Assembly (NCBI RefSeq): GCF_037201915.1
Contig: NZ_CP147505.1
Span: 1,612,001-1,676,000 of the forward strand
Direction: 5' to 3'
Length of the DNA: 64,000 nt
Origin: Haloplanus sp. CK5-1
GTDB lineage: Archaea > Halobacteriota > Halobacteria > Halobacteriales > Haloferacaceae
In this document: in pieces, positions 1-64,000 of the stretch
Numbering within the stretch: the stretch's first letter is position 1
Layout: each line of letters begins with the position of its first letter
Notes under the pieces: generated by a model
The model's input: only the letters and a program-made list of their open reading frames with translations
Databases searched by the model: none
Told to the model about the DNA's origin: nothing
Translations under genes and position numbers: made by a program

Positions 1-1310
1 GGTTCGCGGTCGAGCAGGGGTTTCAGCCCCCGGACCGCCAGGACTGCCCACATGCCGAAGCCGGCCAGCAGGCCGAACTGCCAGACCTTACCGACTTCGA
101 GGTACTCCAGCCCCTCGTTGCCGAGGAGCCACCAGAGGTCGCCGAGGTAGCCGTTCGCGCCGAGCCAGATGCCCCCCATACCGCCGACGGTGACCACGAC
201 CACCGCGGCCAGCAGGACGTCGATGTACGTCGACTGGTTCTTCGGTTCGTGTCCGGTCAGCAGCGGCGGCAGATACAGGCCCGCCCCGAGCCAAGTGGCG
301 GCGATCCAGAGGATCCCGAGGTCGATGTGCCACGTCTTCGCGATGGAGAACGGAAGTATCTGGAGGATGTGGACGCCGAACACCTCCTCGATGCCGAAGA
401 AGCCGGCCCGCTCGATGTAGAAGTGTGCGAGCAGGCCACCGAGCAACACCTGTGCGAGAAAGAGGCCGGCGGCGACCGGCACGAACCGCAGCGCCGATCG
501 CTGGCTGGGGAAGACGCTCACGTCACCCGGTTCGGGAACGGAAATCCCCTCGGCGGACGGCTCCGGGAGCCGGACCGAGCGGTACAGCCAGATGCCGAAG
601 CCCGCGCCCGCGACCAGCAACACCATGGCGATGACGCTCCAAGTCATCGCGGCGCCGGTCGCGTCGTTACCCGCACCGGGCGCGTACGGCCACTCGTTGG
701 TGTACGAGTGGTCGCCACCCGGCCGGTCGGTGTGGGAGAACCACGCCGTCCACATCGCGAAGTCGGCGAACTGGCGGGCGTCCGCCTCGCTGTCGATCAT
801 CCCCTCGGGGATGCCACGCACGTGACTCCCCTCGTGGTAGCGCTCGACGTACTCCTCGCGGACCTGTCCGTGAGCGTACATTTCTGCCGCCGAGTACTCG
901 ATGTTACCGCCCGTGTACTCGTCGTCGAGGTCCTCCTTGACGACCTGATCGACCGCCGCCTGCTCACCGGTCGACAGCGAGTCGTAACTCGCCCCGTACC
1001 GCTCCTCCGCGTAGTACGTTCGCATGTGCTGGGTCTTCAACTCCAGGGCGTCGGCGGTGTAGTCCTCGCCGTAGTACGCGCCGTTGCCGAGGATCGACCC
1101 GTGGTTCATCAGTCCGTGCTTCTGGAACGCCTTCTTGCCGTCCCTGATCTCCTGGTCGGTGACCACCGTCTCGCCGTCGGGACCGACCACCTGGTCGGGT
1201 ATCGGCGGTGCCTCCTGGTACGCGAACCACGCACCGCCGCCCATGACGACGAGATTGAACACGAACGCCACGGCGATCACTTTCGCGATGGTCTTGCGGG
1301 TGAGCTCCAT
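1..1310 (-). CDS. norB: Quinol-dependent nitric oxide reductase (qNor), 3' end beyond window
   Basis: Single-subunit membrane nitric oxide reductase that reduces NO to N2O with electrons from menaquinol in denitrification. The visible 436 residues start at ATG 1310 (MELTRKTIAK). A first membrane helix is at about residues 8-24, followed by the large extracellular domain typical of qNor, with the family-type stretch HGLMNHGSILGNGAYYG. A second helix follows near residues 195-215, and then the haem-copper oxidase core. His328 in TWHIDLGILW fits the first conserved haem-ligand histidine of the family. The frame has no stop down to base 3, so the remaining catalytic helices lie off the left edge. 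A palindrome at 1375-1386 suggests anaerobic/NO control. An IS end lies about 120 bp upstream but does not touch the gene. Family assignment is firm; quinol rather than cytochrome c as donor is inferred from the N-terminal extension. Confidence 0.9.
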   Translation of the reverse strand, partial: MELTRKTIAKVIAVAFVFNLVVMGGGAWFAYQEAPPIPDQVVGPDGETVVTDQEIRDGKKAFQKHGLMNHGSILGNGAYYGEDYTADALELKTQHMRTYYAEERYGASYDSLSTGEQAAVDQVVKEDLDDEYTGGNIEYSAAEMYAHGQVREEYVERYHEGSHVRGIPEGMIDSEADARQFADFAMWTAWFSHTDRPGGDHSYTNEWPYAPGAGNDATGAAMTWSVIAMVLLVAGAGFGIWLYRSVRLPEPSAEGISVPEPGDVSVFPSQRSALRFVPVAAGLFLAQVLLGGLLAHFYIERAGFFGIEEVFGVHILQILPFSIAKTWHIDLGILWIAATWLGAGLYLPPLLTGHEPKNQSTYIDVLLAAVVVVTVGGMGGIWLGANGYLGDLWWLLGNEGLEYLEVGKVWQFGLLAGFGMWAVLAVRGLKPLLDRE

Positions 1311-1374
1311 GTCCGGAGCGTCGACCCTCGGATCCTTGAACCGATATCCGATTCTCACCGGGCGGGCGGGCGGT

Positions 1375-1386
1375 CGAACATGTTCG
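1375..1386. promoter_or_regulatory. CGAACATGTTCG palindrome upstream of qNor
   Basis: Perfect 12-bp palindrome centred 70 bp upstream of the qNor start codon. A weak TATA-like stretch (GGATATCGG on the minus strand, about 1342-1350) lies between it and the gene. From memory, inverted repeats of this CGAA...TTCG type are described just upstream of the TATA box in haloarchaeal promoters induced by anaerobiosis (NarO/DmsR-type regulators), so a regulator-binding role is inferred. Confidence 0.55.
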
Positions 1387-1446
1387 GGGCATCGGGGGGC
1401 GTCGGCCACGTCCGACGGTCGCCGGAAACCAGTGAACTACCCCACC

Positions 1447-2445
1447 CTACTCAGCCGCTAGCGCGGCTTCCTTGAGGGTGGGGCTTCCTGTTTCCACGAC
1501 GCGCTGTACATCCACAATATCGGACGATTCCGATGAGGTGAACATAGGGAGCGCAGTCTCCACAGGCGTTGTGCCTTCGGACTGTCCCAGTCCTAGCTTC
1601 TCGAAACCGCGAGACAAAATGTTGAGCGCAGCGTTCGCATCTCTATCCGTCTCAAACCCACAAGCAGGACACGAGTGTTCTCGAACCCACAACGGTTTGT
1701 CTGACCTGACACCACACGACGCGCATTCTTTGGTCGTGCCTGCTGGGTCAACCTCAACGAAATGCGTGCCTTCGCGCTTGCACTTGTATTCGAGCAGTGT
1801 GGTGAACGTATCCCACGCTGCCGAAGCCGTGTTCTGACTGTTGCCAGCCGACTCTAGCATTGGCTTCACATCCAAATCCTCAACAGCCACCAAGTCGTAC
1901 TCCGTGGCGTAGTAATTAGAGAGTTTATGCAGGAAGTCGTGGCGCTTCCGCCTGACTCGCTGGTGACACTCAGCCACCCTCAACCGTTGTTTCTCCCAGT
2001 TGTTTGAGCCCTGCTGTTTTCGCGAGAGCGAGCGTTGTTCACGCTTGAGGCGTTCCCGTTCGTCTTGAAGATCGAGTGAGCCGACAGCACGTCCGTCCGT
2101 GTCCTGAGCGTATTTGCGGATACCCACGTCAATTCCGACACAACGGTTAGGATTGTCTGGTTTTGTTGATTCTTCCTTGCCTTCGACAGCGAAGGAAGCG
2201 TACCATTCACCAGTCCGCTCTTTCTTGACACACACCTCTTTGACAGTGACATCCTCGAGAATCTCACGGTGAACAGTAATGGGAATGTCTGCGAGTTTCG
2301 AGAGTGAAAGGACGGTCTGACCGTTCTTCTTGTCGAACTCAAAGCCAGACTGCACGTATGTGAAGCTCCTGAACTCGCTAGGTGCTTTCCAGTTGAGACT
2401 CCCGACGTTGTATCCGTTTTGTTTGAGCTGTGAGAGGGCTTTCAC
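1447..2445 (-). pseudogene. tnpB: tnpB, C-terminal fragment (RNA-guided nuclease/accessory transposase)
   Basis: Carries most of TnpB (OrfB_IS605): the beta-barrel region, the RuvC-like nuclease with Asp106 in CVGIDVGIRKYA and Glu189 in VAVEDLDVKPM, the four-cysteine zinc finger (CASCG...CPACG, Cys241/244/259/262) and the terminal DRDANAALNI motif. The frame here could start at GTG 2445, but this is an internal codon of the original gene; the first 86 residues lie at 3956-4219 beyond the inserted IS. Joining the halves through one copy of ACTGTC restores ...MRIEDS-VKALSQLKQNGY... and a protein of about 418 residues, normal for the family. All visible catalytic residues are intact, so the disruption looks recent. 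Without the N-terminal part the fragment is probably inactive. Confidence 0.9.
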
Positions 2446-2451
2446 ACTGTC
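2446..2451. repeat. Left copy of 6-bp target-site duplication (ACTGTC)
   Basis: ACTGTC directly precedes the left end of the ISH3-like element and recurs at 3962-3967. Removing the element plus one copy restores the tnpB frame. Part of it overlaps the terminal inverted repeat, so the true duplication may be 5 or 6 bp. Confidence 0.8.
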
Positions 2452-2466
2452 GCTAGTTGTCCACTC
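2449..2466. repeat. Left terminal inverted repeat of ISH3-like IS
   Basis: GTCGCTAGTTGTCCACTC, exact reverse complement of 3946-3963 over 18 bp. The outer bases GTC belong to both the repeat and the target duplication. Confidence 0.85.
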
Positions 2467-2557
2467 TGGCTCAAGAGACCAGTTGCTGACACGTAGTGAT
2501 CAGAATGACGCGACTGAATCAGTCGCCTGATTCAGCCGCCGTCCGGATGGATGCGTG

Positions 2558-3748
2558 ATGAGGCTACCAAAACTCAAACGCATCCTCACAGATCCGGACG
2601 AGTACATTTCGAACAGCCAGTTGAAGTCTCTTAGCATGGAGTTGCTTGAGCTGATACCGATGGAAGGAATCGAGGGCTCTGGCCTCGATTCCGAGGAGAT
2701 CATGGAAGTCGTCTTACGAGCTGCTGTTGACACAACCTCAGTCAACGGCGTCACAACGAATACTGAGGACACGCCAAACCGCGAGCCAGTGATGGACTGG
2801 TTGCACACCCTGGAGAAAGAGCCGATGCTCGATGCTGTCAACGATATCCTCGCACTGGTGGCAATGACGGTTCTCGACCGCGGCGGGTCGAGAACCATCT
2901 GTCTGGACTTCATGGACAATCCGTTCCACGGTCATCCAGACGACGAGGACGAGTTCAGGAGAATGGAAGCACGGGACGGAACCACGAAGTGTCACCGGTA
3001 CTGTACTGCGTTCGTCATCGCGCAGGGAAAGCCACTAACACTGGCAGTTGAACCAGTTGATGGCGAGGACAGCAAGGCCGACGCGGTCGAGCGCGTGCTC
3101 GCCCGCGTCGAGACATATCCATTCGAGACCGACCAGATCCTCATGGACAGAGACGCCTTCGTCGGGGAGTTAATCGGTGTTCTTCGGGAGACAGCACCGC
3201 CAGTCTTTCCGGTCATAACCCGGAAAGACTCGCTCCGGGAGAAACTTGCTGTCACTGCTTCGCATATGACAGAAGAGACGGTCTGTGAAGACAAAGAGTA
3301 CGAACAGACGTATCCGCTGGCAGTGAACGTCACCTACCAGAACGGTGATCGTGGAAAATCAGGGCTCAAACAAACGGGCTACGCGGCGTACGGTCTGGAA
3401 GACCGCACGCCGCAGCAAGTGGCGCAGGTCTACAACCATCGGTCACGGATCGAGAAGAGCTATGAGAAGTTCCGCGAAGCGCGTGCTTTGACAACGACGC
3501 CATCGACGATAATTCGGCTCTTCTACGTGGGTGTCGGGTTCCTGTTGGAGCAGTTGTGGCTCGTGTTGCAATGGGCAGTGCTCGCCCGGCCACGGCGTGG
3601 CGGGCGAGCACTCCCGACAGATTTCACGTTCAGTGATGGGTTTCTCCACGGGATCGAGCAGGTGTTAGACGATGAGCTCGGCTGGAAGCAAAAGCATCGG
3701 ACAAACAGTGAAGGGTTACCACCAGGATACGAGCACGGACTCGGCTGA
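2558..3748 (+). CDS. ISH3-family-like DDE transposase
   Basis: A 396-residue transposase from ATG 2558 (a GTG one codon earlier is also possible). Candidate catalytic residues are an Asp in ICLDFMDNPFHG (near residue 117), an Asp in ILMDRDAF (near 197), and the Glu of YNHRSRIEKSYEKF (near 307), which fits the Y-x2-R-x3-E signature of IS4-related DDE enzymes. A conserved hydrophobic segment (LFYVGVGFLLEQLWLVLQWA) lies in the C-terminal part as in ISH3 proteins. The gene fills most of the IS and reads opposite to the tnpB it interrupts. The frame is intact and of full family length, so the enzyme is probably functional. Confidence 0.88.
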   Translation: MRLPKLKRILTDPDEYISNSQLKSLSMELLELIPMEGIEGSGLDSEEIMEVVLRAAVDTTSVNGVTTNTEDTPNREPVMDWLHTLEKEPMLDAVNDILALVAMTVLDRGGSRTICLDFMDNPFHGHPDDEDEFRRMEARDGTTKCHRYCTAFVIAQGKPLTLAVEPVDGEDSKADAVERVLARVETYPFETDQILMDRDAFVGELIGVLRETAPPVFPVITRKDSLREKLAVTASHMTEETVCEDKEYEQTYPLAVNVTYQNGDRGKSGLKQTGYAAYGLEDRTPQQVAQVYNHRSRIEKSYEKFREARALTTTPSTIIRLFYVGVGFLLEQLWLVLQWAVLARPRRGGRALPTDFTFSDGFLHGIEQVLDDELGWKQKHRTNSEGLPPGYEHGLG

Positions 3749-3752
3749 GCCG

Positions 3753-3774
3753 CCTCGCTTCGGCTGAAGCGAGG
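3753..3774 (+). terminator. Hairpin after transposase gene
   Basis: CCTCGCTTC-GGCT-GAAGCGAGG, a perfect 9-bp stem with a 4-nt loop, starts 4 bp after the transposase stop. No T-run follows immediately, so it may act as an RNA structure or weak terminator inside the IS. Confidence 0.45.
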
Positions 3775-3945
3775 CTGGCGAACAGCGACAGCTATCTTTT
3801 GACGGTCGTCGAAATAACTGCCACAGCGGACAACAGCCAAGTATTTGATATTTTTCTAACTCGGTGCAGCGTCAGGAGTGGAATTCGTCTCGTTTCGGCC
3901 TTCTTATCGTGTTAAACCGGACTCTTGCCACCGGCGCTATCGATA

Positions 3946-3963
3946 GAGTGGACAACTAGCGAC
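3946..3963. repeat. Right terminal inverted repeat of ISH3-like IS
   Basis: GAGTGGACAACTAGCGAC, the 18-bp exact complement of 2449-2466. Confidence 0.85.
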
Positions 3964-4219
3964 TGTCTTCGATACGCATGACAGCGGCTTGTGTGACCGT
4001 GGCGTACAGGTCGTTGAGGTCAGTCCACCAGTCTTTGAGGTCGGGCAACTGGTCACGGACTTGGCGCACTCGCTGCTTGAGGGTCCCTGCTGATTCAGAG
4101 ATTTGGTCGAACTCGTTGAGGGCGTGGTTATACAGTTGCCGACAGGTATCACGGTAGTAGTCCAGTATCTCTCGCTGGGCTTCTGTTGGGTGCAGTCGAT
4201 ACCTGTAGGCGTAGTGCAT
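3956..4219 (-). pseudogene. tnpB: tnpB, N-terminal fragment
   Basis: Starts at ATG 4219 (MHYAYRYRLHPTEAQREIL), the standard N-terminus of haloarchaeal TnpB with the RYRLxP motif followed by the helical region (CRQLYNHALNEF). The 86 native residues end at MRIEDS; the final Arg and the stop are contributed by the inserted IS end. The continuation is the fragment ending at 1447. The start lies 2 nt after the stop of the ribbon-helix-helix gene, so the two are translationally linked. As it stands it would make a short protein without any nuclease residues. Confidence 0.88.
3962..3967. repeat. Right copy of target-site duplication (ACTGTC)
   Basis: Identical to 2446-2451; flanks the right end of the ISH3-like element within the tnpB codons for Asp-Ser. 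Confidence 0.8.
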
Positions 4220-4221
4220 TG

Positions 4222-4347
4222 TTACTGATTTCTCTTCTCAATTAGTTCGTCTAGTTTCTCTTGGACGAACGAAGAGAGATTCAAGTGGTTCTCCTGAATC
4301 CACTCTTCTTGGTCTTCGCGGATAGAGATTGTTTTGCGCTTTGCCAC
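4222..4347 (-). CDS. Small ribbon-helix-helix-like protein of the IS200/605 element
   Basis: A 41-residue protein from GTG 4347 (VAKRKTISIREDQEEWI...LSSFVQEKLDELIEK). The pattern of a short beta strand (KTISI) followed by two helices with hydrophobic spacing matches Arc/MetJ-type ribbon-helix-helix DNA-binding proteins. Such microgenes are commonly seen just before tnpB in haloarchaeal IS1341-like elements. It ends 2 nt before tnpB, and a TATA-like TTACGTAA lies about 20 bp upstream. Likely role is autoregulation of the element or binding of its end; this is inference. The gene itself is undamaged. Confidence 0.75.
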   Translation of the reverse strand: MAKRKTISIREDQEEWIQENHLNLSSFVQEKLDELIEKRNQ

Positions 4348-4446
4348 GCTATACTTTACGTAACTTATGCAATTGAACGTTGTGGTTTCAAGTTGGCCTG
4401 TGGGACTGCACAGAAGAGTGTGAGATAGATGATGACGGCGCTGTAT

Positions 4447-4500
4447 CCCCGCCCTACTCGCTCGCCTATGGCTCGCTCCTTGAAGACGGGAGCTTAGCGC
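4447..4500 (-). repeat. Second right-end-like sequence of an IS200/605 element
   Basis: Read on the minus strand this stretch (AAGCTCCCGTCTTCAAGG...GAGTAGGGCGGGGATAC) parallels the tnpB 3' end at 1428-1490 (AAGCCCCACCCTCAAGG...GAGTAGGGTGGGGTAGTTC). It could encode the tail of another TnpB (EAPVFKERAIGER). It is either the remnant of a second element directly upstream or a solo right end (PATE-like miniature element). Confidence 0.5.
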
Positions 4501-4538
4501 CTACAAACCACTAAACCCTCCGGGTGACTCCCTCGGGT

Positions 4539-6254
4539 ATGGGACTGGAGGACTACTGGGGCGTGGGGCCGAAGACGAGCGAACGCCTCCGCGACCGGCT
4601 GGGCGAGGAGCGGGCGGTCGAGGCCATCGAGTCCGCGGACGTGCGGGCGTTGACCGACGCGGGGATCACGCGTGGGAGAGCGACGCGGATCCTCCGCCGG
4701 GCCAACGCCGACGCGGGGATGGACGCCCTCGCGACCCGGGACACGCGCGAGGTGTACGACGACCTGCTGGAACTGGCCGGGAACTACGCCCTCACCGGAC
4801 ACGCCGGCGACCGAATCCGCGTACTGACGCCGCTCACGTCCCGGGAGTCGATCGAGTCGCGCCTCGACGCGGTCGAGGCGGCCCGCGACGCGTGGACGGG
4901 GCTGGACGACGAGGGCCGGGCGACGGTCGTCGCGGCGTTCGACGCCTACGACGCCGCCGACGGGACGGAACGCGCCGCCGTCGACGCCGCACTCGCGCTC
5001 CGGGAGGCGGGCCTCGACGGGGCGACCTTCGACACCCTCGGGGAGATCGACCCCGATGCGATCTGGGCGGCGGCGACGGCGCTGGGCGACGTGACCGCCG
5101 ACGGGGTCGCCGAGGGAGCCGACGACCGCCTCGACGACCTCCGGGCCCGCCTCGACGACGCCCGTGATCTGGAGGACTCGGCGTTCGACGTCCTCGACGA
5201 CGTCCGCGGGGCGGGCGTGCGCGACCTCTCCGATTTCCGGCACGCCTTCGCCGACTACGTGGCGAGCGAGACCCACCTCTCGCGGTCGGCGGTCGAGGAG
5301 GCCGCCCCCGAGGACGCCCACGACGCCGCCGACTTCGCGAGCACGACGCTCCGGGCGCTGGTGGACGACCTCGAACGCCGGGTGACCGAACGCGCCGGGG
5401 AGGTCGAGGCCGATCTCCGGGCGTCGATCGCCGACGCCCGCGACGACGTGGACCGGGCGGTCGCGGCCGTCGACGACGTGGCGTTCGACCTGTCGCTCGC
5501 CCGCTTCGCGGCCGATCACGACCTCATACGCCCGGTCGTCGGCGGCGACGGCCTCGCCGTCGAGGGGGCGTGCAATCCCTTCCTCGCCGACCCCGACCCG
5601 GTGAACTACGCGGTCGGCGACCACGACTGCTCGCCGCCGGCGGGCGACCGCGTGGCGGTGCTCACCGGCGCGAACAGCGGCGGGAAGACGACGCTGCTGG
5701 AGACCTGCTGTGCGGTCGCCCTGCTGGCCGCGATGGGCCTGCCGGTCCCCGCCGACCGCGCCGAGGTGGGATTTTTCGATTCGATCGTCTTCCACCGCCG
5801 CCACGCGAGTTTCAACGCCGGCGTGCTGGAGTCGACGCTGAAGTCGATCGTTCCCCCGCTGACCGACGGCGGTCGGACGCTGATGCTGGTCGACGAGTTC
5901 GAGGCGATCACCGAACCCGGCCGCGCCGCCGACCTGCTGAACGGGCTCGTCGAACTCACGGTCGACCGAGGCGCGCTCGGCGTCTACGTCACCCACCTCG
6001 CCGACGACCTGAGTCCGCTCCCCGAAAGCGCCCGGATCGACGGCATCTTCGCCGAGGGGTTGACGGCGGAGCTCGACCTCCGGGTGGACTACCAGCCCCG
6101 GTTCGGGACGGTCGGCAAGTCGACCCCGGAGTTCATCGTCTCGCGACTCGTCGCGAACGCGGACGACCGCGGGGAGCGAAGCGGATTCGAACGCCTCGCG
6201 GCCGCCGTCGGCGAGGAGGCCGTCCAGGCCACCCTCGCGGACGCGTGGGAGTGA
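4539..6254 (+). CDS. MutS-like ATPase with N-terminal helix-hairpin-helix domain (archaeal MutS5-type)
   Basis: A 571-residue protein starting at ATG 4539 (MGLEDYWGVGPKTSERL); a GTG 15 bp upstream is in frame but less likely. Residues 1-55 form a helix-hairpin-helix DNA-binding unit (GVGPKTSERLRDRLG, DAGITRGRATRIL). The middle is long, Asp/Arg-rich and helical, corresponding to the MutS lever/clamp. The C-terminal third is a MutS ABC-type ATPase with Walker A GANSGGKTT (about residue 377), Walker B LMLVDEFEAI (about 447) and the switch His in VTHLADDL. It lacks the MutS1 mismatch-recognition domain, so a role in recombination or branched-DNA processing is more likely than classical mismatch repair. 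TATA-like CTAAACC is about 25 bp upstream. Confidence 0.82.
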   Translation: MGLEDYWGVGPKTSERLRDRLGEERAVEAIESADVRALTDAGITRGRATRILRRANADAGMDALATRDTREVYDDLLELAGNYALTGHAGDRIRVLTPLTSRESIESRLDAVEAARDAWTGLDDEGRATVVAAFDAYDAADGTERAAVDAALALREAGLDGATFDTLGEIDPDAIWAAATALGDVTADGVAEGADDRLDDLRARLDDARDLEDSAFDVLDDVRGAGVRDLSDFRHAFADYVASETHLSRSAVEEAAPEDAHDAADFASTTLRALVDDLERRVTERAGEVEADLRASIADARDDVDRAVAAVDDVAFDLSLARFAADHDLIRPVVGGDGLAVEGACNPFLADPDPVNYAVGDHDCSPPAGDRVAVLTGANSGGKTTLLETCCAVALLAAMGLPVPADRAEVGFFDSIVFHRRHASFNAGVLESTLKSIVPPLTDGGRTLMLVDEFEAITEPGRAADLLNGLVELTVDRGALGVYVTHLADDLSPLPESARIDGIFAEGLTAELDLRVDYQPRFGTVGKSTPEFIVSRLVANADDRGERSGFERLAAAVGEEAVQATLADAWE

Positions 6255-6297
6255 AGCGGAGCGTGCGACTCTTAACCCCGCATCGACTGGGGGAGAT

Positions 6298-7650
6298 ATG
6301 TTCCAGGACCGGTCGGGTGACCTCGCCGACGGCACTTCACTCAGGGGGTACGGAGCGGCCGTCACGCCGGGACCCGACGGGCCGCTGGTCTTCGTCGCCG
6401 GCTTCGGCGACGCGAACCGGGTCCTCCGGTGGGACGGCGGCGAACTCGTCGATGCGGCCTGTGGCGTCCTCGCCGACGACGGCCGGCACGCGATCAGTGT
6501 CGCGGCGGCCGACTTAGACGCCGACGGGCGCGAGGAGGTGTACGTCCACAACGTCGCCGCCTTCGGTGGCACCTCGGCCGAGGCGGACCTCCTCTTGGAC
6601 CCCGAACCGAACGACGGTCGGTGGCGCGACCTCTTTTCGGCGCCCGTGAACCGCCGGCGCGAGAACCACCGCGTCGGGCGGTCGGTCGCGGCGATCGACC
6701 GCCTCGGCACCGGCCGGTACGGGGTGCTCGTCACCGGCTACGGCTCGCCGGCCCGCTTCTACGAGGTCGGCGACGACGGCGGTGTCACGGACCTCGCGGA
6801 GACCGTTGGACTCGACGTGGTCACCGGCGGGCGGTCGGTCGCCGCGGGGCCCATCCTCTCCGATCGGACGGACGTGTTCCTCGGGGCCGAGCGCGGCCCG
6901 AACCTCCTGCTCCGGAACGCCGGCGGGACGTTCGTCGACGTGGCCCGGGAGTACGGCGTCGCGGACCCGGAGGAGAACGCCCGCGGAGCGACGCTCGTCG
7001 CCCCCGACGGCGCGCGGTCGTTCGACATCGTCTGTGGCAACTGGAAGGGACCGAGCCGGCTGTTCGTCCGCGAGGACGACGCCTTCGACGACGCCGCGCC
7101 GTCGGCACTCGCACGCCCGGCACGCGTCCGGACCGTCGTCGTCGCGGACTTCGACAACGACGGTCGACAGGAACTGTTCGTGAACTGTCTGGGCGCTCCC
7201 AACCGCCTCCTGACACACGACGGCGAGTGGACCCAGACCGGCATCGGCGACGCCCTCGAACCCGAGGGGATGGGGACCGGGGCCGCCGTCGCCGATATAG
7301 ACGGCGACGGGACGCTCGAACTCCTCGTCGTCCACGGCGAGGCCGACGCGCAACCGCTCTCGGTCTACAGTGCACCCAACGAGGGCGACTGGCTCCGTGT
7401 TCGCCCACTCACGCCCGACGGCGCGCCGGCCCGGGGCGCACGGGTAACCCTGACGACGGACCGGGGACGACAGACCCGCGTCGTCGACCCCGGGAGCGGC
7501 TACCTCTGTCAGATGGAACCGGTCGCCCACTTCGGACTCGGCGACGCCGACCCGGAGACCGTCACGGTGTGTTGGCCCGGCGGCCGCGAGCGGACGGTGA
7601 CGGACCCCGATACCCGGACTACGATACGCTGTTCGCATCCCGGCGGTTGA
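6298..7650 (+). CDS. FG-GAP/VCBS repeat protein with C-terminal UnbV/ASPIC domain (CRTAC1-like)
   Basis: A 450-residue beta-propeller type protein. Repeated Asp-rich loops (DLDADGREEVYV, DFDNDGRQELFV, DIDGDGTLELLV) are the calcium-binding FG-GAP signature. The C-terminal about 75 residues (ARVTLTTDRGRQ...GSGYLCQ...HFGLGDA...VCWPGGRE) match the ASPIC/UnbV domain. Homologues in bacteria and animals are normally secreted, but no signal peptide or membrane segment is visible: the protein opens with MFQDRSGDLADGTSLRGYG. Function in haloarchaea is unknown. It follows the MutS-like gene by 43 bp with its own TATA-like CTCTTAACC at about 6268, so it is probably transcribed separately. Confidence 0.8.
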   Translation: MFQDRSGDLADGTSLRGYGAAVTPGPDGPLVFVAGFGDANRVLRWDGGELVDAACGVLADDGRHAISVAAADLDADGREEVYVHNVAAFGGTSAEADLLLDPEPNDGRWRDLFSAPVNRRRENHRVGRSVAAIDRLGTGRYGVLVTGYGSPARFYEVGDDGGVTDLAETVGLDVVTGGRSVAAGPILSDRTDVFLGAERGPNLLLRNAGGTFVDVAREYGVADPEENARGATLVAPDGARSFDIVCGNWKGPSRLFVREDDAFDDAAPSALARPARVRTVVVADFDNDGRQELFVNCLGAPNRLLTHDGEWTQTGIGDALEPEGMGTGAAVADIDGDGTLELLVVHGEADAQPLSVYSAPNEGDWLRVRPLTPDGAPARGARVTLTTDRGRQTRVVDPGSGYLCQMEPVAHFGLGDADPETVTVCWPGGRERTVTDPDTRTTIRCSHPGG

Positions 7651-7708
7651 ACTCCCACGGGCCGAGGTAGCGGGATTTAAGATGGGGACTCCGCTACTGA
7701 CTGGAAGG

Positions 7709-7906
7709 ATGATCGACCCCACGTCCGATATCGGGGAAGACGTCGACGAGAGCACCGCACCGACGTGTCATACGTGTGGAAAGAAGATCGTGATGGAGGC
7801 CGACCACCGTATCGTCTCGTGGGTCGAAGACGGATCGGTCGATCATCTCCACTTCTGTGACGACGAGTGTCGAAGCGCCTGGAGCGGTCGCCGTCCCCGT
7901 CGCTGA
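7709..7906 (+). CDS. Small zinc-binding protein (DUF7576-like)
   Basis: A 65-residue protein from ATG 7709; an in-frame ATG at 7682 would add nine residues, but the later one follows the sequence GGAAGG and gives the usual length. Two cysteine pairs (CHTCGKKI and FCDDEC) separated by about 32 residues indicate one zinc site. The acidic N-terminal tail and basic C-terminus (SGRRPRR) are typical of haloarchaeal one-zinc proteins. Molecular role unknown; such proteins often accompany informational genes, and here it lies end-to-end with the XPD-like helicase gene. Confidence 0.7.
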   Translation: MIDPTSDIGEDVDESTAPTCHTCGKKIVMEADHRIVSWVEDGSVDHLHFCDDECRSAWSGRRPRR

Positions 7907-7946
7907 CGCGGGGGACGTCCCCGTGTATCGACGGCCGAGGGGGGCC

Positions 7947-10328
7947 TCACGTCCCGTCGGCGAACCGGTCGAGTCCGTGCGATAGCAGGTCGGGACTGAC
8001 CGCGCCGAACTCCTCGCGCTCCCACACCGGGAAGTGCTCCCTGACGCCGTCCCAGCGGTCGCGGGCGTAGCGGGCGTCGACGAGGACGCGGACGCCGCGT
8101 TCGTCGGGGCCGCGGATGACCCGCCCGACCGCCTGCCTGGCTTTCCTGACTGCTGGCACCGTCAGCGCCGTCTCGAATCCGCTCGCCCCGCCGCCCGGAC
8201 CGTCAGTGCCGAACGCCCGATCGTACGCGGTCACGACCGCCCGGGTTCGCGGGCGGGTCGTGTCGACGAGCGGAACCCCACACACCACCGCCGCGTGGAG
8301 GCGGTCGCCGCGGTAGTCGACCCCCTCGGTGAGCGTCCCCCGGAGACTGGTGACGAGTGTCTTCCCCGCCCCGGCGAAGAAGTCGGCCTTCAGCGCCTCG
8401 GTCGCTCCGTCGTCGCTGGACTCGTCGAGCAGGACCGGCGAGTCGAGGCGCTCGTCGAGGCGGCCGGCCATCCACTCCGCCTCCGCGTAGTTGGGCATCC
8501 CCACGAGGACGTTTCCGTCGGCCGCGGCCACCTCGGCGACGGCGTCGACGTACACCCGTCGCGTCTCGTTGTCCTCGCCCGGCGATCCGCGGTTCTCGTG
8601 GGTGAACGCCGGGGCGTCGACGGCGAAACTCGCTCGGTTCTCCTCGGGAAAGGAGAGGCCGTACGTGCGCTCGACGACCGGCCGGCCGTCGTCGGCGAGG
8701 GCGTCGAGTCCCGTCACCGTCCGGAACACGTCGAGAGGTTCGAGCGTCGCGGACATCAACACGCCACCGCCGAAGTCGTCGAGGCGGTCCGCGATGGCGT
8801 CGCCGGGGACGCAGTTGTGGATCGACAGGCGGGCGGTGTAGACCCGCCGCCACGAGTCGGCCGGCTCCGTCTCGTTCCAAGTTCGGGAGAGGTCGATCGA
8901 CCGGAAGTGGTGGGCGTGGTCCGCGCGGTACCACGTCCCCAGCACCCGACCGACCGTCGGTGCCGACCGGTCGCGGTCCGCCTCCTCGAGTTCGTTCAGG
9001 ACGCGGGCCACGACTGCACCCACCGCCTCGGCACGCACCCACACGTCGTCGCCGTACCGCCCGTCGGCCCACTCGGTGATCCCGTCGGGTGCCGGCGTCT
9101 CCGGATCCCGGAGCGGAATCTCGTCGTCGTCCAGCTCCTCGGTCGCCGTCCGCCACGCCGGTCGCTCACGGTCGAGGTGGGCGCGCACCCGCCGATCGAG
9201 TTCCTCGCGCAAGTCGCGGACGAACGCCCGCGTCGCTTCCAGTTCGTCGAGGCTCACGTCGGCCTCCTCGAGTTCGCCACGGACGAGGTCGGCGTCCAGC
9301 GTGTCGCCGTCGCCGCGCCGGTCCCCGGCCCCCGGTTGTGGGCGGTCACCGTCGGCCAAGTCGACCGCCTGGATCACCCGTGTGAGCTCCGACTCGGCGT
9401 CCCGGAGCGTCGCGTCGGCCACCCCGTCGCTCACCAAGTCCCGTACGCGCGGTTCGAGCATGTGTGCCTCGTCGCAGACGACGAACGTCGACTCGTCCAG
9501 CAACGCTCCGGTGAACGAGCCCGTCGTTCGGGGGTCGAAGGCGTGGTAGTAGTTGCCGATGACCACCTCGACGTGGGGTAGGAGCGCCCCGAGCATCGAG
9601 TGGGGACAGGTGCCGTGGCCGGCCGACAGGCCGACGAGGTCCTCCGTATCGATCAGGCCGCGATCCGCGACGTCGAAGGGGACGGCCTCGACCGGGTCGC
9701 CGTCCTCGGGCAAGTCCTCGAGGTACTGGGCGTAGAAGGGACAGAACTCCGTCCCCTCGTACTCGGCGGTGTCTGGCGGGTACGGTGTCGGTTCGCCGGC
9801 GGTCTCCAGATACTCGACGGTCGTTCCGGAGCCGGTGTCGAGGAGCCCGGTCTGGGTGCTGCGGGCGTCGTCGGCGAGCGCGGCCGCGGTCGTTGGTCCC
9901 TCGCTCCCCGTCAGATTGCGCGTCCGCTCGCGGAGCCCCTCACACCGGTCGTAGACGCTCGCGTCGTCGATCCGGCCGACGCGCTCGCGGCTGTACGGGC
10001 AGACGTCGGCCTTGCCGACGAGCGTCAGCGCCGACACCGGTCGCCAGTCCTCGGGCAGGTCGTCGTTGATGGTGCGGACGTCCGCCTCGAACTGCCGGAG
10101 TTGCTGTTTGACGCTCGTGAGGACGACCACCCGCTCGAAGGCCGACTCCGGGTCGCGCACCCGGTCGATGCCGGCGGTCAGCGCGAGCATCGTCTTCCCC
10201 GTGCCACAGGCCCCTTCGATCACCGCGAACCCGTCGCGTTCGGCCGTCTCGATGGCCGTCTCGATGCCGTCGGCCTGTTCGGGGTATGGCTCGTCGTGGC
10301 CGAAGATCGCCCGCCACGATTCTTCCAT
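7947..10328 (-). CDS. XPD/Rad3-related DNA helicase with Fe-S cluster cysteines
   Basis: A 793-residue superfamily 2 helicase of the Rad3/XPD/DinG type. Walker A is GACGTGKT (residues 39-46) and the DEAH box is CDEAHM (286-289). Between motifs I and II four cysteines (Cys110 in DVCPYS, Cys129, Cys196 in FCPFY, Cys241 in TCPHS) are placed as expected for the 4Fe-4S cluster of this family. The C-terminal helicase half has the SATL motif (LMSATLEPLDV), SLRGTLTEGVDY and the motif VI region QAVGRVIRG. It probably unwinds 5'-3' in nucleotide excision or recombinational repair. The start at 10328 is followed by MEESWRAIFGHDEPYPEQ, a typical Q-like N-terminus. Confidence 0.9.
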   Translation of the reverse strand: MEESWRAIFGHDEPYPEQADGIETAIETAERDGFAVIEGACGTGKTMLALTAGIDRVRDPESAFERVVVLTSVKQQLRQFEADVRTINDDLPEDWRPVSALTLVGKADVCPYSRERVGRIDDASVYDRCEGLRERTRNLTGSEGPTTAAALADDARSTQTGLLDTGSGTTVEYLETAGEPTPYPPDTAEYEGTEFCPFYAQYLEDLPEDGDPVEAVPFDVADRGLIDTEDLVGLSAGHGTCPHSMLGALLPHVEVVIGNYYHAFDPRTTGSFTGALLDESTFVVCDEAHMLEPRVRDLVSDGVADATLRDAESELTRVIQAVDLADGDRPQPGAGDRRGDGDTLDADLVRGELEEADVSLDELEATRAFVRDLREELDRRVRAHLDRERPAWRTATEELDDDEIPLRDPETPAPDGITEWADGRYGDDVWVRAEAVGAVVARVLNELEEADRDRSAPTVGRVLGTWYRADHAHHFRSIDLSRTWNETEPADSWRRVYTARLSIHNCVPGDAIADRLDDFGGGVLMSATLEPLDVFRTVTGLDALADDGRPVVERTYGLSFPEENRASFAVDAPAFTHENRGSPGEDNETRRVYVDAVAEVAAADGNVLVGMPNYAEAEWMAGRLDERLDSPVLLDESSDDGATEALKADFFAGAGKTLVTSLRGTLTEGVDYRGDRLHAAVVCGVPLVDTTRPRTRAVVTAYDRAFGTDGPGGGASGFETALTVPAVRKARQAVGRVIRGPDERGVRVLVDARYARDRWDGVREHFPVWEREEFGAVSPDLLSHGLDRFADGT

Positions 10329-10370
10329 CCTACCCGGAGGCTGGCGGCGTCCCCGGATAAAAAGCTCGGC

Positions 10371-10757
10371 TCAGAGCAGGCTCCGACCCAACACGATCAC
10401 CGCGAGGTTGTTCGCGAACACCGCCAGTCCGACGGCGACGAGGACGCCCAACCACGCCTCGATCAAGAGTGCGAAGTAGCGGTCGGCCGGCGGCGACGTG
10501 TGCCGGAGGCGGCCGGTCAGCAGCCGGAAACACCCGGTGACGAGGACGGCCGCGGCGAGGTGGACGACGACCACGACGTTGACGTCGCGGCCCAGCAGCC
10601 ACCGCATCAGCGGGTTACCCTCCGAGCCCAGCCCGACGACCCGCACCGCCGCGAGCGTCGTCAGGAGGTCGACGACGAGCAACAGGAACAGGGCGACGGC
10701 GATCCAGTCCCAGTACTCCTCGATCCGCGCCTCGTCGACCGCTCGGGAGTCAGTCAT
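10371..10757 (-). CDS. Membrane protein, DUF5658-like
   Basis: A 128-residue protein from ATG 10757 with four predicted membrane helices (about residues 18-40, 54-72, 80-100 and 105-125). The segment DLLTTLAAVRVVGLGSEGNP, with an acidic residue starting the helix and the G-x-E-x-NP turn, resembles DUF5658 membrane proteins. A longer in-frame extension upstream runs through the subtilase gene in another frame and is Arg/Pro/Thr-rich, so it was rejected. It lies 31 bp behind the subtilase-like gene and is probably the last gene of that operon. Function unknown. Confidence 0.7.
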   Translation of the reverse strand: MTDSRAVDEARIEEYWDWIAVALFLLLVVDLLTTLAAVRVVGLGSEGNPLMRWLLGRDVNVVVVVHLAAAVLVTGCFRLLTGRLRHTSPPADRYFALLIEAWLGVLVAVGLAVFANNLAVIVLGRSLL

Positions 10758-10788
10758 CGGGGGGACCGTCCCCGAGCGAGTGGCCGCC

Positions 10789-12492
10789 TCACGACTCCGC
10801 ACCCCGGTCGCCGGTGTCGTCCCGGTCCGGATCGGGGTCGGGCTCCGGCTCGGGGTTGCGCTCCCGGTCCGGGTCGGTGCCGCCGGTCGATCCGTCGTCG
10901 GCGGAGCCGTCCGTGCCGTCGTCCTCGGCCGACTCCGTGTCGGCGGGGCGACCGGCGTCGTCGCGTCCACCGGATCGGGTCGCGTTGCGGACGTCGTCCG
11001 TCCCGTCGGTTCGGGTCGTATTCCGGGCGTCGTCGCTCACCTGTTCCGAGGTCCGGGTCGACTCGACGACCGCTCCGGCGGCGTCGGTGCCGTCACGGGC
11101 CGTCGCCACCCCGTCCGACTGCGTCGCTCGCTCGCGGCTGTCGGCCGGGGACACGCGCTCGTCCCGGTCGGTCGCGGTGGCGTCCCGCGGGGCCGTCGGA
11201 TCGCGCGCGGCTTCGACGGCGGCGAGGGCGTCCAGCCGTCCGTCCTCGTCGGCGGCGGTGCGTTCGAGGATCGACTCGACCTCGTCGGGCGAGAGATCGC
11301 GCCCGCCGGACTTCATCAGCGCCGCCGTGCCGGCGACGTAGGGGGCGGCGGCGGACGTGCCGGCGAGGGTACCGTCGCTCGTCCTCGCGTCACCGGGCGC
11401 GAGGACGTCGACACCGCCGGTCTCGGCGCGCGAACTGTACGGGAGCGGCTCGCCGTCGGCGCTCGCACCGACGGCGACGACCCTGTCGCTCGTCGCCGGG
11501 GCGACCATGCTCCCCCGTGCGGTCGTATGTCCGAGTTCGTGCCGGGCGGCGAACACCTGCACCCGCCCGGGTCGCTGGACCGGGTCGTCGGCGTAGACGG
11601 CCACGTAGTACCGCCCGCGGGGAACGGCGACGTCGATGCGCTCGACGGTGAGCCCCGGGCCGGTCGCGTCGGCGGTGGACTTCGCGACGACGCGGTCGGG
11701 GGCGTCCGGCAGCCGCCGGTAGAGGTAGAGGTCGTAGTCGGCCCCGGAGCGCCAACGCAGGTGGAGGGTGACCCGACCCCGGAGTCGCTCGCCGGCCGCG
11801 AGCGGGTTCGCCGCCGTCCCGTCGGCGACGTCGACCCAGCCGTCGGCCGTGGGCGACCCCTCGCCGGCCCAGTGGCGGTTCGCGTAGTTACCGGCCGAGG
11901 TGACGAACACCACGCCGCGGTCGGTGGCGCGTGTCGCGGCGGCGGTGATCCGTCGTTCGTCGGCGGCGACGCTCGGGAAGTAGCTCCCCGAGTCGACGAT
12001 GACGTCGACACCCCGGTCGGTCAGCCAGTCGACGGCGGCGGCGTACTCCGCGGGCGTGGGGGTCCGCCCGACGCCGGCCAGATAGAGGTCCGACGACGGG
12101 GCAGTCTCGGCCACCACCTCGGCGACGGCGGTGTCGTGGGCGGTCGCTCCCGGTCGGTCACCGACCTGCCGGCGGGCGGCGACCCGGTCCGAGAGCGCAC
12201 CGGCGTCGAAGCCGCGACCGACGACACCCACGTCGACGTCGCGGCCGGTGAGACCCTCCGCGTGGACCGCGTCGGCACGAACCGTTCGGAGCGCGTCGGC
12301 GGTCGCACCGCCACTCGACGGATGCCGGTTCACCGTCGCGCCGGCGGCCGGGCCGGGGGCGGTCCCGGAACCGGCGTCCGCGACGCTCGCGTCGGGGGCG
12401 CGGTCGCCGCCGGGCGCCGGAGCCGGCTGGACCGTCGCGAGGACGACGAGGACGGCGAGAACGACGATCCGGATACGGAGGGCGTTCGACAT
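10789..12492 (-). CDS. Exported subtilisin-like (S8) protein with altered catalytic triad
   Basis: A 567-residue protein. Residues 1-25 form a signal peptide or anchor (RIRIVVLAVLVVLATVQPAPA). The subtilase fold spans about 75-415: His119 in ATAHDTAVAEVV, oxyanion Asn202 in VTSAGNYA, and Ser380 in GTSAAAPYVAG. The position of the catalytic Asp is Gly92 (VGVVGRGFD rather than the family's VxVIDxG), so the triad is incomplete unless the following Asp96 substitutes. The insert at 225-310 (LRWRSGADYDLYLYRRLP...GRYYVAVYA) resembles a P-domain-like beta sandwich. The last about 150 residues are Asp/Thr/Arg-rich and disordered. It starts 5 bp after the HTH regulator gene. Proteolytic activity is therefore uncertain. 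Confidence 0.8.
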   Translation of the reverse strand: MSNALRIRIVVLAVLVVLATVQPAPAPGGDRAPDASVADAGSGTAPGPAAGATVNRHPSSGGATADALRTVRADAVHAEGLTGRDVDVGVVGRGFDAGALSDRVAARRQVGDRPGATAHDTAVAEVVAETAPSSDLYLAGVGRTPTPAEYAAAVDWLTDRGVDVIVDSGSYFPSVAADERRITAAATRATDRGVVFVTSAGNYANRHWAGEGSPTADGWVDVADGTAANPLAAGERLRGRVTLHLRWRSGADYDLYLYRRLPDAPDRVVAKSTADATGPGLTVERIDVAVPRGRYYVAVYADDPVQRPGRVQVFAARHELGHTTARGSMVAPATSDRVVAVGASADGEPLPYSSRAETGGVDVLAPGDARTSDGTLAGTSAAAPYVAGTAALMKSGGRDLSPDEVESILERTAADEDGRLDALAAVEAARDPTAPRDATATDRDERVSPADSRERATQSDGVATARDGTDAAGAVVESTRTSEQVSDDARNTTRTDGTDDVRNATRSGGRDDAGRPADTESAEDDGTDGSADDGSTGGTDPDRERNPEPEPDPDPDRDDTGDRGAES

Positions 12493-12497
12493 GGCGT

Positions 12498-13103
12498 TCA
12501 GTCGGCGTAGCGATCCCAGGCAGCGAGGAGGGCGAGGACGAGGAGGCCGCCGGCGAGGAAGGCGACACCGGGCGGGACGAGACCCAGGAGGGGCGCCGAC
12601 GCCGACCCGACGGCGTCGCCGACGCGGGGCGTCGTCCCGGGGCCGCCGAGGTCGACGACGCCGGTTCCGAACGCACGCTGGACGCCGAACGCGGCGGCGG
12701 CGAGAACGACCACCGCGCCGGCCGTCCGGTCCAGCGAATCGAGGAACCGCTCCTTGTCGTCGTCGGAGCCGACACAGACGACCAGCGAGTCCTGGGTCGG
12801 TGCGTACACGTTCATCTCGCGCCCCTTCACCGAGTAACGCGTGTCGGCCACCTCGACGAGGTCGGCTTCTTCGAGGTTGCCGAGGTGGTGGCGGACGTTC
12901 TGGAGGGAGGTCGACACGGTCTCTGCGAGTTCCGATGCGGTCGCGGGGTGGTCTTCGAGGGCGGTCAGAATCGAGCGGGCGGTCTCGGACGTGATCGAGC
13001 CGATGAGCCGCTCCGCGTCGTCGTCCGTCAGGGACAGGACGCGAATCTCGCCGGACTCCTCCGGGGTCACGTCCGACTCCGACCGAGGTAACAACCCTGA
13101 CAT
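12498..13103 (-). CDS. Membrane-anchored winged-helix (ArsR-like) transcription regulator
   Basis: A 201-residue protein. Residues about 25-95 form a winged HTH (SETARSILTALEDHPATASEL and SLQNVRHHLGNLEEADLV) with a wing (DTRYSVKGREMNVYAP). The C-terminal half holds two hydrophobic helices (about 128-147 AVVVLAAAAFGVQRAF and 172-195 GLVPPGVAFLAGGLLVLALL), so the DNA-binding domain is tethered to the membrane facing the cytoplasm. It is the first gene of the operon with the subtilase-like and DUF5658-like genes, which suggests that it senses an envelope signal related to them; this is inference. Confidence 0.82.
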   Translation of the reverse strand: MSGLLPRSESDVTPEESGEIRVLSLTDDDAERLIGSITSETARSILTALEDHPATASELAETVSTSLQNVRHHLGNLEEADLVEVADTRYSVKGREMNVYAPTQDSLVVCVGSDDDKERFLDSLDRTAGAVVVLAAAAFGVQRAFGTGVVDLGGPGTTPRVGDAVGSASAPLLGLVPPGVAFLAGGLLVLALLAAWDRYAD

Positions 13104-13218
13104 CGGACGGAGCGTTACCTATCCAGCGTCAAAACCCTTCGCCACAATTCGATTCAGTAACTCATCTTATACGTCTCGCCGTCGACCGTCGGCGCCGTCT
13201 CGGCGCGTTGATCCGTAC

Positions 13219-13227
13219 AGTATAACG
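13219..13227 (+). promoter_or_regulatory. TATA-like box of nnr
   Basis: AGTATAACG about 26 bp before ATG 13250; the spacing fits a leaderless transcript and supports that ATG over the in-frame GTG at 13244. Confidence 0.45.
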
Positions 13228-13249
13228 GCCGGCGGAGCGAAGCGTGACC

Positions 13250-14689
13250 ATGATCACCCCCGAACGGATGGCGGCCGTCGACGAGAACGCCGCCGCCCTC
13301 GGCGTGGCGCGAAAGCAGTTGATGGAGTCGAGCGGAAACGCCGTCGCAGCGGCCGTACGACGGGTGGCGGAGCCCGGAGCGACCGTCGCGCTGGTCTGTG
13401 GCCGCGGCAACAACGGCGGCGACGCCTTCGTCGCGGCTCGCTTCCTCGACGACTACGACGCGACCGTCCACCTGCTGGGTCGCCCCGAGAGCATCCGAAC
13501 CGACATCGCCCACGAGAACTGGGAGGCGCTCCGCGCCTCCGAGTCCGACGCCCGCGTCGTCCGGGACTCGCGGGCCCTCGACCTCGGCGACCCCGACGTG
13601 GTGGTCGACGCGATGCTGGGGACGGGCGTGACCGGGGCGCTCCGCCAGCCCGAGCGCCACGCCGCCGAGCGGATCAACGAGTGCGGGGCGACGGTCGTCT
13701 CGGTGGACGTCCCCTCGGGTGTTGACGCCACCACGGGCGAGGCCCCGGGTGTCGCCGTCGACGCCGACCGAGTCGTCACCTTCCACGACGCCAAACCCGG
13801 TCTCGACGGGGAGCGCGTGACCGTCGCCGACATCGGTATCCCCGAGACGGCGGACCTGTTCGTCGGCCCGGGCGACCGGCGTGTCCTCTGCCGGCCGAGC
13901 GACGCCCACAAGGGCGCGTTCGGCGAGGTGCTCGTCGTCGGCGGTGGACCGTACACCGGCGCGCCGGCGCTGGCCGGGCGGGCGGCGATGCGCGCGGGGG
14001 CCGACCTCGTCCGCGTGGCCTGTCCCGCCGCCGTCGCCCGCGAGGTGCAGGCGTTCGAGGAGGGGCTGATCGTCCGCCCGTTCGACGGCGACCGGTTGAC
14101 ACCCGCGGCGCTCGACCACGTCCGGTCGCTCGCGGCCAACCACGACACGGTCGTCTTCGGGCCCGGACTCGGCGACGCCGGGCCGACGCTGTCGGCCGTC
14201 CGTGACTTTCTCGCGGGCTACGACGGGCGTTCGGTCGTCGACGCCGACGCCCTCCAAGTCGTTCCCGAGGTAGACACCGACGCGACGCTCCTCTGTACGC
14301 CCCACGCGGGCGAACTCCGGGCGATGGGCGGGCCGGACGTGGGCGACGCCGACTGGCGCGAGCGCCTCGACGCAGTCGCCGACTTCGCGGCCGAGGTCGG
14401 CCACACCCTGCTGGTGAAAGGCGCGTACGACACCGTGACCGACGGGGAGCGACGGCGGGTGAACCGGACGGGGAACCCGGGCATGACCGTCGGCGGGACC
14501 GGGGACGTCCTCGCCGGCGCGGCGGGTGCACTCCTCGCCACGGTCGACCCCCTCGACGCCGGCGCACTCGCCGCGTACGCGAACGGTCTCGCGGGGGATC
14601 GGATCGTCGACCGGGAGGGGTACGGCCTGCTGGCGAGCGACCTGTTGGACGAACTGCCGCGGGCGCTGTGGGGTGGTCGCGATGAGTGA
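13250..14689 (+). CDS. nnr: Bifunctional NAD(P)HX epimerase / ADP-dependent NAD(P)HX dehydratase
   Basis: A 479-residue metabolite-repair enzyme that epimerises and dehydrates damaged hydrated NAD(P)H. The N-terminal YjeF_N domain (about 1-205) has the nucleotide motif GRGNNGGDAF (51-60) and SVDVPSGVDATTG. The C-terminal ribokinase-like carbohydrate-kinase domain (about 215-475) has AHKGAFGEVLVVGG, NRTGNPGMTVGGTGDVLAG and the catalytic GTGD. Start is taken as ATG 13250 (MITPERMAAVDENA). Its last 8 bases overlap the start of moaC in another frame, so the two are co-translated, as in many haloarchaea. Confidence 0.93.
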   Translation: MITPERMAAVDENAAALGVARKQLMESSGNAVAAAVRRVAEPGATVALVCGRGNNGGDAFVAARFLDDYDATVHLLGRPESIRTDIAHENWEALRASESDARVVRDSRALDLGDPDVVVDAMLGTGVTGALRQPERHAAERINECGATVVSVDVPSGVDATTGEAPGVAVDADRVVTFHDAKPGLDGERVTVADIGIPETADLFVGPGDRRVLCRPSDAHKGAFGEVLVVGGGPYTGAPALAGRAAMRAGADLVRVACPAAVAREVQAFEEGLIVRPFDGDRLTPAALDHVRSLAANHDTVVFGPGLGDAGPTLSAVRDFLAGYDGRSVVDADALQVVPEVDTDATLLCTPHAGELRAMGGPDVGDADWRERLDAVADFAAEVGHTLLVKGAYDTVTDGERRRVNRTGNPGMTVGGTGDVLAGAAGALLATVDPLDAGALAAYANGLAGDRIVDREGYGLLASDLLDELPRALWGGRDE

Positions 14690-15167
14690 CGAGGACGACC
14701 TCACCCACACCGACGAGGAGGGCAACGTCCAGATGGTCGACGTGGGCGACAAGCCCGACACCGCTCGGCGGGCGGTCGCGCGCGGGACGATCCACCTCCA
14801 GCCCTCGACGGTGTCGGCGATCCGGGGCGACGAGATCGGAAAGGGCGACGTGCTGGCGACCGCCCGCGTCGGCGCGGTGCAGGCGGTGAAACACACCTGG
14901 GAGACGATCCCGATGTGTCACCAGATTCCGATCACCAACGTCGAGACGACGTTCGACGTGGGTGAGGACCGGATCGACCTCACGGTGGCCGTCGAGACGA
15001 CGGGCAAAACGGGCTGCGAGATGGAGGCGCTGGAGGGCGTGACGACCGGGCTGAACGTCGTCTGGGACATGGTGAAGGCCGCCGAGAAGGACGACGACGG
15101 CGAGTATCCCGACACCGGAATCGAGGACGTGGGCGTGATCGAGAAGACGAAACGCCGGTTAGACTGA
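14682..15167 (+). CDS. moaC: Cyclic pyranopterin monophosphate synthase MoaC
   Basis: A 161-residue enzyme of molybdopterin cofactor biosynthesis that acts with MoaA to make cyclic pyranopterin monophosphate. Family motifs are IPMCHQIPITNV and KTGCEMEALEGVTTGLNVVWDM, with the conserved Lys and Cys-Glu-Met-Glu stretch. Length is normal. Start ATG 14682 lies within the end of nnr (8-bp overlap). Its stop overlaps the stop of convergent hflX by 9 bp. Molybdenum cofactor is relevant to nitrate/DMSO respiration, consistent with the denitrification gene at the window start but not proof of a link. Confidence 0.95.
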   Translation: MSDEDDLTHTDEEGNVQMVDVGDKPDTARRAVARGTIHLQPSTVSAIRGDEIGKGDVLATARVGAVQAVKHTWETIPMCHQIPITNVETTFDVGEDRIDLTVAVETTGKTGCEMEALEGVTTGLNVVWDMVKAAEKDDDGEYPDTGIEDVGVIEKTKRRLD

Positions 15168-16454
15168 TTCCGGGGTCGGGAGGTTGCCGGCCTTCGCGCG
15201 GGCGCGGTCGACGACCGACGGCGGTGCCTCGAACTCCAGGACGACCTGATCGTTACCGTAGGATTCCTCCTCGACGGACCCGTGGTCGTGGATCCACGAC
15301 ACGAGGCTCATGGCGTCGTCGCCAAGCGGGAGGACCAGTCGTTCGAACTCCCAGTCGGGCAGTTCGCGCTCGATCCGCTCCCGGAGCGCGCCGACGTTCT
15401 CGCCGGTGAGTCCGGAGACGGCGACGGGGTTGGGAGCCAGCGCCGACAGCGCCTCCCGCTTCTCCTCGAGTTCGTCGTCGTCGACGCGGTCGACCTTGTT
15501 CAGGACGGTGACGATGGGTGCTTCGTTGCGCTCGTACAGCGTGTCGTGACAGGTGACGAGTTTCTCCCGCATCTCCTCGCTGGACTCGCTGGCGTCGACG
15601 ACGAGGAGAACGAGGTCAGCGTGATAGACGGAGTCGAGCGTGGACTCGAAGGACTCGACCAGCCAGTGGGGGAGGTCGGAGACGAACCCGACGGTGTCGG
15701 TCAGCAACACGTCCCGGCTGCCGGTGTCGGCCCGGCGGGTCGTGGTGCCGAGCGTCGTGAACAGGCGGTCCTCGCTCTCGGCGGTCGTCTCCAGGTCGGG
15801 GTGGCGACCCTCGTTCTCGTCCACGTCGAGTTCGTCCGCCAGCTGTCGCATCAGCGTCGACTTCCCCGCGTTCGTGTAGCCGGCGAGCGCCACCAGATCG
15901 AAGCCGGACTCGCGGCGGCGCTCGCGACGCGTCGCCTCCTTGTCCGCGAGTTGGTCGAGTTCGCGTTTGATGTCCGCGATCTGGTTTTTGATGTCGCGCT
16001 CGCGGCTCTCGTCGTACTCCCCGAGGCCCATGAACCCCGGCCGCTCGTCCCGCTTCGCGAGGCTCGTCTTCGCCTCGGCCCGCGGAAGTTCGTAGCGGAG
16101 CTCCGCGAGTTCGACCTGCAACTGGGCCTTGCGGGTCTGGGCCCGCTGGCCGAAGATGTCGAGAATGAGCGTGAATCGGTCGACGACTTCGACGCCCTCG
16201 GGGAGTTTTCCGCCGATGTTGTACGTCTGGTAGGGGCCGAGTCGGTTGTCAACGATCACGGTGTCGGCGCCGCTCTCGACCGCCAGCGCCGCCAGTTCGT
16301 CCACCTTCCCCTCGCCGAAGCCGTAGGCGGCGTCCTCCTCGCGAGTCTGGGTGAGTTCGCCGACCACCTCGTAGCCCGCCGCACGCGCGAGGTCGCCGAT
16401 CTCGGTCAGATCGGCGTCCCCGCGGTCGACGCGCTTGGCGACGACTGCCTTCAT
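15159..16454 (-). CDS. hflX: GTPase HflX
   Basis: A 431-residue ribosome-associated GTPase that splits or rescues stalled ribosomes. The N-terminal HflX domain carries FGEGKVDELAAL and IVDNRLGPYQTYNIGGKL, followed by a coiled coil (about 145-182, ERDIKNQIADIKRELDQL). The G domain has G1 GYTNAGKST (192-200), G3 DTVGFVSDLP and G4 NKVD. Start at ATG 16454 (MKAVVAKRVDRGD) is the canonical one; the frame stays open far upstream only as a shadow of the M14 gene. A TTTAAGT box lies near 16528-16534 on this strand, which would give a leader of about 45 nt. Confidence 0.93.
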   Translation of the reverse strand: MKAVVAKRVDRGDADLTEIGDLARAAGYEVVGELTQTREEDAAYGFGEGKVDELAALAVESGADTVIVDNRLGPYQTYNIGGKLPEGVEVVDRFTLILDIFGQRAQTRKAQLQVELAELRYELPRAEAKTSLAKRDERPGFMGLGEYDESRERDIKNQIADIKRELDQLADKEATRRERRRESGFDLVALAGYTNAGKSTLMRQLADELDVDENEGRHPDLETTAESEDRLFTTLGTTTRRADTGSRDVLLTDTVGFVSDLPHWLVESFESTLDSVYHADLVLLVVDASESSEEMREKLVTCHDTLYERNEAPIVTVLNKVDRVDDDELEEKREALSALAPNPVAVSGLTGENVGALRERIERELPDWEFERLVLPLGDDAMSLVSWIHDHGSVEEESYGNDQVVLEFEAPPSVVDRARAKAGNLPTPESV

Positions 16455-16563
16455 GCCTCCACCTGCGACCCGACGGGGGGCGTGTGCGGTACCTGCACTA
16501 TACCCCATCCGTTGGCGCTCGAACCACTTAAACTCCGCTCGGCCGTTCGGGGTCGCTCGGTGA

Positions 16564-16571
16564 TTTAAGTA
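16564..16571 (+). promoter_or_regulatory. TATA-like box of M14-like deacylase gene
   Basis: TTTAAGTA 22-29 bp before ATG 16593, suitable spacing for a leaderless transcript. Confidence 0.5.
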
Positions 16572-16592
16572 TCCCGATCGCGGAGTGGAGGC

Positions 16593-17591
16593 ATGACTGT
16601 CGGCGGGGCCTTCACGTACGACGGTGGATCGGTCGCCCCGGGCGAGCGACGGAACCTCCGGTACCGCATCAGCGAGACGTACCTCGGGGACCCGGTTCGC
16701 ATCCCCGTCACGATCGTCAACGGCGAGCGGTCGGGGCCGACCGTCTTCCTCTCGGCGGCCGCCCACGGCGACGAACTCAACGGGATCGAGGTGGTCCGGG
16801 AGGTGGCCTTCGAGTGGGATCTGACGGACCTCGCGGGGACCGTCGTCTGCCTCCCCGTGTTGAACGTCCCCGGCTTCCTCACCCAACAGCGGTATCTGCC
16901 GATCTACGACCGTGACCTCAACCGCTCGTTCCCGGGGAACCCGTCGTCGACGAGCGCCAAGCGGATGGCCGACCGGATCTTCCGAAACTTCGTCGAGCCC
17001 TGCGATTTCGGCCTCGACTTCCACACCTCGACGCGGGGGCGGACCAACATGCTCCACGTCCGGGCGGACATGGCCCAAGAGGAGGTGGCGCGACTGGCGT
17101 ACGCGTTCGGCGCGAGCGTCGTCGTCGACGGCGCGGGGAGCGACGGGACGCTCCGAGGGGAGGCGACGCGTGCGGACGTCCCGACGGTCACGGTGGAGAT
17201 GGGGGAGGCTCACCGGTTCGAACGGGGCCTCATCGACGATGCACTCGACGGCGTCGAGAGCGTCTTCGCGGAGTTCGGCCTCCAGGATCGGGGCGCCGTC
17301 CGCTGGCCTGGGTGGCGGACGGTGGTGACCGAGAAGGCGTGGATCCGAGCGGAGGCAGGGGGATTGGTCGACCTGCACTACGAGCGTGGCGGCCTGGTGC
17401 GCGAGGGGGACCGCCTCTACACCATCACCGACCCGTTCAAGGCCGACGGGGTGTCGGTCGACGCCCCCTTCACCGGCGTGTTGCTTGGCGTCCTCGAGAA
17501 CCCGGTGGTGTATCCGGGGAACCCCGTCTGTCACCTCGCCGAACTCGACGAGGAGACGGCCCGGACCGTCGAGCGGCGGATCGAGAGGTGA
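16593..17591 (+). CDS. Succinylglutamate desuccinylase/aspartoacylase family (M14-like) zinc hydrolase
   Basis: A 332-residue zinc-dependent deacylase. Metal ligands are visible as His58 and Glu61 in AAAHGDELNG and His144 in LDFHTSTRG; the catalytic Glu is in TVEMGEAHRFE (about 202). The C-terminal about 90 residues (GGLVDLHYERGGLVREGDRLY...APFTGVLLGVLENP) form the lipoyl/biotinyl-like beta-barrel typical of this family. Substrate cannot be told; N-acyl amino acids are likely. Cytosolic: no signal peptide. It is divergent from hflX. Confidence 0.88.
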   Translation: MTVGGAFTYDGGSVAPGERRNLRYRISETYLGDPVRIPVTIVNGERSGPTVFLSAAAHGDELNGIEVVREVAFEWDLTDLAGTVVCLPVLNVPGFLTQQRYLPIYDRDLNRSFPGNPSSTSAKRMADRIFRNFVEPCDFGLDFHTSTRGRTNMLHVRADMAQEEVARLAYAFGASVVVDGAGSDGTLRGEATRADVPTVTVEMGEAHRFERGLIDDALDGVESVFAEFGLQDRGAVRWPGWRTVVTEKAWIRAEAGGLVDLHYERGGLVREGDRLYTITDPFKADGVSVDAPFTGVLLGVLENPVVYPGNPVCHLAELDEETARTVERRIER

Positions 17592-17682
17592 CGACGGACG
17601 ACGAGCCTCGAAGTGACGATCAACGAATATAGCGATCAACGAGCGGATTCGTCGCGTCTCGGCCGACCGGAGCGTACGTAAC

Positions 17683-17690
17683 TTCTATAC
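17683..17690 (+). promoter_or_regulatory. TATA-like box of sdhCDBA operon
   Basis: TTCTATAC 28-35 bp before the sdhC start, the only promoter-like element before the four overlapping or adjacent sdh genes. Confidence 0.5.
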
Positions 17691-17717
17691 CCTGCCGGTC
17701 CCGACTCCCGGACGAGC

Positions 17718-18146
17718 ATGAGTCAGTCCTACGATCGGGGTCTCATCGAGGATTTCGGCCGATGGCGGGAGTTTTCGGCCGGGATGTGGGCCTGGATCTT
17801 CCACAAGTTCACCGGGTGGGTGCTGATCGGGTACCTCTTCACCCACGTCGCCGTTCTGAGTACGGCGCTCACGTCGGCGAGCGCCGACCCCGCGACGGTC
17901 GCGGCGAATCAGGACCTCTACACGCAGACGATTCAGGCCCTGGAGAGCCTGTTGGTCGTCCGCATCCTCGAGGTCGGGTTGCTCGCGGTGGCGGTGTTCC
18001 ACATCCTGAACGGGACTCGACTGTTGTTGATCGACCTCGGGATCGGCCTCGAATCACAGGACCGTAGTTTCTACGCGTCGCTCGTCCTGACGGGTGCCAT
18101 CGTCGTGGCGAGCGTCCCCACGTTCCTCGCGGGGGTGTCGCTCTGA
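17718..18146 (+). CDS. sdhC: Succinate dehydrogenase cytochrome b556 subunit SdhC
   Basis: A 142-residue membrane anchor of complex II. Three membrane helices are visible (about 30-48, 76-98, 115-137). The first contains [18 protein letters not shown], the family signature with HK and the haem-ligand histidine region; [13 protein letters not shown] is the matching second motif. The stop TGA shares its last base with the sdhD start, so this is the first gene of a tightly coupled C-D-B-A operon. Confidence 0.93.
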
Positions 18147-18526
18147 TGGCGGAGCGCTACTCCTCGTTCACCGAGGGCGGCCGTCTGTGGCTCTGGCAGC
18201 GCATCACCGCCGCGTTCCTGATCGTCGTCCTCGCCTTTCACTTCTTCCTGCTGCATTTCGTCCACCACGCCGACGAGGTGACGTTCGGGATGAGCGCCGG
18301 GCGGATGCAGCAGTGGAGTTACTACTCGCTGATGATCCTCTTTCTCGTGACGGCGACGTTCCACGGGGTCAACGGCGTCTACAACGCCTTGATCAACGCC
18401 GGACTGACGGGCGTCAAACGACGCGTCGTCCAGGTCGTCCTCGGCGGCGCGAGCCTCCTCCTCCTCGTCCAAGGCGTTCGAACCGCGAACGCCTGGGCGG
18501 GCATCGACCTCCTCCCGATACTATGA
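18146..18526 (+). CDS. sdhD: Succinate dehydrogenase membrane subunit SdhD
   Basis: A 126-residue second hydrophobic anchor with three helices (about 18-38, 55-75, 94-112). WLWQRITAAFLIVVLAFHFF and the conserved TATFHGVNGVYNAL motif provide haem and quinone contacts in this family. It overlaps sdhC by 1 nt and sdhB by 4 nt (ATGA), typical of translational coupling. Confidence 0.92.
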   Translation: MAERYSSFTEGGRLWLWQRITAAFLIVVLAFHFFLLHFVHHADEVTFGMSAGRMQQWSYYSLMILFLVTATFHGVNGVYNALINAGLTGVKRRVVQVVLGGASLLLLVQGVRTANAWAGIDLLPIL

Positions 18527-19416
18527 GCACGCAACGACCGGAACCCGAGACCGAGACGGAGAGTGCGGAAACCGAGGCCGAGGCCGACGCGGAGACGCCG
18601 AGCGAGCGCCGCGAGGCGGCGAAGCGCCGCCGCGCCGAGCGACGCGAGCGGGAACGCGTCGAAGAGGAGGAACGGGCCGCGGCCGACGCGGAGCGCTATC
18701 ACCTGAAGGTGTTCCGCTACGACCCCGAAGTCGAGGGGAAACAGGAGCCGCGGTTCGACGACTTCCACGTCCCCTACGAGCAGGGGATGACGGTGCTGGA
18801 CGCCCTCATCTACGCCCGCGACGAGTTCGACGTCAGCCTCACGTTCCGCCACTCCTGCCGGCAGGCGATCTGTGGGTCGGACGCCCTGTTCGTCAACGGC
18901 CGCCAGCGACTCGGCTGTCAGACTCAGCTTTCGGACCTGGACCAGCCGGTGCGGATCGAACCGCTCCCCCACCAGGAGGTCGTGAAGGATCTGGTCGTCG
19001 ACATGGAACACTTCTACGACCAGATGGAGTCGGTGGAGCCGTACTTCCAGACGACCGACCGACCGGAGGAGGAACTCGAAGAGCAGCGACAGACCCGCGA
19101 GAACAGGGAGAAGATCAAGACCTCGACCCGGTGTATCTGGTGTGGAGCGTGTATGTCCTCGTGTAACATCGCGGCGGGCGACAACGAGTATCTGGGCCCG
19201 GCGGCGATCAACAAGGCCTACCGCTTCGCGATGGACGAACGCGAGGGCGAGGAGATGAAACAACGCCGCCTGGAGATCGTCGAACAGGAACACGGGGTCT
19301 GGCGGTGTCAGACCCAGTTCTCCTGTACCGAGGTGTGTCCGAAGGACATCCCCCTCACCGAACACATCCAGGAACTGAAACGCGAAGCGGTCAAGAGCAA
19401 CCTGAAATTCTGGTAA
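18523..19416 (+). CDS. sdhB: Succinate dehydrogenase iron-sulfur subunit SdhB
   Basis: A 297-residue Fe-S subunit. The ferredoxin-type 2Fe-2S site is FRHSCRQAICGSDA...GCQ, the 4Fe-4S site CIWCGACMSSC, and the remaining cluster uses FSCTEVCPKDIP. The N-terminal about 58 residues are an unusual highly charged extension rich in Glu and Arg (ERREAAKRRRAERRERERV), predicted as a helix and not part of the standard fold. Start ATG 18523 overlaps the sdhD stop. Electrons pass from SdhA FAD through these clusters to menaquinone. Confidence 0.94.
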   Translation: MSTQRPEPETETESAETEAEADAETPSERREAAKRRRAERRERERVEEEERAAADAERYHLKVFRYDPEVEGKQEPRFDDFHVPYEQGMTVLDALIYARDEFDVSLTFRHSCRQAICGSDALFVNGRQRLGCQTQLSDLDQPVRIEPLPHQEVVKDLVVDMEHFYDQMESVEPYFQTTDRPEEELEEQRQTRENREKIKTSTRCIWCGACMSSCNIAAGDNEYLGPAAINKAYRFAMDEREGEEMKQRRLEIVEQEHGVWRCQTQFSCTEVCPKDIPLTEHIQELKREAVKSNLKFW

Positions 19417-19418
19417 CC

Positions 19419-21254
19419 ATGCACGAATACGACGTCATCGTGGTCGGCGCGGGCGGCGCCGGCCTACGCGCGGCCATCGCGGCACAGGAGGCGGGAGCGG
19501 ACGTGGCCATGGTCACGAAACTCCACCCCGTCAGGAGCCACACGGGTGCGGCGGAGGGTGGGATCAACGCCGCCCTGCGCGACGGCGACGACTGGGAGAT
19601 GCACGCCTACGACACGATGAAGGGGTCGGACTACCTCGCCGACGCCCCCGCCGTCGAGGCACTCACCCAAGAGAGTCCCGAAGAGGTTATTCAACTCGAA
19701 CACTGGGGGATGGCCTTCTCCCGCGACGACGACGGCCGTGTCTCCCAGCGACCCTTCGGCGGCCTCTCGTTCCCACGGACGACGTACGCGGGCGCGGAGA
19801 CGGGACACCACCTCCTGCACACGCTGTACGAGCAGGTGGTCAAACGAGGGATCGAGGTGTTCGACGAGTGGTACGTCCTGAACCTCGCGACCACCGACGA
19901 GGACGACCCCGACGAGCGGTCGTGTCACGGGGTCGTCGCCTACGAGACGGCGACCGGGAACGTCGAGGCGTTCCGCGCCCGCGACGGCGTCATCCTCGCG
20001 ACCGGTGGTCTTGGGCAGGTGTACGATCACACCACCAACGCGGTCGCCAACACGGGTGACGGCGTCGCGATGGCCTACCGCGCCGGTGTCCCCGTCGAGG
20101 ACATGGAGATGATCCAGTTCCACCCGACGACGCTCCCCTCGACGGGCGTCCTGATCTCCGAGGGGGTCCGCGGCGAGGGCGGCATCCTCTACAACGACGA
20201 CGGCGAGCGGTTCATGTTCGAGCACGGCTACGCGAACAACGACGGCGAACTCGCTTCTCGGGACGTGGTGTCGCGGGCCGAACTGACCGAGGTGAACGAG
20301 GGCCGGGGGATCGAAGACGAGTACGTCCACCTGGACATGCGCCACTTGGGTGAGGAGCGCATCGTCGACCGCCTCGAGAACATCCTCCACCTCGCCGAGG
20401 ACTTCGAGGGCGTCGACGGACTCGAAGAACCGATGCCGGTCAAACCCGGCCAACACTACGCGATGGGAGGTATCGAAACCGACGAGTTCGGTGGGACCTG
20501 TATCGACGGCCTCTACGCCGTCGGCGAGTGTGCCTGTGCGAGCGTCCACGGGGCGAACCGGTTGGGCGGCAACGCGCTGCCGGAACTCATCGTGTTCGGG
20601 AAACGAGCCGGTCGGCACGTCGCCGGCGAGGACCTCGGCGAACCGCAGGTGACCGCCGGGCGAACGCCGAACGCGGAGACGGCGTCGGTCGACACGCCGG
20701 TCTCGCTCGGCGAACCCTGGGGTGGAGAGGGCGACGCCGTCGCTGACGGCGGGGCCGCCGCCGACACCGCCACTGCGGTCGTCGAACGGGCGCTCGACCG
20801 CGAACGGGAGCGCGTGGAGCGCCTGCGTGACCGCGACGAGGGGGCCCAGCACGCCGACATCCGGGCGGCCGTCCAGCGGACGATGACGGAGAACGTCAAC
20901 GTGTTCCGCGAGGAGGACGCGCTGAAGGAGGCGTTGGTCGACATCCACGCCGCGCGGGAGCGGTACCGGGACGTGTACGTCGCCGATCCCTCCAGTACGT
21001 ACAACACCGAGTTGATCCAGACGATAGAGACGCGAAACCTGCTCGACATTGCGGAGATGATCACGGTCGGCGCGCTGGCGCGCGACGAGTTCCGCGGCGC
21101 ACACTGGCGCAAGGAACACCAGGAACGGAAGGACGACGAGTGGCTCAAGCACACGATGGTGTCGTGGTCGGACGGGTCGCCGGAACTCTGGTACAAACCG
21201 GCCGTCCTCGAGGGCGAGGCGAAGACGTACGAACCGAAAGAGCGGAGCTACTGA
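19419..21254 (+). CDS. sdhA: Succinate dehydrogenase flavoprotein subunit SdhA
   Basis: A 611-residue FAD subunit that oxidises succinate to fumarate. It has the Rossmann motif VVGAGGAGLRAA at the N-terminus, the covalent-FAD region RSHTGAAEGGINAAL, the substrate motif QFHPTTLPSTGVL, the catalytic region SEGVRGEGGILYN, and a C-terminal GAHWRKEHQERKDDEWLKHT. Start ATG 19419 lies 2 nt after sdhB. The insertion at about 415-470 (NAETASVDTPVSLGEP...) is variable and Ala/Asp-rich. Last gene of the operon; a hairpin follows its stop. Confidence 0.95.
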   Translation: MHEYDVIVVGAGGAGLRAAIAAQEAGADVAMVTKLHPVRSHTGAAEGGINAALRDGDDWEMHAYDTMKGSDYLADAPAVEALTQESPEEVIQLEHWGMAFSRDDDGRVSQRPFGGLSFPRTTYAGAETGHHLLHTLYEQVVKRGIEVFDEWYVLNLATTDEDDPDERSCHGVVAYETATGNVEAFRARDGVILATGGLGQVYDHTTNAVANTGDGVAMAYRAGVPVEDMEMIQFHPTTLPSTGVLISEGVRGEGGILYNDDGERFMFEHGYANNDGELASRDVVSRAELTEVNEGRGIEDEYVHLDMRHLGEERIVDRLENILHLAEDFEGVDGLEEPMPVKPGQHYAMGGIETDEFGGTCIDGLYAVGECACASVHGANRLGGNALPELIVFGKRAGRHVAGEDLGEPQVTAGRTPNAETASVDTPVSLGEPWGGEGDAVADGGAAADTATAVVERALDRERERVERLRDRDEGAQHADIRAAVQRTMTENVNVFREEDALKEALVDIHAARERYRDVYVADPSSTYNTELIQTIETRNLLDIAEMITVGALARDEFRGAHWRKEHQERKDDEWLKHTMVSWSDGSPELWYKPAVLEGEAKTYEPKERSY

Positions 21255-21270
21255 CCGCCCGACTGGGCGG
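21255..21270 (+). terminator. Hairpin directly after sdhA
   Basis: CCGCCC-GACT-GGGCGG, a perfect 6-bp GC stem with tetraloop immediately after the sdhA stop codon. No T-run follows, so a terminator role is plausible but unproven. Confidence 0.4.
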
Positions 21271-21467
21271 ATCGAAGGGACGGCCTTCGGACCCACAGAC
21301 CCGCTTCAACGACCGGCCGAGCGTCGCAGGGTGTGCCTAATTATCACAGTCGAAGCCTAGCCAGTTGATTTATTACCACCGACGGCCTTGTCTAGGCCAA
21401 GCACGCCGACGCGCGACCGTGCGGGAGCGATATCCCCCCGACTCCGGCCCGGCGTGCCAACACACTT

Positions 21468-21887
21468 ATGAAACTTAAGAACTTTATCGCAGACGACCGC
21501 GCAGTGAGTCCGGTCATCGGCGTGATCCTGATGGTGGCCATTACCGTTATTCTGGCCGCCGTCATCGGCACGTTCGTCCTCGGACTCGGCAACCAGGTCC
21601 AAGACACCGCACCGCAGGCGACGTTTAGCTTCGACTTCGAAGAGAACACCGGCACTTACAACGTGACTGCTACCCACGACGGCGGTGACACGTTCACCAG
21701 CGAAAACACGAACTCGCTGAACCTATCTGCCAGCGGAGAGAGTGATCAAGCCTTTGACTTATCGGTCTCGGCTGGGGACTCGGAGAGCATCGATAGTGTC
21801 GACTCAGAAACTACCGTCCGCGTCATCTGGACGTCGCCCAACGGCGACAACACCGCGACCATCGCCCGCACCACCACGCCGTCATAA
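21468..21887 (+). CDS. Archaeal type IV pilin (PilA-like)
   Basis: A 139-residue secreted pilin. The class III signal is [19 protein letters not shown]: a prepilin peptidase (PibD) should cut just before the hydrophobic helix [28 protein letters not shown], which forms the filament core. The exposed remainder is Thr/Ser/Asn/Asp-rich with possible N-glycosylation sequons (NVT, NLS). Its codon use is more AT-rich than that of the flanking genes, as is common for variable surface proteins. The 213-bp upstream gap holds TATA-like elements at 21334-21344 and 21366-21375, so the transcript probably has a leader of some 70 nt with a small GGCCT-TGTCT-AGGCC hairpin. Confidence 0.88.
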
Positions 21888-21952
21888 TCGACGCCGCGGC
21901 ACCGTTTTTTCCGAACCGTGACATTCAGTAGCGACGCGTCCGAACGCGGGGT

Positions 21953-22174
21953 ATGGTGGACGCCGACGCGTTTCTGAGCCGCGACACGCTGTTGATACTC
22001 TTCCTCCTGGTGGTCGGCATCGGCGGGTCGGGGGTCGCCCGGGGGGTGCTCGCCGAACGGGGGTACGGGGCCGTCGGATCGCTCGTGTTCGTGATGGGCT
22101 ACAGTACGATGGTGGTCCTGCTGTGGTGGGGCTGGATCAGACCGCTCGACATCACCGGCCCGAGCGGGCGGTAG
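21953..22174 (+). CDS. Small two-helix membrane protein, unknown
   Basis: A 73-residue protein with two hydrophobic helices (about 12-32 TLLILFLLVVGIGGSGVARG and 43-62 LVFVMGYSTMVVLLWWGWI) joined by a short charged loop. I do not recognise a family. Start ATG 21953 follows an upstream sequence without a clear ribosome-binding site. It sits between a pilin gene and another small membrane protein, but no common function is evident. Confidence 0.55.
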   Translation: MVDADAFLSRDTLLILFLLVVGIGGSGVARGVLAERGYGAVGSLVFVMGYSTMVVLLWWGWIRPLDITGPSGR

Positions 22175-22233
22175 CGAGCGGTGACCGGCAAACGGAACTT
22201 TAATGGCCGATTCCGGGCGAGTTGTGCGTACGA

Positions 22234-22485
22234 ATGCTCCCGTTACAGGTCATCGACAGTTTCCTGCTCGAGTACAACGTCGGGCAGGCGCTGCTGTTGG
22301 TCTTCATTCTCGCCACGGTCGGGACGCTCTCGCTGCGATCCCGTCGGCTCGTCGCCATCAACACGACGGTGTTCGGCCTCGTGTTCATCATGACGCCCCA
22401 GTCGCTCGCGCCGGTCCACTACCTGTTTCTCGGCATCGTCATGCTGGTCGTCGGCCCAGTACTGTGGGTGACGGCGGAGCGGTGA
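22234..22485 (+). CDS. Small membrane protein, unknown
   Basis: An 83-residue protein from ATG 22234 (MLPLQVIDSFLLEYNVGQ); a GTG at 22222 is in frame, but CTTTAATG at 22198 places the transcript start close to 22234. Three hydrophobic segments (about 18-32, 42-56, 62-78) with a conserved-looking SLRSRRLVAINTTVFGLVF core. No family recognised; the pattern of short loops suggests a small integral membrane protein. Likely real because of the leaderless-type promoter spacing. Confidence 0.6.
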   Translation: MLPLQVIDSFLLEYNVGQALLLVFILATVGTLSLRSRRLVAINTTVFGLVFIMTPQSLAPVHYLFLGIVMLVVGPVLWVTAER

Positions 22486-22505
22486 CGCCGGAACGGAGCG
22501 CGACG

Positions 22506-22513
22506 TTTAAGCG
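22506..22513 (+). promoter_or_regulatory. TATA-like box of the DUF5815-like gene
   Basis: TTTAAGCG 22-29 bp before ATG 22535. Confidence 0.45.
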
Positions 22514-22534
22514 ACCGAGGCCGCAAACGACCCC

Positions 22535-23074
22535 ATGACGAACCCGGGTGTGCCCGGCGGCGAGACGCGGACGATCGACCTGCCCTGCGGCGAAACCGTC
22601 GGTGTCACCGAGTTCGACCTGGGGATGCGGGAGTTCGAGTGTCCCTGTGGGGACGCCCACGCCGTCGTGATGGACGTCCACCCGCCAGAGCGGTTCCTCC
22701 CCGACTTTCTGGTGGAGATCCTCCGGGAGACGGTCGAGACGACGAGCGAGGAGATGCCGGAGTTCGACACGCCCCACTTGCTCGGCGTCGTGTTGGAGGA
22801 GTTCCCCGACCGGGTGGCGACGGCGGATCTGAGCGAGGACGGCGACGTGGGGTACGCGCTCCTGTGGGTGACGGGGTTCGACGCCCGTCGCCTCCACGAA
22901 ATCGTCGTCGAACTCGTGGTGGAGTTGATGGAACACGCCGTCAGCCACGCCGAGGACGACGCCACGATCCAGGAGTTCGAACGCCAGATGGTCGACTTCG
23001 ACGTGTCGGCGTTCGTCGATCAGTACCGCGCGGAACGCGACCTCGAGGCCGACGACGTGTATCGTAGCGCTTGA
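22535..23074 (+). CDS. Conserved haloarchaeal protein (DUF5815-like)
   Basis: A 179-residue acidic, soluble protein. Near the N-terminus is a pair of cysteine motifs (DLPCGETVGV and FECPCGDAHAV) that could bind a metal. The rest is helical, with the segment RLHEIVVELVVELMEHAVSHAEDD. It resembles the haloarchaea-specific DUF5815 family from memory; no activity is known. Stand-alone gene with its own TATA-like box. Confidence 0.65.
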   Translation: MTNPGVPGGETRTIDLPCGETVGVTEFDLGMREFECPCGDAHAVVMDVHPPERFLPDFLVEILRETVETTSEEMPEFDTPHLLGVVLEEFPDRVATADLSEDGDVGYALLWVTGFDARRLHEIVVELVVELMEHAVSHAEDDATIQEFERQMVDFDVSAFVDQYRAERDLEADDVYRSA

Positions 23075-23206
23075 ACGTCGACGGAAACCCGATCGCGCCC
23101 GATCCGTGTCGGGTGCACGGACCGGTTCGACCGCTACGATACGTCTGACAACCGTCCGACGGTCGTCTCACTGAACACTAAGTCGTACCCGATCCTTGTG
23201 AGACGT

Positions 23207-23419
23207 ATGCGCCCCCAGTCGAGGGAATACGAGCAACTCCGGGGCGTGCTCGCGGACGCCGACGAGCCGTTGACCGCACGGGATATCCTGTCGCTCCTGG
23301 GAGAACAGGAAGAGTTCGAGAGCGCCCACCGCGTCGCGACCGTTCTCGGTCGCTGGGCCGAGCGGGGAGAAGTCGAGGTGCTCCAGGAGAGTCCGTACCG
23401 CTACCGCCTGAACAACTGA
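23207..23419 (+). CDS. Small winged-helix-like protein, unknown
   Basis: A 70-residue protein from ATG 23207 (MRPQSREYEQLRGVLADADEP); a GTG at 23198 is in frame. The helix-turn-helix-like pattern PLTARDILSLLGEQEEFESAHRVATVLGRWAERGEVEVLQ ends in a wing (YRYRLNN), suggesting a small DNA-binding or interaction domain. No gene name can be assigned. Confidence 0.6.
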   Translation: MRPQSREYEQLRGVLADADEPLTARDILSLLGEQEEFESAHRVATVLGRWAERGEVEVLQESPYRYRLNN

Positions 23420-23550
23420 GACGGCACTCGGTTCGAGAGTCCCCCCGAAGCGGCGACGATCCGTCCCGACGGTCGGCAGTCCGGAGACGCCCACTCGGAG
23501 CCGTTTCGAAATCCGTAATTTCGCTTCGCATCTCGTACCGTTTCGTCGGG

Positions 23551-23558
23551 CTTATTAC
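23551..23558 (+). promoter_or_regulatory. TATA-like box of carB
   Basis: CTTATTAC 24-31 bp before the carB ATG at 23582. Confidence 0.5.
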
Positions 23559-23581
23559 GATGTGCGAACTCCGATTCGACG

Positions 23582-26500
23582 ATGACCGACGAGGCCACCG
23601 TGGCGGATCCCTCCGCCACCGAATCCGAGAACCGGACGATACTGTTGATCGGCAGCGGCCCGATCCAGATCGGACAGGCCGCGGAGTTCGACTACTCGGG
23701 CGCGCAGGCCTGCCGAGCGCTGCAGGAGGAGGGTGCACGGGTCGTCCTCGTCAACTCGAACCCCGCGACGATCATGACCGACCCCGACATGGCCGATCGG
23801 GTGTACATCGAACCGATCACGACCGAGGCCATCGCCGAGATCGTCCGGACGGAACAACCGGACGGCGTGATCGCGGGACTGGGCGGGCAGACCGGACTGA
23901 ACGTCACCGCGGAACTCGCCGAGGAGGGCGTCCTCGAGGAACACGACGTGGAGATCATGGGGACGCCGCTCGACACCATCTACGCGACCGAGGACCGCGA
24001 CCTGTTCCGCCAGCGGATGGAGAAGATCGGCCAGCCGATGCCGCAGTCGACCACGATCCGTCTCGACGACGACGAGTCGGCGTCTGACATGGACGAGACG
24101 ACCCTTCGGAGCCGCGTCGAGGCGGCCGTCGACGAGGTCGGTGGCCTGCCCGTGATCGCACGGACGACGTACACCCTCGGCGGGTCGGGATCGGGCGTCG
24201 TCGACGACATGGACGAACTCGTCGAACGCGTCCGGCAGGGACTGCGCCTCTCGCGGAACGACGAGGTGCTGATCACCGAGTCCATCGCCGGGTGGGTCGA
24301 ACTGGAGTACGAGGTGATGCGCGACGCCGACGACTCGACGATCATCATCTGCAACATGGAGAACCTCGACCCGATGGGCATCCACACGGGCGAGTCGATG
24401 GTCGTCACGCCGTCGCAGGTGATCCCGGACGAGGGCCACCAAGAGATGCGCGACGCGGCGCTCGAAGTCATCCGCGAACTCGGGATTCAGGGTGGCTGTA
24501 ACATCCAGTTCGCGTGGCACGACGACGGCACTCCCGGCGGCGAGTACCGCGTTGTCGAGGTGAACCCGCGGGTGTCGCGGTCCTCCGCACTGGCGTCGAA
24601 GGCGACGGGCTACCCGATCGCTCGCGTCACCGCGAAGGTCGCACTGGGCAAACGCCTCCACGAGATCGACAACGAGATCACGGGCGAGACGACGGCGGCG
24701 TTCGAGCCTGCGATCGACTACGTGGTGACGAAGGTACCCCGGTGGCCGATCGACAAGTTCGACGACGTGGACTTCACCCTCGGCCCGGCGATGAAGTCGA
24801 CGGGTGAGGCGATGTCCATCGGGCGGACCTTCGAGGAGTCGCTGTTGAAGGCGCTGCGCTCGACCGAGTACGACCCCGCCGTCGACTGGAGCGACGTGGA
24901 CGACGATACCCTGGCGACGGAGTATCTGACGCGGCCGACGCCGGACCGCCCGTACGCGATGTTCGAGGCGTTCGACCGGGGGTACACGGTCGAGGACGTC
25001 GTCGACCTGACCGGCATCAAGGAGTGGTACGTCGAGCGGTTCAAGCGTGTCTCCGAGTCGGTCGCCGCGGCCGCCGAAGGCGACTTCACCGAGGCGGCGG
25101 TGAAGGGCGTCACCAACGCCGAAATCGCGTCCGCCGCGGGATCGGACGTGGGGACCGTCGAGACGGCGGTCCCCGGCCGGACCTACAAGCAGGTCGACAC
25201 CTGCGCCGGCGAGTTCGCCGCCCAGACGCCGTACTACTACTCCTCGCGGAAACCGGAGTTCGTCACCGGGCCGTTCGAGGGTGACGCGGCCGCGGGCGAA
25301 CTCCGCGTCGACCGCGACATCGAGAGCGTCGTGGTCGTCGGCGGCGGCCCGATCCGGATCGGACAGGGTGTCGAGTTCGACTACTGCTCGGTCCACGCCA
25401 TCCAGGCGCTCCGCGAGGAGGGAATCGACGCCCACGTCGTCAACAACAACCCCGAGACGGTGTCGACGGACTACGACACCTCCGACGGCCTCTTCTTCGA
25501 ACCGATCACCGCCGAGGAGGTGGCGGACGTGGTCGAGGCCGCGGACGCCGACGGCGTGATGGTGCAGTTCGGGGGGCAGACCTCGGTCAACATCGGTCAC
25601 CCGCTCGAAGCCGAGATCCAGCGCCGCGGACTGGACTGTGATATCCTCGGGACGAGCGTCGACGCGATGGACCTCGCCGAGGACCGCGACCGCTTCAACC
25701 GTCTGATGGACGACCGCGGCATCGCCCAACCCGAAGGAGGCTCCGCGACCAGCGAGGCGGAGGCGCTCGAACTGGCGCGGTCGATTGGCTACCCCGTCCT
25801 CGTCCGTCCCTCGTACGTACTGGGCGGGCGCGCGATGGACGTGGTGTACGACGACAAGGAACTGAAGGAGTACATCGAGGAGGCGGTCCGGGTCTCGCCG
25901 GACAAGCCGATCCTCATCGACGAGTTCCTTGACGACGCCGTCGAACTGGACGTCGACGCCGTCGCCGACGGCGACGACGTGTTGATCGGCGGCGTGATGG
26001 AACACGTCGAGAGCGCGGGCGTCCACTCGGGTGACTCGGCGTGTATGATCCCGCCCCAGGCCGACGCGGTGACGGACGTGATGGATCGCGTCCGCGAGGT
26101 GACCCTCGAAATCGCCCGCGAACTCGACACCGTGGGCCTGCTAAACGTCCAACTCGCCGTCAAGGACGGCACGGTGTACGTCCTGGAGGCCAACCCCCGC
26201 TCCTCGCGAACGGTCCCCTTCGTCTCGAAGGCGACGGGCGTCCCCATCGCCAAACTCGCCGCGAAGGTGATGGCGGGCGACTCGCTGTCGGATCTGGACG
26301 TCGACGAGCAGATTCCCGAGAAAGTGAGCGTGAAGGAAGTCGTCCTGCCCTTCGACCGCCTGCAGGGGAGCGACCCCCGTCTGGGCCCGGAGATGAAGTC
26401 GACGGGTGAGGTGATGGGGACGGCCGACACGTTCGGCAAGGCCTACGAGAAGGCCCAGTCCGCGACGGGGAAGGCCATCCCCACCGAGGGGACGGCCGTG

Positions 26501-26815
26501 ATCGACCTCTCGGCCGACGAGTTCCCCGACCCCGACAGCGAGTCGGGGCGAGCCCTGCGCGAGGGCTTCGCCGACTTCTTCGACGTCCGCGCGTTCGACG
26601 ACCTTCGGTCGGCGATCCGGAGCGGCGAGGTCGACATCATCGTCTCGCGCAACCGCGAGGCGCTCGAAGTCGCCGTCGAGGAGGACGTGACCTACTTCTC
26701 GACGCACGCCTCCGCGAAGGCGACCCTCGAAGGCCTGCGTCACCACGACGACCCCATCGACGTGGAGGCCACCTCCGACCGGCCCCGTCGGACGCAGAAC
26801 TGGGGCGGGCAGTAG
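23582..26815 (+). CDS. carB: Carbamoyl-phosphate synthase large subunit
   Basis: A 1077-residue enzyme (about 1073 in E. coli) that makes carbamoyl phosphate from bicarbonate, ammonia delivered by CarA, and two ATP, for arginine and pyrimidine synthesis. Two homologous halves are clear: each begins with a preATP-grasp motif ([20 protein letters not shown] at about residue 20 and [20 protein letters not shown] at about 583), followed by ATP-grasp modules ([33 protein letters not shown]). The C-terminal about 140 residues are the MGS-like allosteric domain. No carA is adjacent in this window, so the small subunit is encoded elsewhere. Confidence 0.97.
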   Translation: [1077 protein letters not shown]

Positions 26816-26844
26816 CCGACGTCGCGGGCGGCCGTCTTTCCGTT

Positions 26845-27666
26845 TCAGTCGAGTTTGTCGAGCGCTTCGAAGAAGTCGGTGGCCGGCCCGGCGACACGCA
26901 TCGGCGAGTCGGCCAATCCGACCCGCACCTCGGCCGGCGGGTCGAGTTCGCGGAGGACGCGCCCGTCGCCGACGACGACCGCCCGGTCCGCGCCGTCGAC
27001 GTCGACGGCGACGTCGCTGTCGGTGCCGACGAGGAGCGGCGGCATGCCGTCGCGTGCGCACATCTCGTTGACGACGAGGCCGTCGACACGAGGGTGGACC
27101 AGCGGACCGGACTCGCTGAGGTTGTACGCCGTGCTCCCGGTCGGCGTAGCGACGAGGACGCCGTCGGCGCGACCCTCGGAGTAGCGCGCGCCGTCGACGC
27201 GAAGGGTAACGTCGACGCCGCCGCCAGGCCCGCGGATCGGCCCCTGGACGACCACCTCGTTGGTGGCTGGAGGTGCGGTCCAGCCGTCACCGTGGGCCGC
27301 GAGTCGTGGCGCTTCGCGGACGGTCAGGTCGCCGGCACGAAACGCCGCCACCTCGTCGAGAACGGCGTCGACCGCCTCCTCGGGGCCGACGGCGTTCAGG
27401 AAGCCGACCTCGCCGAGGTTGACGCCGAGGATGGGTGTGCCGTCGGCCCCGCGGGCGGCGTAGAGGAAGGTGCCGTCGCCGCCGATGCTGACAACGAGGT
27501 CGCAGGCGTCGAACGCGTCGATGGGCGTCCCGTCGACGCCGAGTGCCTCGGCGGTGGTGGCGTCGACCGCGATCGACGCGTCCGCCTCGTGGAGGCGGTC
27601 CCGGAGGTCGGCTGCGAGTGCCGCCGCCCGGTCGTTGTCACGCTGGGCGACGAGGCCGACGTACAT
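26845..27666 (-). CDS. nadK: NAD kinase
   Basis: A 273-residue ATP- or polyphosphate-dependent NAD kinase that makes NADP. GGDGT (residues 62-66) is the nucleotide motif; [15 protein letters not shown] and PTNE-type ATNEVVV match the conserved NAD site. Start ATG 27666 ([14 protein letters not shown]); the frame extends upstream, but this is the family's usual N-terminus. It is convergent with carB (29 bp apart) and divergent from the KaiC-like gene. Confidence 0.93.
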
Positions 27667-27804
27667 ACCCCGGCCTCGCGCCGGGGGAAAAAAAGCGCAC
27701 CGGAGACAACATTGATGAGACCAGGGTCCGGAGTCCGATACCATGGTGCAGCGCGCGGGGGCGGCCGTCGACGACCGGCGCGAACGCTCGGGCCGTGAGA
27801 ACCG

Positions 27805-28968
27805 ATGAGCGACGACGAGGACTGGTTCGAGCGGGCGCTCGGGGAGAGCGATACCGACGCCGAGAGCGATACCGACGCCGAGAGCGATACCGACGCCGAG
27901 AGCGATACCGACGCCGAGAGCGATACCGACGCCGAGAGCGATACCGACGCCGAGAGCGATACCGACGCCGAGAGCGATACCGACGCCGAGAGCGATACCG
28001 ACGCCGAGGCGACGTTTCCGGAGTCCGAACCGTCGACACCCGACGAGAACGCCTTCGAGGATTTGGGGTCCGGCGTCGATGGCGAGCCCGACATCGATCC
28101 CGACGACGGTGACGGCGACTCGCCGTTCGACGAGGACTTCGCCAGCGCCTTCCAGAACGCGCCGGATCCCGAAGGCGGATCCGGCGGCGAGGCCGACGAG
28201 GGCGGGCCGCCGGGCGGGTTCGGCGACGAGGGTGGCGGAGGGTTCGACGCGGACGCGGAGTTCGAGTCGTCGATCGAACGGATCAAACTCGGGATCGAGG
28301 GATTGGACGAGATGGTCCTCGGCGGCGTGCCCAAGCGGTCGCTGATCTCGATCATCGGTTCCGCGGGGACGGGCAAGACGACGTTCGGACTGCAGTTTCT
28401 CAACCGGGCGCTGATCGACGGCAAGCGGAGCGTCTACATCACCTTAGAGGAGAGCACGGAGCGCATCTACGACACGGCCGAGGAGAAGGGTTGGCCGTTC
28501 GCCGAGTACGCCGAGGAGGGGCGGTTGGCGGTCGTCCACCTCGACCCCGTCGAGATGGCGAACAGCCTGACGAGCATCCGGAGCGACCTGCCGGAACTGA
28601 TCGAGGCGTTCGACGCCGACCGACTCGTCCTCGACTCGGTGTCGCTTCTGGAGATGATGTACGACCACCCCTCCGACCGGCGGAGCGAGGTGTACCGGTT
28701 CACCCGGTCGCTGAAGGAGGCCGGCGTGACGACGCTCGTCACCAGTGAGGCCAGCAGCGACAATCCGTACGGGTCGCGCTACGGGATCATCGAGTACCTC
28801 GCGGACGCGGTGTTCGTCCTGCAGTACGTGCGGCCCTCCGACTTCCAGGAGACGCGACTGGCTCTGGAGATACAGAAGATCCGCGACGCGAACCACTCCC
28901 GGGAGACCAAACCCTACGAGATCACCAACGAAGGGTTGAGTGTCTACAGGCAGGCGAACATCTTCTAG
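27805..28968 (+). CDS. KaiC/RAD55-like RecA-superfamily ATPase with N-terminal hexapeptide repeats
   Basis: A 387-residue protein. Residues 15-68 are nine perfect SDTDAE repeats, followed by a further acidic low-complexity linker to about residue 150. The C-terminal domain is a single KaiC-type ATPase: Walker [10 protein letters not shown] (about 185-193), a Walker B-like [13 protein letters not shown], and [20 protein letters not shown]. Haloarchaeal KaiC-like proteins often act in signal transduction rather than a clock. No kaiB or kaiA-like gene is near. Its TAG overlaps the TAG of the convergent nitroreductase gene in a shared CTAG. Confidence 0.87.
27847..28008 (+). repeat. Nine perfect 18-bp tandem repeats inside the KaiC-like gene
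   Basis: Unit AGCGATACCGACGCCGAG, 9 identical copies in 162 bp, in frame with the gene. Not a single base differs between units although synonymous change would be free, which points to recent expansion or homogenisation. Confidence 0.97.
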
Positions 28969-29627
28969 CCGTCGGCCGCCGGCGACCCGCGGGCGGCGGG
29001 GTCGAAGTCGTCGAAGTGGACGAACTCGTCGGTCTCCCGGCGGAACTTCCGGTCCCGTTCGACGTCGGGGGCGTCGTCGGCGGGGTAGCCGAGCGTGACG
29101 AGCAACACGGGTTCGTAGTCGTCGGGGACGCCGAACTCGTCGTGGAGGGCGTCGGCGTCGAACCCGCCCATCGGACAGGAGGCAACGCCGCGGTCCCAAG
29201 CGGCGTACATGAGCGCCATCGCGGCGAGCGAACAACTCTGGACCGTCCAGACGCGCCGCGTCTCGTCGTCCGCGTCGGCGAGGCTGGCGACGGTGTCGAG
29301 GCGCGCCTCGGCGGCGTCCTCGCTCGGGAGATACCCCTTCTCCAAGAGGTCCGCGGTGACGCGTTCGGCGTGGTCGCTGGGGTCGAGCGTCCCGAGGACG
29401 ACGACCGCGGCCGCGGCGTCGGTGACGTGTTCCTGCCCGTACGCGACCGACTGGAGGCGCGCCAGGTCGTCACCGCGGAGGACGAGGAACTCCCACGGCT
29501 GGAGGTTGAACGAGGAGGGAGTGTGTCGGACGTCCTCGAAGACGGCCGAGAGCGTGTCGTCGTCGATATCGGTGTCGGCGTACTGGTGGACCGATCTGCG
29601 GGTTCGAGTGAGGTCGGTGAACTCCAT
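28965..29627 (-). CDS. Nitroreductase-family FMN oxidoreductase
   Basis: A 220-residue flavin reductase fold protein. TRRSVHQYADTDIDDDTL at the N-terminus (the RRSxR FMN-binding motif), SSFNLQPWEFLVL (about 42-54) and the C-terminal LVTLGYPADDAP are standard for NfsB/FRP-like nitroreductases. Start ATG 29627 (MEFTDLTRTRRS) is preferred to one nine codons upstream. Substrate unknown; could be quinones, nitro compounds or flavins. It shares a CTAG stop with the KaiC-like gene. Confidence 0.88.
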   Translation of the reverse strand: MEFTDLTRTRRSVHQYADTDIDDDTLSAVFEDVRHTPSSFNLQPWEFLVLRGDDLARLQSVAYGQEHVTDAAAAVVVLGTLDPSDHAERVTADLLEKGYLPSEDAAEARLDTVASLADADDETRRVWTVQSCSLAAMALMYAAWDRGVASCPMGGFDADALHDEFGVPDDYEPVLLVTLGYPADDAPDVERDRKFRRETDEFVHFDDFDPAARGSPAADG

Positions 29628-29707
29628 CGGCCGTGGTAGAATCCCGGCAGTCAAGAACGGGACGGAGCCGGCCGAACTCGCCGACTGGGGGTCGGTGTCA
29701 CGCCGTG

Positions 29708-30124
29708 CTACCGAACGACGGTCACGGGGACCGGCGACCGGCGAGCGACGGCCTCGGCGACGCTACCCAGCAGGACCCGGGAGACGCCATCGCGGCCGTG
29801 GCTCCCGAGGACGACGTGGTCGTACGGTTCTTCGTCGGCGACGGCGACGACGACACGGCCGGGATTCCCAACCTCGATCCGGTCGTCGACCGCCCGATCG
29901 ACGCGTTCGCGCGCCGTCTCGAGCGTCGATCGGGCGGTCTCTCGGGCGCTCTCGTACCAAGCCTCCGAGTCACTGGGAAAGGTCCCGTGGCCGAGGCCAG
30001 CGGCCACCGGGTCGATGACGTACAGGAGGGTGACCGACGCAGTCGGCCACTCCTCGACGGCGAAGGAGAGCGCTGCCTCGGACTGGGGGGTCCCGTCGAA
30101 CGGAACGAGGACGTGCGATGGCAT
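29708..30124 (-). CDS. Universal stress protein (UspA family)
   Basis: A 138-residue alpha/beta protein. The ATP-binding signature GSHGRDGVSRVLLGS (G-x2-G-x9-G-S) is intact, followed by VAEAVARRSPVPVTVV; the N-terminal strand is HVLVPFDGTPQSEAAL. Start at ATG 30124 (MPSHVLVPFDG). Divergent from the cupin gene with about 100 bp between. Single Usp domain; role in stress response is inferred from the family. Confidence 0.92.
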   Translation of the reverse strand: MPSHVLVPFDGTPQSEAALSFAVEEWPTASVTLLYVIDPVAAGLGHGTFPSDSEAWYESARETARSTLETARERVDRAVDDRIEVGNPGRVVVAVADEEPYDHVVLGSHGRDGVSRVLLGSVAEAVARRSPVPVTVVR

Positions 30125-30222
30125 ACCACGGCGTACGCGGACCGGGTACAAAAACGGTCGTGGCCGGCGGCCCGAACCGGATCGGGGGGTCGCTTACCCG
30201 TACGGGGGGCGAACGGCGAACG

Positions 30223-30522
30223 ATGCCGGAACGAACCACGCTCTCGACGCTGTCGGAGACGCCACACGCGGAGGTCTTCGAGACGCGCCGTCCCCGGACC
30301 GTCCGCCTGCGACTCGACGCCGACGAACGGGTCCCCCGACACACCCACGAGGGGACGGACGTCGTCGTCCACCTCCTCGACGGGCAGGTCGAACTGACCC
30401 TCGACGACGAGGTGTACGACCTCGACGCGGGCGACCTCATCCGGTTCAGCGGCGACCGGGAGGTGTCGCCGTACGCGGTCGAAGCGAGCACCGCCGTCGT
30501 CGTCTTCGCGCCGGCGGAGTAG
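30223..30522 (+). CDS. Cupin-domain protein
   Basis: A 99-residue single cupin fold from ATG 30223 (MPERTTLSTLSE). Motif 1 is PRHTHEGTDVVVHLLDGQVE with metal-type histidines, and motif 2 is DLDAGDLIRFSGDREVSPYAVE, where the usual His near the end is replaced by Pro-Tyr, so metal binding may be incomplete. Function unknown: small cupins can be isomerases, dioxygenases or binding proteins. The preceding gene (uspA) is transcribed away from it. Confidence 0.8.
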   Translation: MPERTTLSTLSETPHAEVFETRRPRTVRLRLDADERVPRHTHEGTDVVVHLLDGQVELTLDDEVYDLDAGDLIRFSGDREVSPYAVEASTAVVVFAPAE

Positions 30523-30572
30523 GGGGAAGCCGAAACTATACAACTCGCGGGCGCGTACTCGGCGAGAGGTAG

Positions 30573-32033
30573 ATGATCGGCCCCTCACTCGGCACCGTCC
30601 GAGACGACGGACGGGCCCAGTCGGAGCTCATCGGGGTCGTGCTGGTCGTGGGACTGGTCGTCGTCGGTGTGAGCGCGGTCGGACTCGTGGTCGTCACGAG
30701 CCAGGAGGAGCGGGCGGCGGCACAGAAGGCCCCGGTCGACGTGGCCGGCGACGTGGGTGACGGCTGGGCGACGGCGACACACCGCGGCGGTCCGGGCGTC
30801 CCGCGTTCCGACCTCGCCCTCGTCCTCGAAAGCGGTGGATCCGAACGGCGGTACACGTTCGACGACCCGGCCGTGACCCTGACCGGCGACGGCGACGACG
30901 TCTTCGAGGGGGGCGAGTCGGTGAACGTCAGCCACAGCTACGAGGGCACCGTCCGGCTCCGGGTGATCGAGACGAGTGAGCCGACCCGCCTGCTGTACGA
31001 GGAGACGTTCGACCTCGGAGGCGACGGAGCAGTTGACGACGGACCGACGATCCAGCGCTTCGACGTGAACGACACGTCCTCGGACGGCAACGCGTCCTTC
31101 GACGTGACGTGGCGCGCCACGGACCCGACGGGCGACCTGACCGACGTCGACGTGGAACTCGTCGACCAAGGGACCGGAACGGTCGAGGACAGCGAGAGTT
31201 ACACGTACGGCGGGACGGGCGACACCGGAACCGAGACGTTCACGTTGCGCAACGTGAGCGGGGTCGGAAACGTGTACGTCCTGCGGATCACCGCCGAGGA
31301 CGCGGCGGGGAACGTCGCGTCGGACGTGCGCGTCAGGGCGGTCGGCGGCGGCGGTGGCGGAGGGAGTCCGCCGGTCGTCGAATCACTCGTCGTGACCGAC
31401 ACCACGACGGGCCAGGACGCCTCGTTCGACGCGACGTACAACGCGACCGACGTCGACGGCGACCTGACCGAGGTGCGGGTGGAACTGATCGAGGACGATT
31501 CGGGGACCGTGGTGGACAGCGTGATCGACGACGACTACAACGAGACGAACGCGACGGGCGAGCAGACGCGGAGTCTCAGCGCACCGGGCAAGAACAAGGG
31601 CACGACCTACCGCATCGAGGTCACGGCAGTCGACGCGAACGGCGGCACCGACACCGAGGACGTGACCATCAGCGCCGGCAGCGGCGAAGAGGGCTCGGGC
31701 GGGGCGTCGGGGCCGACGGTCACGGGGTTCGACGTGTCGGACGAGTCGTTCGGAAAGACGGCCTCCTACAACGTCTCGTGGGCGGTCGAAGACGCCGACG
31801 GGACCCTCGACTCGGTGACGGTGCGCCTCGTGGAGACGGGGAAGAACAATCCGGACGCGGAGGAGATATACGACGTGACCGGTCAGTCGTCCGCGAGCGA
31901 CACGGTCACCCTCGAACCGAACGGCAACCGCTACGGGACGGAGTACCGGATCGAACTCGTCGTCACGGACGCCGACGGCCTCACGGCCAGCGAGTCGTGG
32001 ACCGACACGGCTGACGGCACCGGCAGCAACTGA
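30573..32033 (+). CDS. Pilin-like surface protein with three Ig-like repeats
   Basis: A 486-residue protein. The N-terminus DDGRAQSELIGVVLVVGLVVVGVSAVGLVVV is a class III signal: charged head followed by a hydrophobic helix, suggesting PibD processing and pilus-like assembly. The exposed part contains three homologous beta-sandwich units of about 95 residues (about 158-250, 265-360, 385-480), each opening with a phrase like FDVNDTSSDGNASFDVTW or VTDTTTGQDASFDATY and ending with YRIEVTAVDANG-type strands. They are linked by Gly/Ser-rich spacers (GGGGGGGSPP). Many NVS/NAS/NET sequons suggest N-glycosylation. Adhesion or structural role inferred. Confidence 0.75.
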   Translation: MIGPSLGTVRDDGRAQSELIGVVLVVGLVVVGVSAVGLVVVTSQEERAAAQKAPVDVAGDVGDGWATATHRGGPGVPRSDLALVLESGGSERRYTFDDPAVTLTGDGDDVFEGGESVNVSHSYEGTVRLRVIETSEPTRLLYEETFDLGGDGAVDDGPTIQRFDVNDTSSDGNASFDVTWRATDPTGDLTDVDVELVDQGTGTVEDSESYTYGGTGDTGTETFTLRNVSGVGNVYVLRITAEDAAGNVASDVRVRAVGGGGGGGSPPVVESLVVTDTTTGQDASFDATYNATDVDGDLTEVRVELIEDDSGTVVDSVIDDDYNETNATGEQTRSLSAPGKNKGTTYRIEVTAVDANGGTDTEDVTISAGSGEEGSGGASGPTVTGFDVSDESFGKTASYNVSWAVEDADGTLDSVTVRLVETGKNNPDAEEIYDVTGQSSASDTVTLEPNGNRYGTEYRIELVVTDADGLTASESWTDTADGTGSN

Positions 32034-32090
32034 GCGTCCGTCGACAGAGGGACGCCCGGAGTCGGCTAGACTGCGTCACGTCGGGGGCCC

Positions 32091-32914
32091 CTACTGTGGC
32101 ACGTCGACGAAGTACGTCCCCCGTCGGCCGTCTTCGAAGACGAACTCGACGACGAAGAAGTCCCGATCGGACACCTGGCCGTTGGTAGCCTTGAACGTGA
32201 TGGTCGTCTCGGTCTCGTTGCCCGTCAGCGTGATCTCCGGGTCGAGCGTCTGGAACGGGCCGAGGACCTCGAGCGTCGCCGCGGTGTCGCCGGTCGCCGG
32301 ATCGATCACGTCGAACGGCCCGGGGATCTGGTTGCTCTGTGGATCGTTGTAGAACGTGAGTCGGGCACGGACGACGTCGACGTCCTCGTCGCCGGTGTTG
32401 TTGAACGTCGCGGTGACCTCCTGGTTGTTGGGGTTGGCGGTCGAACGCAGTTCGACGGCGTTCGGCCCCGTCGGGTTGATGTCCGGGCCGGCCGTCCCGC
32501 GTTCGCCACCCTCTGGGACCTCGTTCAGCCCGATCGGGGAGCAGGCGACCTCGATCTCGCCGGACGCGGCGAGCGTCAGGTTGCCGTCGGCGACGGTGAC
32601 GTCCTCGGGGGGTAGCTGGCCCTGTAGCAGGTCCTCCCACGTCGACTCGCTCAGGCCGGTGGGGTAGGTCACCTGGCCGCCGTCGACGGTCGTGCTGTCG
32701 ATCCGTCCGGGAACCGGTTCCACGCTCACGGTGTCGGAACTGGCCTCCGAGAACGTCGTGTTGATCGGGACGACGTTGTACGTGTCGCCGTCGCCCGGTT
32801 GTCCGCCGGAACGATCTGTGCCTGATTGATCGTCAGGAGGAGGACGAGGATGCCCAGAACGAGGACGAAGCCGACGACTTCGGAGACGCCCCGGTCGTCA
32901 CCCCTGAAGGACAT
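32091..32914 (-). pseudogene. Frameshifted pilin-like/secreted protein gene
   Basis: The 5' part (from ATG 32914) encodes MSFRGDDRGVSEVVGFVLVLGILVLLLTI, a class III signal and helix typical of haloarchaeal pilin-like secreted proteins, then runs into a stop after 62 codons in an Arg/Ser-rich frame. A second frame, open from the point of divergence (about 32800) to 32091, encodes a plausible mature domain (YNVVPINTTFSEASSDTV ... GTYFVDVPQ) rich in Thr/Asn and sequons. One extra base near 32805 would join ...QIVPADN to PGDGDTYNVVP. Either a real 1-base deletion or a sequencing error. Faces the other pilin-like gene convergently. Confidence 0.75.
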
Positions 32915-32974
32915 AGGGACACCAGCGCAGGGGTAGGGTTAAACGCTCCGGCGGCCGGCCCCGGTATACGCAGT

Positions 32975-32984
32975 CGTTATATGT
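32975..32984 (+). promoter_or_regulatory. TATA-like box of the ArsR-type regulator at 33006
   Basis: GTTATATGTA 22-31 bp before ATG 33006; strong archaeal promoter-like match. Confidence 0.55.
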
Positions 32985-33005
32985 ATCCGTCGCTTACCTC
33001 ACGTC

Positions 33006-33659
33006 ATGGACTCGGCGGTACTACTCGACCTCCTCGGCAACGAGAACCGCCGGCGAATCCTGCGGCTTCTGGCGCGAAAACCCTGTTATGTCACCGAGAT
33101 CAGCGAGTATCTCGGCGTCAGTCCGAAGGCGGTGATCGACCACTTGCGGAAACTGGAGGAAGCGGGTCTCGTCGAGAGTCACACCGACGACCAGCGACGG
33201 AAGTACTTCCACATCTCGCGCAACCTCCGGTTGGAGGTGAGCGTCTCGCCGTACGGGTTCGGGACCAAGAGCGCCTACCCCGCGAGTTCCAGCCTCGACA
33301 TGGACGGCAAGTGTCGGCACGTCTCGCTGGACGCACCGGGGAGCGCCGACGACGAGGTGGACGACCTCGCGGAGGCGTTCGACCAGTTACAGACCCTCGA
33401 AGACGAACTTTCTCTGGCCCAGCGGTGGGTGTACGGTCGGATCACGGAGGTACTGGATCGACTGACCGACCACCTCGGTGTCGACGCGGACAGCCGGTTC
33501 CACGCCGAGGTGCTGGCGGCCGTGGCGACGGGGGCACGAACCACGGAGAGCGTCGCGGAGGCGGTCGACGCGTCGCCGGACGCGGTCCGCGGGGCGCTGA
33601 ACACCCTCGCAGACCGCGGATTGGTCGGCCGGACGGACGGCGAGTGGCGACTACAGTAG
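33006..33659 (+). CDS. ArsR-family HTH transcription regulator
   Basis: A 217-residue regulator. The winged helix is residues about 1-75 (LLGNENRRRILRLLARKPCYVTEISEYLGVSPKAVIDHL), followed by a wing with DQRRKYFHISRNLRLEV. A second HTH-like helix set lies at the C-terminus (ATGARTTESVAEAVDASPDAVRGALNTLADRGLV). The middle is helical and may dimerise. No metal-binding cysteine motif, so unlikely to sense arsenic or zinc. Adjacent to pilin-like genes, but control of them is only a guess. Its TAG directly abuts the stop of the convergent neighbour. Confidence 0.86.
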   Translation: MDSAVLLDLLGNENRRRILRLLARKPCYVTEISEYLGVSPKAVIDHLRKLEEAGLVESHTDDQRRKYFHISRNLRLEVSVSPYGFGTKSAYPASSSLDMDGKCRHVSLDAPGSADDEVDDLAEAFDQLQTLEDELSLAQRWVYGRITEVLDRLTDHLGVDADSRFHAEVLAAVATGARTTESVAEAVDASPDAVRGALNTLADRGLVGRTDGEWRLQ

Positions 33660-34091
33660 TTACAGGTCCCGGGTCAGGCCGACCCGGAGGTCACGCCCCA
33701 GATAGTGCCCGAGGAGCGCCGCGACCAGACCGGCGGTCGTCCCGACGCCGGCGATCCGAACGCCGTACTCCGCGACGACGGGAAACAGCGGCGTGACGAG
33801 CGCGGACAGCACGAACCCGAGGCCGGCGACGAGCGCACCGGCGAGGCCGGCCTCGACGTAGCGCCGCGTCGGCCAGACGAGTCCGAGGGCGAACCCGGCG
33901 ACGGCGATGCCGAGGAAGCGACCGACGACGCCGACGACGGGGACGCTCCCGCCGACCACGAGGCCGACGGTCGAGAGAACGAGTGCGAGGAGGAACGGTC
34001 GGAGGGCGAAGAGTCCCCGGACGCGCCCGCGGAGCCCGAACCGGGAGCGATCCCCGGTCGATCCGTCGGCCGCTGATTCGCGTCGGCTCAT
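33660..34091 (-). CDS. Membrane protein, unknown
   Basis: A 143-residue protein from ATG 34091 (MSRRESAADGSTGDRSRFGL). Four hydrophobic helices follow a charged N-terminal tail (about 32-50, 53-72, 79-100, 108-128). Gly/Val-rich loops; no family recognised. It ends exactly where the ArsR-type regulator ends on the other strand (TAG|TTA). Confidence 0.65.
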   Translation of the reverse strand: MSRRESAADGSTGDRSRFGLRGRVRGLFALRPFLLALVLSTVGLVVGGSVPVVGVVGRFLGIAVAGFALGLVWPTRRYVEAGLAGALVAGLGFVLSALVTPLFPVVAEYGVRIAGVGTTAGLVAALLGHYLGRDLRVGLTRDL

Positions 34092-34173
34092 ACCCCGACT
34101 GCGGGAGCGACGGTGAAGTGGCTTGCGCCGGGCAACGAGTGGATTCAAGTCCACCCGGCGGGTATCCCGTCGC

Positions 34174-35415
34174 ATGAACCCAGGGGATCGCGTCCGCGTC
34201 GAACGCGGCGGCGTCGAGAACGAGGGCGTCCTCATGCCCTCGACCACGGCCGACCACCTCGTCGTGAAGCTACCCGGCGGCTACAACGTCGGCGTCGACC
34301 GCGACGAGGCCGCCGTCGAACTGTTGGAACGGGACGTCCACGACGTGGACGGAAGCGGCGAGGACGGCGACTCGACGATCGAGTTCGACGACGACCTCCC
34401 AACCGTCTCGCTCATCTCGACGGGGGGGACCATCGCCTCGACCGTCGACTACCGGACCGGCGCGGTGACCGCGCAGTTCGACGCCGAGGACGTCCTGCGT
34501 GCGGTGCCGGACCTCGCGGGCCGGGCCAACTACCGCGGCCGGGTCGTCGCCAACATTCTCTCGGAGAACATGACGCCCGCGGTGTGGCAGGACCTCGCGA
34601 CGGCCGTCCACGAGGAGATAGAGGCCGGCGCCGACGGCGTCGTCGTCATGCACGGCACCGACACGATGCAGTACACGGCGTCGGCGCTCGCGTTCATGCT
34701 CGACACCCCCGTTCCGGTGGTGTTCACGGGGAGCCAGCGGTCGGCGGACCGCCCCTCCAGCGACAACGTGATGAACGCGGTGTGTGCGGTGGAGGCGGCC
34801 AAGAGCGACCGGGCGGACGTACTCGTCTGCATGCACGCCTCGTCGAGTGACGACGCCTGCGCGCTCCACCACGCCACGCGGGTCCGCAAGAATCACACCT
34901 CGCGACGCGACGCCTTCGAGACGGTCGGGGCGGAGCCGGTCGGTCGCGTCGACTACGAACGCGAGGAAGTCACGTTCCGGCGCGACGGGCCGGCACGCGG
35001 GGAGACGGAACTCGGCCTCGCACCCGACCTGGAGACGGGCGTCGAACTCGTCAAGTTCACACCGGGGATGGACCCCGCGGCGCTCTCCTATCTCGACGAC
35101 GCCGCGGGCGTGGTGATCGAGGGGACTGGACTGGGCCACGTGGCCACCGACTGGATCGACCGGATCGAGGAGCTCGTCGACCAGGGGACGGTCGTCACGA
35201 TGACCAGCCAGTGTCTGGAGGGCCGGGTCTGTGACCGCGTCTACGACACCGGCCGCGACCTGCTGGAGGCGGGCGTCGTCGAGGCGGGCGACACCCTACC
35301 GGAGACGGCGACGGCGAAACTGATGTGGGCGCTGGCGAACCGGTCCGATCCGACTGCGGCGATGCGGGAGTCGCTGGCCGGGGAGTTGCAGGCGCGGTCG
35401 GTGCCGTGGGTCTGA
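34174..35415 (+). CDS. gatD: Glutamyl-tRNA(Gln) amidotransferase subunit D
   Basis: A 413-residue archaeal GatD, the asparaginase-like subunit of the GatDE complex that supplies ammonia for Gln-tRNA formation. An N-terminal small beta-barrel (MNPGDRVRVERGGVENEG...) is followed by an asparaginase fold with the catalytic Thr in LISTGGTIAS, a second Thr/Asp in MHGTDTMQYTASAL, and the K of THR-type motifs in RRDAFETVG. Start ATG 34174 is canonical. No gatE nearby, so its partner lies elsewhere. Confidence 0.93.
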   Translation: MNPGDRVRVERGGVENEGVLMPSTTADHLVVKLPGGYNVGVDRDEAAVELLERDVHDVDGSGEDGDSTIEFDDDLPTVSLISTGGTIASTVDYRTGAVTAQFDAEDVLRAVPDLAGRANYRGRVVANILSENMTPAVWQDLATAVHEEIEAGADGVVVMHGTDTMQYTASALAFMLDTPVPVVFTGSQRSADRPSSDNVMNAVCAVEAAKSDRADVLVCMHASSSDDACALHHATRVRKNHTSRRDAFETVGAEPVGRVDYEREEVTFRRDGPARGETELGLAPDLETGVELVKFTPGMDPAALSYLDDAAGVVIEGTGLGHVATDWIDRIEELVDQGTVVTMTSQCLEGRVCDRVYDTGRDLLEAGVVEAGDTLPETATAKLMWALANRSDPTAAMRESLAGELQARSVPWV

Positions 35416-35466
35416 GCGGCGACAGCCGACCATAATCCACTTGCCCCTGCCCGGCACAGGGGAGGT

Positions 35467-36774
35467 ATGATCCACGTCGTCGGCGGCGGCATCGCCGGAC
35501 TGGCCGCCGCCTACCGACTCCAGAGGCACGGCCACGAGGTGACGGTGCTGGAGGCGGGCGACGACCTCGGCGGCCTCGCGGCGACCTACGAGACGGCGGG
35601 CGACGATATCGAGCAGTTCTACCACCACCTCTCGAAGTCCGAGGAGACCATCGTCGAGGTGGCCGAGGAGTTGGGGCTGGGCGACCACGTGGAGTGGCTG
35701 ATCGGCAAGAACGCCTACTACGTCGACGGGATCGTCCACCCCCTCGACACCCTGCCACAGATCGCTGCCTACCCGCATCTGAGCCTCTACGACACGTTCC
35801 GGCTCGGCCTCCTCACGCTGGAGATCGACGTCCGGGGTGGCCGCCCCCGCTTCGACACCTACGACGACCTGACCGACTTCGAGGACGTCCCGATCAAGGA
35901 GTTCCTCCTCGAACACACGACCCGGGGCGTCTACGAGAACTTCTTCGAACCCTTGCTGGACGCCAAGTTCGGTGACCGGAAGGTGGACGTGAGCGCGGCG
36001 TGGCTGCTGGGGCGCATCAAGTTCCGTGGCGAGCGCGACCTCCTGCGGGGCGAGATCCTCGGCTACTTCGACGGCGGGTTCGCGACCCTGATCGACGCCC
36101 TCGTCGACGCGGTGGACCGGGAGAACGTCCGGACGGGCGCTCGCGCGACCGACCTCGACGTGCGGGGGGAGGCGGTCGAGTCGATCACCGTCGAGACCGA
36201 CGCGGGCGTCGAGACGCGCTCGACCGACGGCGTCGTCGTCGCGACGATGCCGAACGTCTTAGAGGAGCTGACAGGGTACACCTGCGACATCGACTTCCAG
36301 GGAGCGGTGTGTGCCGTGGTGACGATGGATGAACAGCTGACGGAGACGTACTGGCTCAACGTCGCCGACGACGCACCTTTCGGCGCGCTGATCGAACACA
36401 CGAACTTCGTGCCGCCGGAGCGCTACGGCGGGGACAACCTGCTCTACGTCGCGAGTTACGTGCAGGACCCGAGCGAGGCGGTGTGGCGGATGGACGACAC
36501 GGAGTTGCGGGAGTCGTGGCTGGGAGGGATCGCGGAGATGTTTCCAGCGTTCGACCCCGCCGACGTGAGCGAGTTCCGCGTGGCGCGCAACCCGCGGGCC
36601 GCGCCGGTGTACGAGCGGGGATACCTCGAGATGGTGGTGCCGTACGACTTGTCCGAGGTGGCCGAGGGCGTCTACTACGCGGGGATGGCGAGTCGGGCAC
36701 AGTACCCGGAGCGGAGCCTCAACGGCGGCATCGTCGCGGGGTTCGAGTGTGCGGATCTGATCGCGGAGGATTAA
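35467..36774 (+). CDS. FAD-dependent amine-oxidase/protoporphyrinogen-oxidase-like oxidoreductase
   Basis: A 435-residue flavoprotein. The dinucleotide motif VVGGGIAGLAAAYRL at the N-terminus and VLEAGDDLGGLAAT bind FAD; the C-terminal second FAD motif is VYYAGMASRAQYPERSLNGGIVAG. The NAD(P)-binding Rossmann plus amine-oxidase fold suggests a desaturase or oxidase; homologues sit in glycan or isoprenoid pathways, but nothing here fixes the substrate. It shares a TTAA stop with the convergent DUF6149 gene. Confidence 0.82.
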   Translation: MIHVVGGGIAGLAAAYRLQRHGHEVTVLEAGDDLGGLAATYETAGDDIEQFYHHLSKSEETIVEVAEELGLGDHVEWLIGKNAYYVDGIVHPLDTLPQIAAYPHLSLYDTFRLGLLTLEIDVRGGRPRFDTYDDLTDFEDVPIKEFLLEHTTRGVYENFFEPLLDAKFGDRKVDVSAAWLLGRIKFRGERDLLRGEILGYFDGGFATLIDALVDAVDRENVRTGARATDLDVRGEAVESITVETDAGVETRSTDGVVVATMPNVLEELTGYTCDIDFQGAVCAVVTMDEQLTETYWLNVADDAPFGALIEHTNFVPPERYGGDNLLYVASYVQDPSEAVWRMDDTELRESWLGGIAEMFPAFDPADVSEFRVARNPRAAPVYERGYLEMVVPYDLSEVAEGVYYAGMASRAQYPERSLNGGIVAGFECADLIAED

Positions 36775-37358
36775 GCCTCGCCTTCGTCCTCGTCGACGCC
36801 GGGAGCGGCGGTGACGTCCACGTCCGCAGGTTCGTCGTGCCCGCCGACGACGACGTTCCCGTCGCCGTCGTCGACGTAGACGTCGTCGGCGAAGCCGCCC
36901 TCGGCGTGGGGGTGGACGGGGTCGTCGAGGCGTTCGGGGGTCGCCGGGGCGTCGGGGAGGGTGTCGCCGTACTCGCCGAGCGGGTCCGCGATGGTGATGC
37001 CGTGCCGGTCGAAGAAGTCGCCGTAGCGGTCGTGGTGGGCCTCGAGTTCGTCGGCGGGGAACTCCATCATCTCGGTCCAGCCGTGGTTGTAGAACTCGAA
37101 GTTGGCTTGGATGTGGGTGATCTCGCGGGCCTCGGCCTCCGAGAAGCCAGCGTCGAGAGCGTCGACGTAGGTGTCGAACGTGCGGTCGAAAAAGGCCTCC
37201 AGTCGGGGTTCGCGCTCCCCGCGGCGGCCCTCGGCGGCCTTCTCGCCGAAGACGTCGACGTGGAGGTCGACGAGTTTCTCGCGGACCTTCTCACCGACGA
37301 CGGGCATGGTGAGCGCCTGCTTGGCGGCGAAGTGTCGGACGTTCTGGCGGAGTTTCAT
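36771..37358 (-). CDS. DUF6149-family haloarchaeal protein
   Basis: A 195-residue acidic protein from ATG 37358 (MKLRQNVRHFAAKQALTMPV). The N-terminal helical domain (about 1-110) includes KLVDLHVDVFGEKAAEG and FSEAEAREITHIQANFEFYNHGWTEMMEFP. The C-terminal 80 residues are Asp/Gly/Val-rich and probably disordered. It matches the haloarchaea-specific DUF6149 from memory; function unknown. Stop shared with the convergent FAD oxidoreductase (TTAA). Confidence 0.72.
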   Translation of the reverse strand: MKLRQNVRHFAAKQALTMPVVGEKVREKLVDLHVDVFGEKAAEGRRGEREPRLEAFFDRTFDTYVDALDAGFSEAEAREITHIQANFEFYNHGWTEMMEFPADELEAHHDRYGDFFDRHGITIADPLGEYGDTLPDAPATPERLDDPVHPHAEGGFADDVYVDDGDGNVVVGGHDEPADVDVTAAPGVDEDEGEA

Positions 37359-37464
37359 CGCCGTTGGTTGGGACCCTCCGGTCTTCAACCCACCGGTAGG
37401 GCGGAGTTCCGGCGAATTTCGCGGATAGCAACCGACATTAACCCGCACCTACAAACCACGGTAT

Positions 37465-38700
37465 ATGACCCAGTCGTATGTGATAATCGGCGACGGGATC
37501 GCCGGCAGTTCCGCCGCCGAAACGTTGCGCGACGAGGCTCCCGACGCCGACATCACCGTCATCACCGACGAGGGTGAAGCCCTCTACAACCGCATCCTCA
37601 TCAAGGAGTTCGCCAAGGGGAAACTCCCCGAGATGCCCGTCTCGATCCACGAACCCGAGTGGTACGAAGAGCGGGACATCGACCTCCGACTCGACACGCT
37701 GGTCACGGACATCGACACCGACGCCCACCGACTCCGAACCCACGAAGACGAGACTATCGAGTACGACAAACTCCTCGTCGCCACGGGCGGGACGCCGACC
37801 CAACTGCCGGTCGAGAACAGCGACGCCGAGGGCATCCACCACTTCTGGACGTTCCAGGACGCCCGATCGATCCGCGAACACGCCGAGGCGGCGGAGACGG
37901 GCCTCGTCGTCGGGGCTGGGTTGCTGGGAATCGATCTCGCGGCCATCTGTGGCGAACAGGACGTCGACGCCCACTACCTCATGCGTGGCGACTGTTGGTG
38001 GCGCTACGCGCTCTCCACGGAGGGTGCGGAGATCCTCCACGACGCGATGCGCGACCGCGGCGTCGAACCCGTCTTTCAGAGCGGCGTCGACCGTTTCGAG
38101 ACCGACGACGGCCACGTCACGGCGGCGGTCGACCCCGACGGCGACCGCTACGAGGGTGACTTCGTCGGCATCGCCATCGGTCTGAACTACAACACGGAGA
38201 TCCTGCAGGGGACCGACGTCGATGTCGACGACGGGATCCTTGTCGACGAGTACATGCGGACGAACGTCGACGACGTCTTCGCCGCCGGCGACATCACGCG
38301 GTACCACGACACGATCCTCGGGGAGCGCGCCCAGAACGGCTCGTGGGACAGCGCCAAGGCACAGGGGACGGTCGCCGCGAAGAACATGCTCGACCCCGAG
38401 TCCGAGGCGTTCCGGTTCGTCTCGTCGTACTCGATCACGCACTTCGACTTCCCGTTCCTCTCCTTTGGCCACCCGACAATCGGGGACGACGAGTGCGAGC
38501 GCAAGTACTCCGAGACGGAGTGGCGGCGGCTGGCGTTCAAGGACGGCAAGATCGTCGGCGGCGTCCTGATCGGCGATCTCTCGCCCCAGAGCGCCTACAA
38601 GAAACTGATGAAAGAGGAGCGCGTCGTCGCCGACCAGAAGGAGGCCCTCCTCCAGCAGTCGGTCGACCTCGACGACCTCGCGCCCGCCCAAGAACAGTAA
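37465..38700 (+). CDS. FAD/NAD(P)-dependent pyridine nucleotide-disulfide-type oxidoreductase
   Basis: A 411-residue flavin reductase of the rubredoxin/ferredoxin reductase or nitrite reductase NirB-N type. The FAD motif is YVIIGDGIAGSSAAETL, the NAD(P) motif TGLVVGAGLLGIDLAAI (about 153-168), and the second FAD motif TNVDDVFAAGDITRY. No redox-active CxxC, so it belongs to the non-disulfide branch. The C-terminal region (KYSETEWRRLAFKDGKIVGGVLIGD) matches that branch. Partner ferredoxin unknown. Confidence 0.88.
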   Translation: MTQSYVIIGDGIAGSSAAETLRDEAPDADITVITDEGEALYNRILIKEFAKGKLPEMPVSIHEPEWYEERDIDLRLDTLVTDIDTDAHRLRTHEDETIEYDKLLVATGGTPTQLPVENSDAEGIHHFWTFQDARSIREHAEAAETGLVVGAGLLGIDLAAICGEQDVDAHYLMRGDCWWRYALSTEGAEILHDAMRDRGVEPVFQSGVDRFETDDGHVTAAVDPDGDRYEGDFVGIAIGLNYNTEILQGTDVDVDDGILVDEYMRTNVDDVFAAGDITRYHDTILGERAQNGSWDSAKAQGTVAAKNMLDPESEAFRFVSSYSITHFDFPFLSFGHPTIGDDECERKYSETEWRRLAFKDGKIVGGVLIGDLSPQSAYKKLMKEERVVADQKEALLQQSVDLDDLAPAQEQ

Positions 38701-38769
38701 GGTAAGGGGCAGCGGACGGCCCCGGATTCGCCCGAGATTTTATGTGAACACTCCGAGATGCCTCGGCAC

Positions 38770-38784
38770 GTGAGTCACACTCAC
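38770..38784. repeat. Inverted repeat in pnt leader region
   Basis: GTGAGT-CAC-ACTCAC, a perfect 6+3+6 palindrome about 130 bp before the pntA start and about 26 bp after a TATA-like ATTTTATGTG (38736-38745). Operator or RNA-structure role is only a possibility. Confidence 0.4.
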
Positions 38785-38900
38785 ATGGTACACGTGGCCA
38801 CGAGACGACACAACGCATGTCGAGGGAGCGTCGGTCGACGATCGGTAGCGACGGCGACGGCGACGGCGACGGCGGCGCCAGCAGGTCGGGGCACCGAGCC

Positions 38901-40079
38901 ATGATCGTCGGCGTGCCGAGCGAGACGGCCGAGGGCGAAACACGCGTTTCGCTCATCCCCAAGGTGGCGAAGAAACTGGTCGACCGGGACATCGACGTGT
39001 GTGTCACGAGCGGTGCGGGCGTCGGGTCCGAGTGGTCGGACGACGCCTACCGCGAGGCGGGGTGTACGGTCGTCGACGGCCGGGACGAGGTGTTCGACCG
39101 GGCGGACGTGATCTGTCAGGTCAGGGGGCTGGCGGCCAACGAGGGAGAGCCGATGGACCCCTACCGGGAGGGACAGGTCGTGATCGGCACGCTCGGTCCC
39201 TACGACCTCGAGGAGGGGACGTGGGAGGAACTGGGCGACCGCCGGGTCAGCGCCTTCGCTCTGGAGTTCATGCCCCGCATCAGCCGCGCCCAGAGCATGG
39301 ACGTGCTGTCGTCGATGGCGAGCGTCGGCGGCTACAAGGCGGCGCTGGTGGCGGCCGAGCGACTGCCCAAACTCTTCCCGCTGGAGATGACCGCCGCGGG
39401 CACCGTCCAGCCCGCGGAGGTGTTCGTTATCGGCGCGGGGGTCTCGGGGCTGAAGGCCATCTCGACGGCCGAGCGCCTCGGCGCGTCCGTCCGGGGGTAC
39501 GACATCAGACTGGAGGTGAAACAGGAGGTCGAGAGCCTCGGTGCGGACTTCGTCGAACTCGACTTGGAGACGGAGGGGTCGGGCGACGACGAGGGGTACG
39601 CCGTCGAGATGGGCGAGGAGTTCTACGAACAACAGCGCAAGGAACTGGGGCGGGTCGTCCCCGAGTCGGACGTGGTGATCACGACGGCGGCCATCCCCGG
39701 CGCACCGGCACCCGAACTCGTCAGCGAGGAGATGATCACCGACATGGACGACGGCTCGGTGATCGTCGACCTCGCGGCGGCCGACGGCGGCAACTGCGAT
39801 CCGACGGTGGCCGACGAGACGGTCACCTACGAGGGCGTGACGGTGTTCGGCCCGACCAACCTCCCGGCGACGGTGCCGGGGACGGCGAGTCAACTGTTCG
39901 CCAACAACCTGTACAACTTTCTCGACCACCTGCTGGAGGACGGCACACTCGATATCGACACGACGGACGAGATCATCGACTCGACGCTACTCACCCACGA
40001 TGGCACGATACGACGACCCCACGAGGAGAGCGACGAACAGGACGCCGAAGACGAGGAGGACGGGACGGATGAGGGGTGA
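38901..40079 (+). CDS. pntA: NAD(P) transhydrogenase subunit alpha part 1 (PntA1)
   Basis: A 392-residue NAD(H)-binding subunit of proton-translocating transhydrogenase. Family motifs: PSETAEGETRVSLIPKV at the N-terminus, SRAQSMDVLSSMASVGGYKA, the Rossmann core VFVIGAGVSGLKAI, and TTAAIPGAPAPELV. ATG 38901 (MIVGVPSET) is the conserved start; an upstream ATG at 38817 would add a GD-repeat leader and is considered less likely. The C-terminal tail (about 20 residues, EESDEQDAEDEEDG) is highly acidic. First of three genes. Confidence 0.92.
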   Translation: MIVGVPSETAEGETRVSLIPKVAKKLVDRDIDVCVTSGAGVGSEWSDDAYREAGCTVVDGRDEVFDRADVICQVRGLAANEGEPMDPYREGQVVIGTLGPYDLEEGTWEELGDRRVSAFALEFMPRISRAQSMDVLSSMASVGGYKAALVAAERLPKLFPLEMTAAGTVQPAEVFVIGAGVSGLKAISTAERLGASVRGYDIRLEVKQEVESLGADFVELDLETEGSGDDEGYAVEMGEEFYEQQRKELGRVVPESDVVITTAAIPGAPAPELVSEEMITDMDDGSVIVDLAAADGGNCDPTVADETVTYEGVTVFGPTNLPATVPGTASQLFANNLYNFLDHLLEDGTLDIDTTDEIIDSTLLTHDGTIRRPHEESDEQDAEDEEDGTDEG

Positions 40080-40085
40080 CCGAGC

Positions 40086-40367
40086 GTGACGTTCGTCGGG
40101 AACCTGACGCTGTTCGTGCTCTCGGCGTTCGTCGGCTACGAGATCATCACGAAGATCCCGACGAACCTCCACACGCCGTTGATGTCCGGGGCGAACGCCA
40201 TCTCGGGGATCACGCTCCTCGGGTCGGTCGTCGTCGCGGGGTCGGGATCGACGACCCTCGCGACAGCGCTCGGTTTCGTCGCGGTCGTGATGGCGACGAT
40301 CAACGTCGTCGGCGGGTATCTCGTGAGTCACTTCATGCTCGACCAGTTCAGCCAGCGGGGGAAGTGA
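40086..40367 (+). CDS. NAD(P) transhydrogenase subunit alpha part 2 (PntA2)
   Basis: A 93-residue membrane subunit with three hydrophobic helices (about 5-22, 40-56, 60-80). TKIPTNLHTPLMSGANAISGI is the family signature. GTG start at 40086, 6 bp after pntA1. In haloarchaea and many bacteria the alpha chain is split in this way. Confidence 0.9.
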   Translation: MTFVGNLTLFVLSAFVGYEIITKIPTNLHTPLMSGANAISGITLLGSVVVAGSGSTTLATALGFVAVVMATINVVGGYLVSHFMLDQFSQRGK

Positions 40368-40368
40368 G

Positions 40369-41805
40369 ATGGCGGGCGTGATCGGCGGTCTCCCGGACGC
40401 GGTGTTGCAGTTCGCGTACCTGATCGCGGGCGTCCTCTTCATTCAGGGGTTGCGCGACATGACACACCCGCGGACGGCGACGCGCGGGAACCAAATTTCG
40501 GCGCTGGGGATGTTCGTCGCGGTGGCGGTCACGGTGCTCTGGTTCGAGATCCTCTCGCCGCTGGTGCTCGCGGCCGCCCTCCTCGTCGGCGGGGGGATCG
40601 GCGCGTGGCTGGCGGTGACGGTCGAGACGACCGAGATGCCCCAGCTAGTCGGCCTGTTCAACGGCTTCGGCGGCGGTGCCTCCGCGCTCGTCGCGGGGGC
40701 GGAGCTGGTCGACCTCACCGCCACCGGGAGCGGTCTCCCGGTCGGCGTGACCGTGACGGCAGCCATCGCCGGCATCATCGGATCGGTGACGTTCTGGGGG
40801 AGTCTCGTCGCCGCCGGCAAACTCCACGGGCTGGTCGGCGACTCGCCCGTGAGCACCAACGTCGGTCACGGGATCAAGGTCGTGACGCTCCTGACCGCCC
40901 TCGCGGGTGGGGCCGCGCTGGTCGTCCAACCCGGTATCGTCGGCGGGGGGCTGGCCGACCTGGTCCCGTCGTACTGGGTTCTGGTCGTCGCCGCGTCGGT
41001 CCTTGGCGTGTTCCTCGTCGTCCCCATCGGCGGGGCGGACATGCCCGTGGTGATCGCGCTCCTGAACTCCTACTCCGGACTGGCCGCCGCGACGACGGGG
41101 TTCGTCCTCGACAACACCGTCCTCATCATCGCGGGAACGCTGGTCGGCGCGTCGGGGCTGATCCTGACGGTCATCATGTGCGAGTCGATGAACCGATCGC
41201 TGGTCAACGTCCTCTTCGGCGGCCTCGGGAGCGACGAGGAGTCCGAGGACATGGCGGACATCTACGAGGGATCGATCAGCGAAACCTCCGCCGAGGAGGT
41301 CGAGATGTTGCTGGACGTGGCCGACCGCGTCGTCATCGTCCCCGGCTACGGGATGGCCGTCGCACAGGCCCAACACGCCGTCGCCGAACTGGCCGAACTG
41401 CTGGAGGAAGAGGGCGTCGACGTCGAGTTCGGCATCCACCCGGTCGCCGGTCGGATGCCGGGACACATGAACGCGTTGCTGGCCGAGGCCGACGTCCCCT
41501 ACGACAAGATGCGGGAACTGGAGGAGGTGAATCCGACGTTCTCCCAGACGGACGTCGTGATCGTCACGGGGGCCAACGACGTGGTCAACCCGATGGCGAA
41601 CACCGACGACTCCAGCCCCATCGCCGGCATGCCGGTCCTGAACGTCGGCGAGGCTCGCTCCGTGATCGTCAACAAGCGCAGTCTCAGCCCCGGGTTCTCC
41701 GGCATCCCCAACCCGCTGTTCGCACAGGACAACACGAGCATGCTCTTCGGCGACGCCAAGGAGTCCATGCAGGAACTGGTGAACGTCTACAAGGAGAACC
41801 GCTAA
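40369..41805 (+). CDS. pntB: NAD(P) transhydrogenase subunit beta (PntB)
   Basis: A 478-residue subunit: eight or nine membrane helices in the first about 270 residues form the proton path, and the C-terminal about 180 residues bind NADP(H) (VIVPGYGMAVAQAQHAVAEL, HPVAGRMPGHMNALL, VIVTGANDVVNP, NTDDSSPIAGMPVLNV). ATG 40369 is 1 nt beyond the pntA2 stop. The complex makes NADPH from NADH using the proton gradient. Confidence 0.94.
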   Translation: MAGVIGGLPDAVLQFAYLIAGVLFIQGLRDMTHPRTATRGNQISALGMFVAVAVTVLWFEILSPLVLAAALLVGGGIGAWLAVTVETTEMPQLVGLFNGFGGGASALVAGAELVDLTATGSGLPVGVTVTAAIAGIIGSVTFWGSLVAAGKLHGLVGDSPVSTNVGHGIKVVTLLTALAGGAALVVQPGIVGGGLADLVPSYWVLVVAASVLGVFLVVPIGGADMPVVIALLNSYSGLAAATTGFVLDNTVLIIAGTLVGASGLILTVIMCESMNRSLVNVLFGGLGSDEESEDMADIYEGSISETSAEEVEMLLDVADRVVIVPGYGMAVAQAQHAVAELAELLEEEGVDVEFGIHPVAGRMPGHMNALLAEADVPYDKMRELEEVNPTFSQTDVVIVTGANDVVNPMANTDDSSPIAGMPVLNVGEARSVIVNKRSLSPGFSGIPNPLFAQDNTSMLFGDAKESMQELVNVYKENR

Positions 41806-41909
41806 CTCCGTCCCGGGGCTCGCCGAGCGGGTAGTCGTACACGCCGCCGCACCGCTGTCGGCGGTTCCGCCGGTGAATTCAAACCCGAACGGCGGTGTAT
41901 CTGGACGAC

Positions 41910-42338
41910 GTGTCCGATCCTCACGACTTACAGCGGTTCGTCGCGGCGCAAGATCCCGTGATCGAACAGGTGAAGTCGGAACTGCGGTCGGGGCGCAAGC
42001 GAACCCACTGGATGTGGTTCGTCTTCCCACAGGTCGCCGGCCTCGGCAGCAGCGAGATGGCCCGGCGGTACGCGATATCGTCGCGGGCCGAAGCGGAGGC
42101 GTACCTGTCGCACCCGGTGCTTGGGCCGCGGCTGACGGAGTGTACGGGGATCGTGAACGGGATCGACGGGCGCTCGGCGACCGAGATATTCGGCTCGCCA
42201 GACGACCTGAAGTTTCGATCGTCCATGACGCTCTTCGACGCCGTCGCGGACGACCCGACTCCGTTCGGAACGGCGCTGGAGCGATACTACGGGGGTGATC
42301 CCGACGAGCAGACGTTACAGTTCCTCTCCGACTCCTGA
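41910..42338 (+). CDS. DUF1810-family protein
   Basis: A 142-residue protein from GTG 41910 (SDPHDLQRFVAAQDPVIEQV); an earlier GTG at 41895 is in frame, but DUF1810 proteins start near SDPxDLxRF. Family markers: KRTHWMWFVFPQVAGLGSS, YAISSRAEAEAYLSHPVLGPRL and the C-terminal LFDAVADD. The fold is related to a small helical domain seen near NADAR/ADP-ribose proteins; activity unknown. Confidence 0.83.
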   Translation: MSDPHDLQRFVAAQDPVIEQVKSELRSGRKRTHWMWFVFPQVAGLGSSEMARRYAISSRAEAEAYLSHPVLGPRLTECTGIVNGIDGRSATEIFGSPDDLKFRSSMTLFDAVADDPTPFGTALERYYGGDPDEQTLQFLSDS

Positions 42339-42377
42339 GGGGTGCGGGGAGAGGCCATTCGGCGGGATCGACGAAAC

Positions 42378-42385
42378 CTTTATCA
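42378..42385 (+). promoter_or_regulatory. TATA-like box of small gene 42409
   Basis: CTTTATCA 24-31 bp before ATG 42409, which supports that start for a leaderless mRNA. Confidence 0.5.
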
Positions 42386-42408
42386 TCGTTAGTGTTCATT
42401 GGTATCAT

Positions 42409-42621
42409 ATGACACGGACCGTCGGCACGGAGTACGAGGTGAACCGAACGAACTCGGTGCCCGAGAGCGCCCGGGTCCGCCACTTCGACGAACTCGACGA
42501 CGCGGCACAGGAGTATCTGGTTCACGTCGAGGCGGGCGCGTCGCCGCGGGATCCGACGACCCTCTCGGGCCTCGACGAGGGCGACGTGGTCGTGTTCACC
42601 GACTACTACCACATCCAGTAG
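42409..42621 (+). CDS. Small conserved haloarchaeal protein, unknown
   Basis: A 70-residue acidic protein from ATG 42409 (MTRTVGTEYEVNRTNSVPES). The segment ARVRHFDELDDAAQEYLVHVEAG looks like a conserved core and the end LDEGDVVVFTDYYHIQ a final strand. It starts with a good leaderless promoter. No family assignment made. Confidence 0.62.
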   Translation: MTRTVGTEYEVNRTNSVPESARVRHFDELDDAAQEYLVHVEAGASPRDPTTLSGLDEGDVVVFTDYYHIQ

Positions 42622-42672
42622 GCGTGGCGGCCGGACCGAAGCGGTTTTGCCCGCGCCAGCGGTAGCGACCCT

Positions 42673-43080
42673 ATGGACAGCGGCGGCACGATGACGCTCG
42701 CGTTCGAACTCGAGGCGCTCAAACGACTCGCGGATCCGAACGCGGTGTTCGACGACGCCCGCAAGTGGACCGAGTACGTGGGCGTCCTCAGCGATCGGCC
42801 GACGTACGTCGTCACCAACTTCACGCGCAAGCGACGCATCCGCCAGGACTTCTTCTCGGGACCGCGGGGCGTCGACGAGAGCCTCGAGAACGTGCGCGAC
42901 CAGTTCGACACCGACCGGCACGTCTTCGTCGGTACGACCGACGAGGACCGGGCCGCCGCGGAGGCGGCCGACTGGGAGTTTCTGTCCGTCGAGGAGGCGG
43001 CGGAGTTCGCCGAGTGGGACCTCGGCGAACCGAGCGAGGAGGACCCCTTCGAGACCGAGACGCGCGACGACTGGCCCTGA
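42673..43080 (+). CDS. Conserved haloarchaeal protein, unknown
   Basis: A 135-residue soluble acidic protein (MDSGGTMTLAFELEALKRLA). The core DARKWTEYVGVLSDRPTYVVTNFTRKRRIRQDFFSG and VFVGTTDEDRAAAEAADWEFLSVEEAAE suggest an alpha/beta fold. It lies between the small gene at 42409 and mptA and is possibly co-transcribed. An in-frame ATG seven codons later (MTLAFELE) is also a possible start. Confidence 0.68.
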   Translation: MDSGGTMTLAFELEALKRLADPNAVFDDARKWTEYVGVLSDRPTYVVTNFTRKRRIRQDFFSGPRGVDESLENVRDQFDTDRHVFVGTTDEDRAAAEAADWEFLSVEEAAEFAEWDLGEPSEEDPFETETRDDWP

Positions 43081-43123
43081 CCGACCGAAAGCCATAATCG
43101 CAGCCAAGCCTTGCCCATAGCCG

Positions 43124-44056
43124 ATGAGTCACCAGTTGCCTGACGTACAGGCAAGCCAACCCGACGTGACCGTCGGGCTCAGTCAGGTCGGCGTGACCGG
43201 GGTCGAGAAACTCGTCAAACTCGACCGGAACGGGCAGCGCCCGATCGTGCTGATGGCGGAGTTCGAAGTGTTCGTCGACCTGCCCAGCGGCCGCAAGGGG
43301 ATCGACATGAGCCGGAACATGCAGGTGATCGACGAGACTCTAGAGGCGGCCGTCTCGGAACCGTCCTACCGCGTCGAGGAGGTGTGTGGCGACGTGGCCG
43401 AACGCCTCCTCGAGAAACACGAGTACACCTCGACCGCCGAGGTCCGGATGGAGGCCGACTACGTCACCCGCGAGCAGACGCCAGCGTCGGGGCTCGACAC
43501 TCAGAACACCGCGACGATCATCGCGGGGGCCGTCGCCACCGAGGAGGGGACCAGGGAAGAGATCGGTGCACGCGTCACCGGGATGACGGTCTGCCCCTGT
43601 TCGCAGGGGATGTCGGAGTCGCGGGCCCGCGAGACGCTCGCCAGCCTCGGCGTCGACGACGAGACGACCGAGGCGTTCCTCGACGAGGTGCCCCAACCGG
43701 GTCACTCCCAGCGGGGTCACGCGACGCTGACGATCACGAGCGAGGGCTCGCCCGACGTGGACCTCCGGGACGTGATCGACGTGGCTCGCGACGCGATGAG
43801 CGCCCGCATCTACAACCTCGCGAAGCGCCCCGACGAGGACCACATGACCTACCACGCCCACGCCAACGCGAAGTTCGTCGAGGACTGCGTGCGGTCGCTC
43901 GCCGAGTCCGTCGTCGAGGAGTTCGACCACCTCGCCGACGACACCGTGATCCACATGAAGCAGTCGAACGACGAGTCGATCCACCAGCACAACGCCCACG
44001 CGGAACGCGAACTCTCCCTGGAGGCGCTCCGAGAAGAAGTCGGATTCGAGGGGTAA
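43124..44056 (+). CDS. mptA: GTP cyclohydrolase MptA (archaeal FolE2)
   Basis: A 310-residue Fe(II)-dependent GTP cyclohydrolase IV that starts pterin synthesis in archaea (7,8-dihydroneopterin 2',3'-cyclic phosphate). Markers: the N-terminal [20 protein letters not shown], the Cys/His metal region [13 protein letters not shown] and [14 protein letters not shown], and [15 protein letters not shown]. Length and start are standard. It is convergent with the TrmB-type regulator gene, 4 bp apart. Confidence 0.94.
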
Positions 44057-44060
44057 CGCG

Positions 44061-44873
44061 TCAGGCGTCGTCGGGATCGAGGGGCGTCGAGTCGGCCCAC
44101 TGCCGGTCGAAGACGTCCCGGGCGTCGTCGGCGAACGCCGCGTCCTTGAAGTCGATCATGGCGAGCGTCTCGCCGGGATCGAGTGGGTTCGGCACCTCGA
44201 TACACACCTCCACGTCGTCGACGAGCGTGAACGTGCCGTCGATGGCCGTCGACGCGCGGGACTCGTATCCGTCCCGCTCCGAGAGGCGGTTCGCGTAGGC
44301 CTCGCTGAGGTCGTCGGAGACGGTGTCGAGGAGCGCGGGGTGGATGAGGACCGACACCGTCACGCCCCGGTCCAGCGCCGCCTCGAACGCTTCGAGGGCC
44401 CGCTTACCGACCACGCCGAGGTCGACCTGGGTAGAGGGCACTCCGGCGACGTGCCGGATACGGTCGTCGGCGGCGGAGAGGCGTTCGAGCAACAGGTCGA
44501 CTGTCTCCTCGGGGCCGACGGCGGCCGTCCAGAACTGTTCGTCGACGGCGTCGGCGGCATCGAGGTCACCGACCAAGTCGTCGGCGACGGCCTCGTAGCG
44601 CTCGGCCTGCTGGTCGAGTTCGCGCTTGCGCGCCTCGACGAGGCGATCCAGTGCGGCCTCGGGTTCGACCGCGACGTACTTCTTCGGGCGACTCGCCGCC
44701 TGACTCCGGACGAGGCCGCTGCCCTCCAGTCCGTTGAGGACGTCGTAGATCCGTCCCATGGGCACGCCGCTCGCGTTCGACAACTCCTTGGCCGTTGTCG
44801 GGCCGTGGTCGAGGAGCGTCCGATACGTCTGGGACTCGTACTCGGACAGCCCGAGGTCACGGAGCGAGGCCAT
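44061..44873 (-). CDS. TrmB-family transcription regulator
   Basis: A 270-residue regulator. The TrmB winged helix (LGLSEYESQTYRTLLDHGPTTAKELSNASGVPMGRIYDVLNGLE) covers residues about 6-55, then a coiled coil with RKRELDQQAERYEAVADDL, and a PLD-like C-terminal effector domain with the VTVSVLIHPALLD strand. In haloarchaea such proteins control sugar or redox genes. No sugar transporter is adjacent, so the target is unknown. Start ATG 44873. Confidence 0.88.
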   Translation of the reverse strand: MASLRDLGLSEYESQTYRTLLDHGPTTAKELSNASGVPMGRIYDVLNGLEGSGLVRSQAASRPKKYVAVEPEAALDRLVEARKRELDQQAERYEAVADDLVGDLDAADAVDEQFWTAAVGPEETVDLLLERLSAADDRIRHVAGVPSTQVDLGVVGKRALEAFEAALDRGVTVSVLIHPALLDTVSDDLSEAYANRLSERDGYESRASTAIDGTFTLVDDVEVCIEVPNPLDPGETLAMIDFKDAAFADDARDVFDRQWADSTPLDPDDA

Positions 44874-44914
44874 ACGCGAGGCTGATGGTCGACGGACAAA
44901 AACGAACCGCTCGT

Positions 44915-46504
44915 TTACTCGACGAGCGTGGCGACACAGTCGACGAGGTCGGACGGCGTCGTCACGGTTCGCGAGCGCTCGCCCACGCGGACGACGGCGG
45001 TCCCGGGATCGGCGTCCTCGGCGGCGGGCCGGACGACCTTCTCGTGGTCGGCGACACGGAGGGCAGCGCGGTGGAGGTCACTCCCGGGGCCGGGATCGGT
45101 CGCAACGGAGATCACCAGCGGGTCGCGACACAGGCGAGCGGCGACGGAGCCGTAGCCGGCGACACGGACGCCGAACCGATCCCACGCACCGGCGAACGCG
45201 CCGACCGCCTCGCTCGCGACATCGCGGTACCGGTCGTCACCCGTCAGGATCGACAGGTCGAGCAGGGCGTCGGCCATCTCGACGTTGTCGTCGAGTGGTC
45301 GGAGCGGGCGGTCGAGTAGCCCCGATCCCTCGGCCGGTCCGTCGCGGAAACAGCCGTCGGCGAACAGGGCCTCGACGGTGCGGTCGGCGACGTCCCGGGC
45401 CACCGCGAGGGCGTCGGCGTCGCCGAGGACCTGCGCCGCGCGGACGCCGGCGGCGACCGTCCGTGCCCCGTCGGACAGCAGGAGCGTCGGGGCGTCGGCG
45501 TCCACGTGGTGGCGGACGACGCCGTCGTCGACGAACGTCGAGCGGAGCGTCGAGAGCGTCCGGCGGGCGTACTCGCGGGGACGGTCGGCGTCGGTGTACG
45601 ACGAGAGGACGAGCAGGGCGTCGACCGCGAGGGCGTTCGAGTCGGCGAAGGCCGTCAGGTCCGTCCGGGGTTCGCCGTCGTCAGCGGGCCCCTGACTCCC
45701 GCCGAACGCCGATCCGTTCCAGAGCACGTCGATCAGGTAGTCGACGGTTCGCTCGGCCCGGTCGCGGTAGTGCTCCTCGCCGGTGTAGCAATAGGCGTGG
45801 GCGAACGCCCGCACGAGTGCGGCGTTGTCCGCGAGGAGTTTCGCGCGGTCGGGGTCGGACCAGTCCCGACCCCGGGCGTAGCGGTAGAAGCCGCCACGCT
45901 CCTCGTCGAACAGGCCGCGGGCGACGGCGTCTACGGTCTGCCGGGCCTTCACGGGGTCGCGCTTGAGCGCGAACTCGATGGTTCGGGGCAGGGGAAACTT
46001 GGGTGTGTCGCCCCAGCCGCCGTTCTCGGCGTCGAACGCCTCGTCGAGTCGGCCGGCGAGGTGTTCCTCGATGCGGTCGGTCACCGCCCCCGACGGCGGC
46101 GGGTCGCCGGCGAGCGACCGCGGGACCCGGCCGGCGTCGAACCCGCTCTCGTCCCAGCGCTCGCGTACCCGGTCGATCACCTGTCGCATGCCGTCGGGGC
46201 CGAGAAAGCCCGCGCCGGCGATGCGGTCGCCGTCGGGCGTACAGAACACCGTCGACGGGAAGCCGCCGACGTTGTACCGCTCCCGGACCCGCGGGTGGCG
46301 GTCCACGTCGACGCGGACGGGCACGAACCCGTCGTTCAGGTTGGCCGCGATCCGTGGCTCGGCGTACGTCCGGGCGTCCATCTCGTGACACTCCCCACAC
46401 CACGTCGCCGTCAGGGCGAGCAGTACGGGCGACCCCCGGTCGCGGGCTTCGGCGAACGACTCGTCGCCCCACGACCGCCACTCAACGCGCGTGCCCTCGG
46501 TCAT
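44915..46504 (-). CDS. YyaL/SSP411-type protein: thioredoxin-like plus alpha/alpha six-barrel
   Basis: A 529-residue protein. Residues about 1-115 are a DUF255 thioredoxin-like domain with WCGECHEMDA (CxxC) and FPSTVFCTPDG. The rest is an alpha/alpha toroid resembling the N-acylglucosamine epimerase or glycosidase fold (KFPLPRTIEFALKRDPV, GGFYRYARGRDWSDPDRAKLL). Full YyaL proteins are about 650-720 residues, so this is a shorter version. Role unknown, perhaps redox-linked carbohydrate metabolism. Downstream of the TrmB-type gene on the same strand only by reading order: it would be transcribed first. Confidence 0.84.
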   Translation of the reverse strand: MTEGTRVEWRSWGDESFAEARDRGSPVLLALTATWCGECHEMDARTYAEPRIAANLNDGFVPVRVDVDRHPRVRERYNVGGFPSTVFCTPDGDRIAGAGFLGPDGMRQVIDRVRERWDESGFDAGRVPRSLAGDPPPSGAVTDRIEEHLAGRLDEAFDAENGGWGDTPKFPLPRTIEFALKRDPVKARQTVDAVARGLFDEERGGFYRYARGRDWSDPDRAKLLADNAALVRAFAHAYCYTGEEHYRDRAERTVDYLIDVLWNGSAFGGSQGPADDGEPRTDLTAFADSNALAVDALLVLSSYTDADRPREYARRTLSTLRSTFVDDGVVRHHVDADAPTLLLSDGARTVAAGVRAAQVLGDADALAVARDVADRTVEALFADGCFRDGPAEGSGLLDRPLRPLDDNVEMADALLDLSILTGDDRYRDVASEAVGAFAGAWDRFGVRVAGYGSVAARLCRDPLVISVATDPGPGSDLHRAALRVADHEKVVRPAAEDADPGTAVVRVGERSRTVTTPSDLVDCVATLVE

Positions 46505-46594
46505 AGCGTCACTCGGGGACGGGCGGGCCTAAGCCCTTCGTCGTCCGACCCGCGCGTCAAAAGGGCTATGAGTGGGCCGCCGGTAGTGGGCGGT

Positions 46595-47074
46595 ATGCGC
46601 CTGCGCTGGGTGTTCGCGCTCCTGTTGCTCATCCCCTTGGCCGACGCCCTGTTGCTCGTCGTCGTCGCCGACGCCGTCGGCGCGCCGGTGACCGTCGCAC
46701 TGGTCGTTCTCACCGGACTGATCGGTATGTTGCTGGTCCGAGCGGAGGGGCGACACACGATCAACAGCCTCCAGCGACGGCTCGCGACGGGCGAGGTGCC
46801 GACGAAGGAACTCATGGACGGTGGCCTGCTCATCGCCGCGGGTGCGTTCCTGCTCACGCCCGGCCTCGTGACCGACGCCATCGGCTTCCTGCTCGGCGTC
46901 CCGCTGACGCGGGCACCGATCCGGGCGGTTCTCGAACGACTCGTGGTGCGGCCGTACCTGGACCGCAAGAGCGGTGGCTTCGTCACCGGCGGCGTCTACA
47001 CGGCCGGGTTCCCGAACGACGACGAGGACGTCTACGACGTGGACGGCGGTTCCTATCGCGTCGACGACGAGTAG
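46595..47074 (+). CDS. fxsA: FxsA-family membrane protein
   Basis: A 159-residue protein with helices at about 3-24, 29-47 and 78-104. FALLLLIPLADALLLVVVADAVG, the GxxxMLLVRAEG turn and DGGLLIAAGAFLLTPGLVTDAIGFLL are the FxsA signature. The tail (DDEDVYDVDGGSYRVDDE) is acidic. ATG 46595 is preferred to ATG 46568 because TCAAAAGGG lies 25-35 bp before it. FxsA modulates phage exclusion in E. coli, but its general role is unknown. Confidence 0.85.
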   Translation: MRLRWVFALLLLIPLADALLLVVVADAVGAPVTVALVVLTGLIGMLLVRAEGRHTINSLQRRLATGEVPTKELMDGGLLIAAGAFLLTPGLVTDAIGFLLGVPLTRAPIRAVLERLVVRPYLDRKSGGFVTGGVYTAGFPNDDEDVYDVDGGSYRVDDE

Positions 47075-47130
47075 AGCGCGAACGGAAACGCTTAAACTCC
47101 CGACCGGGCAACGGTTGAATGCGCTCACCT

Positions 47131-47204
47131 GGGCCAATAGCTCAGTCAGGTTGAGCGCTCGGCTGATAACCGGGAGGTCCGCGGTTCAAATCCGTGTTGG
47201 CCCA
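47131..47204 (+). tRNA. tRNA-Ile (GAT)
   Basis: 74 nt cloverleaf: acceptor GGGCCAA/TTGGCCC, D arm with GCTC...GAGC, anticodon stem CTCGG/CCGGG enclosing CTGATAA (anticodon GAT), T arm with GGTTCAAATCC, discriminator A. CCA is not encoded. Confidence 0.95.
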
Positions 47205-47337
47205 CCTTTCAGACGGTCTCCGACCGTCGCTGGGGCCACAACTCCCCAGCCAACTCATCTCTGTTCCTACACACCTCGGAGACGCGTCACCGTACCGGGG
47301 GTTCCGAGTGCGTCGTAGGACCTGCGGGTCGTCGTCG

Positions 47338-47763
47338 CTATCGAGTGATCAAGACGATACTCAGCCCAGCGAACGCGATTCCGGCGAACTTCGTCAGCGT
47401 GACCTCGTCTCCGAGGACAGCCATGCTGATGATGGCCGCGACGACGAAGTACATCGCACCGAGCGTGGCGACTATCGTCGTCGATCCGTGGGAGAAGCCG
47501 ATGTACATCGAGATGAGGCCGGCTCCGGTGAACAACCCGGCCACGCCGGCGAGCAGTCCACCTCTCGCCGTGACGGCGAGTGACGCGTCCGAAACGAGGA
47601 GGAACCCGAGTGCGAGGAGGCCCGCCACGAGATACGAGATCGCGGCCGCCGTCCTCGGGTCGATGGACTCCGACGCGGCATTGCCCAAAACCGTCCAGAT
47701 TCCCCACGTCACCATCGTAATCGACCCGAACAGGATGCCGGAATCGACTTCGACGAATCCCAT
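47338..47763 (-). CDS. Half-size EamA/DMT-family transporter
   Basis: A 141-residue membrane protein with five hydrophobic helices, one repeat of the drug/metabolite transporter fold: GILFGSITMVTWGIWTVLGN, AISYLVAGLLALGFLLV, and GATLGAMYFVVAAIISMAVLGDEVT-type C-terminal helices. Full EamA proteins have ten helices; single-repeat versions act as homodimers or as pairs (EmrE-like). Start at ATG 47763 with TTTAA 25 bp upstream. Confidence 0.82.
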   Translation of the reverse strand: MGFVEVDSGILFGSITMVTWGIWTVLGNAASESIDPRTAAAISYLVAGLLALGFLLVSDASLAVTARGGLLAGVAGLFTGAGLISMYIGFSHGSTTIVATLGAMYFVVAAIISMAVLGDEVTLTKFAGIAFAGLSIVLITR

Positions 47764-48056
47764 CGGTGACCGGTTCGCAGCGGCGGTTAAATAAACCGGT
47801 GCTAATCACGACCGATCTTTAACACGACCGCCACTGCGCGGGACTTCGTCGCCGGGCCGGGGTGGACGTGCAGGCGGCCCCGGCGAGTCCCGCACCTGCC
47901 CGTGTCGACGGCGGCGGCAGTGCGTCGAGGGGCGGTGGGGCTCTCCGCGAGCCACGCGTTCGCTCGTCGAGTCACGGGCGTGACGTGTCCGTCACATCGT
48001 CCGAACGCCGACCGACGCGATACATCCATCACCCCGCGGCCGGTAACCGAGAGTCG
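47764..48056. other. Intergenic spacer (~290 bp), nothing recognised
   Basis: Divergent region between the EamA-like and ROK genes. Contains TATA-like TTAAATAAA and TTTAACACG near 47786-47825. A minus-strand reading frame here has Cys and His residues but resembles no family I know; I do not call a gene. Confidence 0.4.
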
Positions 48057-49013
48057 ATGACACACCTCCTCGGGATCGACATCGGCGGTACGAACCTCCG
48101 GGCGGCCGTCGCGGACTCCGATGGAACCGTCGTCGGGCGCGCGGAACGATCGACGCCGGCCGGGAGCGACGCGATCACCGAGGCGACCCTCGGCCTCGTC
48201 GACCGCGCCTGTGCGGACGCCAGGGTCGACGCGAGCGACACCGTCGCCGCGGGGATCGGATCGATGGGTCCCATCGACCGGGCGGCGGGGACGCTCGTCG
48301 ACCCGCCGAACGCCCAGGGGATCGACGAACCGGTCCGTCTCGTCGAACCGCTCCGGGATCGACTCGGCACCGACGCGGTGGAACTCCACAACGACGCGAC
48401 CTGTGGTGCGATCGCGGAGCGGGCGGCCGGGATGGCCGAGAACCTGGTGTATCTCACGCTCTCGACCGGGATCGGGGCTGGGGCAGTCGTCGACGGGGAT
48501 GTCCTCGTCGGCGCGGGCGGCAACGCCGCCGAGATCGGTCACGTGACGGTCGATCCGCGGGGACGGCTGACGTGTGGCTGTGGCGGCGACGGGCACTGGG
48601 AGGCGTACTGTGGGGGGAAGAACGTCCCCCGGTACGCGGCGCACCTCCGGCGGGAGTCGGGGGACGGGATCGAGACCGACCTCCCCGCCGACGCGTCGGC
48701 GTTCACGGCGAAGGCGGTATTCGACCGCGCCGGCGACGATGACGACCTGGCCGACCTGGTCGTCGAACGGATCGGCCGGTGGAACGCCATCGGGGTCGCG
48801 GCCGCGGTCCAAGCGTTCGCGCCGACCCGGATCGTCCTCGGCGGCGCTGTCGCACTCGAGAACCCGGACGCGATCCTCGACCCGATCCGCGAGGGCATCC
48901 CGAGGCGGGTGTCGATCGATCCCCCGGAGATCGGACTGACGGACCTCGGCGCGGACGCCGTCCTCCAAGGAGCGGTGATGATCGCTCGCCGCCGCGCGGA
49001 CCGGGCGGAGTGA
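48057..49013 (+). CDS. ROK-family sugar kinase (glucokinase-like)
   Basis: A 318-residue protein of the ROK family. ATP site GIDIGGTNLRAAVADS (residues 6-21), catalytic Asp in ELHNDATCGAIAE, second phosphate motif LSTGIGAGAVVDG, and the ROK zinc motif EIGHVTVDPRGRLTCGCGGDGHWEAYCGG with the three cysteines. The C-terminal GG motif is RIVLGGAVAL. Zinc site and length fit a glucokinase, though other hexoses are possible. Start ATG 48057 (MTHLLGIDIGG). Confidence 0.9.
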   Translation: MTHLLGIDIGGTNLRAAVADSDGTVVGRAERSTPAGSDAITEATLGLVDRACADARVDASDTVAAGIGSMGPIDRAAGTLVDPPNAQGIDEPVRLVEPLRDRLGTDAVELHNDATCGAIAERAAGMAENLVYLTLSTGIGAGAVVDGDVLVGAGGNAAEIGHVTVDPRGRLTCGCGGDGHWEAYCGGKNVPRYAAHLRRESGDGIETDLPADASAFTAKAVFDRAGDDDDLADLVVERIGRWNAIGVAAAVQAFAPTRIVLGGAVALENPDAILDPIREGIPRRVSIDPPEIGLTDLGADAVLQGAVMIARRRADRAE

Positions 49014-49245
49014 CGACCCGCCGGACCCGCGTGTCCGGTCGGCCGCAACGTTCATATTGTGGTGTGTTGTACCATGTCGTGGAGGGTGATGACGGAGTCT
49101 ACCGACCGACAACACCACTCGCGACATGCCGCACAGTCGCCGGACCGGCCATCCGGCGAGGACCGTCCGTCTTCTCGTCCACCCCACACCCTTCGTTCGC
49201 GAACCCAGAACCGTTAACAGTCCGTTCGTCCGAATCGACGGGACG

Positions 49246-50001
49246 ATGGGAACGTTACTGGCAGTGCTTGGCCTCGTCGCCGACGTTGGATACGACCTCC
49301 GACGGCTCCACGGACTGTGGATGGCGCTTGCCTTCCCACAGCTTCGCGACTCGCATCCGGTCGTGAATCGTTGGACACCACGGACGACGGGACAGCAGTT
49401 GGCGTATCGGGCGTGGGCGGTCCTCGGCGGCGTGGGGCTGTTCGTCGGCTACCCCCTCGCGGTTCTCGGACTGCTCGTCCGGTTCAACGTCCGGCGCGTC
49501 GACCGGACGACGACGCGGTTGGGGGGCATCGGCACCGTCCTCCTGGCGATACTCGTCTGGGGCGGGCTGACCGTTCTGGCGCGCGCCCGGTTCTCACCCG
49601 AAGGGTTCTTGGCCGTCGCCGCCGCCGGATCGGTCGCCGTCGTCTCGACGGTCCTCGCGCTCCTCTTCGGGCGACTCGGCGGGCGGCTGACGAGCGTGTT
49701 CGTCGCCTACCCCTTCGGCGTCGTCGCCGTCTTCCTCCCGCCGGTGGTGGCGGCGCTCTACTCCCCGACGCTCGCGAGCGTCGTCTTTCCCCGGAGTGAG
49801 ACGGTCGCGGTGTGGCTCCTCGACGGCCTACTCGCCTACGGTGGGCTCGACACCGTCCTCCGGGAGCGCTTCGAACTCGTCGGCTTCGGCTACGTCGCGA
49901 TGTGGGGGTCGCTCGCGGTACCCGTCGGCTGGGCGTTCGGCGTCCTCGTGACGCTCGCCAACCTCGTCCGGCCGACCGACGACGACCCGGACGACGGGTG
50001 A
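49246..50001 (+). CDS. Polytopic membrane protein, unknown
   Basis: A 251-residue protein from ATG 49246 (MGTLLAVLGLVADVGYDLRRL) with about seven hydrophobic helices after residue 45, and a short acidic tail (TDDDPDDG). An upstream extension in the same frame is basic and Pro-rich and was not included; CCGTTAACAG at 49210 gives a promoter of about the right spacing. No family recognised. The 230 bp before it hold no other gene I can support. Confidence 0.65.
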   Translation: MGTLLAVLGLVADVGYDLRRLHGLWMALAFPQLRDSHPVVNRWTPRTTGQQLAYRAWAVLGGVGLFVGYPLAVLGLLVRFNVRRVDRTTTRLGGIGTVLLAILVWGGLTVLARARFSPEGFLAVAAAGSVAVVSTVLALLFGRLGGRLTSVFVAYPFGVVAVFLPPVVAALYSPTLASVVFPRSETVAVWLLDGLLAYGGLDTVLRERFELVGFGYVAMWGSLAVPVGWAFGVLVTLANLVRPTDDDPDDG

Positions 50002-50062
50002 GCCGAGACGGGATGGACACCTCCAAGGCCACCGAGCGACTGGTCGGGGTGTGGTCGTCATC

Positions 50063-50200
50063 GTGACCTGCGAGGAGTGCGGGCGGGGCTACTCACACAC
50101 CCGGTTCGTCGGCGACGCCGACCGCCACGGCGCACGGCCGATCCAGTGCCCGAACTGCTACGCGTACCTCGGGCGCACCGAACAGGGTTCGGAGTCCTGA
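50063..50200 (+). CDS. Zinc-ribbon microprotein
   Basis: A 45-residue frame from GTG 50063: (V)TCEECGRGYSHTRFVGDAD then RPIQCPNCYAYLGRTEQ. Two Cys pairs (CEEC and CPNC) about 23 residues apart form one zinc ribbon. The next upstream ATG belongs to another frame, so the GTG, or a GTG at 50051, is the start. The composition and motif spacing are typical of haloarchaeal small zinc proteins. Not detected by length filters because it is under 60 residues. Confidence 0.6.
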   Translation: MTCEECGRGYSHTRFVGDADRHGARPIQCPNCYAYLGRTEQGSES

Positions 50201-50257
50201 CGCCGGCGACGGACGGGGGCGCCGTCGCTCCTCGCTCGTGGTGTCGGCCGGAAGATA

Positions 50258-50335
50258 GTGGGACGTGGATTCGAACCACGCGGGCTCGCTCCACCCGTCG
50301 CTCGCCCTCTCGTTCAAATCAGCTACACGAACCAC
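50258..50335 (-). other. tRNA T-arm remnant with inverted copy
   Basis: On the minus strand the end GCGTGGTTCGAATCCACGTCCCAC looks like the T arm and 3' acceptor of a tRNA, but the 5' half lacks D and anticodon arms and instead carries TGATTTGAACGAG, an inverted T-arm-like sequence. No anticodon can be placed. It lies 7 bp from the 3' end of tRNA-Met. Confidence 0.55.
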
Positions 50336-50341
50336 AAAACA

Positions 50342-50416
50342 TAGCGGGAAGTGGATTTGAACCACCGATCTCCGGGTTATGAGCCCGGCGGAATCTCCTG
50401 GCTATCCCATCCCGCT
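50342..50416 (-). tRNA. tRNA-Met (CAT), initiator type
   Basis: 75 nt on the minus strand: acceptor AGCGGGA/TCCCGCT, anticodon stem CCGGG/CCCGG around CTCATAA (anticodon CAT), T arm with GGTTCAAATCC, discriminator A. The three consecutive G-C pairs at the anticodon-stem base and the first A-T pair match archaeal initiator tRNA. Confidence 0.9.
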
Positions 50417-50512
50417 ACCGGACTCTACCTCCGAAGCGCCGTTAAGGGTTTTGAAATCACGACGGGGTGTCGTCGCCGAACGATTAATGAGACTTCGTGA
50501 CACAGACGGGGT

Positions 50513-50692
50513 ATGGTCGAAGCGTTCGTTAGACTGCTGTGCCCCGAGTGTGGAAAGGACTGGGAGGACGACCCGAGCGACCTCCCGGGTCACCGCAAGA
50601 ATTTCACCTGTTCGGGATGTCACGCGACGCGACGGCTCGCGGAGTTCATGCGGACGGAACGCGACCTGGAACTCGTCAAGCAGTTCGACTGA
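50513..50692 (+). CDS. Zinc-ribbon protein, small, conserved in haloarchaea
   Basis: A 59-residue protein from ATG 50513 (MVEAFVRLLCPECGKDWEDD). Two CxxC pairs (CPEC and CSGC) about 20 residues apart make a zinc ribbon; the C-terminal FMRTERDLELVKQFD is helical. Its stop directly adjoins the stop of the convergent aIF2-beta gene (TGA|TCA). Role unknown, perhaps in translation or RNA processing given its neighbours. Confidence 0.72.
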   Translation: MVEAFVRLLCPECGKDWEDDPSDLPGHRKNFTCSGCHATRRLAEFMRTERDLELVKQFD

Positions 50693-51100
50693 TCACAGGT
50701 CCGGAACGGCAGAGAGTGCACCGCAAGCGTCGCATTTCAACACCGTCGCGCCGCGCTCCTCGACCAGTCGCGTATCGGGAGAACCGCACTCCGAACACGT
50801 CACGAACGACTCGACGTACTCGTCGACGGCGTCCGCGACACGGGACTGCTTGAAGTCGCCGGTGAACCGGGCGCGTCCCCGGTCGTCGATGCCGGCGCTC
50901 GTCCCGAGTTCCGTCTGGAGGAACTTGAAGAGGTGGCTCCGGTCGCGATTCAGGCGGTCGTGTGTCTCCCCGAAGTTCTCGTAGATAGTTTCGTTGCCCT
51001 CGGATCGAACCGTGGGATCGGGCACCTGAAACCTGTCGGCGGAATCGGTGATCTCCGGTGTCTCGTCCAGGGCACGGTCGAGACTGTCTTCGTAATCCAT
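50693..51100 (-). CDS. eif2b: Translation initiation factor 2 subunit beta (aIF2-beta)
   Basis: A 135-residue factor. The core FKFLQTELGTSAGIDDRGRARFTGDFKQSRV matches the alpha/beta domain, and the C-terminal zinc ribbon is CSECGSPDTRLVEERGATVLKCDACG. Start ATG 51100 (MDYEDSLDRALDE) agrees with other haloarchaeal copies; an in-frame GTG at 51115 is less likely. It binds eIF2-gamma and helps Met-tRNA placement; the initiator tRNA gene is close by. Confidence 0.94.
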   Translation of the reverse strand: MDYEDSLDRALDETPEITDSADRFQVPDPTVRSEGNETIYENFGETHDRLNRDRSHLFKFLQTELGTSAGIDDRGRARFTGDFKQSRVADAVDEYVESFVTCSECGSPDTRLVEERGATVLKCDACGALSAVPDL

Positions 51101-51180
51101 GTCCACATCTGACACGGCGGCGGACTAAAACGTTTCAAAACGGCGTGAACCCCGGGTCGCATGTTAACCCAACTCAAGAT

Positions 51181-51192
51181 AATAATATAACC
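51181..51192 (+). promoter_or_regulatory. TATA-like box of the UPF0058 gene
   Basis: AATAATATAACC 25-36 bp before ATG 51217, one of the most AT-rich spots of the region. Confidence 0.55.
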
Positions 51193-51216
51193 TTCCACAC
51201 GCTACGAATGGTTGTT

Positions 51217-51450
51217 ATGAAAAAGCAGGAGCTCATTCACCTGCACGGCCTCCTGGCAGAGGTAGAAAAGCAGTGTTCGGCGTGGCACGACGGCGAGATC
51301 GATCTGACGGCCTACGAGGAGATGGGGGTGCGACCCACATCGATCCACAAATCGAAGACCGACCACAAGGCGGCTGTTTTCAAGTTGGCTACCGGGATCA
51401 CGACGTCCCTGGAGACGTCCGAGGAGCGCGTCGCTCCTCGCGCGGACTGA
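51217..51450 (+). CDS. UPF0058-family protein
   Basis: A 77-residue protein from ATG 51217 (MKKQELIHLHGLLAEVEKQC); an ATG three codons upstream is also possible. The KKQELIHLHGLL opening and the helical YEEMGVRPTSIHKSKTDHKAAVFKLA core are characteristic of this archaeal family; His residues may bind metal. Function is unknown. Confidence 0.88.
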   Translation: MKKQELIHLHGLLAEVEKQCSAWHDGEIDLTAYEEMGVRPTSIHKSKTDHKAAVFKLATGITTSLETSEERVAPRAD

Positions 51451-51504
51451 GTCACGAGGTGGTCTCCCACCGAACGCCCGACACGCCAGTGGCGACGCCG
51501 TGAC

Positions 51505-51945
51505 TCACTCGTCGACCAACTCCTCGAACTCGGGGATGAGGTCTTCGTCCCCGTCCTCGTCTTCGTCTTCGTCGGCGTCACTGTCGCTCGCGTCGTCCGT
51601 CGTCGCCTCGTCGTCGCTCCGCTCGACCTCCAGTATCGAGAGCGGGATGTTCTCCAGTCGTTGGCCGATCTCTTTCCGTGCGATGCGCGAGGCGTGTTCC
51701 TCCTGTTCGACGTTGAAGACGGTCATCTCCAACTCCAGTGCGACGAGGGCCTCGTCGGCGGCGATGAAGGCCGGCGGGAGTTCCTCACCCGACGGCGACG
51801 TCCGCGAACCCATGTCGATCTCGACGTAGTTGAGATCCGGATTCAGCATCTCGCCCGTCTTCGAGATGGCGATGCGGATCGCCTCGTCGGGAGTCTCGAC
51901 GTCGTACACCGGAACCGCTGCCTCGACGACGACTCGACAGTCCAT
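51505..51945 (-). CDS. UPF0212 (DUF555) family protein
   Basis: A 146-residue protein. The conserved part (MDCRVVVEAAVPVYDVETPDEAIRIAISKTGEMLN) and HASRIARKEIGQRLENIPLSILEVE match the euryarchaeal UPF0212 family; an acidic tail of about 30 residues (DDASDSDADEDEDEDGDED) is appended. Function unknown. Confidence 0.82.
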   Translation of the reverse strand: MDCRVVVEAAVPVYDVETPDEAIRIAISKTGEMLNPDLNYVEIDMGSRTSPSGEELPPAFIAADEALVALELEMTVFNVEQEEHASRIARKEIGQRLENIPLSILEVERSDDEATTDDASDSDADEDEDEDGDEDLIPEFEELVDE

Positions 51946-52029
51946 GCTACCGTACTTGTTCTTCCACCGTCATGAAGCTTCGGCCGGAGGGGAAGGATCG
52001 ACCATCCGAACGGCCAGTGTAGTTTAGAC

Positions 52030-52121
52030 ATTGTTCAATCGATTGCGAGGAAGTTTTGCTGGTGTCTCTAAACAGATCTCGGGACTACTTGGGGCGTTCG
52101 TCGAAACAGTTAATTGAACAA
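52030..52121. promoter_or_regulatory. Possible ArsR operator half-sites upstream of arsR
   Basis: ATTGTTCAAT (52030-52039) and AATTGAACAA (52112-52121) are nearly complementary inverted sequences about 75 bp apart; the second overlaps the AT-rich promoter of the arsR gene. Compatible with an ArsR-type binding site, not proven. Confidence 0.35.
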
Positions 52122-52133
52122 ATACTAAACTGA

Positions 52134-52539
52134 ATGTCGATGGCACAAGCGACGGAGCGTCTCCGGCGGTATCTCGCCACCGAGATCGAGGGGTGTCGTG
52201 ACGAAGACGTCGAGCGACGACTCGACGAACTCGGAACGCTCGAAGCGGCGCTCGGGAGCGACCGAGTGGAGGCCGAGCTGGGCGTCCTCTCCGCGCTCGC
52301 CAACGAGACACGCTACACGCTCGTTCGGACGCTCGTGGCCGCGGCGGAGGAACTGTGTCTGTGAGTTGCACGCCGTCGTCGACGTGACCGAGAGCGGTCT
52401 CAGCCACGCGCTTTCGCAACTCGTCGAGGCGGGGCTCGTCGACGGCCGAAAGGAGGGCCGGTGGAAGAAGTACCGTGCGACCAACCGCGCGGTCGCCCTC
52501 GTCACCGTCCTCAAAGGGAGCGTCGACGTCGATGAGTAG
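52134..52539 (+). pseudogene. arsR: arsR-type regulator, frameshifted
   Basis: The N-terminal part (MSMAQATERLRRYLATEI... ALANETRYTLVRTLVAAAEEL) stops at codon 77, while the continuation of a normal ArsR (CVCELHAVVDVTESGLSHALSQLVEAGLV, including the metal-ligand ELCVCEL motif) is read in another frame up to 52539. The sequence CTGTGTCTGTGAG would need one more GT (CTGTGTGTCTGTGAG) to be in frame, so the lesion is a 2-nt loss in a short GT run, typical of slippage. It would have repressed the downstream acr3-arsC genes. The stop overlaps the acr3 start. Confidence 0.87.
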
Positions 52540-53622
52540 CGTCCACGACCACGGCCCGAACTGTGGCTGTGAGAGCTGTGGCGATCCGCGGTCGATGGAT
52601 TTCCTCGACAAGTATCTCACCGTCTGGATCTTCGGTGCGATGGCGGTCGACGTCGGCTTGGGATACGCCGCGCCGTCGGTCACCGCCCCGATTCGGGACC
52701 TCCACCTCGTCGAGATCGGGCTCGGCGTCATGATGTATCCGCCGCTGGCGAAGGCGGACTACTCGCAACTCCGGAGCGTCTTCGCCAACTGGCGCGTCCT
52801 CGGCCTGAGCCTCGTCCAGAACTGGCTCATCGGCCCGACCGGAGTACTTCCTCGGCCTCGTGTTCATCGGGATGGCCCGCTGTATCGCGATGGTGCTCGT
52901 CTGGAACGAACTCGCGGAGGGATCGACCGAGTACGTCACCGGACTGGTGGCGTTCAACAGCCTCTTTCAGATCGTCACCTACGGCGTCTACGTCTGGTTT
53001 TTCGGCCTCTTCCTCCCACTGCTGCTGGGGATGGAGGCGCTGGTCGCCGGCATCACGACGTTCGACGTGACGCCGACCCAGGTGTTCGAGGCCATCGTCG
53101 TCTTCCTCGGCATCCCCTTCACCGCCGGCGTCCTCACCCGCTACGTCGGCACCCGACGGAAGGGTGAGGCGTGGTACGACGAGGAGTTCGTCCCGCGGAT
53201 CGATCCGCTGACGCTCGTGGCACTCCTCTTCACCGTGGTCGTCATGTTCGCCACGCAGGGCGACAACATCGTCGCCGCACCCGGCGACGTACTCCTGATC
53301 GCCGTCCCGCTGACTATCTACTTCGTCGTGATGCTCCTCGTGAGCTTCGGCATGGGTCGGGGGAATCGGGGCGGACTACTCGACGACGACGGCCATCGGC
53401 TTCACCGCCGCCTCGAACAACTTCGAACTCGCAATCGCCGTCGCCGTCGCGGTGTTCGGCGTCGGCTCCGGTGTCGCCTTCGCCACCGTCGTCGGGCCGC
53501 TGATCGAGGTGCCAGTCCTGTTGGCGCTGGTCAACGTCGCGCTGTACTTCCAGCGGCGGTTCGAGTGGGGCGAGGGCATCGACGACGGAATTGCGACGCC
53601 GGACCCGAGGAGTGACGATTGA
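52532..53622 (+). pseudogene. acr3: ACR3-type arsenite efflux pump gene, broken
   Basis: Protein segments in three frames line up as one ACR3 transporter: MDFLDKYLTVWIFGAMAVDVGLGY ... SLVQNWLIGPT, then after a junction EYFLGLVFIGMARCIAMVLVWNELAEG ... SFGMGRG, then after a second shift [22 protein letters not shown] ... [22 protein letters not shown]. Compared with typical ACR3, about 14 residues are missing at 52845 (small deletion with frame change), and near 53357 one extra G in a G-run shifts the frame. The start ATG 52532 is followed by a Cys-rich NCGCESCGDP leader seen in some haloarchaeal ACR3. Two lesions and a deletion make a functional pump unlikely unless they are sequencing errors. 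Confidence 0.88.
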
Positions 53623-53624
53623 TC

Positions 53625-54056
53625 ATGTCAGAAACCAATACCGAACCGATCCGTATCGCCTTCGTCTGTGTCAGGAACGCCGGGCGCTCGCAGATGGCCG
53701 CCGCCTTCGCGGCGCGCGAACGCGACCGGCGGCGACTCGACGGGGAGGTGGAGATTCTGAGCGGCGGTACCCACCCGGCCGACGCCGTCCACGCCGTCGT
53801 GGTCGACGCGATGGCCGAGGTCGGCATCGACGTCTCGGATCGAACACCCCGAGAGATCACCGACGCCGAACTCGGAGCCTGCGACCACGTCGCGACGATG
53901 GGCTGTTCGACGCTCGACCTCGGGGAGGTAGACGTCCGCGACTGGGCACTCGACGACCCCGGCGAGGAGGATATCGAACGGGTCCGGGAGATTCGCGACG
54001 AAGTGGAGCGCCGGGTCGTGGCGCTGTTCGACGAACTCGACGCGGAGCGGGCGTAA
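53625..54056 (+). CDS. arsC: Low-molecular-weight phosphatase-type arsenate reductase
   Basis: A 143-residue protein from ATG 53625 (MSETNTEPIRIAFVCVRNAG). The phosphatase loop CVRNAGRS (C-x5-R-S) and the C-terminal TMGCSTLDLGEVDVRDWALDDP region with the general acid Asp are present. The second Cys (MGCS) would serve in arsenate reduction. The gene is intact and follows acr3 by 2 bp, the third gene of the ars operon. Without a working pump, reduction alone would make arsenite without export. Confidence 0.85.
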   Translation: MSETNTEPIRIAFVCVRNAGRSQMAAAFAARERDRRRLDGEVEILSGGTHPADAVHAVVVDAMAEVGIDVSDRTPREITDAELGACDHVATMGCSTLDLGEVDVRDWALDDPGEEDIERVREIRDEVERRVVALFDELDAERA

Positions 54057-54071
54057 CGGGATCGGCGTCGG

Positions 54072-54989
54072 TCACTCCGCGTCGGTCGTCCGAAGGTAGT
54101 AGAACAGGTAGGTCTGGGCGTACCCCGCGAACTCGCCACCCAAACGCTCGCGGATCGCCCGGGAGGTGTCTGCGTAGGAGCCGCGGTCGCAGTCGGGGAA
54201 GTGGTCGGCGATGGCCGTCCGGATCCACGTGTCGAGTGGCACGGCTTCGAGGTAGCCAAGCGAGAACAGCAACACGCAGTCGGCCACCTTCTCTCCGACG
54301 CCGACGAAGGTGGTGAGATACTCGCGGGCCGTCTCGTACGGTCGCCCGCGGGCGGCCTCCGGAGTGGCCTCGCCCTCGGCGACCATCGCAGCGGTCCGCC
54401 GGACGTACGGCGCGCGGTAGCCGAGTTTCAGGTCGCGCAGCTCCGACTCGGAGCGGGCGGCGAGGCGCTCCGGCGTCGGGAAGGCGTGGTACGTCCGGCC
54501 GTCGGCGGCGAGCGTCTCGCCGTACTCGCGGGCGAGTCGGAGCTGCATCCCGTGGATGCGAGCCACCCGCATCTGTGCCGAACAGATGAACGAGATCAGG
54601 CAGGGGAAGGGCGGATCCCGGACCAGCCGCATCCCCCGATACGCGTCGTACGCGTCGGTCAGAAGCGGGTCGTCCGGCGTCGCGGCGAGGACGGCGTCGA
54701 GGTCGTCGTCCAGTCGCAGGAGGTGGGTCAGGAGTGGGACGGCGTCGGTCGTCGACTCCCACTCCAAGCGACCGTCGACCTGCCGCACGCGGACGACGGC
54801 CCGATCGTTGCCGACGCGATCGATCGGCGGAACGACCGTCTCGTACCACGCGTCGCCGCCGTGGGCGACGTCGTCCCCGTACATCCCGCCGTCGGGCCGG
54901 TCCCAGAGGTAGCTCTGCCCGCTCTCGACCGTCGCCTGGAGGTCGAACGGGCCGTCGAGGTCGTCGAGTGAGATCGCCCCGCGTTCCAT
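54072..54989 (-). CDS. ogg: 8-oxoguanine DNA glycosylase-like (Ogg/HhH-GPD) protein
   Basis: A 305-residue base-excision repair enzyme from ATG 54989 (MERGAISLDDLDGPFDLQAT). The N-terminal domain has ESGQSYLWDRPD as in Ogg1. The HhH motif TTFVGVGEKVADCVLLFSLG supplies the catalytic Lys (in GEKVADC) and is followed by the catalytic Asp in VPLDTWIRTAI. The frame stays open far upstream but only as a shadow of the APC permease. Length is normal for archaeal Ogg1-like proteins. Confidence 0.88.
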   Translation of the reverse strand: MERGAISLDDLDGPFDLQATVESGQSYLWDRPDGGMYGDDVAHGGDAWYETVVPPIDRVGNDRAVVRVRQVDGRLEWESTTDAVPLLTHLLRLDDDLDAVLAATPDDPLLTDAYDAYRGMRLVRDPPFPCLISFICSAQMRVARIHGMQLRLAREYGETLAADGRTYHAFPTPERLAARSESELRDLKLGYRAPYVRRTAAMVAEGEATPEAARGRPYETAREYLTTFVGVGEKVADCVLLFSLGYLEAVPLDTWIRTAIADHFPDCDRGSYADTSRAIRERLGGEFAGYAQTYLFYYLRTTDAE

Positions 54990-55030
54990 GTCGCCGGGTT
55001 CGTCCGGCGGGGTTTCCCGGTTTCGCTTTC

Positions 55031-56443
55031 CTACTCGTCGTACGCGGCGTCGAGTGGCGGACGATAGCGGTCGTGTTCGGCCCGGTAGTCCGCCGCGACT
55101 GCGAGGACGACGACGCCGACGAGTTCCCAGAGGAGGGCCGCCGGCACCACCGTCAGGAGTGGGTCGCGTACGAGAACGGCGTCGGGGACGACTGAGAGGG
55201 AAGGGGCCCACCGAGCGACGCCGAGGGTCGTCGCGGGGTCGAGGACGACGACGTACCGGAGGACTGCGGCAGCCGCGACGGCGCCGAAGACGGAGACGAC
55301 GGCGAGAACGGCCGGGGGGAGGCGAAGCCGACACCGCCGGTAGAGCGCGGGCCGAACCGCCGGGAGGGCGGCCGCCGAAACCGCGACCGCGGCGTACGGG
55401 AGGAAGATACCGACGAGGGAGAGGTAGAGCGCGGGCCCGACGGCGTCGAGGACGACGACGACGGCCGCCAGAGTGCCGGTCAGCGCGAGGGCGGGATCGG
55501 GGAGTCCGGATCGCGTGGCGCGGTCGATACCCGAAACCACGTCGCCGAGGCCCCGGATCGTCGACGTCGGACGCCACACCGTCGCCAGCGCGGCACTCGC
55601 CGTCGCCAGCGTCACTCCGGGGACGAGGAGGGACTGTGGGGCGACGCCGAGGGCACTGGCGGCCGCCTCGGTGAAGGGGGCGGTCGCGAACACGAGCCGG
55701 GACCACGGGATGACCCCCAGCGCGACGAACGCGGCGACGGCGGCGACCGCCCCGGCGAGCAAGATACCGGAGAGAACCGCTCGGGGGACGGTTCGCCGCG
55801 GCTCCCGTGTCGACGCCGCGAGCGCCACACCACCCTCGAAGCCGGCGAAGCCGACGAGCGTCGCGACGGTGGCGGCGCCGAGCGAGCGCAGCGGGGCGTT
55901 CCGGAGCGTCGGCGTCGGGAACAGCGGCGAGAAGTTGGCCGGGGCGAGGGCCGTCAGTCCGGCGACGACCATGCCGACGAGGAGCGCGAGGAGTGCGCCG
56001 ACCGTCCAGAGTTGGATCCGCCCGGCGACGGCTGGACCGAGGGCGTGGACGGCGACGACGACGACGAGGACGGCGAGGGCCGCGGCGGTGGGTACAGCGG
56101 GAGCGAGGGTTCGGCCGAGGGCGGTGACGAGGGCGGCGAGGACGGCGGCGTAGGCGCCGACGGCTGGCCACGCCGCGAGGAATCCGAGCGGTCGGGACCC
56201 CCACGTCCGCGAGACGGCGAAGTAGACGACTCCCTCGCGTTCGGCGAGCGGACTCGACAGGAAGATGGCGTGGGGAACGCCGACCGCACAGACGGCGAGC
56301 GTCGCGACGAGGTAGGCCGCCGGTGTGCCGGGTCCGCCGAGGTTCTCGACGCCACGAGGGACGACGAACACGCCGGCCCCGAGCGGGAGGCTGAGCGAGA
56401 CCGCGAGGACGTGTCGGAGTCCGAGGGGGCCGGCACGGGACAC
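55031..56443 (-). CDS. APC-superfamily amino-acid permease
   Basis: A 470-residue membrane protein with about 12 hydrophobic helices. It opens with the APC helix-1 motif [23 protein letters not shown], containing the GxG break that binds the substrate carboxylate, and has [26 protein letters not shown] as helix 6 and loop. Likely sodium- or proton-coupled uptake of an amino acid. Located between the glycosylase gene and thrS; no operon link. Confidence 0.86.
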
Positions 56444-56577
56444 GGCCTCACGTTACATCGACGAAGGATAACTTCGGGGGCCGTCGGCCGTGCCGAACAG
56501 GACGGCACACGAGCGTCGAAACCCCGTCAGGGACTCGTGTTCGACAGAATTATTCCGCTCGTCCGACTTCCACCGGT

Positions 56578-58500
56578 ATGAGCGAAATCGTAGTGGCGCT
56601 TCCCGACGGATCGGAACTCACCGTCGAGGAGGGGTCGACGGTCGAGGACGTCGCCTTCGAGATCGGGCCGGGCCTCGGACGCGACACCGTCGCGGGCGTC
56701 GTCGACGGCGACCTCGTCGACAAGGCCACGCCCCTCTCCGACGGGGCCGACCTCGTCATCGTCACCGAGGACAGCGACGAGTATCGCCGCGTGTTGCGCC
56801 ACTCGGCGGCCCACGTCTTCGCACAGGCACTCCAGCGCCTCCACCCCGAGGCCAAACTCGCGATCGGACCACCGACGGACGACGGCTTCTACTACGACGT
56901 GACCGGCGTCGACCTCGACAGCGACGACCTCGAAGCGATCGAGGCCGAGGCCGAGGAGATCATCGCCGAGGACCTCGACATCGAACGCGTCGAACGGCCA
57001 CGGGACGAGGTCGTCGCGGCCTACGAGGACAACCCCTACAAACGGGAGATCATGAACGAGGAGGCGGCGGGCGAGGACCCCGTTACCGTCTACCGACAGG
57101 GCGAATTCGAGGACCTCTGTGAGGGTCCCCACGTCGAGTCGACCGGCGAGATCGGCGCGTTCACGCTCCTGAACATCTCCTCGGCGTACTGGCGTGGCGA
57201 CGAGGACAACGACACGCTCACGCGTGTGTACGGGACGGCCTTCGCCGACGAGGACGAGATGGAGGCCTACCTCGAACGTCGACGGAAGGCCGAGGAGCGC
57301 GACCATCGAAAGCTCGGCCAGGAACTCGACATCTTCTCCATCGACGAGACGACGGGGCCGGGACTGCCGCTCTATCACCCGAACGGCAAGCGGATCCTCG
57401 ACGAACTCGCCGGCTACGCCCGGGACCTCAACCTCGACGCGGGGTACGACCCCGTCGAGACCCCACACCTCTTCCGGACGGAACTGTGGAAGAAGTCGGG
57501 CCACTACGAGAACTACGTCGACGACATGTTCCTACTCGACGTGAACGACGAGGAGTACGGGTTGAAGCCGATGAACTGCCCGGGACACGCGACCATCTTC
57601 GACCAGCAGTCGTGGTCGTACCGGGACCTCCCGGTCCGCTACTTCGAGGACGGCAAGGTGTACCGGAAGGAACAGCGCGGCGAGTTGTCCGGGCTCTCGC
57701 GGGTGTGGGCGTTCACCATCGACGACGGCCACGTGTTCGTCCAGCCAGAGGGGATCGAGCGCGAGGTGACGCTCGTGATCGACAACATCTTCGAGGTGTT
57801 CGAGACGTTCGACCTCGACGCGGAGGTCGCGCTCGCGACCCGACCGGAGAAGTCCGTCGGGAGCGACGAAATCTGGGAGCGCGCCGAGTCACAACTCCGG
57901 GCGGTGCTCGACGACCACGGGATCGACTACGACGTCGAGGAGGGCGACGGGGCGTTCTACGGGCCGAAGATCGACTTCGCGTTCGAGGACGCACTCGGTC
58001 GGGCGTGGGACGGGCCGACGGTCCAACTCGACTTCAACATGCCCGAGCGGTTCGATCTGACCTACACCGGCGAGGACAACGAGGACCACCGACCAGTGAT
58101 GATCCACCGCGCGCTCTATGGCAGTTACGAGCGGTTCCTGATGGTGCTGATCGAGCACTTCGACGGGAAGTTCCCACTCTGGCTCGCGCCCGAACAGGTG
58201 CGGATCCTCCCTGTCAGCGACGACAATCTCGGCTACGCCCACCGCGTCGCGAACGAACTCGACGACTTCCGGGTGGAGATCGAGGACCGATCCTGGACCG
58301 TCGGCCGCAAGATCCAACAGGCTCACAGCGACCGCGTGCCCTACATGCTCGTCGTCGGCGACGACGAGGAAGCGGAGGGGACGGTGTCCGTGCGGGACCG
58401 GGACGAGCGAGAGCGGTCGGACGTGGACCGCGAGACGTTCGCCGCCCACCTTCGAGCGGAACGCGACGAAAAACGTGTCGAACCGGACTTCCTCGACTAG
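56578..58500 (+). CDS. thrS: Threonyl-tRNA synthetase
   Basis: A 640-residue bacterial-type ThrRS: N-terminal TGS domain (about 1-60), editing domain with [11 protein letters not shown] (HxxxH), and GPHVES; class II catalytic core with [10 protein letters not shown] (zinc Cys), [16 protein letters not shown] (motif 2) and the C-terminal anticodon-binding domain ([21 protein letters not shown]). Start ATG 56578 ([14 protein letters not shown]) fits. Haloarchaea use this bacterial-like form. Its TAG is shared with the convergent gene at 58497 (CTAG). Confidence 0.96.
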
Positions 58501-58691
58501 TCGAGCATCGCCTGGTTCTCCTCGTCGATCAGGTTGTTGAGGCGGCGGCGAATCCCGGTCGAGAACTGATGTTGTGCGTGTCGGGTCGGTGTCTCGGTCG
58601 AGACGGGCCGGGTCTCGTCGCGCCATCGGGCGTCGGGTCGGGGTTGGTCGGTCGCGGTGCGCTGGGTCGTGGACGGCTGTTGTGTGCTCAT
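58497..58691 (-). CDS. Small acidic/Gln-rich protein, unknown
   Basis: A 64-residue frame from ATG 58691 ([20 protein letters not shown]). Its C-terminal [24 protein letters not shown] forms a clean amphipathic helix and is the only patterned part; the N-terminus is low complexity. It shares CTAG with thrS and has GATCCGACCC upstream. Perhaps a short regulatory or hypothetical protein; real status uncertain. Confidence 0.5.
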
Positions 58692-58928
58692 TCGGAGTGG
58701 GTCGGATCGGGTCGGTCGAACGTCGATACCTGTCGATGGAGAAGGGTCAGTCGCGTACAGGTACGACGTGCGAGTGCATCGACCGAGTCGACGGCCCTAT
58801 CCTTCATAAAAGTTCCTGTTCTACACGGCAGCGGGAGGGTCGGGTCGGCGCGACGACGGTGCGAAGACACTTGTGAACGGCCCGAAACGGTCCGATATGG
58901 ACGTTCGAACCTCCCGCGTCGACACCCA
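58692..58928. other. Intergenic spacer, nothing recognised
   Basis: About 240 bp between two small genes. Contains short direct GGGTCGG-type repeats near 58690-58715 and an AT-rich CATAAAAG at 58804. No frame resembles a known family. Confidence 0.35.
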
Positions 58929-59108
58929 GTGTCGGCGTTGACGACCGCCGCGGCCGTGATCGCACTCGTCGCCACGGCCGCCTACTTCGCCGGGGTGGTC
59001 CCCGGCGTCCCGAAGACGCTCCCGGCGTTCGTCAGGTTGGTGTCGGTGACCCTCGTGTTGTTCGTCGCCGCGACGGTGGCGTGGATCGCGGCGCTCGCGA
59101 CGGAGTGA
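58929..59108 (+). CDS. Two-helix small membrane protein, unknown
   Basis: A 59-residue frame from GTG 58929: SALTTAAAVIALVATAAYFAG, then PGVPKTLPAFVRLV, then VTLVLFVAATVAWIAALATE. Two hydrophobic helices separated by a Pro-Gly-rich loop, composition typical of haloarchaeal small integral membrane proteins. GATATGG about 35 bp upstream may be a promoter. No family identified. Confidence 0.5.
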   Translation: MSALTTAAAVIALVATAAYFAGVVPGVPKTLPAFVRLVSVTLVLFVAATVAWIAALATE

Positions 59109-59128
59109 CGCGGCGGGGGCGTGACCCA

Positions 59129-59200
59129 CCCCGTGGCGACGACGTTGCCGTCGCAGTGGCGGAGTCGCCAGCGCCGCTCGTCGCCCCGGTCGCGGAAGCG
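59129..59200 (-). pseudogene. Possible DUF1508 (YegP/HVO_2922-like) remnant
   Basis: The minus-strand frame reads RFRDRGDERRWRLRHCDGNVVATG, a pattern close to the DUF1508 core (W-R-W-R-L-x-H-x-N-G-N-x-I-A). Nothing before or after it continues the family, so I read it as a fragment. Could be chance in GC-rich DNA. Confidence 0.35.
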
Positions 59201-59409
59201 GGCGAGCCTCCGCGATCCGCCGCCGTCCCGGCGCGGGTGGGTCGTCCGCCGCCGGGACGTCGGTACCGACGGCGTTCGCACCCTCGCCCGACCGGATCAC
59301 ACAGGTCACCTAGTACGCCTTGAGTCGTGTCAAAGGATCTCCAATTGGTGTTAATATTAATAGCCATATGCACATTGTATTTTTGTTTCTTCGCGAATTC
59401 GCAACTGGT

Positions 59410-59817
59410 GTGAAACGAAATATATCCGATCGGGCCAGATTCGTCGTATTCGCAGTCGGACTGCTCGCCGTGATAGTTGGGGTATCGGGCGTGGTAGTGG
59501 CCGAATCCCAACCGATTTCCGCGGACCACTCGGCCACTCCTTCGGGTGGGATCGAAATATACGAACACCGGACGGAAGCCGGGGAGGAAGTACACACCAT
59601 CGTGCTCCCCCCGGAGAGGGTCGCCGAGACGGGGGTAGGCGACGAGGTGGTCGGGATCGTCGTGATCCCGGAGCGTGACCGTGTCTGTCAGGCTGTCGAC
59701 GGCAAGAGTTACGAGGCCGCCAACGCCGGGTGTATGGAAGACGAGTCGACGGTCGATGCGTACCTCGACGCGACCGCCGTCGAACGACTGTCGGGTGGGG
59801 ATTACACGGTCGAGTAG
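59410..59817 (+). CDS. Secreted or membrane-anchored small protein, unknown
   Basis: A 135-residue protein from GTG 59410 (KRNISDRARFVVFAVGLLAVIVGVSGVVVAES), chosen because TGTATTTTTG at 59377-59386 lies about 25-30 bp upstream; an ATG at 59368 would lengthen it. The N-terminal helix is a signal or anchor. The exposed domain has EEVHTIVLPPERVAETG and VIVPERDRVCQAVDGKSYEAANAGCMED with two cysteines. The 5' region is AT-rich, unlike neighbours, which hints at recent arrival. No family recognised. Confidence 0.58.
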   Translation: MKRNISDRARFVVFAVGLLAVIVGVSGVVVAESQPISADHSATPSGGIEIYEHRTEAGEEVHTIVLPPERVAETGVGDEVVGIVVIPERDRVCQAVDGKSYEAANAGCMEDESTVDAYLDATAVERLSGGDYTVE

Positions 59818-59852
59818 CGGGACCGACCGGATATCCCACCGTCGCGTCGCAC

Positions 59853-59919
59853 GGGCCGGGAGGGAGTTGAACCACGGTCGTTCCGCTCGCTACGCTCCGT
59901 TCTCTGGTTCGACTCCTCC
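59853..59919. repeat. tRNA-Lys-derived inverted-repeat module 1
   Basis: GGGCCGGGAGGGAGTTGAACC (59853-59873) is identical to the 3' end (T arm to acceptor) of the tRNA-Lys gene at 60093-60113. It is followed after a CGCTCGCTACGCTC spacer by an inverted partner CTCTGGTTCGACTCCTCC (59902-59919). No anticodon arm is present, so it is not a tRNA. Confidence 0.75.
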
Positions 59920-59989
59920 GTATACCGTTCGCGCGACACGGCTCCTCGTGTCGCTCACTCCGCTCGTCGCGTAGTGTCGCGCAGAAGCG

Positions 59990-60053
59990 GGGCCGGGAGG
60001 GAGTTGAACCACGGTCACTCCGCTTCGCTCCGCTCCCTGGTTCAACGCCCTCC
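59990..60053. repeat. tRNA-Lys-derived inverted-repeat module 2
   Basis: Second copy of the same layout: GGGCCGGGAGGGAGTTGAACC (59990-60010), spacer CTCCGCTTCGCTCCGC, inverted partner CCCTGGTTCAACGCCCTCC (60035-60053). Separated from module 1 by 70 bp and from the tRNA by 39 bp. Confidence 0.75.
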
Positions 60054-60091
60054 GTAGCCGCTTCGCTCCTCACTCTCGTTCGGAGCGGAAG

Positions 60092-60165
60092 CGGGCCGGG
60101 AGGGAGTTGAACCCCCGACCGACGGATTAAGAGTCCGTCGCTCTACCTAACTGAGCTACCGGCCC
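60092..60165 (-). tRNA. tRNA-Lys (CTT)
   Basis: 74 nt on the minus strand: acceptor GGGCCGG/CCGGCCC, D arm GCTCAGTTAGGTAGAGC, anticodon loop ACTCTTAAT with CTT, T arm GGGGGTTCAACTCCC. CCA not encoded. Confidence 0.95.
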
Positions 60166-60265
60166 TCGGCGAGTTCTATCCGTGGCCAACTAAAAGGCGT
60201 TTCCCTTCCGACCCGGTCGGACGAAGGGACGGCATTAAGTGAAATGCTACGATACGTCGGATCAC

Positions 60266-61723
60266 ATGAGTTCCGTGGCTCCGGTCTCGACGATGTCCTC
60301 GTACGCGATTCTCGGCTGCGGGAGCGTCGGTCACGCTGTCGCCGAGGACCTCGACGCTGACGGCAAGGACGTGTTGATTCTCGATCGTGACGAGAGCCGC
60401 GTCGAAGCGCTCCGCGACCAGGACCTCGACGCGCGGCGAACGGACATCCGCGACGACGAGGTGGCGGACCTGGTAGCCGACCGGGACGTCCTCCTCATCC
60501 TGGCGTCGGACGTGGAGGCGAACAAGGCGGCGGTGTCGACGATCAGGGAACGAGGCGGCGACCAGTTCATCGTCGTCCGGGCCTCCGACCCCGTCTCCGA
60601 GGACGAACTCACCGAGGCGGGCGCGGACGTCGTCATCAACCCCTCGCAGGTGATCGCGGAGTCGGCCCTTCGGGCACTGGAGACGGGAGAACTGGAGTAC
60701 AAGGCCCAGCAGCTCGCGGAACTCCTCGGCTCGACCGACGGGACACTCGCAATCCTCACCCACGACAACCCCGATCCGGACTCCATCGCGAGCGCGGTCG
60801 CACTTCGGGCTATCGCCGAGGCCCACGGCGTGGAGGCGGACATCATCTACGACGGCGACATCGGCCACCAGGAGAACCGGGCGTTCGTGAACCTCCTCGG
60901 CATCGAACTCCTCCCCCTCTCCGAGGTGGAGTCACTGGAGAATTACCCGCTGATCGCGCTGGTCGACCACATGAAGTCGGGTGACCTCGGCCTCGACACC
61001 GAGGTCGACATCTTCATCGACCACTACGAACCGGAGACCGACTACGACGCCGGCTTCATCGACGTGCGGCCGAACGTCTCCTCGACGTCGACCATCCTCA
61101 CGAAGTACATCCAGGAGTTCGACCTCTCGCCGAGCGAGGCGGTGGCGACGGCGCTGTTGTACGGCATCCGCGCCGAGACGCTCGACTTCAAGCGGGACAC
61201 GACGCCCGCGGACCTGACGGCGGCGGCGTACCTCTACCCCTTCGCCGACCACGACACACTCGAACAGGTGGAGTCGCCGTCGATGTCGCCGGAGACCCTC
61301 GACGTCCTGGCGGAGGCGATACAGAACCGGCAGGTCCAGGGGAGTCACCTCGTCTCGAACGCGGGGTTCATCCGCGACCGCGACGCGCTCGCACAGGCCG
61401 CCCAGCACCTCCTGAATCTGGAGGGCATCACCACGACGGCGGTGTTCGGCATCGCCGACGACACCATCTACCTGGCCGCCCGATCGAAGGACATCCGCAT
61501 CAACATCGGGAACATCCTCGACGACGCCTACGGCAGTGTCGGCGAGGCGGGTGGCCACTCGACGCAGGGCAGCGTCGAGATTCCGCTCGGCCTCTTCACC
61601 GGCATCGAGGCGAGCGAGAACAACCGCGACACGCTCCTCTCGCTGGCCGAGGAAGCGGTCCGCAAGAAGTTGTTCGACGCGATGGGCGTCGAGAGTACCG
61701 GAGAAACCGGAAACGGGAGCTGA
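60266..61723 (+). CDS. TrkA-N / DHH phosphoesterase fusion protein
   Basis: A 485-residue protein. The N-terminal about 135 residues are a TrkA-N NAD-binding Rossmann domain (YAILGCGSVGHAVAEDL, VLLILASDVEANKAAV, FIVVRASDPVSE). The C-terminal part is a DHH/DHHA1 phosphoesterase related to RecJ and nanoRNases: LTHDNPDPDSIASAVAL (the DxD and metal site), LVDHMKSGDLGL, IFIDHYEP, and GGHSTQGSVEIPLGLF at the end. Haloarchaeal versions are known as RecJ-like or DHH proteins. Start ATG 60266 is 25-35 bp after ATTAAG; the ATG at 60293 (MSSYAILG) is an alternative. Confidence 0.87.
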   Translation: MSSVAPVSTMSSYAILGCGSVGHAVAEDLDADGKDVLILDRDESRVEALRDQDLDARRTDIRDDEVADLVADRDVLLILASDVEANKAAVSTIRERGGDQFIVVRASDPVSEDELTEAGADVVINPSQVIAESALRALETGELEYKAQQLAELLGSTDGTLAILTHDNPDPDSIASAVALRAIAEAHGVEADIIYDGDIGHQENRAFVNLLGIELLPLSEVESLENYPLIALVDHMKSGDLGLDTEVDIFIDHYEPETDYDAGFIDVRPNVSSTSTILTKYIQEFDLSPSEAVATALLYGIRAETLDFKRDTTPADLTAAAYLYPFADHDTLEQVESPSMSPETLDVLAEAIQNRQVQGSHLVSNAGFIRDRDALAQAAQHLLNLEGITTTAVFGIADDTIYLAARSKDIRINIGNILDDAYGSVGEAGGHSTQGSVEIPLGLFTGIEASENNRDTLLSLAEEAVRKKLFDAMGVESTGETGNGS

Positions 61724-61727
61724 CGAC

Positions 61728-62018
61728 TCAGGCCACGACGTCCTCGTCCTCGTCCTCGTCCTCGAGTCGCTCGACCACGTCGCTGATCAGGATCACGTCA
61801 CCGACCGCACGGACCCAGCTGTAAGGGATCATCACGCCCTTGCCGGACTCGATCCGGTCGGCGAACAGTTCCCGACTGAGTTCGCCGAGCGCGAGCCCGG
61901 TGACCGTCTGACCGCCGAGATCGAGGCGAACGTCCTCGACTTCGCCGACGAATGCCCCGTTGTTCGAGTAGACCTCGCGCCCGACGAGCGTCGTGATCTC
62001 CTGTGGCGTGCCGTCCAT
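61728..62018 (-). CDS. PRC-barrel domain protein
   Basis: A 96-residue protein from ATG 62018 (MDGTPQEITTLVGREVYSNN). The PRC-barrel fold is visible in LVGREVYSNNGAFVGEVEDVRLDLGGQ and VMIPYSWVRAVGDVILISD, with an acidic C-terminus (EDEDEDEDVVA). In archaea such proteins bind ribosomal or other RNA-protein targets. GTG 62024, two codons earlier, is an alternative start. Convergent with the DHH gene. Confidence 0.87.
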   Translation of the reverse strand: MDGTPQEITTLVGREVYSNNGAFVGEVEDVRLDLGGQTVTGLALGELSRELFADRIESGKGVMIPYSWVRAVGDVILISDVVERLEDEDEDEDVVA

Positions 62019-62071
62019 ATCCACACCTGTTCGTGACGGGTCTTAATAGTTCGCGGATGCGGTTCCCGCGA

Positions 62072-64000
62072 CTACCGCGGTGCGACCAGTTGGATCGGGT
62101 GCCGGGGTCGCCGCGAGAGCAGCGCGTCGAGTTGTTCGAGACAGGACGTGCCGCTGGCGACCACTTCTCGATCCCCCGTCTCCGGGGTCGTGAACTGCTC
62201 GGCTAGGTCGTCGCCGACGTCCATGCTCAGTTCGTAGTAATCCTCCTTGTAGCCGAACGATCCGGCCATCCCACAACACTCCACGTCCGAGGTGACCACG
62301 TCGTAGCCCAAGTCTTCGAGGACCGTCACGGTGTGGGCCTCGAGACCGAGGGTGCGTTGCTGGCAGTGTGCGTGGTAGGCGACGGCGTCGTCGCCGCCAC
62401 GGAGGGCGTCCGTGTCGGCCCCGTTCTCCAGCAGGCCGTAGACGTACTCCATGATCTCGTAGCTGTTCTCCTGGAGCCGTTCGACGGAGGCTTCGGGGAG
62501 GAACCGCTCGTACTCGCGGTCGAACATGGCGAGGTCGGAGGGTTCGATCACGATCACGTCCCGGCCGGCGTCGACGTGTTCGGCGAGGCTCCCGTACACG
62601 TCGTGGGCGTGGTCCTCGGCGGTGGCGATCATGCCCTGCGAGAGCGGGGCGCGGCCGCTGGATCGGACGGCGGGCACGCGGACCGAGACGCCAAGCGCCT
62701 CCAAGGTCCGGACCGCGGCCTTCCCGCGTTCGACCTGGACGTGGTTGGTGTAGACGTCGGGGTAGAGGACGACCTCTCGGGACGGGTCGGAGACCGTCGA
62801 GACGCGGCGGTCGAACCAGTCGACGAGCGTCTCGCGCCGGAACTCGGGGAGGTCGCGCCGCGCGTCGACGCCGACGACGCGTTCGAGCGCCCACCGTGCG
62901 GGCGCGGTGTCGGCGAGCCAGTTGGAGACGGGGGCGGTCGCGCTCCCGAGTTTCGCCAGCGTCTCGAAGTTGCCGAAGAGACGCTTGTCGAGGTCGAGTC
63001 CGCCGGGTTCCTCGTCGGGGGTGAGACCCTCGACGAGGAAGTCAGCACCCTCGGGCTCCTCGCCGCGGTTGACCCGGTCGCGGACGACCGTGTTGATCCA
63101 CGGGATGTCGATCTTGGTCGGACAGCCGTTGACACAGCGCGAACAGCCGGTACAGAAGTCGTTGAACTCGGCCGCGGTGTCGAGGCCCTCGACGCCGGCC
63201 TCCCAGCCGGTGCCGATGCCGCCGGAGTAGGTCTCGCCGCCGAAGCCGTGGCCGCCGACGTGCTGGAAGTTGGCACAGGAGTTGGAACACTGCCCACACC
63301 GGATGCAGTACAGCGTCTCGCGGAGCTGGTCGTCCTCGCGCATCGCCATCCGGCCGTTGTCGACGAGGACGAGGTGGAAGTCGCGGTCCGAGTCCCGCTC
63401 GGAGAGGGGCGTCTCGTCGTCGTCGAAGTCGAGGGTCGGGGAGTCGACCGGCGGCGTGAGCAGGGAAACGTAGGCGGTGAGGTCCTGTCCCGTCCCCGAC
63501 CGGGCGAGGAGTTCGAGAAACGGCGAGAGGTCGTCGGTCGAGGGGATCACCTTCTCCACACCGGCGACGGCGACGTGGGTGTCCGGTGTCACCGCACACT
63601 TCCGGGCGTTGCCCTCGCTCGTGACCAGTGCCATCGTCCCCGTGTCGGCGGTGACGAAGTTCGCGCCGGTCACCCCCACGTCGGCGTCGCGGATGAGTTC
63701 GCCCAGCCGCTCTCGCGCGAAGCTGGTGAGTTCGTCCGCGGTTTCGGGGGGGTCCTCCGGGTCGAACGTCTCCGCGAACAACTCGGCGATGCTCTCCCGG
63801 GACCGGTGGATGGCGGGAGCGATCAAGTGAGAGGGCGTCTCGTCGGCCAACTGGACGACCCACTCGCCGAGGTCGGTCTCGACCACGTCGGTGCCGTCGG
63901 CCTCGAGGGCGTCGTTGAGGTCGAGTTCCTCCGTCGTCATCGACTTGCTCTTGACGACCCGGTCGGCGTCCTCGTCGGCCACCACCTCGCGGACGTATCG
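62072..64000 (-). CDS. LUD-domain / Fe-S / CCG-domain protein (LutB-LutA-type fusion), 5' end off window
   Basis: The frame is open from the right edge, so the start is missing. The visible 642 residues have three parts: an LUD (LutB/LutC-like) domain (KSKSMTTEELDLND ... VTGANFVTADTGTMALVTSEGNARK), a twin 4Fe-4S ferredoxin region (CIRCGQCSNSC and CTGCSRCVNGCPTKIDIP), and two CCG-type cysteine domains (HCQQRTLG and SDVECCGMAGSFGY) as in LutA/GlpC. Bacteria usually split LutA and LutB; here they are one chain. Likely oxidises lactate or another 2-hydroxyacid to the quinone pool. It is the last gene in the window. Confidence 0.87.
   Translation of the reverse strand, partial: RYVREVVADEDADRVVKSKSMTTEELDLNDALEADGTDVVETDLGEWVVQLADETPSHLIAPAIHRSRESIAELFAETFDPEDPPETADELTSFARERLGELIRDADVGVTGANFVTADTGTMALVTSEGNARKCAVTPDTHVAVAGVEKVIPSTDDLSPFLELLARSGTGQDLTAYVSLLTPPVDSPTLDFDDDETPLSERDSDRDFHLVLVDNGRMAMREDDQLRETLYCIRCGQCSNSCANFQHVGGHGFGGETYSGGIGTGWEAGVEGLDTAAEFNDFCTGCSRCVNGCPTKIDIPWINTVVRDRVNRGEEPEGADFLVEGLTPDEEPGGLDLDKRLFGNFETLAKLGSATAPVSNWLADTAPARWALERVVGVDARRDLPEFRRETLVDWFDRRVSTVSDPSREVVLYPDVYTNHVQVERGKAAVRTLEALGVSVRVPAVRSSGRAPLSQGMIATAEDHAHDVYGSLAEHVDAGRDVIVIEPSDLAMFDREYERFLPEASVERLQENSYEIMEYVYGLLENGADTDALRGGDDAVAYHAHCQQRTLGLEAHTVTVLEDLGYDVVTSDVECCGMAGSFGYKEDYYELSMDVGDDLAEQFTTPETGDREVVASGTSCLEQLDALLSRRPRHPIQLVAPR

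Follow-up and report, generated by a model that had tools for sequence, protein, structure and literature searches.

A membrane-held winged-helix regulator and an exported subtilase-family protein as a candidate surface-to-gene signalling pair of haloarchaea

Two adjacent haloarchaeal genes, one encoding a membrane-held ArsR-type regulator and the other an exported protein of the subtilase (S8) family, look like an uncharacterised route by which surface signals reach the genes, and the two very probably form a functional pair. They were studied in the window, a stretch of 64,000 nucleotides from Haloplanus sp. CK5-1 that lies within a 3.24 Mb single-contig genome, the closest named relative found being Haloferacaceae archaeon XH8. 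To our knowledge, how archaea transfer surface signals to transcription is poorly understood. A search of the open-access literature, with subscription papers outside its scope, yielded no description of the regulator-subtilase pair, and our literature search found no papers on HVO_1552, the protein after which the tail of the regulator is named.

Results

Layout of the locus

The window carries three minus-strand genes at 12498-13103, 10789-12492 and 10371-10757, and an ORF check gave gaps of 5 and 31 bp between them, in agreement with the tight packing described in the initial annotation. Each of the three products has a Pfam match above the cut-off, namely HTH_20/HTH_5 (ArsR), Peptidase_S8 and DUF5658, respectively; all features given below with window coordinates lie on this same strand. 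A helicase gene (DEAD_2/Helicase_C_2, 7947-10328), also on the minus strand, is located 42 bp beyond the DUF5658-like gene, and the other flank of the trio is occupied by nnr (NAD(P)H-hydrate epimerase/dehydratase), moaC and hflX. The DUF5658 and DEAD_2 helicase genes remain together after loss of the subtilase, and the transcript of the trio may extend into the helicase (window 7947-10757).

Measured against the nearest relative, dN/dS was about 0.15 for the regulator and for the subtilase core, and 0.85 for the subtilase tail. These values indicate that the regulator and the subtilase are constrained proteins and not chance ORFs.

Alignment of the loci revealed a conserved promoter/operator-like element, TTACTGAATCGAATTGTGGCGAAG, upstream of the regulator at 13137-13160. 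It was alignable in 10 of 11 loci (that of the window and ten others), including two loci of the same genus that lack the subtilase. A single genome search returned no second good copy, and the idea of a regulon with a common upstream element was dropped for this reason. The element is compatible with autoregulation, of which it is no evidence. A transporter-like gene with 9-11 helices (MFS-like by eye) was observed directly upstream of the regulator in relatives (L101, L284, L103, L137 and L265), though not in the window.

Regulator and subtilase genes are paired across haloarchaea

Searches covered 293 genomes from the order and 170 from the family, and the neighbourhoods were then fetched. 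The regulator was found to adjoin the subtilase in 90 of the 91 compact subtilases of the family, the lone exception (L090) having no regulator within the fetched stretch. All 54 further loci of clade A, the clade to which L167 and L261 also belong, have the regulator first, on one strand and with a median gap of 21 bp, and all 35 loci of clade B, whose subtilase is about 38% identical, have the subtilase first, again on one strand and with a median gap of 64 bp. Several pairs have overlapping genes. Taking into account that seven genomes hold both a clade-A and a clade-B pair, the sample contains at least 83 haloarchaeal genomes with the pair, from six families. Conserved synteny in other haloarchaea, which had been put forward as the check on this locus, is therefore seen for these two genes in dozens of genomes.

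The surroundings of the clade-A pair depend on the lineage: nnr/moaC and the helicase in family f1, gatB- and topA-like genes in families f3-f5, and a MoxR/DUF58/transglutaminase-like cluster in genus g8 (the names gatB, topA and MoxR were read from the sequence and not from a family search). Since these housekeeping neighbours vary between lineages, co-inheritance of a fixed region fails to explain the pairing.

Among named organisms, the pair is present in Haloarcula hispanica (HAH_RS18460, S8; HAH_RS18465, regulator) and in H. marismortui (RR_RS03675/03670), where its annotation in both cases reads only 'S8 family serine peptidase' and 'helix-turn-helix domain-containing protein'. When named genomes were scanned with generic subtilase patterns, most of the proteins returned were bacterial S8 proteins, and only strain XH8 was informative.

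Two further genes recur near the clade-B pair. A gene for a BGTF (DUF7827) surface protein lies in the fetched stretch of 30 of 39 clade-B-type loci (35 of the 39 with the regulator), usually convergent with the pair, and was also noted at 4823-6517 of L294; its product is a possible target or sensed partner of the pair. Six of the 39 loci (L062, L064, L065, L067, L068 and L069) have a gene for a CPBP/Rce1-type intramembrane protease divergently upstream of the subtilase, and a further example was noticed at 1240-2091 of L294.

The regulator carries a predicted membrane hairpin with a conserved outer loop

The 201 aa regulator (12498-13103) is of the ArsR type, matching HTH_20 with 53.5 bits and HTH_5 with 32.1 bits, both above cut-off, and its best PDB fold matches in Foldseek are 2cwe/1uly, the PH1932 ArsR homologue. 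The AlphaFold2 model consists of a winged helix followed by helices 114-146 and 178-200. Hydropathy in close relatives places the membrane segments at residues about 123-141 (12681-12737) and about 178-197 (12513-12572), and such segments were found in every close relative that has the subtilase; the two C-terminal membrane helices read from the sequence at the outset are thereby supported. The tail resembles HVO_1552_C (PF24267), for which the window protein scores 23.3 bits against a gathering score of 27, and all 32 scanned clade-A regulators (alignment A2) match this family at E<=0.001. With a DNA-binding domain and at least one predicted membrane segment, the protein belongs among the transmembrane transcription regulators, and its predicted topology, a two-helix hairpin with an outer loop, is that seen in SREBP/S1P-type regulated intramembrane proteolysis.

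The loop between the membrane helices holds the motif P159-R160-V-G-D163 (12615-12629). In alignment A2, R160 is invariant, to the same degree as the DNA-binding residues, and P159 and D163 are conserved in at least 90% of the 32 clade-A sequences. Clade-A loops are short (median 32 residues) and carry Pro-Arg-x-x-Asp, whereas the loops of 19 hairpin paralogues unlinked to a subtilase are longer and variable (median 44, up to 104 residues). An Arg followed 2-3 positions later by an acidic residue is present in 55/55 clade-A loops, against 6/19 of the unlinked paralogues. Clade-B loops have another motif, PAS, in 28 of 36 cases, and PAS is found in 0/19 unlinked paralogues. Since these motifs are clade-specific and uncommon in unlinked paralogues, conservation of the outer loop tracks the presence of the subtilase. 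The tether itself does not: hairpin paralogues without a neighbouring subtilase imply that it has other uses, and we rejected the membrane tether as a general sign of subtilase linkage, only the loop motif being specific.

Unlinked HVO_1552-type hairpin regulators were recorded at L140, L155-L159, L166 and L141 (2069571-2070170 of the genome that contains the window). Several of them lie near genes which, named from sequence, encode a YfcE-like phosphoesterase, a cation-efflux-like transporter and an XPD/Rad3-like helicase.

The subtilase retains most of its active site

The 567 aa partner of the regulator (10789-12492) matches Peptidase_S8 (PF00082) with 66.6 bits (cut-off 21.8), and Foldseek aligns it with subtilisins at E about 5e-15. 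Its AlphaFold2 model shows an N-terminal hydrophobic helix at residues 3-20 (12433-12486; a signal peptide or anchor, a similar one being present in almost every relative), a subtilisin core modelled with confidence (about 62-432, mostly above pLDDT 90), an insertion rich in beta strands (residues 205-320, 11533-11880), which lies between Asn202 and Ser380 and interrupts the subtilisin match, and a disordered, acidic tail. An envelope protein of protease fold, as first proposed, is what these results describe. The usual subtilisin propeptide is larger than about 40 residues, and since only about 40 disordered residues separate signal and core, there is no space for one here.

Comparison of 91 homologues showed that the window protein lacks the full Asp/His/Ser triad. 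Gly92 (12217-12219) takes the place of the catalytic Asp, while His119, followed by Asp120 (HD and not HG, 12133-12138), the oxyanion-hole Asn202 (11887-11889) and the nucleophile Ser380 (11353-11355) are present; His119, Asn202 and Ser380 are identical in 91/91. Owing to its incomplete triad, we file the protein as an S8 homologue and not as a proven peptidase. The name 'pseudo-subtilase' given to it at first is apt as regards the lost Asp, and misleading as regards the rest of the active site; a complete pseudoenzyme was rejected on the invariance of His, Asn and Ser.

At the catalytic Asp position, 39 homologues have Asp, 50 Gly, one Val and one Ser, and on a tree built without the catalytic columns the state changes about seven times, Asp to Gly having arisen separately in f1, in genus g38 of f5 and in clade B. 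An Asp directly after the catalytic His is found in 40 of the 50 Asp-to-Gly members versus 0 of the 39 Asp-intact ones, mostly within one lineage. We rejected the idea that this Asp is strictly coupled to the loss of the catalytic one in independent lineages; strong as the association is, it comes mainly from one lineage and found no backing in independent pairs.

The best PDB sequence matches of the window protein are engineered subtilisins, 6ube being the first, and 3f49, titled anion-triggered, is the second fold match. D32G variants of subtilisin are activated by nitrite or azide, their D32A parent being SBT189 (3BGO; PMC7935941). Since an engineered subtilisin with the equivalent change is anion-activated, a slow or conditional enzyme would seem, for the Asp-to-Gly subtilases, at least as likely as a dead scaffold.

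Two further groups of proteins were also encountered. Exported subtilases of about 1,500 aa with a C-terminal membrane segment form a separate family without a regulator of this kind nearby (L097, L134 and L135). Proteins from bacterial MAGs (Acetothermia, Bipolaricaulota and Chloroflexi; L168-L185) match most of the subtilase core and insertion at 28-37% identity.

Hairpin and subtilase change together in family f1

The nnr-helicase locus of family f1 could be compared in 44 genomes. A regulator with membrane segments occurs together with the subtilase in 25 of them, 19 have neither, and none is mixed; the 19 loci without the subtilase encode a short soluble regulator of about 119-149 aa. Five changes fall on well supported branches of a tree of the nnr and helicase proteins, and hairpin and subtilase change together in all five independent pairs (with five pairs, a sign test can go no lower than the p = 0.0625 obtained). 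An exception in f1 is G391 (L261), where the hairpin is present and the subtilase is broken.

Two of the losses lie within the genus of the window; the loci concerned (L247 and L248) retain nnr, moaC, DUF5658, the helicase and the DNA-binding part of the regulator, only hairpin and subtilase being gone. Their homology to the window breaks off around regulator codon 111, to start again at the DUF5658 gene. These limits fit one deletion each; coupled loss could thus be explained by single deletions, and is by itself no proof of function.

Discussion

A proposed two-protein switch

We propose that 12498-13103 and 10789-12492 would encode a dedicated envelope-to-DNA switch of two proteins. The winged-helix domain would lie in the cytoplasm, held at the membrane by the two-helix hairpin, with a loop of about 30 residues outside. 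The co-transcribed subtilase would be exported and would recognise the conserved Pro-Arg-x-x-Asp stretch of this loop, and its binding or cutting, depending on surface conditions, would decide whether the tethered regulator acts. Once the loop is cut, an M50 intramembrane protease could release the DNA-binding part, as in SREBP/S1P/S2P; matches to M50 proteases were found at five places in the genome, amounting to four genes at most. In the lineage of the window, where Asp has become Gly and His/Asn/Ser are kept, the subtilase is expected to be an enzyme that works slowly or only under certain conditions, or else a binding sensor that descends from such an enzyme. Judged from sequence, the subtilase is rather likely to engage the outer loop, and it probably sets the activity of the regulator by binding or cutting there, in an SREBP/S1P-like layout. 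The contact, its outcome as cleavage or binding, the signal and its direction, and the target genes are all what we infer, on a predicted topology.

This switch best explains why the pairing is nearly universal (90/91) in two gene orders and differing neighbourhoods, why hairpin and subtilase are coupled in f1 (5/5 joint changes) and why loop conservation follows linkage to the subtilase; the invariant active-site His/Asn/Ser, the purifying selection and the M50 proteases of the genome also fit it. Against it stand the single deletions that would equally account for coupled loss, with a sign test that could reach only p = 0.0625, the hairpin paralogues that have no neighbouring subtilase, and the two irregular loci, L261 with its broken subtilase and L090 with no regulator in the fetched stretch. 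Most f1 subtilases, moreover, lack the catalytic Asp, contrary to routine proteolysis in that family.

As to what happens at the loop, we tentatively consider that the subtilase might be a site-1 protease which cuts after the conserved Arg, an M50 site-2 protease then freeing the regulator, with the Asp-to-Gly members being slow or cofactor-gated. His, Asn and Ser would be needless in a dead scaffold and yet are invariant even after loss of the Asp; several members of clade A and most of clade B have an intact triad, the clade-A loop Arg is invariant, the genome holds M50 proteases, and the short soluble regulators left where the subtilase has gone resemble a permanently released form. However, Asp-intact and Asp-lost lineages conserve the loop motif alike, a pattern as compatible with binding as with cutting. 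It is also possible, if somewhat doubtful, that the Asp-lost subtilase is a receptor of the pseudoprotease type, which would pass on a surface signal by holding the loop or letting it go, uncut. The Asp is replaced in 52/91 homologues (by Gly in 50) and in several lineages, and the Foldseek matches include Csp proteases and pseudoproteases (4i0w, 9pr8 and 9pr9), CspC and CspA having been described as signalling pseudoproteases (PMC6636752, PMC12880746); the invariance of Ser, His and Asn is contrary to a neutral loss of activity. Cutting and binding may both hold, in different lineages.

It is unlikely that the regulator controls its own operon only, with the subtilase as an independent envelope protease, the tether as a habit of the family and the loop motif serving hairpin packing. 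The element directly upstream of the regulator, which has no second good genomic copy, and the tethered paralogues that lack a subtilase would suit such local control, but the coupled presence of hairpin and subtilase, the clade-specific conservation of the loop and the maintenance of the pair in two gene orders speak against it.

A more specific form of the proposed switch is a long shot: the natural Asp-to-Gly subtilases would be conditionally active site-1 proteases, in which cleavage of the regulator is gated by small anions (chloride, nitrite or carboxylates) that fill the place of the lost Asp, or by the new Asp beside His. If true, such anion-gated cleavage would report the outside salt or anion status directly to transcription.

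The initial annotation had regarded all three genes as one module, of which the regulator-subtilase pair stands and the DUF5658-like membrane protein (128 aa, 10371-10757; 27.7 bits, cut-off 25.2) does not. A module of all three is highly improbable and was rejected on synteny: the 31 bp gap, the shared strand and a DUF5658 neighbour in genera g1, g10, g14, g17 and g96 speak for it, but the gene is missing from most pair-bearing loci (most clade-A loci and the clade-B loci examined) and stays in L247 and L248 after the loss of subtilase and hairpin, which makes it a neighbour and not a member.

Comparison with known systems

Human SREBP has the topology that is predicted for the regulator, and S1P, its first cutter, is likewise an S8 subtilase. 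The haloarchaeal pair shares with SREBP/S1P (MBTPS1, S8)/S2P (M50) an N-terminal DNA-binding domain, two membrane helices, an outer loop of about 30 residues, an exported S8 partner and the presence of M50 proteases. It differs in that the regulator is a winged helix and not a bHLH protein, is archaeal, is encoded in a gene pair and has no SCAP-like or sterol link. S1P is named as the first cutter of SREBP in PMC11231238; the haloarchaeal subtilase often lacks the catalytic Asp, and cleavage by it is only putative. With the pair, the SREBP/S1P layout would gain an independent counterpart.

The regulator resembles the transmembrane transcription regulators surveyed in PMC10269533, a text from which the word 'ArsR' is absent, in being a one-component protein with a DNA-binding domain and membrane segments; unlike these, it has a dedicated, nearly always adjacent, exported partner of protease fold. 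With the HVO_1552-type haloarchaeal regulators (PF24267) it shares winged helix and tail, whereas in the unlinked paralogues the loops are longer and variable and no subtilase gene lies alongside. Neither 'transcription factor' nor 'subtilisin' occurs in the text of a review on the membrane proteases of Haloferax volcanii (PMC9263693). Because the pair is widespread and occurs in a cultured strain, Haloarcula hispanica, it can be tested directly in archaea whether a membrane-bound regulator is subject to regulated proteolysis or to pseudoprotease sensing.

Csp proteases and pseudoproteases of Clostridia likewise combine an S8 fold with an extra domain and loss of active-site residues, a signalling role being only presumed for the haloarchaeal protein; Csp proteins act in spore germination, and their partner is another protease and not a transcription regulator. 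In the engineered D32G/D32A subtilisins (PDB 6ube, 3f49 and 3bgo; PMC7935941) the same position is replaced and His/Asn/Ser are kept. The haloarchaeal change to Gly is natural, and anion dependence belongs to the engineered forms. Haloarchaea thus offer a natural family in which the subtilase Asp has been replaced by Gly several times with the remaining active site fixed, the same change that engineers used to obtain a cofactor-dependent subtilisin.
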